The notes under the pieces: generated by a model | What the model was told of the DNA's origin: nothing | The model's database searches: none | Seen by the model: the letters and a program-made list of their open reading frames with translations, nothing else | Assembly: GCA_018716505.1 (NCBI GenBank) | Contig: DVJW01000022.1 | Coordinates: 1-32,468 of the forward strand | DNA: 32,468 bases | Direction of reading: 5' to 3' | From: Candidatus Faecaligallichristensenella faecipullorum | GTDB taxonomy: Bacteria; Bacillota; Clostridia; Christensenellales; Aristaeellaceae | Shown: positions 1-32,468 of the stretch, one piece after another | How positions within the stretch are numbered: the first letter of the stretch is position 1 | Layout: every line of letters begins with the position of its first letter | Program-made: the position numbers and the translations under genes

Positions 1-10
1 CTTTCCAAGA

Positions 11-55
11 CAAGAAAAATCCGAACCCCTTCTTCAAAAAGACGAGGTTCGGATT
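11..55 (-). terminator. Probable intrinsic terminator downstream of the membrane protein gene
   Basis: A perfect 10-bp stem (18-27 with 46-55, arms AATCCGAACC/GGTTCGGATT) is followed on the minus strand by TTTTTCTTG. The 18-nt loop is long for a terminator. It could end transcription from the minus-strand gene at 154-786 or from a gene outside the window. Confidence 0.55.
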
Positions 56-92
56 ATACGGGTTTGGAAAATGACCCTAATTGTGATACAAA

Positions 93-140
93 TGAACCCC
101 CTTTGGCGTTAGGGGGTTCACTTCGCGCAAAGGGGGTTCA
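93..140. repeat. Nested GAACCCCC inverted and direct repeats
   Basis: TGAACCCCCT at 93-102 is the exact reverse complement of both 111-120 and 131-140. The distal pairing extends to 13 bp (93-105 with 128-140). Two mutually exclusive hairpins can therefore form just after the stop of the gene at 154-786. On the minus strand the longer stem is followed by TTTGTATC, so it may work as a terminator. It could also be a small palindromic repeat of the REP type. Confidence 0.6.
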
Positions 141-153
141 CCATAAATAGCTA

Positions 154-786
154 CTATTTGGTTTCCCACAGTAATATTGTTGTGAAAACAAACAACACCG
201 CAAAGAGCAGGACAAACGCAACCTGGGCGATATCATTTACAGCCTTGCTTTTTGAAACGGAAAAGCTATATGGCTCATCCCACTTATTTGTGACGCTCAA
301 AATGAGATACACTGTCCAATACAATACCGACGGAAGCGCCACAATCGCGGTCCAAAGGGAATCGGTCAATACGATGGGCTTTTCAAACCACAGAAAGCTG
401 ATAACTGCCAAAACGGGGGAGATATAGTGCAAAACAATGTTCACCAGTCTGTATGAATAGCCGGGCTTGCAGTCGCTGCTTCCGATTCTGTTTTTATCCT
501 CTCGGCAGGTGATGGAGAGAAATGTAAAAACAAACATGGTGACCACCAAACCACAGGTAGCAACATAGCGAAAACCCTTCGCTGCGGTAAGCAGCCGGGA
601 GACATTCATACAATCTGCGGCAACCGCAATCACAAAGAATGTGCTTACAAGGATCGATATGAAATTTTGCAGGTAGGTGTAATACTTAAATATGTACCTT
701 TTGTTTCTGATACCACATAATGCCCACGTTTGTATGGCAAGAAGAAGTATGTTAGCTATGAGCGACAGAATCAGATTCGTATCCAT
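154..786 (-). CDS. Multi-pass membrane protein, Pr6Pr/FAR-17a-like (tentative)
   Basis: A 210-residue protein with about six hydrophobic segments: roughly 5-25, 40-62, 72-92, 113-132, 143-163 and 185-206. The segment HYISPVLAVISFLWFEKP (about 119-136), followed by a long hydrophobic WTAIVALPSVLYWTVYLIL stretch, resembles bacterial Pr6Pr / FAR-17a/AIG1-like membrane proteins, whose biochemical role is mostly unknown; this assignment is by eye. The start is supported by an AGAGG element about 9 bases upstream, and an extended -10 box lies ~52 bases upstream. The gene is more AT-rich than everything to its right and sits beside the 3' end of a tRNA gene, which is compatible with acquisition by transfer. 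It has no operon partner in the window. Confidence 0.7.
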   Translation of the reverse strand: MDTNLILSLIANILLLAIQTWALCGIRNKRYIFKYYTYLQNFISILVSTFFVIAVAADCMNVSRLLTAAKGFRYVATCGLVVTMFVFTFLSITCREDKNRIGSSDCKPGYSYRLVNIVLHYISPVLAVISFLWFEKPIVLTDSLWTAIVALPSVLYWTVYLILSVTNKWDEPYSFSVSKSKAVNDIAQVAFVLLFAVLFVFTTILLWETK

Positions 787-837
787 ACGCGATTTCCTCT
801 CACCAAGGCCGGGTAGTCATATGCTTTATCCGGGAAT

Positions 838-846
838 AGTATAGCA
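838..846 (-). promoter_or_regulatory. Extended -10 promoter for the membrane protein gene
   Basis: The minus strand reads TGCTATACT (TGN plus TATACT), 52 bases before the start codon at 786. No good -35 box is visible 17 bp upstream, as is usual for TGN-type promoters. The identical 9-mer drives the plus-strand gene at 3456. Confidence 0.55.
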
Positions 847-865
847 TATCCGGGTAATAAATTCT

Positions 866-921
866 ACGATAGCCTGCTGCCAATCCCGTCTTCAAAGGCG
901 CTGGGTGGCAGAGGCTATCGT
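866..921. repeat. 15-bp inverted repeat, possible second terminator
   Basis: ACGATAGCCT-G-CTGCC (866-881) pairs with GGCAGAGGCTATCGT (907-921) with one bulged base. T-rich tails lie outside both arms, so it could act as a bidirectional terminator between the tRNA unit and the AT-rich segment. Confidence 0.5.
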
Positions 922-987
922 TTTATCCGACGGCTGCTGGTACATCAAAAGCCCGAAAGCCAATAAAATCAGGACTTTCAAGCAAAA

Positions 988-1038
988 GAAAAACACCGAA
1001 ATCCTGATACCCATTGTATCAAAATTGAGGTGCTTTTT
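988..1038 (-). terminator. Intrinsic terminator of the tRNA-Ala transcript
   Basis: Directly after the CCA end, AAAAAGCACC (plus 1029-1038) pairs with GGTGTTTTTC (plus 988-997) with one G-U wobble. An inner GATAC/GTATC stem lies in between. The minus strand then runs TTTTTCTTTTGC. Confidence 0.65.
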
Positions 1039-1114
1039 TGGTGGAGCATAGGGGATTCGAACCCCTGACCTCAACGATGCGAACGTTGCGCGCTACCAAC
1101 TGTGCTAATGCCCC
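1039..1114 (-). tRNA. tRNA-Ala (anticodon CGC)
   Basis: A full 76-nt cloverleaf with encoded CCA. The 7-bp acceptor pairs GGGGCAU with AUGCUCC and contains the G3:U70 wobble that is the main identity element of alanine tRNA. The anticodon stem CAACG/CGUUG closes the loop UUCGCAU, giving anticodon CGC (codon GCG). The T arm is AGGGG-UUCGAAU-CCCCU. It is transcribed leftwards from the promoter at 1267-1295, behind a broken tRNA copy. Confidence 0.96.
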
Positions 1115-1170
1115 ATATATTCATGGTGATTTTTGTGCAGTTTCACCAATCAACTGCTTCGGACTTCTTA

Positions 1171-1223
1171 GCCATAGGGGATGTATTTCGAATACTTCGT
1201 CCTACCAACTGTGCTAATGCCCC
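1171..1223 (-). pseudogene. Truncated and rearranged tRNA-Ala copy
   Basis: The first 22 nt of the tRNA (1202-1223) plus five leader bases TATAT are identical to the intact gene (1093-1119). After the D arm the sequence diverges: there is no alanine anticodon arm, and only a CATAGGGGAT match to the T/acceptor region remains at 1173-1182. It lies between the promoter and the intact tRNA and so should be transcribed in the precursor. It cannot fold as a standard cloverleaf. Confidence 0.8.
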
Positions 1224-1266
1224 ATATAACGCTTATCCCAAAGGATAAACCAGCTGACATTTAAGA

Positions 1267-1295
1267 ATTATAGCACAACGCCTCACCAAAAGCAA
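1267..1295 (-). promoter_or_regulatory. Promoter of the tRNA unit
   Basis: On the minus strand TTGCTT (1290-1295) is followed after 17 bp by a perfect TATAAT (1267-1272). A TGC extension lies just upstream of the -10 box. It is placed to transcribe the tRNA remnant and then tRNA-Ala. Confidence 0.75.
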
Positions 1296-1368
1296 CCATT
1301 TTCCATGTTAAATATCTCGATTTTCCAAAGCCCACAATGCCCTCTCGAAGTTTTCCTGAACCCTCACC

Positions 1369-2430
1369 TCAGGCCTGCTTCAGCCATGCCCCGAGCGCCT
1401 TGGCCTGCGGATCGCATTGGGCCGGGGTGTTCTCCATGAAATCGCTGATTCCGCCCAGAGGGGCCATCTGACACAGCGGCGGCTCCAACAAAGCCTTCAA
1501 CTGATCGATAACCGGCTGCAAGTCGCAAGTGAGGTATTGCGGGCGGTAGGGCGCGCCCCTCCGTTCCAAATCCGGCCCAAGCCCCAAGGCCTGATGTTTG
1601 TCCATGAGTGCGCTCAACGCCGCGCCCTGTCCCTCCACCCGCGCTTTCCAATCTGAGGCCGAAAGCATTTTCTCCAGTCCGGGCCGCATTTTGGGGGCCA
1701 TTTCAAGTCTCGAAAACGCAGTGCCCAACCACTTGGCATAGGGCGCATACCGGCGCTCCATCAAAAAGGCCAATAGCATCATGCGCCGGGCCTGGCGCGC
1801 CGCAATGACGCGCGAACCCAAGTCGTCGCCCACATCCCCGGTGCGGCCGGTAAATTGCGCCTCCTCGGCCATCTCGCTCCAAAGGGAGGCCATGCGGTAG
1901 ATCCATACCTGATCCGGAAAATAGCTCACCGCCCGGCGCAAACGGGTGAGTTCGCCCACCGGATCCCAAAATATTTCGCCGCCCGTCACCTCGCGCAGCC
2001 GCTGATCGGACAGCCTGAGCCATTGCCCCAGGCTGAGCGGAAGCCGTTCGGCACCCAGCATGCGCCGCGTCCATTCCGCTACGGTGGTCACCTGAATTAA
2101 GGTGTGCCCGCTGCCGTTTCCCCTTTCTTCGCTCACCGAAACACCGTCCGAGGCATAGCCATACCAGAGCTCATAGCCCAAAAAGCGCTCGGGCATCCGA
2201 GCCTCCAATGCTTTTTTCACCCGGCCGCACCGCTCATTCTCCCGGTTATCCAAAAAGATGAGCAGCCGGGGGCCCCAATCGTGATCCTGGGATACCGGCG
2301 TATCAAAGCCCTGAACGTCCGAACCCGGCCCCAAAAGGCCCGCGGCATACGCCATGCCGGGAAAGAGTTTCTCTAAAAGGGGCGCCACCAGCGCCTCATA
2401 AAACGCCCGGCTCAGTTCGAGTCCCTTCAT
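1369..2430 (-). CDS. DUF4037 domain protein, nucleotidyltransferase-like
   Basis: A 353-residue soluble protein. The N-terminal part carries GSDVQGFDT followed by SQDHDWGPR (about 37-55), the signature of the DUF4037 family. This is a nucleotidyltransferase-fold pattern (GS, then D-x-D), with HDW supplying likely metal-binding acids; the substrate of the family is not established. The C-terminal half is helical, as usual for the family. The start is supported by GGAGG 8 bases upstream. The gene begins 33 bp after the end of the amino acid kinase gene and is probably co-transcribed with it from the promoter at 3330-3358. No convincing terminator was seen after it, and 1224-1368 holds only the tRNA promoter. 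Confidence 0.82.
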   Translation of the reverse strand: MKGLELSRAFYEALVAPLLEKLFPGMAYAAGLLGPGSDVQGFDTPVSQDHDWGPRLLIFLDNRENERCGRVKKALEARMPERFLGYELWYGYASDGVSVSEERGNGSGHTLIQVTTVAEWTRRMLGAERLPLSLGQWLRLSDQRLREVTGGEIFWDPVGELTRLRRAVSYFPDQVWIYRMASLWSEMAEEAQFTGRTGDVGDDLGSRVIAARQARRMMLLAFLMERRYAPYAKWLGTAFSRLEMAPKMRPGLEKMLSASDWKARVEGQGAALSALMDKHQALGLGPDLERRGAPYRPQYLTCDLQPVIDQLKALLEPPLCQMAPLGGISDFMENTPAQCDPQAKALGAWLKQA

Positions 2431-2463
2431 CCCTTCGCCCTCCGTTCCGGTAAGCCCCCGTCC

Positions 2464-3291
2464 TTAGATAATGCCGATTCGGGTATGGGGCACGCTCCCG
2501 CCCAACAGCTCGCTGATGCGGTATTTCGCGTGACCAATGATGACCGTGGTGCCCTTGAGCGCAGCTTTAAGGGAAAACTCCAACTTGGCCTTGGCCCCGT
2601 TGGCCCCGGCCCGGCTGGCGCCCACGCAGCTCTGCTGCAGCGCGCGCACCGCCTCCATGAGCCTTTCCGCGTCCGGATAGACCACATCCCGCACCAGGCT
2701 GCCCGGGTCGGCGGGATCCCGATAAATTCCCTCGGTGGAGGTCAAAATCACCAGATAGCGCGCGTGCATCAGCTCACAAATCACCGCCGCGGTTTCGTCG
2801 TTGTCCACGCATTCCACCACATGGGCGTTGTGCCGCCGAAGGCTGCTCAATTCCATCTTGCGGTTCTCCTCGTCCGAGACCGGGTCGTTATAATTGACGA
2901 TGGGGATGGCGTTCTGCCGCTCGGCGCGCAACAGCAGCTGGCGAATATGCTCCCGCTTTTCGGCGTCGTTGAAATGCTGATGCTCCACCAGCACTTGGCG
3001 CAGCGAATATTCCGGCCGGGCAAACTGGCGGTAAGTCTCCATTAAAATGGGCTGACCCTGGGCGGAGTAGTCGGTCTTGACCTCGTTTACGTCGCCCTCC
3101 AGCTCCCGCCCATTGCGCTTTATATAGTCCAGACGGCCAATTTCGGTGGCGCCGCTGGTGACCCAAATCATGCCCGGCCTGAGCTCCGAAGCCACCCGGG
3201 ACAAAATATTGTAATCGATGTCGTTGTCCGCCTTGCGAATCATTGCCATGGAGCCGATCTTGCCCACCAGCTCGCATTCGTATTGCGCCAT
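2464..3291 (-). CDS. Amino acid kinase family protein, glutamate 5-kinase-like
   Basis: A 275-residue protein of the carbamate/amino-acid kinase fold. VGKIGS near residue 9 is the phosphate-binding lysine-glycine motif, VTSGATEIG (about 44-52) matches the VSSGA loop of glutamate 5-kinase, and IPIVNYNDPVS and ECVDNDETAAVI match the substrate loop and the DND motif of ProB. Residues LVILTSTEGIYRDP follow the family pattern. It lacks a C-terminal PUA domain. It would phosphorylate a carboxylate with ATP; glutamate is the best guess, but no proA or proC lies nearby. I chose the start at 3291 because GGAGG precedes it by 7 bases; a longer reading frame to 3501 would cross the promoter and overlap the divergent gene. 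Confidence 0.75.
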   Translation of the reverse strand: MAQYECELVGKIGSMAMIRKADNDIDYNILSRVASELRPGMIWVTSGATEIGRLDYIKRNGRELEGDVNEVKTDYSAQGQPILMETYRQFARPEYSLRQVLVEHQHFNDAEKREHIRQLLLRAERQNAIPIVNYNDPVSDEENRKMELSSLRRHNAHVVECVDNDETAAVICELMHARYLVILTSTEGIYRDPADPGSLVRDVVYPDAERLMEAVRALQQSCVGASRAGANGAKAKLEFSLKAALKGTTVIIGHAKYRISELLGGSVPHTRIGII

Positions 3292-3329
3292 GCTTCTGCC
3301 TCCATTGTGCTTGCTCAATTGTTCTAACC

Positions 3330-3358
3330 ATTCTATCATATTTTCCTTCACTTGGAAA
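3330..3358 (-). promoter_or_regulatory. Promoter for the amino acid kinase-DUF4037 operon
   Basis: On the minus strand TTTCCA (3353-3358), then 17 bp, then TAGAAT (3330-3335), with TGA forming an extended -10. It lies 39 bases before the chosen start at 3291, which supports that start over the longer ORF. Confidence 0.65.
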
Positions 3359-3413
3359 GCCCCGGCCAATGCCGGACGCGATAAGCCCGGCCATTCTCGA
3401 ACCGCGCGGGATA

Positions 3414-3422
3414 TGCTATACT
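3414..3422 (+). promoter_or_regulatory. Extended -10 promoter for the GIY-YIG gene
   Basis: TGCTATACT at 3414-3422, 33 bases before the ATG at 3456. There is no strong -35 box. It sits in the divergent intergenic region opposite the promoter at 3330-3358. Confidence 0.6.
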
Positions 3423-3455
3423 TATGGTATTTCACAGGGGAAGGCGGTGTGCAAT

Positions 3456-4331
3456 ATGTGCCCGGTAAATGCCATGGGGCTTCGCTCTTTTCGATTGACA
3501 ATGGAAAATGGGGTGCGCGTGGTCCGTCTGGTGCATACCAACGCCATGATGCTGTGCTTTGACCGCCCGGACCTGGAGGCCGCCCGATCCTATCTGGATC
3601 AAAAAACCGGGGTCTATTTCCTTCAAAATGAAAACCGGCTCTATATCGGCATGAGCGACACCCTGTTTCAGCGCCTCAATAATCATCTGAACGACCAATA
3701 CGCGGCTTATTGGGCGCGCACCTGGGTGTTCCTGACCAGCGACAATATCCTGACCAGCGACGAGGCCAAGGAGCTTGAGCGCAAATTCGCGGACCTCATC
3801 CGGGAGGGCGGGCGCTTTGAACTCTGCACCCAGCGGGTATCCTATCCCAACCTGCATATGGACTACCGCATCAGCGCGGATATCTATTTCCGGGATTTCT
3901 GCCTGTTGACCCAGGCCATATACGCCGAAATCCTTCTGCCCCAATCCCGGGAACCGGTTCAGGCCCCGCCGCCGGCCGTGGAGCCAGTGCCTCAGGAAAC
4001 CCAGCACAGCCTGGGCGAATTCTATAACCCGACCTTTCGGCGCCTTTGCGCCTTTTCACTGTTCGCTGGCCCCAAACAGCCCGCCGCTTCCTGGCGAAAC
4101 CTGCTGGTGGCGCTGTGCGAGGAGATGATCCGCCGGGGACACGATTTGAGCGCTCTTCCCCCCACCGTGCTTCGTCCTCAGCCCTTTCCCATGGGCACCG
4201 CTCAAAAAACCCTGTCCAACGGCTTATACCTGAATGTCAATCTGAGCGCCCAGAGCGTGCTGGACCATTGCCACAAAATTCTCGCGGCCTATCGCTATCC
4301 GGATACCCAGGTTCGGTATTGGACGAAATAA
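3456..4331 (+). CDS. GIY-YIG nuclease-like protein
   Basis: About 291 residues. TGVYFL (51-56) followed by RLYIGMSD (61-68) is a GIY-YIG type motif pair (GVY ... LYIG), with a following arginine near residue 73 and a conserved-looking glutamate in AKELERKF, as in GIY-YIG endonuclease domains. A proline-rich linker (PPPAVEPVPQ, about 170-180) separates it from an unrecognised C-terminal region rich in Leu and Arg. The family hint suggests DNA binding or cleavage, but the substrate is unknown. ATG 3456 follows AAGGCGG by 8 bases; ATG at 3474 or 3501 are alternatives, since the SD is imperfect. It is monocistronic, with its own promoter and terminator, and convergent with the GH116 gene. Confidence 0.72.
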   Translation: MCPVNAMGLRSFRLTMENGVRVVRLVHTNAMMLCFDRPDLEAARSYLDQKTGVYFLQNENRLYIGMSDTLFQRLNNHLNDQYAAYWARTWVFLTSDNILTSDEAKELERKFADLIREGGRFELCTQRVSYPNLHMDYRISADIYFRDFCLLTQAIYAEILLPQSREPVQAPPPAVEPVPQETQHSLGEFYNPTFRRLCAFSLFAGPKQPAASWRNLLVALCEEMIRRGHDLSALPPTVLRPQPFPMGTAQKTLSNGLYLNVNLSAQSVLDHCHKILAAYRYPDTQVRYWTK

Positions 4332-4335
4332 ACGC

Positions 4336-4373
4336 GCGCCCTCCCGTCTTTGTTCAGCGAGAGGGCGCTTTTT
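4336..4373 (+). terminator. Intrinsic terminator shared by convergent genes
   Basis: GCGCCCTC (4336-4343) pairs with GAGGGCGC (4361-4368), followed by TTTTT. The minus-strand tail GCGTTTATTTC suggests it may also stop the GH116 transcript. Confidence 0.8.
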
Positions 4374-4388
4374 GATATCTTCTTCCAT

Positions 4389-6968
4389 TTACCGAATGGC
4401 CGTCAGGCTCTCCCCGGCCCCAATGGGCCGGCATTCAAAGGCCAGCGCGCCGCCGTCCAGGGCAAATTCCACCGGTTCTTCGCCCCGCTCCAGGCGTTTT
4501 ACCGCCCCGGCGAAGGGCAAGACCCATCGCTTGATGGGCAGCTCGCCTTCGATCACCCTGAGGCGCGCGCCCACCTCGTCCATTTCAAACTCGCCCCAGG
4601 CGCAATCCAGCGACCAGAAATAGCGCTGACTCCGCTCCTCCGAAACCGGCTTAAAGCCCATTTCGCCCTGGGTCATGTCGTAGACAAAGCCTGAATAGCT
4701 GATGAGCAGCGCAAAGCTGGCCATGGAGCGGGCGTAATTGCTGCCGCATTCAAACTCGTTCCAGGGGTTGCGCTTTTCGCCGTCATAGCGGTCGCGGATG
4801 GATTTTACGATGTCCATGCCCTCCCTGACCAATCCCCGGCCGATCATATGGGAGGCGGCCTGATACTCAAAGCCGTGCATGCACTCCTCGGCATAGGGAA
4901 TGGGCACCACCGGCTTGCGCACCCCTTCGGGCCATTCGCAGATCACCGCGCCCGCCTCATCGTTGAGCCCATAGATGCGGCAGGGGTTAAAGTGCTTCCT
5001 CAGGCTGGGCTTGTAGTTGTGGCGGTAAATGGCGCCCAGGGCGCTGTCTACCTGCCCCCTGTCCAGCACGTCGCCCAGCCCGCACAGATCGCTCATCCAT
5101 TGGCCCAATACCTGGTCGATGCCGCAGCCCCCGGCAATCTGATATTTGATCTCCCCGGCCTCCTCGTTCCAATAGGTCTTGCGTGCGTCGTCCGCCGGGT
5201 CTGCAAACCTGTCCAATATGCCGGGATCATCGATATCGATCAACTGATGATAATATTCGCCGTTAAACAGCTTTTCGTCGGTAAAGGCGCGCCCCTTTTC
5301 ATACATCGCCCGGTATTCCTGGGCCGAATCCGCCTCGCCCACCGCCTGGGCCATCTCCGAGGCCGCTTTGAGGGCGGCCAGATAAAAGCTGTTGAGCCAG
5401 GAATTGGGGCCGAACAGCTCCATATCCAGGGTATGGTGCTGCCGTCCGGTGATGACCCCGCTCTTGTCCGGATCCCATTGATCCCGGTTTTGATCCGACC
5501 AGGCGAATTCCAGGGATTTTTTGATCCTGGGCCACCAGGTCTTGAGCCACTGCGTATCCCCGGAAATCTTCCATTCCCGGTAGCTCTTGATCACCCCGCC
5601 CATCTCGCCATCCACGCAGGGCCGGAAATCCCACCGGCCCGAACCCAGGGGCAGCTGAATGCGGAAGGCCATGCCCCCATCCGGACGCTGGTTATAGCGG
5701 GAATCGTTCTCCCGCATGCCGCGCTCCAGCCTGGGGAACAAAAACGGCAGCGCAAAGGCATAGTTCCAAACATGGGTGCAGCTGCCCTCGCAGCAGCCCG
5801 AATGGCAATGGCAGCCCTCCCACCCGTAAAAGGAACCGTCCTCAAGCCTGAGCACCGTGGGGGATTTGAGCACCGAAAGGTTGGCGCCCAGCGCCTCTAT
5901 GGCCTCATCGGGCAGGCTGGAGCCATACAGCGCCCGGGCAAAGGCCTCGGTGCGCGCCTCCAATTCGTCCCAATTTTTCAGAACATGGCTGGCGCAGGAA
6001 ATCGCGTCCGGGAAGCGGGTGGCGTAATAGTTCTTCCATCCCTTGGGCTTTTGGCCCTCCGGGAAGCGCTTCCAATAGTTTTCGCAGTTGGGATAGTTCC
6101 AGGCGATGACAAACCGGAACGCCCGCCTTTCCCCGGGCTCGAGCCGGGCCCGAACCGCCAGGGTGGCCACGTCCTCCTGCACGCTTCCGGCATGGGCCCC
6201 GGTTTCGTAGACCCGGTTTTTAAAGGGGCCCGGCGCGGTAAAGTCGTGCCAAAAGATTTCCAGATTGTCGTACCAACTGCCCCTGAACCAGTATTGTTGA
6301 TAGCTGATCTCTTCCTGATCCAAAACGCCCATGCAAAGGGAACCGTATTCCAAATCTTCCGTCTCCGCGTCGTCGGTCAGCACCATATACACCCCGTGCC
6401 CGTCCCGCTCCAGGCGGTTTTCCCGCGCGCCCTTCATGGGGTTGTTCAGGGAGAGGGCCACGGTATACTGAAGCGGCCGCTCCCGGGTGTTTTCGATTTC
6501 CACCGTATAAAACCCGGCCGGAAGGGAGGAATTTTCCTCATCCAGCGGAATAAACGGGTTAAAGGCCCGCAATCCGGCCCGGCCCGGGAAGGCGCCGTCC
6601 AGGAAATTCACCTGGGCGAAGGGGAACCGGCCCACGAACTCGCTGTCCTCAAAATGCGGCACGCCCGAGAGCAAATAGCGCGAGGGGCCAAAGCCGTAGT
6701 TGGCGTTTTCATGGCTGTCGCTGAGCACGCCCATGTACGGGGGCTGCAAATCCGCGTTCAACACCCGGGCGTCCAGCACCTGGCCGCCGTCTTCCACCTT
6801 GACCGCAAAGTGGGAAAATCCATTGACACTGCCCTTGTTGGGCCGGTTGAAGATCTCCCAATCCCGAAAGCGTCCGGTTCCGTCCAGGCCGATGCAGCCC
6901 GCCCCCATCCCGCCCACGGGAAAGCTGATCTCCTTGCGTTTTTCACCTCGATATACAAATCTCGGCAT
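4389..6968 (-). CDS. GH116-family glycoside hydrolase (beta-glucosidase/glucosylceramidase-like)
   Basis: An 859-residue protein of the GBA2/DUF608 type. The N-terminal beta-rich domain begins with FPVGGMGAGCIGLDGTGRF followed by WEIFNRP (about 16-44), the signature of the GBA2 N-terminal domain. The C-terminal (alpha/alpha)6 catalytic domain carries CCEGSCTHVWNYAFALPFLF, ERGMRE, and a HHTLDMELFGPNSWLNSF stretch typical of the family; the exact nucleophile and acid/base cannot be fixed by eye. GH116 enzymes hydrolyse beta-glucosides, some beta-xylosides and GlcNAc glycosides. No signal peptide is visible, so the enzyme is likely cytoplasmic. I chose ATG 6968 (MPRFVYRG) because GGAGG lies 8 bases before it; a second ATG five codons upstream has a poorer site. 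It begins 20 bases after the diguanylate cyclase gene and is probably translated from the same mRNA. Confidence 0.9.
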   Translation of the reverse strand: MPRFVYRGEKRKEISFPVGGMGAGCIGLDGTGRFRDWEIFNRPNKGSVNGFSHFAVKVEDGGQVLDARVLNADLQPPYMGVLSDSHENANYGFGPSRYLLSGVPHFEDSEFVGRFPFAQVNFLDGAFPGRAGLRAFNPFIPLDEENSSLPAGFYTVEIENTRERPLQYTVALSLNNPMKGARENRLERDGHGVYMVLTDDAETEDLEYGSLCMGVLDQEEISYQQYWFRGSWYDNLEIFWHDFTAPGPFKNRVYETGAHAGSVQEDVATLAVRARLEPGERRAFRFVIAWNYPNCENYWKRFPEGQKPKGWKNYYATRFPDAISCASHVLKNWDELEARTEAFARALYGSSLPDEAIEALGANLSVLKSPTVLRLEDGSFYGWEGCHCHSGCCEGSCTHVWNYAFALPFLFPRLERGMRENDSRYNQRPDGGMAFRIQLPLGSGRWDFRPCVDGEMGGVIKSYREWKISGDTQWLKTWWPRIKKSLEFAWSDQNRDQWDPDKSGVITGRQHHTLDMELFGPNSWLNSFYLAALKAASEMAQAVGEADSAQEYRAMYEKGRAFTDEKLFNGEYYHQLIDIDDPGILDRFADPADDARKTYWNEEAGEIKYQIAGGCGIDQVLGQWMSDLCGLGDVLDRGQVDSALGAIYRHNYKPSLRKHFNPCRIYGLNDEAGAVICEWPEGVRKPVVPIPYAEECMHGFEYQAASHMIGRGLVREGMDIVKSIRDRYDGEKRNPWNEFECGSNYARSMASFALLISYSGFVYDMTQGEMGFKPVSEERSQRYFWSLDCAWGEFEMDEVGARLRVIEGELPIKRWVLPFAGAVKRLERGEEPVEFALDGGALAFECRPIGAGESLTAIR

Positions 6969-6988
6969 GCGCTCGCCCTCCATCTTCC

Positions 6989-9013
6989 CTATTCTTCTTC
7001 CACCTTCAGGGTGTAGCCGTTCTTGCCTCCGCGCTTGGTCTGGTACAGCGCCTGATCCGCCTGGGCATAGTAGTGTTCAAAGGGGCGCTGACAGTGGGTG
7101 GCAAAGGCCCCGATGCTGCAGGTCAGGGGCCGACTGAGCTCCCCTGCCTGATTGAGCTTTTCAAAAAAGCGCTGAATAACCCGTTCCAGGGTGTTCCGGG
7201 GATTCTCGATTTGATCCATAAATACCACAAACTCATCCCCGCCCAGGCGGTACACCACGTCCCCCGAGCGGAAGGAAGACTGAAGCACATGGGAAAAGGC
7301 CTTCAGCGCCTGATCCCCGCTCATATGGCCATCCGAATCATTGATGCCCTTAAAGTTGTCAATGTCCATAACCAGCATGGCCTGATATTTCCCGGAATCC
7401 TTGCGCGAAATTTTTTCCTCCACCCGCTGGCGTCCGGCCCGGGCGTTGAGTATCCCGGTGAGCGCGTCGGCCTGGGCCTGTCTCTTTAAGGCCTCCTGGC
7501 GGGTGACCTCCTGATCGATGTCCTGCAAATAGCCCAGCACGCAGCGGGAATGGCTCTGGGCCTCGATATAGTCGAACAGCGTGACTTTATACCATTTAAA
7601 GGGCTCCTGGATGCTGCTTCTGGCCCTTACGTCCAGGGCGACCTCGTGGCTGCCTTCCCTGAGAAGTTTGATGGCATTTCTCAATTTTTCCAAATAGGGG
7701 GGCTCCAGCAGGCCATCGGCGGTCATTTCTTCAAAGAGATCGGCCATCATCGCGGGCACCAGGGCATGGGAATGCTCGCTTTTGAGCCGCATAAACTTGT
7801 TGCGCTGTAAATCATATTGAAACACCAGCTCGGTGGTGGCCTCCAAAAGCCGCCTGAGCTTTTCCCGGCTCTTTTCCAACTCGCTGCCCAAAAAGCGGCT
7901 TTCGGTAATATCCTGAATCACACAGCCGCAATATTCGGGTTCGGGTTGAAAGGTAAAGACCAGGAGATGCTTTTGTATATCCGGCTGATAATGCTCAAAC
8001 ACCTTGCCCTCACCGTAGTAGGCGGTATCATAGCAATGCCTGAGCCATTGGGGATCCGCCTGGGCAAAGAGCTCGTTAAAGCGCCTGCCCACCAGATTTT
8101 CGCGCCGCGTTCCATACAGCCTTCCATACGCCTGATTGGCATAGGCGTATGTCAAATCCGTGGGCTCTCCCGTCTGACCCACCAACACCTGAATGACGCA
8201 ACAGCCCACCGGAAGCTGATCCAGATACTGGGTGCGCCGGCGCTCCTCCTCGGATCTCAAGCGCTGGCCCCGCACGATATCGCTGATATCCACCCGGGAT
8301 AAGAGCAACGTCTTTTTCGATTCATCCAGATAGCAAAAGCGGATTTTTTTGTAGTACAGGCGCCCGTCTTCCCGGGTGGTGGTGTACAGGATATACTCTG
8401 CCTTGTCCCTGAGCTCGCGCACCACGTTGCCGATTTTCATCTTATCGGTCAGGCTTTCGGCCTCCTCCGGCACCACATGGGCCTGGTTAAAGGCCTTGAG
8501 CACCCGCTCATAGTTGTCCGAAGCCGCCTGGGGCAAGATATCCTCGCTGCCCTCCGGCGCGTAGAGCACATAGCCGCCCTTTTCCACATCGATATGCGTA
8601 ACATAATCAAATTCCGGGTTGATGGCTTTTAAAATAGAATGGCTCTTTTGAAGCTCCTGGATGTCCCGGCTCATAATGGAAAGCCGTTCCCCGTCCAGGC
8701 GCTCCATATACACCTCGTGCCACTCCATGGCGCCGTTCCGAAGGCGAAACCGCATAAAGAAGCGCGTTTCCGCCTCTGTCCCCCGCAAAAACGCCTTGAG
8801 CCCCCGGGCCGAAAGCCGCTCATTCCAAAAATCCAGGTCGGCGGAGTGCACATATTTCGCCCGGTAAAGGGCGCAAACTTCGTCGTACCCAACCCATTTC
8901 CCACAAAACTGCGGGGTCATCTGATCATGATGCATGTACAGCTGATTCTTCGCGGCGTCATATTCCCATAGCGCCTGACAGAAGTATTTTAATATACCAG
9001 GCGTCTTTAACAT
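6989..9013 (-). CDS. PAS-type sensor diguanylate cyclase (GGDEF)
   Basis: A 674-residue protein without clear membrane segments. Several PAS-like sensory regions (about 10-125, 280-375 and 385-505) precede a C-terminal GGDEF domain (about 510-670) that begins with QADALTGILN. The active site is canonical GGDEF at 591-595 and an inhibitory I-site RSGD sits at 582-585, five residues before it, so an active, product-inhibited cyclase making cyclic di-GMP from two GTP is expected. No EAL domain is present. ATG 9013 is preferred: GGGGGA precedes it by 7 bases. An in-frame TTG at 9058 would add 15 residues but lacks a good site. It is driven by a near-consensus promoter (9122-9151) and followed closely by the GH116 gene. 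Confidence 0.92.
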   Translation of the reverse strand: MLKTPGILKYFCQALWEYDAAKNQLYMHHDQMTPQFCGKWVGYDEVCALYRAKYVHSADLDFWNERLSARGLKAFLRGTEAETRFFMRFRLRNGAMEWHEVYMERLDGERLSIMSRDIQELQKSHSILKAINPEFDYVTHIDVEKGGYVLYAPEGSEDILPQAASDNYERVLKAFNQAHVVPEEAESLTDKMKIGNVVRELRDKAEYILYTTTREDGRLYYKKIRFCYLDESKKTLLLSRVDISDIVRGQRLRSEEERRRTQYLDQLPVGCCVIQVLVGQTGEPTDLTYAYANQAYGRLYGTRRENLVGRRFNELFAQADPQWLRHCYDTAYYGEGKVFEHYQPDIQKHLLVFTFQPEPEYCGCVIQDITESRFLGSELEKSREKLRRLLEATTELVFQYDLQRNKFMRLKSEHSHALVPAMMADLFEEMTADGLLEPPYLEKLRNAIKLLREGSHEVALDVRARSSIQEPFKWYKVTLFDYIEAQSHSRCVLGYLQDIDQEVTRQEALKRQAQADALTGILNARAGRQRVEEKISRKDSGKYQAMLVMDIDNFKGINDSDGHMSGDQALKAFSHVLQSSFRSGDVVYRLGGDEFVVFMDQIENPRNTLERVIQRFFEKLNQAGELSRPLTCSIGAFATHCQRPFEHYYAQADQALYQTKRGGKNGYTLKVEEE

Positions 9014-9017
9014 GCGA

Positions 9018-9074
9018 TCATCCCCCTGCGTCAATATTGCCAGGGCATCGGCGTTCAAAAATTCGCCAGCCCAT
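9018..9074 (-). CDS. Possible 18-residue leader ORF upstream of the diguanylate cyclase
   Basis: An ATG at 9074 with a very strong site (GGAGGGGAGGA directly before it) opens an 18-codon frame, MGWRIFERRCPGNIDAGG. It ends with TGA four bases before the cyclase ATG, inside that gene's own ribosome binding region. The position suggests translational coupling. It has no recognisable family and could be an accidental ORF. Confidence 0.35.
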   Translation of the reverse strand: MGWRIFERRCPGNIDAGG

Positions 9075-9121
9075 TCCTCCCCTCCAGAATGGGACGCACA
9101 TTTCTTTATTTTATTGTTTCA

Positions 9122-9151
9122 ATTATAGCCATGTCCCACCCTTTTTGTCAA
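9122..9151 (-). promoter_or_regulatory. Promoter for the diguanylate cyclase-GH116 operon
   Basis: A perfect TTGACA (9146-9151) and a perfect TATAAT (9122-9127) are 18 bp apart on the minus strand. The untranslated leader to the cyclase start is about 100 nt and carries the small ORF. Confidence 0.85.
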
Positions 9152-9215
9152 TTATGTTAAGTAGGAAAACGCCCTTCTCTCTTCAAATATAACGCGCTCC
9201 GCCCGTCTCCCCATC

Positions 9216-9243
9216 TTGAAAAGCCAAGCAACTGTGGTATAAT
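9216..9243 (+). promoter_or_regulatory. Promoter for proS
   Basis: TTGAAA (9216-9221), 16 bp, then perfect TATAAT (9238-9243) preceded by TGG. It lies about 100 bases before proS. No T-box motif (AGGGTGG or similar) is visible in the leader. Confidence 0.8.
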
Positions 9244-9346
9244 TAAGAATACATTGTCCGGCGCGCCCGGGCGGCCCCATGTGCCGGAGCCCGGCGCTTT
9301 GGCCCACATACGCCCGGTCAGAAAAGTATAAGGATGGTTGATATCC

Positions 9347-11074
9347 ATGAAGCTGAGCCAACTGGTTTCCAAACGCTACAAGGAGACGCCCGCCGACTGC
9401 CAGATTGCCAGTCAGGCGCTGATGATGCGCGGCGGATACATCAAGTCCGTGGCCAACGGCATCTACACCCTGTTCCCCGTCACCAAGCGCATCACCCGCA
9501 AAATCGAGAACATTCTGCGCGAAGAAATGGACGCCATCGGCGGCCAGGAGGTTATGTTCCCGGTGGCGCTGCCGGCCTCCATGTGGGAGGAATCCGGCCG
9601 CTATCAGAGCGTGGGCAGCGAGCTTTTGCGCTTTGCCGACCGTTCGGGCTCCAAAATGGTGCTGGGCATGACCCATGAGGAGGCCGCGGTGCATTTCGCC
9701 CGGGATGTAATGGACAGCTACACCCAGTATCCGTTTATGATCTATCAAATTCAAACCAAATTCCGGGACGAGCCCCGCTGCCGGGGCGGATTGATCCGGG
9801 TTCGGGAATTTACCATGAAGGATGCCTACTCCTTCCATACCTCCCAGGCCGACCTGGAGGACTATTATCAGAAATGCTACGACGCCTATAACCGCATTTT
9901 TGCCCGGGCAGGCGTGCCCCAGGTGGTGGCCGTGGCCGCGGATTCGGGCATGATGGGCGGCAAGATCTCCCATGAGTACATGCTGCTCACCGATATCGGC
10001 GAGGACAGCATCGTGCTGTGCAACGAATGCGGCTACAAGGCCAACATGGAGGCCGCGCCCTGCATCATCCACAACGAACCCGGCGAGATGGAGGATCTCC
10101 AAAAGGTTTCCACCCCCAACGTCAAGACCATCGAAGATCTGTGCGCCTTCCTGAAGATCCCGGCCCAGCGCACCTGCAAGGCCGTGGTGTATCAGGAGAA
10201 CCTGACCGATAAAATCGTGGTGGTGTTCCTGCGCGGGGATCTGGATGTCAACGAAACCAAGCTTCGCAATTACCTGAAAGCCGAAATTCATCCCGCGGTG
10301 CTGGACGAAAACAGCCCGCTGGCCGCCGGCTTTATCGGCCCGGTGGGCATCAGCAAAGAGGTCAAGGTGGTCTTTGACCGCTCGATCCAGGGCATTGAGT
10401 CCATGGTCACCGGGGCCAACGAGGCGGACGCCCACTATGTGGGCTTCAACGTGGCCCGGGATGTGGGCGAAGTGAGCTACGTGGATGTGGCCAAGGCGGT
10501 TTCCGGCGGGGTTTGCCCGGTTTGCGGCAAGCATTCCATCCGCATCGAGCGCGGCATCGAGGTGGGCAACATCTTCCAGCTGGGCGACAAATATACCAAG
10601 TCCATGAACATGACCTATGTGGACAAGGACGGCAGCCTCAAGACCCCGATCATGGGCTGCTATGGCATTGGGGTGGGCCGGCTGGCCGCCTCGGTGTGCG
10701 AGGTTTGCCGCGACGACTATGGCCCCATCTGGCCCATTTCCATCGCGCCCTGGCATGTTCAGATCTGCTCCATGCGCGCCGAGCAGGAGGAGGTCAAAGC
10801 GGCTTCCCAGGCGCTGTATGACGAGCTCACCCGCCGGGGCATTGAGGTCATCTGGGACGACCGTCCGGTGAGCGCGGGCGTCATGTTCTCGGACGCCGAT
10901 CTGCTGGGCGTGCCGGTGCGGGTGGTGGTGAGCCCCAAGGGCCTCAAGAACGGCACCATTGAAATCTCCTCCCGGGACAAGGCCATGCTGGAAAAGCGTC
11001 CCCAGGCCGAGGCCGCGGATTTCATCGAAAACTATGTACGCGAGGAACTGAAAAAATTGAATTGCCATCTGTAA
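9347..11074 (+). CDS. proS: Proline--tRNA ligase (bacterial type with insertion domain)
   Basis: A 575-residue class II aminoacyl-tRNA synthetase that charges tRNA-Pro with proline using ATP. Motif 1 region is around GGYIKSVANGIYTLFP (29-44), THEE at 109-112 is the prolyl TXE loop, motif 2 is FRDE (139-142) with RVREFTMKDAYSFH (151-164), and motif 3 is GCYGIGVGRLA. Between motifs 2 and 3 lies the YbaK-like editing insertion (about 240-385) that removes mischarged alanine. Cysteine pairs CNECG and CPVCG flank the insertion and could bind zinc. The anticodon-binding domain is at the C-terminus (about 465-560). ATG 9347 is chosen since MKLSQLVSKR is the usual start; AAGGA is 12 bases upstream. 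It is monocistronic with its own promoter and terminator. Confidence 0.97.
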   Translation: MKLSQLVSKRYKETPADCQIASQALMMRGGYIKSVANGIYTLFPVTKRITRKIENILREEMDAIGGQEVMFPVALPASMWEESGRYQSVGSELLRFADRSGSKMVLGMTHEEAAVHFARDVMDSYTQYPFMIYQIQTKFRDEPRCRGGLIRVREFTMKDAYSFHTSQADLEDYYQKCYDAYNRIFARAGVPQVVAVAADSGMMGGKISHEYMLLTDIGEDSIVLCNECGYKANMEAAPCIIHNEPGEMEDLQKVSTPNVKTIEDLCAFLKIPAQRTCKAVVYQENLTDKIVVVFLRGDLDVNETKLRNYLKAEIHPAVLDENSPLAAGFIGPVGISKEVKVVFDRSIQGIESMVTGANEADAHYVGFNVARDVGEVSYVDVAKAVSGGVCPVCGKHSIRIERGIEVGNIFQLGDKYTKSMNMTYVDKDGSLKTPIMGCYGIGVGRLAASVCEVCRDDYGPIWPISIAPWHVQICSMRAEQEEVKAASQALYDELTRRGIEVIWDDRPVSAGVMFSDADLLGVPVRVVVSPKGLKNGTIEISSRDKAMLEKRPQAEAADFIENYVREELKKLNCHL

Positions 11075-11082
11075 GCAGGTCT

Positions 11083-11331
11083 GCGTGTCAAACAAGCCAC
11101 AGGAGAGCGCGAGAGGGCCTAATCCCTTTCGCGTTTCAATCGTCCCCGACGGCGTGTACGTCGGGGACGGGGTGATTTTTGCGTCGGAAAATTTATTTTC
11201 CAGAGCAAAAATCGCTTCCTTGCAGTTTCCGCGCCCGGAAATCCGCAGGATTTTAGCGGAAACTGGAGAGGGTGGCAGTGGCGGGGGAGCTTGCTTCCCC
11301 GTCCACCAGCGTGTCGGCTTGTTCGACACGC
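11083..11331. repeat. 249-bp structured element with 16-bp terminal inverted repeats
   Basis: The ends GCGTGTCAAACAAGCC (11083-11098) and GGCTTGTTCGACACGC (11316-11331) are inverted repeats with one mismatch. Between them lie consecutive hairpins: 11108-11133 (10 bp, one wobble), 11141-11169 (10 bp perfect, CGTCCCCGAC arm), 11174-11213 (9 bp plus an inner 7 bp), 11223-11265 (10 bp perfect) and 11278-11306. The right terminal repeat itself folds into a 9-bp hairpin (11308-11332). No good coding frame or ribosome binding site is present. It resembles a MITE-like or structured-RNA element; no target-site duplication could be confirmed. Confidence 0.6.
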
Positions 11332-11334
11332 TGC

Positions 11335-11375
11335 AGCGGCCCGCGCGCTTCTTGAAAGCGCGCGGGCCGCTTTAT
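11335..11375 (+). terminator. Strong intrinsic terminator of proS
   Basis: A perfect 16-bp GC-rich stem (11335-11350 with 11356-11371), a 5-nt loop CTTGA, and a tail TTTATTCCTTTATT. It stands directly behind the inverted-repeat element. Confidence 0.85.
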
Positions 11376-11390
11376 TCCTTTATTAATCGT

Positions 11391-12740
11391 TTACCGGATG
11401 ATGACCACGGTTCCGTTGGGGATATTCTTGTAAATCCATTCGGCCACGCCCACCGGCACCCGGATGCAGCCCGAGGAGGCAGGCTTGCCCAATTGACGGG
11501 TGGCCGCGGCGTAATTGCCGTTGCTGCCCGGCACCTGATGGAAATAGATGCGCCCAATCACCCGCACCGCGTAGCGGCAATACCCCAAATTGGAGGAAAA
11601 GCCGGGCTTGCGGTTGGGGATCACATAGGTGCCCGAAGGGGTGGTGTAGCCCGATTTGCCGGTGGAAACCTTAAAGCTCTTGACCACCGCGCCGTTTCGG
11701 TAGACATAGGCGCGCTGGGTCTTTTTGTCCACCAGAATGCCAAAAGGCGAGGTGGGCGTTATGGTCTTGAGCCGGCTGGTCTTGATATAGCCCCGAATCT
11801 TGCGGTTGCCTCTGTAGCTGGTGGTCTCCACATAGCTGTATTGGCCCGAGGTCTTGAGCACCTTGACCCCCACCGATTGGCCGAAGATATAGCCCACTCT
11901 GCTTCCGCCGCCGGGCCTGCTGGTCAGATATACCTCGGAAAGGTAGTTGGCGTTGACCACGGTCACGGGCTTTGTAAACTCCTCCCAAATCTCCGGGGCA
12001 TCCTCCACCGTGGGCGGGGCGTCGTAGGTAAAGCTCACCGAGGCAGTCGGGGAGGTGGCGCCGCTTTCGTCCACCAGGTAGGCCCGCAGGGTCATTTTCC
12101 CGGTGGCATAATAGTCGCCCCCGGCCTTTCGCCCGCTCCAGGAAAGGCTCTGGCTGCCCGCCGAAACCGTTTTTCCCTGGCTTACCCACTGGAGCTGGTT
12201 GCCCTTGGCGTCATACAGCGCGGCGTACAGCCGCCCGGACGCATTGGTCTTCAGGGTAAACTTCATGGCCTTGTTGGAGTCCGGATAGTAATAGCTGCTG
12301 GACGCCTTAAGGGAGGTGAGCTTGGGCGAGGGACGCAGGACGGTAAATTCCTTGGTGTACTCATAGCGCTTGGCTCCGGTTTTGAGCACCGCGCGCACCA
12401 GATAGCGCTTGCCCGGCGACAAGGTGCTTCCATCCCCCAGCCGACCGGAAAAGGCCATCTTCACCGATCCCCTGGAACGGCTCTTGTTGTAAAACTGGCT
12501 GAGCACCTTGCCGGTCTCCGCATCCATAATCTTCATCAGCAACCGGCCGCCGCGGTTCAGGCGCACAAAAAAGCTGATCTTTTCCCCGGCCATGGGATTG
12601 GCGCTGACCTTCAGCGCGGTGATGGCCCCGCTGGAGGCCGCCTTGGACTGGGCCGCCGGCATGACTGCGGCCTGAGCGCCGGCCAAGGGCATGACCATCA
12701 TCAAAAGCGCCATGAAACAACAAAGAACCCTTCTCTTCAT
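11391..12740 (-). CDS. Exported L,D-transpeptidase (YkuD domain)
   Basis: A 449-residue secreted protein. Residues 1-24 form a signal peptide (KRR, a hydrophobic stretch, then AGAQA). Two beta-rich FlgD/Ig-like repeats (about 40-135 and 140-240) precede an SH3-like segment (about 260-330) and a C-terminal YkuD domain (about 335-449). The catalytic signature is present: YFH at 399-401 and SSGCIRV with Cys425. Such enzymes form 3-3 cross-links in peptidoglycan or attach proteins to it, outside the membrane. The gene is monocistronic with a good promoter 33 bases before its ATG and lies downstream of the ddl terminator, so it is not part of the ddl-murF operon although the themes match. Confidence 0.92.
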   Translation of the reverse strand: MKRRVLCCFMALLMMVMPLAGAQAAVMPAAQSKAASSGAITALKVSANPMAGEKISFFVRLNRGGRLLMKIMDAETGKVLSQFYNKSRSRGSVKMAFSGRLGDGSTLSPGKRYLVRAVLKTGAKRYEYTKEFTVLRPSPKLTSLKASSSYYYPDSNKAMKFTLKTNASGRLYAALYDAKGNQLQWVSQGKTVSAGSQSLSWSGRKAGGDYYATGKMTLRAYLVDESGATSPTASVSFTYDAPPTVEDAPEIWEEFTKPVTVVNANYLSEVYLTSRPGGGSRVGYIFGQSVGVKVLKTSGQYSYVETTSYRGNRKIRGYIKTSRLKTITPTSPFGILVDKKTQRAYVYRNGAVVKSFKVSTGKSGYTTPSGTYVIPNRKPGFSSNLGYCRYAVRVIGRIYFHQVPGSNGNYAAATRQLGKPASSGCIRVPVGVAEWIYKNIPNGTVVIIR

Positions 12741-12772
12741 AAGCCTATTCCCCCAAAATAAACATTACTTGT

Positions 12773-12801
12773 ATCATACCATCCAATATCTTCCATCGCA
12801 A
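12773..12801 (-). promoter_or_regulatory. Promoter for the L,D-transpeptidase gene
   Basis: On the minus strand TTGCGA (12796-12801), 17 bp, TATGAT (12773-12778), with TGG giving an extended -10. Confidence 0.75.
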
Positions 12802-12824
12802 GGGGTTTGTGCCGAAATGATGGC

Positions 12825-12862
12825 AAAAAAAGGGCGGCGCTTCGATTTATGGAGCGCCGCCC
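12825..12862 (-). terminator. Intrinsic terminator of the ddl operon
   Basis: A perfect 10-bp stem AGCGCCGCCC/GGGCGGCGCT (12853-12862 with 12832-12841) is followed on the minus strand by seven T residues (12825-12831). It begins 11 bp after the ddl stop. Confidence 0.92.
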
Positions 12863-12872
12863 AATGCTCTAT

Positions 12873-14078
12873 TTATTTTACCCTGTTTTTCAGGCCGCCC
12901 TTTTGGCCGCTGGTAAACTTTTGAAGGATGGTGGAGTCATAGGAAAACACGCTCTGGTTGCGGTCCGCGTTGGCCAACAGCGCGCATTCCACCATCTTGT
13001 CCACCATGGCGGAAAAACTCAGGCCGCTGCCCGTGGCCTCGAAGAGATAAAAGGCCAGCGAGCCCGGAATGGTGTTGATCTCCCCGATATAATAGCTCTG
13101 ATCGCTCTCGTCGATGATGTAATCGATGCGCACCACGCCCTTGCAGTCCAGGCTCTTAAACACCTGAACCGAAAGATCGCGAATCTTCTCCGTCAACTCC
13201 CCGGAAATGGGCGCCGGGATCTTGCGGCTCAGGGAAGTCATGCCCTTGCTCGACCCCTTGCTGCCCCTCAGATACTTTTCGTCAAAGGTCAAAAACTCCT
13301 CCCACCGGGTGGGCATTTCCAGCACCGAGGCCTGCACGTCGTCGGCATAGCCCAGCACCGCGCAATTGACCTCGCTGAGCTTCTCCACCGCCTTTTCAAT
13401 CAAAATGCGGCGGTCATAGGCCGAGGCCACATCCAGGGCATGGATCAGCCCCTCCCGGTCATTGGCCCGGCTGATGCCGATGGAAGAGCCCAAATTGGCC
13501 GGCTTTACGAACATCGGGTATTCCAGCGCGGCCTCGATTTTCTCAACGCACCCGGCCTGATCGCGCTTCCAATGGGCCCTGTCGATCCAACAATCGGGCA
13601 ACACCGGGAAGCCGCAGCCCCGAAACAGCTGCTTCATGGCGATCTTGTCCATGCCCACCGAAGAACCCAGCACCCCGCTGGAGGTATAGGGCACGCCCCA
13701 AAGCTCCAACATGCCCTGAAGGGTTCCGTCCTCCCCGTTCATGCCGTGCATCACCGGCATCACCACATCGGCCTCGGCCACGAGTTTCTTGGCCCCGCCG
13801 AACAGGCTGCGCTTTTCGGTGGGGTATTCGATGAGCTGCAGCTTGCCCTTTTCGGCCATGGGCAGCACATGGGTCACCTGGGCGGAATCGAAGTTCTGAT
13901 AAAACCCCGCCTCCTTAAGCCGGTCGCCGGTATACCAATTGCCCTGCCGGTCGATATACACCAGAATCGTCCGGTATTTTTCCTTATCCGCCGCGCCCGC
14001 GGCCTGCAGCCCCGAAATCACCGAAACGTCGTGTTCACAGCTCCGGCTTCCGAATATGACGGCCAAATTGATTTTCAT
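12873..14078 (-). CDS. ddl: D-alanine--D-alanine ligase
   Basis: A 401-residue ATP-grasp ligase that makes the D-Ala-D-Ala dipeptide of peptidoglycan. VIFGSRSCEHDVS (8-20) holds the first-substrate Glu15, VMHGMNGEDGTLQG (109-122) and SSVGMDK (139-145) are family signatures, VKPANLGSSIG is the ATP-binding strand-loop, and GEINTIPG carries the metal-binding and oxyanion residues. The omega loop contains FDEKY; the Lys-Tyr pair is the D-Ala-D-Ala form rather than the His seen in D-lactate ligases. The loop is followed by GSKGSSKGMTSLSRKIPAP, a longer segment than in E. coli DdlB. It starts 26 bases after the MurF-like gene and ends the operon. Confidence 0.93.
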   Translation of the reverse strand: MKINLAVIFGSRSCEHDVSVISGLQAAGAADKEKYRTILVYIDRQGNWYTGDRLKEAGFYQNFDSAQVTHVLPMAEKGKLQLIEYPTEKRSLFGGAKKLVAEADVVMPVMHGMNGEDGTLQGMLELWGVPYTSSGVLGSSVGMDKIAMKQLFRGCGFPVLPDCWIDRAHWKRDQAGCVEKIEAALEYPMFVKPANLGSSIGISRANDREGLIHALDVASAYDRRILIEKAVEKLSEVNCAVLGYADDVQASVLEMPTRWEEFLTFDEKYLRGSKGSSKGMTSLSRKIPAPISGELTEKIRDLSVQVFKSLDCKGVVRIDYIIDESDQSYYIGEINTIPGSLAFYLFEATGSGLSFSAMVDKMVECALLANADRNQSVFSYDSTILQKFTSGQKGGLKNRVK

Positions 14079-14104
14079 TGCGATTGCCTCCTCATTCCCG
14101 GGCC

Positions 14105-15700
14105 TCAGTTTTCGCTATAATTGTCGGGCAGGTCGTTTTCAAACAGCACCACATCCCCGCTCTGGCCGATCTGGCCCAATATCCTGGTGGCCTCGTTCAG
14201 ATCCGCCACCACATGCAAATCTTCCTTTTGAAAGCCCTTTTCCACCATGGCCTGCACCATGGGGCGGCAGCGCTTGCGCCCCACCAAAATCGCCACGTCG
14301 CAGCTGTCGGCCATCTGTTGGCCGAACAGATAATTGAGCTTTTCCTCCTGTTCCCCCAGCTCCACCATGCCCGGGGTCACCACGATGCGCCGGCCCGGAA
14401 AGCCCTTCAAAACCTCCATGGCCGCCTTGGCGCCCGCGGGGTTGGCGTTGAAGGCGTCGTCGATCACCGTAATGCCGCCCGCGCCCGGCAAAATCTGAAG
14501 CCGGTGCTCCACCGGCTGAACCCGGGTCATGCCCCGGGCGATTTCCTCCATGGTCATGCCCAGGTGGCGGGCCAGCGCGCAGCACAGCACGATGTTTTGA
14601 ATATTATGCCTGCCCAGCATTTTGGTTTCGCACTTCACCCGCTCGCCCTGGCCGCTGACCAAAGTGAAGCGGCTTCCGAAGGGACCCACCTCGATATCCT
14701 CGGCGCGCATATCCAGATAGCCGCCCTCCAGCCCGGCCTGATATTTTTCACACTTGGCCCGCTTGAAGAGCTTATCCACCTCGCCCCCGTCGGCCGCGAA
14801 AAAGCCCACGCCGTCCTTGGGCAAGCCCTCGATGAGCTCGAATTTGGTGTTGGCCACGGTGGAAACATTTCCAAAGGTTTCCAGATGCTGGGGCCCCACC
14901 GAGGTAATCATGCCGTATTTTGGATGCACCAAATCCACCAATTCCTTGATATCCCCCACATGGCGCGCGCCCATTTCGGCGATAAACACCTGATGATGGG
15001 GTTCCAGCTGCTCCCGGATCACCCGGGTCAGGCCCATGGGGGTGTTGAAGCTGCTGGGCGTGGCCAACACGTCAAACTTTTCCGACAAAATGGCGGCCAG
15101 CACAAACTTGGTGGAGGTCTTTCCAAAGCTTCCGGTGATGCCGATCTTAATGAGGTCGTCCCAGGCGGCCAGCTTGGCCTTGGCGTCGTTCAGGTAATGG
15201 TTATTGATGCCCTTTTCCACCGGCTGCATGATATATCCCGCCACCAGCGCCAAATACGGGGTGGCAATGAACAAAAGATAGCCCGGAAGGCCCAGGAAGT
15301 TCAATACCGCCGTGCCCGCCAAAGACACAACGCCCAGGGCCACATACAGCCGTTTGACCCTGGCGGTAAAGACCAGGGGCTTTTTTTGGGGCTGCCTGCT
15401 CTGCCGCTCAAACAGGGCCAGGGCCGTGGCCGCAAAGCCCAAAAGCGTGATGATCCGCCCGATCACCTGACCGGTGGTCCCAAAGAACGCGCCCAAAAGC
15501 AGGTTCAGCCCATAGTAGGCCACCGTGAAGACCACGCCCACATTCAAGGTCCAGCCCAAAAGCTTGTTTCGATTTTTATTGGCCCATCGCAGATAGCCGT
15601 CCAGCTGATAGCTTTCCAGCTGAAGCATGTGCACATAATACTTGGAGCACAGCGTGCACAGCGCGGCCACCGCGATCATCTCCACCCAGTTAAGCCACAT
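14105..15700 (-). CDS. MurF-like Mur ligase with N-terminal membrane domain
   Basis: A 531-residue protein. Residues 1-160 contain about five hydrophobic segments (roughly 2-19, 48-71, 78-97, 117-137, 141-158); the rest is a Mur ligase. GITGSFGKTST (187-197) is the ATP-binding P-loop, EMGARHVGDI, SVGPQHLETFGN and IDDAFNANPAG match MurF, which adds D-Ala-D-Ala to UDP-MurNAc-tripeptide. The cytoplasmic MurF lacks such a membrane region, so this is a membrane-anchored variant known from Clostridia, possibly with a specialised role. The start at 15700 follows GGAGG by 10 bases; a longer frame to 15853 overlaps the hydrolase and is rejected. It lies between an alpha/beta hydrolase (23 bp gap) and ddl (26 bp gap), and the ddl partner makes its substrate. 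Confidence 0.87.
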   Translation of the reverse strand: MWLNWVEMIAVAALCTLCSKYYVHMLQLESYQLDGYLRWANKNRNKLLGWTLNVGVVFTVAYYGLNLLLGAFFGTTGQVIGRIITLLGFAATALALFERQSRQPQKKPLVFTARVKRLYVALGVVSLAGTAVLNFLGLPGYLLFIATPYLALVAGYIMQPVEKGINNHYLNDAKAKLAAWDDLIKIGITGSFGKTSTKFVLAAILSEKFDVLATPSSFNTPMGLTRVIREQLEPHHQVFIAEMGARHVGDIKELVDLVHPKYGMITSVGPQHLETFGNVSTVANTKFELIEGLPKDGVGFFAADGGEVDKLFKRAKCEKYQAGLEGGYLDMRAEDIEVGPFGSRFTLVSGQGERVKCETKMLGRHNIQNIVLCCALARHLGMTMEEIARGMTRVQPVEHRLQILPGAGGITVIDDAFNANPAGAKAAMEVLKGFPGRRIVVTPGMVELGEQEEKLNYLFGQQMADSCDVAILVGRKRCRPMVQAMVEKGFQKEDLHVVADLNEATRILGQIGQSGDVVLFENDLPDNYSEN

Positions 15701-15723
15701 GAATAGAATTCCTCCTATACCCT

Positions 15724-16500
15724 TTATCCCAGGAAGTTTTTCGATATGGTTTGAAAATTCTGATATTGATCCAGGTATGCAAAATGCCCGCAATCCTTGA
15801 GCACCACCAGCCCGGCGTCCGGAATTTCCTTTTCCATGACCTTGCCCATCCAAAGGGGGGTTGCGGTGTCGTTTTCTCCCCAGATGAGCAGCGCGGAGGC
15901 GCGTATTTTGGGCAGGCAGGGGCGCAGGTCCTGATTGACCACCTGAACAAAGGTCTTGCGCATTTCAGGGCTGAGCGCCCTGTAATCGGCGGAACCAAAT
16001 TTTTCCTGGAGCGCCTGGCGCATTTGGCTTACCTTTTCCTCTCCCAGGAGCTTTTTCGCCGCCCCGGATTCATAAACCGACTTCAGGCCCTTGTACAGCG
16101 CGGTTCTCGCCCGGGACTTCAAACTCTTTTTGGGGATCAGCCCGGCGCACCCGGTGAGCACCAACTTGCCCACCAATTCGGGATAGGTGGCGGCCAGCAA
16201 AATCGCCACCCTTCCGCCAAAGGAATGGGCCATGATATCGGCGCCCTCGATTTTAAGCGCCCGAATCAGGGCCGCGGTCTGCTCCATGTAATCGGTCACA
16301 TTCCAGGGCCTGGGGGGCTGTCCGCTCCGCCCATGTCCCGGAAAATCCAAAACCGTTATGCGGTGATTGTGCTGGAAATCCCGGATCACCGGAAGCCAGC
16401 TCTCCACCTTGCCGCCCCAGCCATGCAGCAGCAAAAGCGGCTTCCCGCTCTGGCCATGCTGCTCATAATACAAAGAGGCGCCGTTTAAATCTATGGTCAT
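15724..16500 (-). CDS. Alpha/beta-hydrolase fold protein
   Basis: A 258-residue single-domain hydrolase. LLLHGWGG (23-30) supplies the oxyanion hole, AHSFGG carries the nucleophile Ser93, and WGENDTATP and CGHFAYL give Asp211 and His239, so the triad is complete. A lid region rich in Lys and Arg lies about 122-190. The substrate cannot be told from the sequence. It is the first gene of an apparent operon with the MurF-like and ddl genes, so a role in envelope metabolism is possible but unproven. No signal peptide is seen. Confidence 0.88.
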   Translation of the reverse strand: MTIDLNGASLYYEQHGQSGKPLLLLHGWGGKVESWLPVIRDFQHNHRITVLDFPGHGRSGQPPRPWNVTDYMEQTAALIRALKIEGADIMAHSFGGRVAILLAATYPELVGKLVLTGCAGLIPKKSLKSRARTALYKGLKSVYESGAAKKLLGEEKVSQMRQALQEKFGSADYRALSPEMRKTFVQVVNQDLRPCLPKIRASALLIWGENDTATPLWMGKVMEKEIPDAGLVVLKDCGHFAYLDQYQNFQTISKNFLG

Positions 16501-16558
16501 ATCGTTCTCCCTTTGGGGGCCGCTTGGCGTCCCAATTTTGTTTATTTCGGCCTAAGGC

Positions 16559-16564
16559 ATTATA
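16559..16564 (-). promoter_or_regulatory. -10 box upstream of the hydrolase-murF-ddl operon
   Basis: A perfect TATAAT on the minus strand, 58 bases before the ATG at 16500. No clear -35 partner is visible. Confidence 0.4.
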
Positions 16565-16633
16565 TGCCCCAACGCGTCGAGAAAGATTTCAGAATACAGA
16601 AAAAGCCATGGCCGGTATCAACTCCGAGGGGGG

Positions 16634-16777
16634 TCGGGGGCCGCCGCCCCCGAATAAAAGCCGCTGGAGGACGACCTGCGCGTCCGCAAGCTGCTTCCTT
16701 ATGGGGTGCAGGATTGGCCGTGAATCTTTGATTCACAAATCCTGCACATTTCCGTCGAAAACGAAGTTTTCGGCGGA
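16634..16777. repeat. Array of hairpins in the gap between two minus-strand genes
   Basis: In the 283-bp gap 16501-16783: TCGGGGGC/GCCCCCGA (16634-16653, 8 bp); GTGCAGGATT/AATCCTGCAC (16706-16747, 10 bp) enclosing GTGAATC-TTT-GATTCAC (16720-16736); and a 12-bp stem with loop GAA (16751-16777, one wobble). No T-run follows the stems, so they are not typical terminators. No coding frame with a ribosome binding site was seen. Confidence 0.65.
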
Positions 16778-16783
16778 CTTCCT

Positions 16784-18241
16784 TTATATGCCCAATTCTT
16801 CCCGAAAAACCCGGCGCAACCGCGCCATGCCTTCCACTATTTTATCGCATTCCAACCGGGAAAAGCCCAATCTCAGGCTGTTTTTGCCCCGGCCGTCCGG
16901 GTAAAACACATCCCCCGGCACATACAGCACCCCGCTACGCCGCGCCGCCTTTAACAGCCTTCGGGTATCCACGCCCTCATCAAAGCTCACGAACACCGAA
17001 AAACCGCCGTCCGAGCGCGGCCAATGGGCGATATCCGAAAATTGCCGCTCCAGCTCGCTCAACATGGTCTCCATGCGCTGCCGGTACAAGGCGCGGGAAG
17101 CCCTCAAATGCCTTTCCAGATGGCCCCTGCGGCAGAACTCATACAGCCCGGCCTGCTGCAAAACCGCGGTATGGATATCCTCGTTATATTTTTCATTGAG
17201 CAGGTAGCGGGCGAGGGCCTCCGGCGCCACCACCCAGCCCACCCTGAGCCCGGGAAACAGCACCTTGGAAAAACTGCCCGCATAGATCACCACGCCCGAG
17301 CGGTCCATGGCCTTCAGGGCCGGATAGGACTCGCCCCGGTAGCGCAGTTCCTCGCTGAACCCGTCCTCCAAAACCGGCACGCCGTATTGCGCGCACAGGG
17401 ACAAAATCCTTTCCCTGCGCTCAAAACTCATGTTGAGCCCGGTGGGGTTTTGATAGGTGGGCACGCAGTAGATCAGCTTGGGCCGCTCTTTTTGAAGCGC
17501 CCGCTCCAAGGCCTGGGCGCTCATGCCCTGCCCGTCCATCTCAATGGGCACAATGCGCGCGCCCCGGGATTTTAAAAGGCCCAGCACCCCGTTGTAGCAG
17601 GGCGCCTCCACAAACACGGTTTCCCCTTCCTCCACCAGGGTGCGCAATACCAGCTCCACCCCCTGGCGGAAGCCGTTGGTGATGAGCAGCTGTTGGCCGG
17701 CAAAGTCAATGCCCTTGCTCCCCAGATACTCCTTTAAATAGCCGCGCAGCGGCTCATAGCCCGGCACATAGCCATAGTTGAGCAGCACCCCGCCCTCCCG
17801 GGCCAGGGCGTCGTTCATGGCCTTTCGAAAGGCCTCGGCGGAAAACACATGGTGATCCGGGGCCAGCGAGGCAAAGGAGATCACCCCGGCCGCCGGCCGC
17901 TCCATGCGCCCGACCTCCTCCCGGTAATGGGTAAACCGCCGGGCAGAGGGGGTAATCATGCTTTCCCAATCCAGGCCTTTCAGGCCGGACGGGGCGGCCT
18001 GGGCCCGGGCGGTGGGCAAGACAAAGGTACCCAACCCGCGCCGGGTCTCCAAAAGCCCGTCCTCCATCAGATAGCGGTAGGCCTCGTCCACCGTGCCCCG
18101 GCTCAGATGCATGGCCTGGGCCAGTTCCCGGGAGGAGGGCAGCTTGCCCGGCGGCAGCTCCCCGGACAGGATGCGGGCACGCAGGGCGTCCCGAAGCTGC
18201 AGATACAGCGGCTTGTCCCCGCGAAGATCCAGCTGAAACAT
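16784..18241 (-). CDS. MocR-family transcriptional regulator (GntR-aminotransferase)
   Basis: A 485-residue two-domain protein. Residues 1-75 form a GntR winged helix (PLYLQLRDALRARILSGEL, then SRELAQAMHLSRGTVDEAY). Residues 115-480 form an aminotransferase class I fold: PTYQNPTG at 261-268, LEDGFSEEL with Asp293, and GSFSKVLFPGLRVGW with Lys326 as the pyridoxal phosphate Schiff-base lysine. MocR/PdxR proteins sense PLP or a PLP-amino acid adduct and regulate nearby genes such as pdxST or GABA genes; none of these is next to it, so its target is unknown. The start has AGGAGG 8 bases upstream. The promoter region contains AATAAT twice, 15 bp apart, possibly part of an autoregulatory site. Confidence 0.9.
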   Translation of the reverse strand: MFQLDLRGDKPLYLQLRDALRARILSGELPPGKLPSSRELAQAMHLSRGTVDEAYRYLMEDGLLETRRGLGTFVLPTARAQAAPSGLKGLDWESMITPSARRFTHYREEVGRMERPAAGVISFASLAPDHHVFSAEAFRKAMNDALAREGGVLLNYGYVPGYEPLRGYLKEYLGSKGIDFAGQQLLITNGFRQGVELVLRTLVEEGETVFVEAPCYNGVLGLLKSRGARIVPIEMDGQGMSAQALERALQKERPKLIYCVPTYQNPTGLNMSFERRERILSLCAQYGVPVLEDGFSEELRYRGESYPALKAMDRSGVVIYAGSFSKVLFPGLRVGWVVAPEALARYLLNEKYNEDIHTAVLQQAGLYEFCRRGHLERHLRASRALYRQRMETMLSELERQFSDIAHWPRSDGGFSVFVSFDEGVDTRRLLKAARRSGVLYVPGDVFYPDGRGKNSLRLGFSRLECDKIVEGMARLRRVFREELGI

Positions 18242-18298
18242 GGGCCCGCCCTCCTGTCCCGCGCCTCACGAGGGGCTTTCATTATTTTCCACCATATT

Positions 18299-18327
18299 AT
18301 TGTATACCATTCCCGCCCAAATGAAAA
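18299..18327 (-). promoter_or_regulatory. Probable promoter for the MocR gene
   Basis: On the minus strand TTTTCA (18322-18327), 17 bp, TACAAT (18299-18304). It lies 57 bases before the ATG and overlaps the T-run of the upstream terminator. Confidence 0.5.
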
Positions 18328-18362
18328 GAGCCGCCGCCCCGCGAATCTGGCCGGGCAGTGGC
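18324..18362 (-). terminator. Intrinsic terminator after the ribU-tsaE-tsaB-rimI operon
   Basis: GCCACTGCCC (plus 18353-18362) pairs with GGGCGGCGGC (plus 18330-18339), 9 of 10 positions counting one wobble. The minus strand then reads TCTTTTC. It is 40 bp downstream of rimI. Confidence 0.6.
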
Positions 18363-18402
18363 CCTGTTGGAAACAAAAAGCGGTGTTTCGGTTAAAATTT
18401 CC

Positions 18403-18891
18403 TTATTCCTCCCGCAGGAAGGGGTCGTTTTCCGGATGGGCCTCGGGCAAATGTTCGCAAATCATAATCAGCGCGTCCTCGCTGTTCTCATAATAGCGCT
18501 TGCGGTAGCCCACATCGGTGAAGCCCAGCTTGTGATAGAGGTTTTGGGCCACGGTATTGCTCCTTCGGCATTCCAGGGTCATCCAGCTCATGCCCGAATC
18601 CGCGGCCAGCTGCATCATGGCCCGGGTCACCTTTTCCCCATAGCCCAGCCCGCGCTTATCGGGCCGCACCGCGATATTGGTGATATGGCCCTCGTCCAGC
18701 ACAAACCATACCCCGGCATAGGCCACGGCCACCCCGTCCTCCCGGAGCACCACATAGCGGGCGCACTTGTTTTCCTGCACCTCGCGCACAAAGGATTCCC
18801 TGGACCAGGGATGGGAAAAGCTCTTTTCCTCCACCTCATGCACCGCGTCCACATCCGCCAGGGTCATGATCCCCAATTCAATTTCCGCCAT
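18403..18891 (-). CDS. rimI: Ribosomal protein S18-alanine N-acetyltransferase, GNAT family
   Basis: A 162-residue GNAT enzyme expected to acetylate the N-terminal alanine of ribosomal protein S18 using acetyl-CoA. FSHPWSRESF near residues 25-34 is typical of RimI, HITNIAVRPDKRGLGYGEKV (about 69-88) is motif A with the acetyl-CoA pyrophosphate loop R-x-x-G-x-G, and LECRRSNTVAQNLYHKLGF is motif B. Its start overlaps the end of tsaB by 14 bp, and rimI beside tsaB is a common bacterial order, which supports the assignment. It is the last gene of the operon. Confidence 0.92.
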   Translation of the reverse strand: MAEIELGIMTLADVDAVHEVEEKSFSHPWSRESFVREVQENKCARYVVLREDGVAVAYAGVWFVLDEGHITNIAVRPDKRGLGYGEKVTRAMMQLAADSGMSWMTLECRRSNTVAQNLYHKLGFTDVGYRKRYYENSEDALIMICEHLPEAHPENDPFLREE

Positions 18892-19597
18892 TGCGTTCCC
18901 TCTCCTCTTTGGCCAGGCGCTCCCGTTCGGCCTGGGAGGCCCTGAGGTAAATGGGCTGAAGCTCCAGGTAATTTACAGCCTCATCCTTTAAAAGTCCGGC
19001 CAGCACGCAGGCCGCCCCGGGCCGGATACAGGCCATATGCGCCGGGGCGCGCAGGGCCCGCCGGCCCAGAATCCGCTCCACCGCCGGCATATGCGCCTTG
19101 AGCCCATCCCCTAAAAACAAAAGTTGGCCCTCCCCGGGCAAGGTTTCCAAAAATTCTTCCAGGGCAACGGCCCGATCCGGAAGGAGGCGAACCGGCCGCT
19201 TCCCCATCTGCGAGGCGTCAAAGGCCGCACAATACACCTGGCCCCGGCGGGCGTCCAATATCGGGCAGACCGTGCCGGGAAAGCCCGACGCGCCCATGGC
19301 CAACACCTCCAGGGCGTCAAGCCCCAGGCAGGGCTTTTGGGCGGCGTGGGCCAGGGCCTTGACCGTGCACACCCCGATGCGCACTCCGGTAAAGGAGCCC
19401 GGCCCGGCCACGGCCGCGAACAGATCCACATCCCCGGGCCGGATGCCGGCCGCGGAAAGGGCGTCGTCAGCCATGGGCATGATGGTCTGGCTGTGGGTCA
19501 GCCCATGGCTGGCCACGATTTCGTGGGTCAGCACGCCGTCCTCATACAGCGCCACCCCGGCCACCGGGCCCGAGGTATCCATGGCAAAAATCCTCAT
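18878..19597 (-). CDS. tsaB: tRNA threonylcarbamoyladenosine biosynthesis protein TsaB
   Basis: A 239-residue ASKHA-fold protein. RIFAMDTSG at the N-terminus and AVAGPGSFTGVRIGV (about 61-75) are the family signatures. TsaB has no catalytic site of its own; it forms the TsaBDE complex with TsaD and TsaE for t6A at position 37 of ANN-decoding tRNAs. The start at 19597 is preferred over 19612 because GGAGG lies 6 bases upstream and the ATG forms a 4-bp ATGA overlap with the tsaE stop. tsaD is not in the window. Confidence 0.94.
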   Translation of the reverse strand: MRIFAMDTSGPVAGVALYEDGVLTHEIVASHGLTHSQTIMPMADDALSAAGIRPGDVDLFAAVAGPGSFTGVRIGVCTVKALAHAAQKPCLGLDALEVLAMGASGFPGTVCPILDARRGQVYCAAFDASQMGKRPVRLLPDRAVALEEFLETLPGEGQLLFLGDGLKAHMPAVERILGRRALRAPAHMACIRPGAACVLAGLLKDEAVNYLELQPIYLRASQAERERLAKEERERNGGN

Positions 19598-20067
19598 CTG
19601 GCTTCCTCCCACTCTTTCACGGCCCGGTAAATCTCCTGAGCGCGCCCCATATCAAAGCATTCCACGCGCACCTTGCGCAGATCGTCCTCAAAATCCCGCT
19701 CAAAGCGGATTTCCATGCGGCGGGGCGGGCATAGATCCACCTGTTCCGGCCATTCCACCAGGGCCAGGCCGTCGCCCCCGATGAACTCGTGAAGCCCCGC
19801 GGCCTCAAATTCCTCATAATCCTCCAACCGGTACAGGTCAAAATGGTAAAGGGGAATGCGCGCGGCATAGGGCTGCATCAAGGTGAAGGTGGGGCTGGGC
19901 ATGGGGCCAACGACGCCCAGCGCCCGGCCCATGCCCCGGGCCAGCACCGACTTGCCCGAGCCCATTTCGCCCATGAGCAGCACCGTGTCGCCGGGTTCCA
20001 TATAGCCGGCCAGCAATGCGCCCAGGGCCCGGGTCTCCTCTTCGCAGCGGGTTTTGATTTCGATCAT
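19594..20067 (-). CDS. tsaE: tRNA threonylcarbamoyladenosine biosynthesis ATPase TsaE
   Basis: A 157-residue P-loop ATPase. GEMGSGKS (33-40) is the Walker A motif; SPTFTLMQPY and HFDLYRLEDYEE are the conserved TsaE switch and Walker B region, and LVEWPEQ is also typical. It drives turnover of the TsaB-TsaD complex in t6A synthesis. It starts 8 bases after the ribU stop, with AGGAG 12 bases before the ATG, so it is co-transcribed with ribU behind the FMN riboswitch. Confidence 0.95.
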   Translation of the reverse strand: MIEIKTRCEEETRALGALLAGYMEPGDTVLLMGEMGSGKSVLARGMGRALGVVGPMPSPTFTLMQPYAARIPLYHFDLYRLEDYEEFEAAGLHEFIGGDGLALVEWPEQVDLCPPRRMEIRFERDFEDDLRKVRVECFDMGRAQEIYRAVKEWEEAR

Positions 20068-20075
20068 GGCAATGT

Positions 20076-20672
20076 TTAGCTCCTTTTTCCGTGCAGCAGC
20101 GGCGACAGCGGCTTATACAACAGGTAGGTCACCGCGCAAAGCACCACGCCCTTAATGAGGTTAAAGGGCACGGTGGCCAACAAAATCAGCTTGGCCATGC
20201 TGTCCACCATGGGGATTGCCCCGGCGATCATGCCCACAATGGCCTCTTCGGTCATACTAAAGGCGCCCATGTAGAAGGGGATCATGATGTACAGATTGGT
20301 GACCGCGCCCATGACCACAATGGCCACAATGCCCAGCAGCATGCCCAACAGCGCGCCTTTGCGGGTTTTCATGCGGCCGTACACCAAAGACGCGGCCAGG
20401 GCAAAGCTCCCGGTCATCAGAAAATCGGCCAGCTCGCCCACCCCGGCGCTGGAGGTAAAGGTCAGGCCGATCAAATCCTTAATCAACTGAATCATCAGCG
20501 CGGCCACCGGGCCCATGGCAAAGCCGCCCAAAAGCACCGGCACCCCGGAAAAATCCAGTTTGTAGATGGGCGGCACAATGGGAATGCCCGGGATAAAATA
20601 GAGCACGCTGGCGATGGCGCTCAAAACGGCTATGCGGGCCAAGGTGGCGGGGGTAAAAAACGCTTTCTTCAT
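20076..20672 (-). CDS. ribU: Riboflavin ECF transporter substrate-binding subunit RibU
   Basis: A 198-residue integral membrane S-component with about six hydrophobic segments (starting near residues 9, 43, 80, 108, 138 and 165). LARIAVLSAIASVLYFIP near the N-terminus and KLDFSGVPVLLGGFAMGP (about 38-55) fit RibU. It binds riboflavin and works with the shared EcfA/A'/T energising module, encoded elsewhere. The FMN riboswitch directly upstream supports the substrate. The start at 20672 follows AGGAGAGG by 6 bases; the longer frame to 20720 begins inside the expression platform and is rejected. Confidence 0.95.
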   Translation of the reverse strand: MKKAFFTPATLARIAVLSAIASVLYFIPGIPIVPPIYKLDFSGVPVLLGGFAMGPVAALMIQLIKDLIGLTFTSSAGVGELADFLMTGSFALAASLVYGRMKTRKGALLGMLLGIVAIVVMGAVTNLYIMIPFYMGAFSMTEEAIVGMIAGAIPMVDSMAKLILLATVPFNLIKGVVLCAVTYLLYKPLSPLLHGKRS

Positions 20673-20678
20673 GAAAAA

Positions 20679-20755
20679 CCTCTCCTTTTGCCTGAAATGC
20701 AACAGCGACCCCTGGGACATGAGCCATCAGGGGCCGTATGCACGGCAAAGGGGAG
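20679..20755 (-). promoter_or_regulatory. Anti-Shine-Dalgarno expression platform of the FMN riboswitch
   Basis: CTCCCCTTTGCC just after the aptamer (plus 20744-20755) can pair with the ribU ribosome binding region GGCAAAAGGAGAG (plus 20680-20692) with one bulge and one mismatch. A 6-bp CCCCTG/CAGGGG hairpin (20709-20714 with 20728-20733) stacks inside. No T-run follows, so control of translation rather than termination is inferred. Confidence 0.65.
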
Positions 20756-20762
20756 AATGCGC

Positions 20763-20884
20763 TCTTCTTCCATCCAGACTTTTCCGGAAAACCGGTTCAC
20801 TGTCGGCTTCGGAGTTACACCGAATCTGCCTTTCGGCTCGCGGGCTTTACCGCCGGTAGGGAGTTTCACCCTGCCCTGAAGATC
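20763..20884 (-). promoter_or_regulatory. FMN riboswitch (RFN element)
   Basis: The conserved RFN blocks are all present in order on the minus strand: GATCTTCAGGGCAGGGTGAA, ACCGGCGGT, AGCCCGCGAGC, GATTCGGTG, CTCCGAAGCCGACAGTG, and AGTCTGGATGGAAGAAG. The first and last blocks close helix P1 (GATCTTC with GAAGAAG). It binds FMN and normally lowers expression of riboflavin genes. It lies in front of ribU. Confidence 0.96.
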
Positions 20885-20911
20885 CCTTCGGAATGCTGTT
20901 TTTCGGCTTTA

Positions 20912-20954
20912 AGAATAGCGCAGATTGCCAAATTTGTCAACGGAATCTGCGCTA
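20912..20954 (-). promoter_or_regulatory. ribU promoter overlapped by an 11-bp inverted repeat
   Basis: A perfect TTGACA (20935-20940) is 17 bp from TATTCT (20912-20917). The perfect inverted repeat TAGCGCAGATT/AATCTGCGCTA (20916-20926 and 20944-20954, spacer 17 nt) brackets the -35 box and runs into the -10 box. The repeat looks like an operator or a cruciform site. Confidence 0.75.
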
Positions 20955-21033
20955 AAATCAGGGAAAGGCCCCAATGAAGCCCTCCTTTGCCCCGAAAAAC
21001 CTCAGATTGGACGCGCTTTTTTGCCCCCATCCC

Positions 21034-21062
21034 TTGACCGTTTCATAAAATAAGCGTAATAT
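21034..21062 (+). promoter_or_regulatory. Probable promoter for the rhamnosidase gene
   Basis: TTGACC (21034-21039), 17 bp, TAATAT (21057-21062). A TATAAA overlaps three bases later but at 20-bp spacing. It lies 50 bases before the start codon. Confidence 0.55.
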
Positions 21063-21111
21063 AAAATCAACTTTTGGACTTCCCTATTTCTATTGAAAGA
21101 AAGGAAAGCGT

Positions 21112-23340
21112 ATGATGCAGTCTGTTTTCGGCAATGCGCGCCCTGTCTGGCGCAAGGGCGCAGCGGAGGTCAACGCCTATGTGGATTTTGCCGCCAGGTT
21201 TGAAGCCCGGCCCGAGGGCGGCCCTTATGTCTTAAACATCTCGGCGGACGCCCAATACATCGTGTATCTCAACGGCCGGTATGTGAACGGCGGCCAGTAC
21301 GCGGATTTCCCCAATTACAAGGTTTACGACGCCCTGGATCTGACGCCCTTTGTGCGGCCGGGCAGGAACATCCTCAAGATCGGCGGCTATTGCCCGGTCA
21401 CCGACAGTTCCACCTACCGCCTGGGCCATCCTTCGGTGATCTTCGCGGTGAAAGACGGGGAGGATTTCGTGCTGGAAAGCGGGGAGGACACCCTGTGCGC
21501 CGCCGATCCCTGCTATAAGAGCGGAGCGGTGGACAAAGTTACCGGCCAATTGGGCTATTCCTTCGAATACGACGCCCGGCCCGACAGCTTTTTCGCCGGG
21601 GAAACGATCGACGAATCCGCCATGGAGCGGGCGATTTTGGCCCCCATGCCCGAGGCTTATTATCCCCGGCCCATCAGGAAATTGGACCTTTTGCCCCGCC
21701 GCCAGGGCGTTGTGCTCAGCCAGGGCGTGTTCTCGGAGGCCCAGGGCGATACCGTGGGCCAGCGCGTGCAGTACGCCGCCATGGCCTTTCGGGAATTCGC
21801 CCAGATGACCGGCCTGCCCGCGCCCCAGGAGGTGGTCCGGGAAGCGCCGCTATGCTTCGCCTGCCCGGACGGGGAGGGCATCTTCCTGGTCATCGACCTG
21901 ATGGAAAACGACGCGGGCTATATCGATTTGGATATCGAGCTCAATGAATCCGCGGAAATTCTGCTGGGCTGGGGCGAGCATCTGGACGATTTGAGGGTGC
22001 GCGCCTATCGCGACGGGCGCAACTTCGCGGCCCGGTACATGGCCCGGGCCGGGCGGCAACAGTTTACCTATCTCTACCGCCGCAACGGGCTGAGGTATCT
22101 TCAGCTGTTGGTGTATGCCCATGAATTCAAACTTTACTACGCCGGCCTGCGCCCCACCGTGTACCCGGTGAGCCAGGGCGCCGCCTTCCACACCGCGGAC
22201 AAGCTGCATCAGCGCATCTATGAAATCAGCAAGCGCACCTTGCTCAACTGCATGCACGAGCACTATGAGGATTGCCCCTGGCGGGAGCAGGCGCTGTACA
22301 CCATGGATTCCCGCAACCAGATGCTGTTTGGCTACTACGCCTTTGGGGAGTATGAATTCGCCAGGGCCAGCCTGCGGCTGATGAGCCTGTCCATCCGGGA
22401 AGACGGCTTTTTGGAGCTTTGCGCCCCGGCCAAGGTGTCCATCACCATCCCCTCCTTCACCGCCGTCTATCCGGTTCAGCTCCAGGAATACCTGTCCTTC
22501 AGCAAGGACAAGGCCTTTGCGCGGGAGATGCTGCCGGTGGCCGAGCGCATCGGGGATATGTTCCTGAGCCATGTGGATGAGACCGGCCTGATTCCGGCCT
22601 TCCGGGACAAGCAATACTGGAATTTCTACGAATGGCAGCCCTATCTGGAGGGTTATATGACCCCGGAGCAGGACGACCTGCCCCAGCGGTACGACGCCCC
22701 GCTGCAGGCCTTTGTGTCCCTGTGCCTGGCGCGCCTGGCCATCATCGAGGAGCAATTGGAGCGCCCGGAGCGGGCCCATACCTACCGCCAGGCCGCCCAG
22801 GCGCTGAATCGGGAACTTCACCGCCAATTCTACGACGCCGGAAAGGGCCTGTACTACTCCTTCCGCAACGCGCGGGAAGCCTGGCATGAGGCCCAACTCA
22901 CCCAGGCGCTGGCGGTGTACTGCGGGGCCTGCCCGGAAAGCGAGCTGGATAAGGTGCTTGACCACCTCACCGGCAACGCCTTGGTTCCGGTGACCCTGAG
23001 CCACAGCGTATTCCAGTACGACGCCCTGATGAAGCGGCCCGAGCGGTACGGCCGGTGGGTGTTTGACCATGTGGCCCAGGTATTCGGGGCCATGCTGGAA
23101 AACAAGGCCACCACCTTTTGGGAGACCGAAAAGGGCGCCTGGGACTTCACCAACGCGGGCAGCCTGTGCCACGCCTGGTCCGCGGTGCCGGTGTATCTGT
23201 ATTATGCCTATGCCCTGGGCGCCAGGGCCGGGGAAAACGGGGCCGAGCTCGACCGGCCGGCCCCGGTGGACAGCGGGCTGTACGAGCTGAGGGCCACTTT
23301 CCGCCTGCCCGACGGAACGGTAAGGGAAATTAAAAAATAA
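21112..23340 (+). CDS. GH78-like alpha-L-rhamnosidase
   Basis: A 742-residue multidomain glycosidase. An N-terminal beta-sandwich (about 1-150) contains YIVYLNGRYVNGG, typical of the carbohydrate-binding region of bacterial rhamnosidases. The (alpha/alpha)6 barrel (about 370-700) carries EDCPWREQALYTMDSR (386-401), the GH78 acidic cluster, and TTFWETEKGAWDFTNAGSLC (667-686) with the candidate base Glu671. Such enzymes release terminal L-rhamnose from plant glycans or glycosides. No signal peptide is visible, so it likely works on imported oligosaccharides. ATG 21112 or 21115 are both possible; AAGGAA lies just upstream. No rhamnose catabolic gene is adjacent. Confidence 0.85.
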   Translation: MMQSVFGNARPVWRKGAAEVNAYVDFAARFEARPEGGPYVLNISADAQYIVYLNGRYVNGGQYADFPNYKVYDALDLTPFVRPGRNILKIGGYCPVTDSSTYRLGHPSVIFAVKDGEDFVLESGEDTLCAADPCYKSGAVDKVTGQLGYSFEYDARPDSFFAGETIDESAMERAILAPMPEAYYPRPIRKLDLLPRRQGVVLSQGVFSEAQGDTVGQRVQYAAMAFREFAQMTGLPAPQEVVREAPLCFACPDGEGIFLVIDLMENDAGYIDLDIELNESAEILLGWGEHLDDLRVRAYRDGRNFAARYMARAGRQQFTYLYRRNGLRYLQLLVYAHEFKLYYAGLRPTVYPVSQGAAFHTADKLHQRIYEISKRTLLNCMHEHYEDCPWREQALYTMDSRNQMLFGYYAFGEYEFARASLRLMSLSIREDGFLELCAPAKVSITIPSFTAVYPVQLQEYLSFSKDKAFAREMLPVAERIGDMFLSHVDETGLIPAFRDKQYWNFYEWQPYLEGYMTPEQDDLPQRYDAPLQAFVSLCLARLAIIEEQLERPERAHTYRQAAQALNRELHRQFYDAGKGLYYSFRNAREAWHEAQLTQALAVYCGACPESELDKVLDHLTGNALVPVTLSHSVFQYDALMKRPERYGRWVFDHVAQVFGAMLENKATTFWETEKGAWDFTNAGSLCHAWSAVPVYLYYAYALGARAGENGAELDRPAPVDSGLYELRATFRLPDGTVREIKK

Positions 23341-23362
23341 AGGAAGGGGAGCGGTTTTTTAT

Positions 23363-23409
23363 GGAGGGGCCAGGGGGAACCTTCCGTATGGTTCCCCCTA
23401 GGCCCCTCC
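23363..23409. repeat. 18-bp imperfect palindrome, family A
   Basis: GGAGGGGCC-A-GGGGGAACC (23363-23381) pairs with GGTTCCCCC-TA-GGCCCCTCC (23390-23409), loop TTCCGTAT. No T-run follows on either strand. It shares layout and core bases with the palindrome at 23669-23719. Confidence 0.7.
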
Positions 23410-23504
23410 AAACCTCCCCTACCCCTTCCAGCGGTTTTGGGGCAACGTTCGCTCCGCTCCCGGCTATCGGAGTTTGCCGTGCCGGGCACGGCAGGATAAA
23501 GGCT

Positions 23505-23550
23505 AAGGCCCTAACCGAAGCGCAAAGCCCGCTGGATTAGGGCCTTTTTC
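23505..23550 (+). terminator. Intrinsic terminator downstream of the rhamnosidase gene
   Basis: AAGGCCCTAA (23505-23514) pairs with TTAGGGCCTT (23537-23546), then TTTTTCTTATTTT. It is 165 bp beyond the stop codon, so the palindrome at 23363 would be in the 3' untranslated region. Confidence 0.75.
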
Positions 23551-23668
23551 TTATTTTGCCGCGTTTAGCGGGCAATTTTAGCTAGCCTCGGCGGAGTGTT
23601 GCGGGGGGTGGCCCCGCGCCGGGGGCGGCAAGCCCCCACAGCGGCCGTTTGAAGGGGGTTATGGGTGG

Positions 23669-23719
23669 TGTGGAGGGATTTAAGGGGGAGGATTCGGAAC
23701 TCCCCCTAATCCCTCCACA
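23669..23719. repeat. 20-bp palindrome, family A
   Basis: TGTGGAGGGATT (23669-23680) pairs with AATCCCTCCACA (23708-23719), and AGGGGGAG (23683-23690) with CTCCCCCT (23700-23707), separated by two unpaired bases. The loop is GATTCGGAA. Architecture matches 23363-23409: GGAGGG, then GGGGGA, a short loop, TCCCCC, CCCTCC. Confidence 0.7.
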
Positions 23720-23735
23720 AATTGCCGCCCACTCT

Positions 23736-23860
23736 GGGCAATTTTTGCTTCCCTTTGCAAAAGGGAACCACATCCTCCCCCTGGCCCCTCCATAAAAACC
23801 CCTCCCCGCCAGGGGAATTTTCGCATCCCTTTGCAAAGGGAGAATTCCTCCACAAAAACC
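23736..23860. repeat. Two degenerate direct repeats with a TCCCTTTGCAAAGGGA core
   Basis: Unit 1 (about 23736-23800) and unit 2 (about 23812-23860) share an AATTTT block, a TCCCTTTGC-AAAGGG palindrome (23749-23767 and a perfect 16-mer at 23826-23841), and an end CCTCCAYAAAAACC. The surrounding 23410-23735 stretch holds further short hairpins (for example TGCCGTGC/GCACGGCA at 23475-23493) and no supported gene. Confidence 0.6.
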
Positions 23861-23877
23861 ATAATTTCTTGGCATTT

Positions 23878-23910
23878 TAAAAGGAGCGTCCCGAAAACCG
23901 GGCCGCTCCT
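23878..23910 (-). terminator. Probable terminator downstream of the M20 dipeptidase gene
   Basis: AGGAGCG/CGCTCCT (7 bp) and CCCG/CGGG (4 bp) separated by one mismatch, stem 23882-23910, followed on the minus strand by TTTTAAAA. A weaker GC-rich stem (23943-23949 with 23971-23977) lies closer to the gene. Confidence 0.55.
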
Positions 23911-24000
23911 GAAGTTTAACCCCTCCGCATGTCAATAAACCAGCGCCGCCGCCTCGCATCTCTCCGCGAAGCGGCGCCGCATTTCTCTTTTTTGTTCCCC

Positions 24001-25452
24001 TTACACGATCTTATCCAGCTCCACCAGCGCCGCGGCATACACCTCCAGCGCCAGGAAAAGGTTGGGCAGGTAGTTGAGCTCGTCGGGCTGATGGCCGCCG
24101 CCATGGCCCTCGGGCAGCTTGACCGGGGGCTCGGGCAGATCCTCGGGCAGGCCCGGGCCATAGGTGATGGCGCAGGGCATGACCCTGGAATAGGTGCCGC
24201 CGCCCATGGAATAGGGCTCGTCGTTGCGGCCGGTGACCTGGCTGTAAACGTCCATCAAGGCCACGGCGCGCGGATCCTTCTTGTCGATATAGAAGGGCTT
24301 GCCCAAGGAGATGGTATCGATCTCAAAGCCGCGCTGGGCGCATTTTTCGCGGAAGCCCTTTTCGGTCTGGGTCAGGTCAGAGGCCACGCTCAGACGGCAG
24401 TCCACATGCAGGGTCAGCCGGCCCGCCTTGGTGTAGGCCACGCCCAGGTTCATGGTGGTCTTGCCGCTGTCCGGATCCTCGCAGCCAATGCCGCTGGTCT
24501 CGCCAAAGTAGTCGCGGCTCATCTCTTCCACCGACCGCATGGCGCGCTGGGCGCCCTCGTCCAAAAGTCCGCTCTTGAGCAGCGCGCCCGAGAGCAGGTT
24601 GAAGGCGCTGACGCCCTTGTCCGGGGAAGCGGCATGGGCGGCCAGGCCCGCGGCTTCCATCACGCAGCCGTTTTCGCCATCCGGACGCACCGTGATGCGC
24701 TCGTCCACAAAACCGGCCTTTTGAAGCGCTTCCTTGGCTTCTTCGGCGCTCACGGCCAGATGGGCCTGGGCGTGGGCGGGCACCATGTTGTCCACCAATC
24801 CGCCCTCAAAGTCCTTGAGCACCTTTAAAGAGCCCAGATCAATGGAGATATGGGCGCCCAAGGTGCCCTTTTGGGCATAGTTCAGCGGGAAACCGGCGTC
24901 CGGCACCAGGGCCACCACCGGCTGCACCGGGTCATGGGCGATATAATGGGAGAGATCCTGCATGCCGGTCTCCTCGGACAGGCCGCAGATCACCCGAATG
25001 CCGTGCTTGAGCTCCACCTTCAAGTCGCGCAGCATCTTCATGGCGAACAGGCCCATCACCGCCGGGCCCTTGTTGTCGCTGCATCCGCGGCCCACCACCC
25101 AGTCCTCGTTCAGCCGGGTCAGGTCGTAGCAGGGATAAATCCATCCGTCTCCCGGAGGCACCACGTCCAGATGGCCGATGATGGCGATGCTGTTCTCAAT
25201 GGGCCCCATGCAGATGGAGCCGCAGTAATGGTCGTGATTTACGCTGTGAAAGCCCATTTCCTCGCCGCGCTTCAGGGCGAAGTTGAGCATCTTATCGCAA
25301 TCCGGGCCAAAGGGCTTGCCTTCCTCGGCCAAGTCGGCCCGGCTCACGCTGGGCACCTGCACAAAGCGGCGGATTTCCTCCACCATTTCCTCTTTATGCG
25401 CCTCGATCCAGGCGCGAACCTGTTTCAAAAATTCCGGATCCACCTTCGGCAT
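24001..25452 (-). CDS. M20 family dipeptidase, PepV/Sapep-like
   Basis: A 483-residue zinc dipeptidase. IIGHLDVVPPGDGW (91-104) carries metal ligand His94 and Asp96, GRGCSDNKGP has the bridging Asp126, GLSEETG has the catalytic Glu160-Glu161, and GGGTYSRVMP and GGGHQPDE near the C-terminus complete the active site. The lid domain lies about 180-400. Long length and the EETGM motif fit the PepV/Sapep type, which cleaves dipeptides, in some cases beta-Ala or D-residue dipeptides. The start at 25452 follows AAGGAAGG by 8 bases; the ORF extends upstream to 25581 without a better site. It is likely monocistronic and cytoplasmic. Confidence 0.92.
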   Translation of the reverse strand: MPKVDPEFLKQVRAWIEAHKEEMVEEIRRFVQVPSVSRADLAEEGKPFGPDCDKMLNFALKRGEEMGFHSVNHDHYCGSICMGPIENSIAIIGHLDVVPPGDGWIYPCYDLTRLNEDWVVGRGCSDNKGPAVMGLFAMKMLRDLKVELKHGIRVICGLSEETGMQDLSHYIAHDPVQPVVALVPDAGFPLNYAQKGTLGAHISIDLGSLKVLKDFEGGLVDNMVPAHAQAHLAVSAEEAKEALQKAGFVDERITVRPDGENGCVMEAAGLAAHAASPDKGVSAFNLLSGALLKSGLLDEGAQRAMRSVEEMSRDYFGETSGIGCEDPDSGKTTMNLGVAYTKAGRLTLHVDCRLSVASDLTQTEKGFREKCAQRGFEIDTISLGKPFYIDKKDPRAVALMDVYSQVTGRNDEPYSMGGGTYSRVMPCAITYGPGLPEDLPEPPVKLPEGHGGGHQPDELNYLPNLFLALEVYAAALVELDKIV

Positions 25453-25691
25453 TCCAAAGACCTTCCTTTCCCCAGGCGCGGGCGCGCCCTCGTTACAGCT
25501 ATCAGTATACACACCCGCGCCCTTTTTCGTAAAGCCTTTTTGAGAAATTTCTTTATTCAATGGGCGGCGGGCCCGCTTCACGCCATGGGGCCGCCTGAAT
25601 TTTGCTTCAGCGGCAGGAATCGGATGGACGGGTGCAGAACAGTAGATAAGGAAGAGAAGCGTCCATCAATTTGGGGAAAGGAGCGCCGCCC

Positions 25692-25826
25692 ATGTTACCG
25701 GAGCCGGAACAATCCCCCAGACCCGAGCCCGAAAAACAGCCGCCCAAGGAAAAAAAGGAATCCTCCGGGGCGCTGGAAACCGTGCTGGAAATCGCCTTTG
25801 ACCTGTTGGACATCTTTTGGGATTAG
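25692..25826 (+). CDS. 44-residue charged small protein, unrecognised
   Basis: An ATG 8 bases after AAAGGAG opens a 44-codon frame ending in TAG. The N-terminal half is dominated by Pro, Glu and Lys (MLPEPEQSPRPEPEKQPP, then KEKKESS); the C-terminal half, LETVLEIAFDLLDIFWD, is an amphipathic acidic-hydrophobic helix. There is no signal peptide. The strong ribosome binding site and non-random composition suggest a real gene, but I know of no family and no promoter is obvious. It lies in the 550-bp gap between the dipeptidase and AraC genes. Confidence 0.5.
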   Translation: MLPEPEQSPRPEPEKQPPKEKKESSGALETVLEIAFDLLDIFWD

Positions 25827-25974
25827 ATTTTAAGCGAAGCCCCATGCGCAGCCGGTAAAACAGTTTTACCCAATCCGGATCATTCTCATATTCCCGCGCG
25901 TCCAAAATGGCCCGCAGGGTTCTTTGTCCTGTCCTTTTATCCAAAATCGCCAAGATCCTGACGATGTAATTTCC
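25825..25974 (-). pseudogene. Protein-like fragment without a good start
   Basis: The minus-strand frame here reads ILDKRTGQRTLRAILDAREY followed by PDWVKLFYRLRMGLRL. It has a protein-like mix of residues, but no ATG with a ribosome binding site in front of it: the only in-frame ATG (26025) lies inside the AraC gene. The frame also continues antisense to the 44-residue ORF. It could be a gene remnant or a coupled short gene starting with TTG. I do not recognise the family. Confidence 0.3.
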
Positions 25975-25999
25975 CGATACCCTTTTCCTGATATTTGGC

Positions 26000-26857
26000 C
26001 TACTCCTTTTCCAACCCCTCCACATACGCCCGGGGCGTTATGCCGTATTCGGCGCGAAAGGCCCGGTAAAAATTGGCGTAGTCGTTAAAGCCGAACTGTT
26101 TATAGACCTCCGACGGATTTTTCCCCGCCCTCAGGCGCTCCCGGACGCCCATGAGCCGGCGCTGCAAAATATAATGATACACCGAACTGCCCATCTGCTT
26201 TTTGAACTCGTGGGACAGATGATACTTGCTGACAAAAGCGGTTTCGGCCAGCCGCTCCAGGCTCAGGGGCTGATCCAAGTGGGCGTTGATATAGCGCGCG
26301 ACCCCGTCCACCAGATCGCTCCTCTTCACCGGAGGGCTGCCGGCCGACATCTGGGCGCGGCCCAACTCCACCATGAGCTGGGTGAGCAGAGCCTTGGCCA
26401 TGGCCTCGGAGCCAAAGGCCGGCCGCTGGCTTTCCCCGGCCAGGGCGTCCGCCAGGTCAAACAGCCGCGCGCTCCTGGCCGCCTCCAGCCGAAGCAGGTT
26501 TTCCCGCTCCCTTCCCGGCCCGTTAAAGCATTGTTCCAGCGCGGCCTCCGGGGCGATTTCCCTTAAATAGCCCCGGCTGATCCAGAGCACCAGCCGCTCA
26601 TAGGCCTCCCCGGGTTCGGGGAAAATGGGCTGATGCAGCTCCTGGGGGGAGATGAGCAGGATATCCCCGGGCAGCAGGGCGTAGCACCGGCCCTCCACCG
26701 CGTACTCCACCCTTCCGGCGCAAAAGAAATACACCTCGTAAAAATCGTGATGATGCAGCGCCACCTCGGACAGATGGGCGTCGTGATAGCGATAGATCTC
26801 ATATTGATTTTTGAGCATAATCTGACGCCGGGTAAAGGGCTGATTTTGGGCTTTCAT
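26000..26857 (-). CDS. AraC-family transcriptional regulator
   Basis: A 285-residue regulator. The N-terminal cupin-like sensor (about 20-110) includes HHHDFYEVYFFCAGRVEY and LLPGDILLISPQELHQPIFP, typical of sugar-sensing AraC proteins. The C-terminal domain (about 185-285) holds two helix-turn-helix units: LSLERLAETAFVSKYHLSHE, and the second ending in FNDYANFYRAFRAEYGITPR, the AraC signature. It is divergent from uxaC with overlapping promoter regions, so it is the likely regulator of the hexuronate operon, with glucuronate or a pathway intermediate as the probable signal. GGGGAGG precedes the start by 7 bases. Confidence 0.92.
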   Translation of the reverse strand: MKAQNQPFTRRQIMLKNQYEIYRYHDAHLSEVALHHHDFYEVYFFCAGRVEYAVEGRCYALLPGDILLISPQELHQPIFPEPGEAYERLVLWISRGYLREIAPEAALEQCFNGPGRERENLLRLEAARSARLFDLADALAGESQRPAFGSEAMAKALLTQLMVELGRAQMSAGSPPVKRSDLVDGVARYINAHLDQPLSLERLAETAFVSKYHLSHEFKKQMGSSVYHYILQRRLMGVRERLRAGKNPSEVYKQFGFNDYANFYRAFRAEYGITPRAYVEGLEKE

Positions 26858-26884
26858 CCGCGCGCCTCCCCTCTTTTTTCCCTT

Positions 26885-26913
26885 ATTTTACCGCAAGATT
26901 TACAATCAATCAA
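26885..26913 (-). promoter_or_regulatory. Promoter for the AraC gene
   Basis: On the minus strand TTGATT (26908-26913), 17 bp, TAAAAT (26885-26890). The neighbouring sequence repeats TTGATTGATTG, a possible regulator site between the divergent promoters. Confidence 0.7.
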
Positions 26914-26936
26914 GCAACATTCCACCATCCGGGCCG

Positions 26937-26945
26937 TGCTATAAT
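26937..26945 (+). promoter_or_regulatory. Extended -10 promoter for the uxaC operon
   Basis: TGCTATAAT at 26937-26945 with a perfect TATAAT and no clear -35 box, 46 bases before the uxaC ATG. Absence of a -35 box fits a promoter that needs an activator such as the divergent AraC protein. Confidence 0.7.
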
Positions 26946-26991
26946 GAGGGCAGAAAACCGGGCCCACAGCCCTTGCAGGGAGGCGTTTCCC

Positions 26992-28392
26992 ATGAGCGAC
27001 TTTTACGGCGAAAACTTTATGCTGCCCACCTTGGCCGCGCGCAAATTGTATCACGACTACGCCAAGGAGATGCCCATCTTCGACTATCACAACCACCTGC
27101 CCATCCAGGAAATCTATGAGGACAAGCGCTATGACACCATCACCGAACTGTGGCTCAACGACGACCATTACAAATGGCGGGCCATGCGGGTGGCCGGCAT
27201 TCCCGAGCAATACATCACCGGAAGCGCCAGCGCGCTGGACAAATTCAAGATGTGGGGCCGGACGGTGGAAAAGCTGATCGGCTGCCCGCTGTATTATTGG
27301 ACGCATCTGGAGCTCAACCGGTATTTTGGCATTGCCGAACCCCTGACCGAGGGGAGCGCCGAATCCATCTTTCACCGGGCCAACGAGATGCTCAAAACCC
27401 CGGAATACTCGGCCCGCGCCCTGCTTCGGCGCATGAACGTCCGGGCGCTTTGCACCACCGACGACCCGGCGGACGATTTGGCGCTGCATTTAAAGCTCAA
27501 GGGCGAGGATATGGGCTTTAAGGTGCTGCCCGCCTTCCGGCCGGACAGCGCGCTGAACATCGCCGCCCAGGATTTTGCTTCGTACATGGAGCGCCTGGGC
27601 CGCTCGGCCGGCATCGCCGTCACCTCCATGGACAGCCTGTTCCAGGCCCTGAACGCCTGCATGAACCGCTTTGAGCGGGCGGGCTGCCTGTTAAGCGACC
27701 ACGGCTTTGTGGATTTCGGATACACCCTGGATCACAGCCAGGCCCAAACCGCCCTGGAGCGCGCGCTTTCGGGCCAGCCGGTCTCCGAGGCCCAGGCGCT
27801 TTCCTACAAGAGCGCGCTGTTGGATTTTCTGGCCGGGGAATATACCCGGCGGAACTGGGGCATGCAGATTCACACCGGGGCCATGCGCAACACCAACAGC
27901 CGGGGCCGCAGGGAGACCGGCTTTGTAAACGGATACGACTCGGTGGGCGCGGCCACCGATCCCCATCAGCTGGCCGTATTCTTCAACCAGCTGTATGAGC
28001 ATCACATGCTGCCCAACACCGTGCTGTACAGCCTGAACCCGGTGGACAACCCCATGCTGGCCACCATGGCCGTGAACTTCTGCGACGGGGAGATCCCGGG
28101 CAAGGTGCAGCTGGGCAGCGGATGGTGGTTCAACGACACGGTGCGGGGCATCGAGCGCCAGCTGGACGAGGCCATTGAAAACGGGCTGTTGGGCTCCTTT
28201 GTGGGCATGCTCACCGACAGCCGCAGCTTCACCGCCTTCACCCGCCACGAATTCTTCCGGCGCATCTTGTGCCGCAAGCTGGGCCAGTTGATCGAGGACG
28301 GCGAATATCCGGCGGAGCAAATGGACGCGGTGGGCCGGATGGTTCAGGATATCTGCTTCAACAACGCCGCGCGCTTCTTCCACCTTCAATAA
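26992..28392 (+). CDS. uxaC: Glucuronate isomerase
   Basis: A 466-residue amidohydrolase-superfamily isomerase converting D-glucuronate to D-fructuronate (and galacturonate to tagaturonate). FDYHNHLP (30-37) with His33 and His35 is the metal site, the characteristic [20 protein letters not shown] is near residues 83-103, and [13 protein letters not shown] and TDSRSF are UxaC signatures. Start chosen at 26992: GGGAGG lies 8 bases upstream; the longer frame to 26944 begins in the promoter. It is the first gene of the operon, with uxuA 23 bp downstream. Confidence 0.97.
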
Positions 28393-28415
28393 TTTGGCGT
28401 CAGGAGGAACGATTC

Positions 28416-29453
28416 ATGAAGATGACCTTTCGGTGGTACGGGCCGGACGACCCGGTTACTTTGGATAAAATCCGCCAGATTCCGGGCATGAGCGGGGTGG
28501 TCTCGGCGGTGTATGAGGTGCCCGCGGGCGAGGTTTGGCCCGAGGAAAGCATCGAGCGCATCCGCGCCCAGGCCGCCCAAAACGGGCTGGAGTTTGAGGT
28601 GGTGGAGAGCGTTCCGGTGCATGAGGACATCAAATTGGGCGCGCCCGGCCGGGACCGGCTCATCGCCAACTACGCGGAAAATATCCGCCGGCTGGGCAAG
28701 GCCGGGGTCAAGGTGATCTGCTACAACTTCATGCCGGTGTTCGACTGGCTGAGGAGCGAGCTCAGCCACCCTCTGCCCGACGGCTCCAACGCCCTGGCCT
28801 ACGACAACCAGACCGTGCAGTCCATGGATCCCTTAAAGAGCGAGCTCTCCCTGCCCGGGTGGGACGAGAGCTACACCCACGAGGGGCTGCGCGCGCTGCT
28901 CACCCAGTACAAATCCATTGACGAAGAGCGGCTTTGGGACAACTTTGCCTACTTTTTGAAGGCCATCATCCCGGTGTGCGAGCAGGCGGGCGTCAAAATG
29001 GCCATCCATCCGGACGATCCGCCGTGGGGCATCTTTGGCCTGCCCCGGATCATCACCGGAGATGAGAGCTACGCCCGCATGGCCGAAATCTGCCCCTCCA
29101 TTTACAACGGCATCACCCTTTGCACCGGCTCCTTGGGGGCGGACCCCAACAACGACCTGGCGGCGCTGGCCCAAAAGTACGCGGAGCGCATCCACTTTGT
29201 GCACGCGCGCAATGTGAAGATCACCGGGGAGCGCTGCTTTGAGGAGGCGCCCCATCTGTCCCGGATGGGCTCTTTAAATCTGTATGAGATTTTGAAGGCC
29301 CTGCATGACGCCGGGTTTGACGGCTACATCCGGCCCGATCACGGCCGCATGATCTGGGGCGAGACCGGACGGCCGGGCTATGGCCTGTACGACCGGGCGC
29401 TGGGCGCGGCCTATATCAACGGGCTTTGGGAGGCCATCAGCGCCGGAAGATAA
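28416..29453 (+). CDS. uxuA: D-mannonate dehydratase
   Basis: A 345-residue TIM-barrel enzyme that removes water from D-mannonate to give 2-keto-3-deoxygluconate. [20 protein letters not shown] at residues 4-23, [20 protein letters not shown] and HARN are UxuA signatures, and HPDD plus the later [11 protein letters not shown] include the metal ligands. It is shorter than the ~390-residue E. coli enzyme, as in many Firmicutes. AGGAGG is 8 bases before the ATG; the upstream part of the longer frame overlaps uxaC and is rejected. Confidence 0.96.
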
Positions 29454-29493
29454 TCGACACGCCCAAAATCATATTTTCAGGAGGAATTTTCCC

Positions 29494-30333
29494 ATGAATC
29501 TTCCCTTTCAAATCGATTTGACCGGCCAGGTGGCGGTGATCACCGGGGGCGGCGGGGTGCTGTGCTCCTCCTTTGCCCAGGCCCTGGCCCAATGCGGCGC
29601 CAAGGTGGCCATATTGGATATCAACGAGGCCGCGGCCCAAAAGGTGGCGGAAACCATCACCCGGGAGGGCGGCGTTGCCCTGGCCATCGCGGCCGACTGC
29701 CTGAACGCCCAAAGCCTGGCCGCGGCCCATGAGCAGGTCAACCAGGAATTGGGCCCCTGCACCATACTCATCAACGGCGCGGGGGGTAACAACCCCAAAG
29801 GCACCACCGACGACGAGCAGTTTAACCCGGATCTCACCGGCATCAAGAGCTTTTTTGAGCTGGATCCCGAGGGCGTGAAATTTGTGTTCAACCTGAACGT
29901 GGTGGCGGCGCTGATGACCACCCAGGCCTTTGCCAAGGACATGATCGGCAAGGCGGGCAACATCATCAACATCTCCTCCATGAACGCCTTCCGCCCGCTC
30001 ACCAAAATTCCGGCCTACAGCGGGGCCAAGGCCGCGGTATCCAACTTCACCCAGTGGCTGGCCGTGTATCTGGCCAAATCCGGGGTGCGGGTCAACGCCA
30101 TCGCGCCGGGCTTCTTTGTGACCAATCAAAACCGTGGGCTGCTGTTTGACGAATCCGGCGCGCCTACCCCGCGCACCGGCAAGATCTTGGCCGCCACCCC
30201 CATGGGCCGCTTCGGCGAAGCCGAGGAGTTGATCGGGGTTCTGCTGTTTTTGCTCTCCAACCCGGCATCCAGCTTTGTGACCGGGGTGGTCATCCCGGTG
30301 GACGGCGGATTTTCGGCCTATTCCGGGGTATAG
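29494..30333 (+). CDS. SDR-type D-mannonate oxidoreductase (fructuronate reductase)
   Basis: A 279-residue classical short-chain dehydrogenase. The cofactor motif is TGGGGVLCSS (17-26), ILDINE follows as the dinucleotide acid, NGAGG (94-98) is the NAG motif, and the catalytic set is Ser162, Tyr175 and Lys179 in AYSGAK. Position between uxuA and the terminator makes the step fructuronate to mannonate the best assignment, the same role as B. subtilis YjmF/UxuB, unrelated in sequence to the long-chain E. coli UxuB. AGGAGG lies 9 bases before ATG 29494. The substrate call rests mainly on context. Confidence 0.87.
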   Translation: MNLPFQIDLTGQVAVITGGGGVLCSSFAQALAQCGAKVAILDINEAAAQKVAETITREGGVALAIAADCLNAQSLAAAHEQVNQELGPCTILINGAGGNNPKGTTDDEQFNPDLTGIKSFFELDPEGVKFVFNLNVVAALMTTQAFAKDMIGKAGNIINISSMNAFRPLTKIPAYSGAKAAVSNFTQWLAVYLAKSGVRVNAIAPGFFVTNQNRGLLFDESGAPTPRTGKILAATPMGRFGEAEELIGVLLFLLSNPASSFVTGVVIPVDGGFSAYSGV

Positions 30334-30348
30334 AGCCATTCATTCCCT

Positions 30349-30388
30349 GGGAAGACCTGCCTTTTAAGGCGGTCTTCCCGTTTTTTTT
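30349..30388 (+). terminator. Intrinsic terminator of the uxaC operon
   Basis: GGGAAGACC plus GCC pair with GGC plus GGTCTTCCC around a 6-nt loop, with one bulged T at 30358. Eight T residues follow (30381-30388). Confidence 0.93.
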
Positions 30389-30420
30389 ATCCGTTGGGGC
30401 TATGGTTTTGCGCCATTTTG

Positions 30421-30429
30421 TGTTATGAT
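30421..30429 (+). promoter_or_regulatory. Extended -10 promoter for the aldolase gene
   Basis: TGTTATGAT, with no clear -35 box, 54 bases before ATG 30484. This makes the aldolase gene separately expressed from the uxaC operon. Confidence 0.5.
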
Positions 30430-30483
30430 AAAGGAAAATCAGGCGAAGTTTCTCATTATGACAGGATCAGGAGGGCTTTTTTT

Positions 30484-31446
30484 ATGGATATTTTGCAAAA
30501 GATAGAGGCACTGGGCATCGTGCCGGTGGTGAAAATCAATCGCGCCGAGCAGGCGGTTCCGCTCTGCAAAGCGCTGTGCGCGGGCGGACTGCCGGTGGCC
30601 GAAATTACCTTCCGCACCGAGTGCGCGGCCCAGGCCATCCAGGCGGCGCGGGCAGCGCTGCCCGATATGCTGTTGGGCGCCGGCACGGTGCTCACCACCG
30701 GCCAGGTACAATCGGCCATGGAAGCGGGCGCGCAGTTCATCGTGACCCCGGGCTTCAATCCGGAGGTGGTGGATTTCTGCCTGGAAAAGGGCATTGCGGT
30801 GTTCCCGGGCTGTCCCACCACCAGCGATATGGAGCAGGCCATCGCCCGGGGATTAAAAGTGGTCAAGTTCTTCCCGGCCGAGGCCATGGGCGGCCTTAAG
30901 TTCATCAAAGCGGTGAGCGCGCCCTACGGCCAGCTGAAATTCATGCCCACCGGAGGCGTCAACGAATCCAATTTGATTGACTATCTGGCCTTTGACAAGG
31001 TGGTGGCCTGCGGGGGCAGCTGGATGGTCCCGGGCGATTTGGTGGAAAAGGGCGCGTTCGGCGAGATTGAGCGGCTTACCCGCTCGGCGGTGCAAAAGAT
31101 GCTGGGCTTTGAGATCAAGCATGTGGGCATCAACACCGAATCCCCGGCGGCGGGCCTGGCCGCGGCCAGGCGCTTTGAGACGCTTTTCGGATGGAAGCTC
31201 ACCGGCGAAACCGAAGGCGGCGTGTTCTGCGACCGGCATATTGAGGTCATCAAGGGCCGGGGCCGGGGCGAGATGGGCCATATCGGGGTGGCCTGCAACT
31301 TCCCCCACCGGGCCAAGGCCTACCTGGAAGCGCTGGGCGCGGAGTTTATCCCGGAGAGTCTGAGTTATGATGCCAAGGGCAAATTGACCATTGGCTACTT
31401 AAAGGAGACCATCGCGGGTTTCGCCATCCATATCGCCTCCAAATAA
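30484..31446 (+). CDS. eda: KDPG/KHG aldolase fused to a glyoxalase-like domain
   Basis: A 320-residue two-domain protein. Residues 1-205 are a complete Eda aldolase: EITFRT (40-45) with catalytic Glu40, GAGTVLT (65-71), and VVKFFPAEAMGG with the Schiff-base Lys128. It cleaves 2-keto-3-deoxy-6-phosphogluconate to pyruvate and glyceraldehyde 3-phosphate. Residues 210-320 form an added VOC/glyoxalase-like module with HVGIN, IEVIK and GHIGV; His213, Glu254 and His266 could form a metal site, but its role is unknown. Normal Eda is about 205-215 residues. AGGAGG lies 8 bases before the ATG. It is the next step after the uxaC operon, provided a KDG kinase exists elsewhere. Confidence 0.93.
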   Translation: MDILQKIEALGIVPVVKINRAEQAVPLCKALCAGGLPVAEITFRTECAAQAIQAARAALPDMLLGAGTVLTTGQVQSAMEAGAQFIVTPGFNPEVVDFCLEKGIAVFPGCPTTSDMEQAIARGLKVVKFFPAEAMGGLKFIKAVSAPYGQLKFMPTGGVNESNLIDYLAFDKVVACGGSWMVPGDLVEKGAFGEIERLTRSAVQKMLGFEIKHVGINTESPAAGLAAARRFETLFGWKLTGETEGGVFCDRHIEVIKGRGRGEMGHIGVACNFPHRAKAYLEALGAEFIPESLSYDAKGKLTIGYLKETIAGFAIHIASK

Positions 31447-31466
31447 CGGCTCCTGAACGAATTTAA

Positions 31467-31495
31467 TTGACATTTCGTCTTCAGGCGGCTATTAT
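31467..31495 (+). promoter_or_regulatory. Promoter for the membrane-anchored protein gene
   Basis: A perfect TTGACA (31467-31472), 17 bp, TATTAT (31490-31495). An interrupted inverted repeat, CCTGA-ACGAA and TTCGT-CT-TCAGG (31452-31485), encloses the -35 box and may end the aldolase transcript or bind a regulator. Confidence 0.75.
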
Positions 31496-31537
31496 AATTA
31501 CGTCTGAAAACAAAACAAGCTGGACGGAGGATGCAGC

Positions 31538-32182
31538 ATGAGCGAAAAAAAACCGATTTTCCGGCGCGGAAAAGCGTTGGCCTTTGGCCGCTTTATCCGG
31601 AATCTTTTGATATTGGCCATTGTTTGCGCAGTGGGCTGGTATTTCCTGCGCTATTACAATTACGGCGGAGGCGATCCGGCGGCCCAGACGCCCACAGCCG
31701 CGCCCACCCCGGTGCCCACGTCTGCACCCACTCCGGAACCCACGCCCCGGCCCACCATGGAAATCTCCTCTGCCCCGTCCGATCTTCAAATCGCCCAGAG
31801 CGTGGAACTTTCCGCGCCGGTTCCGGCCGAAGCGGGCAAATACACCTGCGATATAACCGAGTTCAGCGCCCTGAGCGTCAACGGCCAGCCCGCCGTCATG
31901 GCGCGGGGCACGGCTTCCACCAGTGATTTGGAAGTGGGCGATGGCATTATTTATCTGGCCATAACCGGCTATTCCGGCCAGAATATCAGCGAAAAGTATT
32001 TCCCGGTTCGCTATCCGGCCGGCGACAAAAACTTTGAATGCTGTGTGGATCTCTCGGGCTTTGAGGACGGCAACTATGTGCTGAGCCTGGTGCTGGAAGC
32101 GGATTTCTCGACCCAACCGCTGCGCCTGACCCCGGCCTCGGTCCGCGGCTTTGTGCTGGAAAATGGAATACTGGTAAAATAG
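31538..32182 (+). CDS. Membrane-anchored protein with Pro-Thr linker, function unknown
   Basis: A 214-residue protein. A basic N-terminus (MSEKKPIFRRGK) is followed by one transmembrane helix (about 21-39), giving an extracellular C-terminus. Residues 48-73 are a low-complexity linker of repeated TP/AP units, a wall-spanning spacer. Residues 75-214 form a beta-rich extracellular domain with no family I recognise; it has two adjacent cysteines (ECCVDL). GGAGG lies 7 bases before the ATG. It appears monocistronic with a strong promoter. Confidence 0.75.
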   Translation: MSEKKPIFRRGKALAFGRFIRNLLILAIVCAVGWYFLRYYNYGGGDPAAQTPTAAPTPVPTSAPTPEPTPRPTMEISSAPSDLQIAQSVELSAPVPAEAGKYTCDITEFSALSVNGQPAVMARGTASTSDLEVGDGIIYLAITGYSGQNISEKYFPVRYPAGDKNFECCVDLSGFEDGNYVLSLVLEADFSTQPLRLTPASVRGFVLENGILVK

Positions 32183-32207
32183 GTCATCAACATTACGGGG
32201 ATAAGCC

Positions 32208-32468
32208 AAGCCGCCGCGGAAACAATTCCGCGGCGGCTTCTGGGTGTTGACTTTGTCAACACCCTTCGAAAAAATGAAATATTCATTTTTTCGAGTTGCA
32301 TCATTTTCCTTTGTCGCCCGTCAAAGGGCTTCGCCCTTCGCCGGGTACGCTCGGCGAATTTTCAATTCGCCGTCGCTAGTCGGGCTAACGCCCTCCCTTC
32401 CTCTGTCACCTTCGGTGACGGCCGGTCGGAGGCCGCGTTTACGCGGCTGGAGGTCCGAGGACAGCGCC
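32208..32468. repeat. Array of seven consecutive hairpins with very short loops
   Basis: After the gene stop at 32182: 14-bp stem at 32208-32239 (loop ACAA; no T-run, so at best a weak terminator); GGGTGTTGAC-TTT-GTCAACACCC at 32242-32264; a 13-bp stem at 32266-32294 (loop ATA); AAGGGC-TTC-GCCCTT at 32324-32338; CGGCGAATT-TTC-AATTCGCCG at 32352-32372; GTCACC-TTC-GGTGAC at 32405-32419; GCCGCGT-TT-ACGCGGC at 32432-32447. No supported gene was seen in this stretch, and it runs off the window. Confidence 0.7.

Follow-up and report, generated by a model that had tools for sequence, protein, structure and literature searches.

A row of hairpins at the end of a clostridial contig is probably the left end of a terminator-targeting MITE moved by IS1182-family transposases

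The end of the window, by which the whole analysed stretch of 32,468 bases is meant (the entire contig C120 of the source assembly, which comprises 236 contigs and 2.93 Mb and is 83.9% complete), raises the question of what a row of hairpins packed almost without spacer represents. A preliminary description had reported seven of them with stems of 6–14 bp, and had taken them, together with two other stretches, as a repeated design principle in noncoding DNA rather than single terminators, forming cruciforms or tight RNA hairpins. With stems of at least 6 bp and loops of 3–8, positions 32208-32468 do contain seven non-overlapping hairpins with stems of 6–14 bp, totalling 64 paired bp (Table 1). 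Dinucleotide shuffles averaged 5.6 paired bp and peaked at 30, and none of 300 equalled or exceeded the native count, which places the hairpin density far above that of shuffled sequence. RNA folding of the stretch gave z = -10.6 for the + strand and -8.8 for the - strand. It contains no ORF reaching 80 aa, only its first two bases fall within a minus-strand ORF (31481-32209), and the row runs off the contig end.

Used as a query, the 261-nt stretch returned at least 112 matches in its own genome, a lower bound with 40 of 165 candidates scored; the copy set described here consists of 39 stretches around copies and of loci from a right-end search. Complete copies measure 221–420 nt (17 of the 43 copies with a left end were scored complete), and their modules follow a fixed order of E1, E2, CATCATTTTCC, optional block I or I2, hpC, optional block II, GGAAAATGATA, H3, H4, H5 and a right end such as TTTGTCAATGGTCTG. 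In complete copies, CATCATTTTCC and GGAAAATGATA are the two strands of an enclosing stem, and the element is bounded by terminal repeats, e.g., CAGACCATTGACAAACC. H4 occurs in three versions and E1 in two; in every copy where both modules could be identified, E1a accompanies E2a and E1b accompanies E2b. Among the 17 complete copies, 13 distinct module strings occur, part of this variety reflecting motifs missed by the search patterns. Near the left end of L020, a copy carries an unfamiliar extra hairpin block inside block I. Like a MITE, the element is thus short, multi-copy and, in the part seen in the window, without an 80-aa ORF. No match to the DNA of the minimal element was found among phage and plasmid records, and a hairpin-end pattern search of the source genome returned none.

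Taken together with the flanking sequences described below, most of the row is very probably the left end of a MITE that inserts at hairpins and is moved in trans by a DDE transposase of the IS1182 family. The element would then consist of near-perfect DNA palindromes strung together between terminal repeats, its targets being mostly intrinsic terminators. The first hairpin is the terminator of the upstream gene and lies outside the element. The window copy comprises E1a, E2a, block I, hpC and the start of block II, while its right half lies beyond the contig end, where many other copies also stop. In a complete copy (L024), the sequence past this break point continues as further hairpin modules followed by a second terminator, and not as a gene further right that might encode the row. 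The window copy would accordingly be expected to close with a right end resembling TTTGTCAATGGTCTG, after which AAGCCGCCGCGGAAACAATTCCGCGGCGGCTT should appear a second time; a second copy of the terminator was not found in the incomplete source assembly with up to two mismatches allowed.

Table 1 Features of the window. Hairpins 1–7 are those of the row at 32208-32468.
Feature	Position	Strand	Stem	Remark
tRNA gene	1042-1114	-		
Second, diverged element, ends CAGCGTGTCGAACAAGCC and CTGCGTGTCAAACAAGCC	11081-11333	-		Related copies in genome
Recurring part of third hairpin-rich stretch	16653-16753			89% over 101 nt at one other place in genome
FMN riboswitch	20758-20887	-		100.4 bits
Upstream host ORF, 214 aa	31538-32182	+		Its terminator is the probable target; stop codon ends 25 nt before hairpin 1
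Host terminator (hairpin 1)	32208-32239	+	14 bp	Expected left copy of duplicated target
Left terminal repeat and hairpin E1	32240-32264	+		Counterpart of IS1182 left ends
Hairpin 2 (of E1)	32242-32264		10 bp	
Hairpin E2 (hairpin 3)	32266-32294	+	13 bp	
CATCATTTTCC	32299-32309	+		5' stem strand; partner GGAAAATGATA in complete copies
Hairpin 4	32308-32327		6 bp	Overlaps edge of block I
Optional block I (hairpins 4 and 5)	32310-32403	+		Missing from minimal copies
Hairpin 5	32352-32372		9 bp	
Hairpin hpC	32404-32419	+		
Hairpin 6	32405-32419		6 bp	
Optional block II, start (hairpin 7)	32424-32468	+		Cut by contig end
Hairpin 7	32432-32447		6 bp	

Inspecting the flanks of the copies in the source genome revealed a strong hairpin with its foot within 6 nt of the element on the left in 35 of 43 cases and on the right in 37 of 40, compared with 9/860 left and 9/800 right shuffled flanks (about 1%); the test failed at the remaining 8 left and 3 right flanks. 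These hairpins vary between sites. Open frames of 100 codons or more that read towards the element stop within 60 nt of it at 30 of 43 flanks and, on the other side, at 24 of 40, the frames being counted from stop to stop and some of them spurious. The sequence is A-rich before the hairpin in 17 of 34 left flanks and T-rich after it in 18 of 37 right flanks; as the terminator T-tracts face either way, the element is not oriented by transcription. The counts leave out L065, L066, L017 and L037, anchors without a recognised left end, as well as L022, with a right flank of 1 nt, and L034, whose right end is truncated and was scored as cut (a 12-nt repeat at the flanks of L034 is likewise uncounted).

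The two flanks of a copy often carry the same hairpin. Of 43 left flanks, 19 have 16–41 nt in common with one of the right flanks retrieved, 10 within the same copy and 9 across contigs. Both flanks could be read on one contig for 16 copies, and 12 of these display the same whole hairpin on either side when read by eye, as expected of a target-site duplication and not of a replacement of the IS1272 type, in which the stem-loop is removed without duplication. The match contains one mismatch in L029, extends over 16 nt in L043, and in L032 is interrupted by an inverted loop, so that the automatic match covers just 11 nt. The terminator loops of the L032 copy near 3076-3297 read GTGTCTTATGACAC and GTGTCATAAGACAC, as though one of the two hairpins were turned round. 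In L013, an 8-nt repeat is found instead of a whole hairpin, while the right sides of L042, L063 and L067 run into an E1-type hairpin. The hairpin duplicated around L081 (contig C163) is an H5-type module of another, related element. A further copy, L080 (contig C169), is inserted in an H5-type hairpin of a related element, with the right flank only being seen. These comparisons show that the duplicated segment is the stem-loop present at the site, its length (16–41 nt in the pairs identified) following that of the hairpin.

Candidate partners of the element were found among IS1182-family transposases, which gave matches in 72 of 150 genomes of the same bacterial family (18 above the curated cut-off), several with element-like ends. 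Partner transposases in several of these genomes score at least 400 bits against the IS1182 model NF033551, and all five proteins checked contain DUF772 and DDE_Tnp_1_6. The terminal inverted repeats are shared as well: the IS1182 copy L154 and the right end of the element have GACCATTGACAAACC in common (15-nt identity), and in genome G095 the insertion sequence L158 and the element L090 share ACCGTCGACAAAGC (14-nt identity). G095 harbours both the elements L090, L199 and L201 and IS1182 partner types. No IS1182 gene, and hence no autonomous partner, was found in the source genome at its 83.9% completeness; partner types occur in sister genera. From like ends and a like target habit, IS1182 transposases are the putative enzymes acting on the element ends. 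The sole DDE_Tnp_1 match in the source genome was rejected as a partner, being an ISAs1-family gene whose ends CACGGAAATCAATTTT, taken from the starts and ends of copies in this genome and G079, are unlike those of the element. On contig C49 (L103 and L131), CAGACTTTGTCAATGTTCT adjoins an ISAs1-family insertion sequence and resembles the terminal repeat of the element with its inner part inverted.

The target habit can be followed in the flanks of the IS1182 copies themselves. Identical hairpins stand on either side of eight copies, with duplicated lengths of 31 nt in L155, 22 in L156/L253, 20–21 in L159/L265 and 25 in both L257 and L266, while the pairs at L259, L267 and L254 were read by eye from the flanks. 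Six copies (L154, L160, L251, L252, L255 and L272) lie between two different hairpins, and L153, L256/L158 and L258 have a hairpin on one flank, the other being at or beyond a contig end. Copies away from hairpins are L165, L270/L166 and also L269, with poorly resolved ends. The remaining loci, which are partial, have other ends or were not resolved, are not part of these counts. Without a shuffle control, the score for a hairpin in the first 48 nt is 5–11 for the 17 copies at hairpins and 3, 3 and 5 for the three away from them; in L153, L154, L155, L160, L251 and L252, this left-end hairpin is the terminal repeat running into its own inverse, as in E1. Eight plasmid relatives, chosen and not drawn at random from lists of 2012 and 1921 plasmid records, were also examined. 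Six of them, from Acetoanaerobium, Lactococcus, Sutcliffiella, Peribacillus, Salinivibrio and Cytobacillus, have the same hairpin of 20–35 nt, perfect or nearly so, on both sides, and the other two (L278 and L281, from Exiguobacterium and a second Peribacillus copy) lie between two different hairpins. IS1182 copies between different hairpins, present both in MAGs and in complete plasmids, may have arisen by recombination between copies.

The element is not confined to the source genome. Among 100 genomes sampled from the same family, 30 matched the minimal element, the source genome counted, and a 33-nt core pattern was found in 27 stretches of named MAG contigs with Clostridia, Clostridiales or Christensenella in their titles. 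In other genera, a clear duplicated hairpin is present at L186, L196, L204, L206 and L094, and one with mismatches was seen by eye at L090, L093 and L096; an automatic scan of other genera left most rows without a repeat of at least 13 nt, and several of its 26 positives were spurious. In the genus to which G011 belongs, a query from L204 matched 10 of 11 genomes, G011 counted. The region 3' of the gene orthologous to the one next to L204, which we take to be aldose-epimerase-like, was inspected in seven of them (G153, G104, G055, G124, G150, G151 and G154), and none yielded an exact empty site. By eye, G104, G150, G151 and G154 carry one terminator hairpin there, and the site in G124 is cut by a contig end. 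Such single-hairpin sites can support the insertion but go no further, because the terminators have diverged. In G153 (L243), an unrelated palindromic repeat, GTCATCCTGAGCGAAG..., lies 3' of the aldose-epimerase-like gene where the relatives have their terminator.

Strong folding on both strands could also be produced by a conserved structured non-coding RNA, or by an mRNA 3' element repeated after genes. The core hairpins do covary, as both strands change in other genera with Watson-Crick pairs kept, and unpaired motifs, CTGCGGATT among them, stay constant; mobility alone does not account for an internal core conserved in this way. In a structured RNA, G·U would be expected to be favoured on whichever strand is transcribed. 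The 225 unique stems, which include some flanking terminators, hold 1931 Watson-Crick, 11 G·T, 23 A·C and 16 other pairs, and H3 and H4 across genera (a few sequences being mis-picked) hold 254 Watson-Crick, 2 G·T, 8 A·C and 12 other pairs. G·T is thus rare and not favoured, and the slight surplus of A·C would, if anything, speak for the - strand. At gathering score, an Rfam scan of the row found nothing, and on an element the only match, below threshold, was BTnc005 with an E value of 0.19. As there is moreover no orientation bias and both ends and duplications are transposon-like, a structured RNA is an improbable account. We take the stem pattern to reflect DNA palindromes on which selection or templated repair acts, and these fit better than RNA because G·T does not exceed A·C and the T-tracts face both ways. 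Of the two forms first proposed for the hairpins, the DNA one thus holds up better than tight RNA hairpins, and the covariation looked for was found, yet without the G·U excess that a conventional RNA would lead one to expect.

Group IIC introns insert next to terminators, and a retroelement or an element resembling them would account for the terminator preference and for duplications of variable length. Such an origin is very unlikely given the terminal inverted repeats common to IS1182 and the lack of orientation bias; group II intron domains gave no Rfam match in the window at gathering score, nor in five loci up to an E value of 1. Equally doubtful is a multiplication of the hairpins by replication slippage or of REP/BIME palindromes by a Y1 (RAYT) transposase. 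The many palindromic, modular intergenic copies do resemble REP/BIME, which are abundant mosaic palindromes between genes, but a different enzyme and no target duplication are expected of those, and terminal repeats combined with whole-hairpin duplications, seen here at many sites, are expected neither from REP/BIME nor from slippage. An assembly artefact, suggested by the many copies that stop at contig ends, is already refuted by the complete copies, with 16 two-flank copies inside contigs and like duplications in complete plasmids.

The two other hairpin-rich stretches grouped with the row recur as well, at least in part. Positions 11083-11345 hold 42 and positions 16634-16777 hold 26 paired bp, and in neither case did any of 300 shuffles reach the count. 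The diverged element at the first has clear terminal repeats but only one flank with a terminator hairpin (11335-11371); at the opposite flank, the hairpin was lost or never present. The second place of the recurring part of the other stretch is L017 2852-2951, where L017 and L056 overlap on one contig. The proposal of a repeated design thus stands, with at least 112 matches to the row, relatives of the 11083 site and one recurrence of part of the 16634 stretch; it had missed the mobile element as the repeated unit and the first hairpin as an ordinary host terminator.

ISfinder lists variable direct repeats for the IS1182 family, and its entries may already include members that duplicate hairpins. 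Stem-loop targeting by the family is in any case known: according to reviews cited in PMC5678879 and PMC4923244, some IS1182 members target palindromes, and the staphylococcal IS1272/TnSha1, IS1182-family by name, resembles the present element in its stem-loop targets without sequence specificity. Furi et al. 2016 (PMC4923244) report IS1272/TnSha1 at hairpins that are partly deleted and that include several confirmed terminators. According to Wan et al. 2017 (PMC5678879), IS1272 removes or replaces the stem-loop without duplication, unlike the present element, which duplicates it whole. The duplication had nonetheless been drawn before as a hypothetical pathway in the discussion and the Fig. 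13 legend of the same article, where joining at the 5' foot of the stem-loop may duplicate it entirely. The pneumococcal BOX, RUP and SPRITE repeats are similar as small intergenic repeats, partly modular or terminator-like and with nested insertions, but the sections of PMC10969869 on them mention neither whole-terminator duplication nor IS1182. In titles and abstracts of the open-licence literature, no description of terminator-duplicating IS1182 elements or MITEs was found.

The sites have the anatomy of the duplicating pathway argued by Wan et al. 2017, with cleavage positions and the cruciform being inferred from sequence. In this pathway, the target terminator would be recognised in the form of a single-stranded hairpin or an extruded cruciform, the element's two 3' ends would be joined at the 5' feet of the stem-loop, and gap filling would copy the stem-loop to either side. 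Insertion would then be nearly harmless, since the genes on either side keep a terminator. It is also possible, though we would stop short of calling it probable, that target shape sets the duplication length, with the DDE enzyme cutting at both 5' feet of the extruded hairpin and any palindrome being copied whole, and that the MITE, a chain of palindromes kept perfect as DNA by selection or templated repair, can target itself. With the H5-type hairpin duplicated at L081 and three copies meeting an E1-type hairpin, arrays could grow by such self-insertion.

For these Clostridia, the element would account for hairpin arrays and assembly breaks, and it can use terminators as safe landing sites with no gene losing its terminator. 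For the IS1182 family, it would provide many natural examples of stem-loop-duplicating transposition, present in the portions of literature covered here as a model drawing only, and structure-guided target choice by a DDE enzyme would become testable using designed hairpins and predicted duplication lengths.
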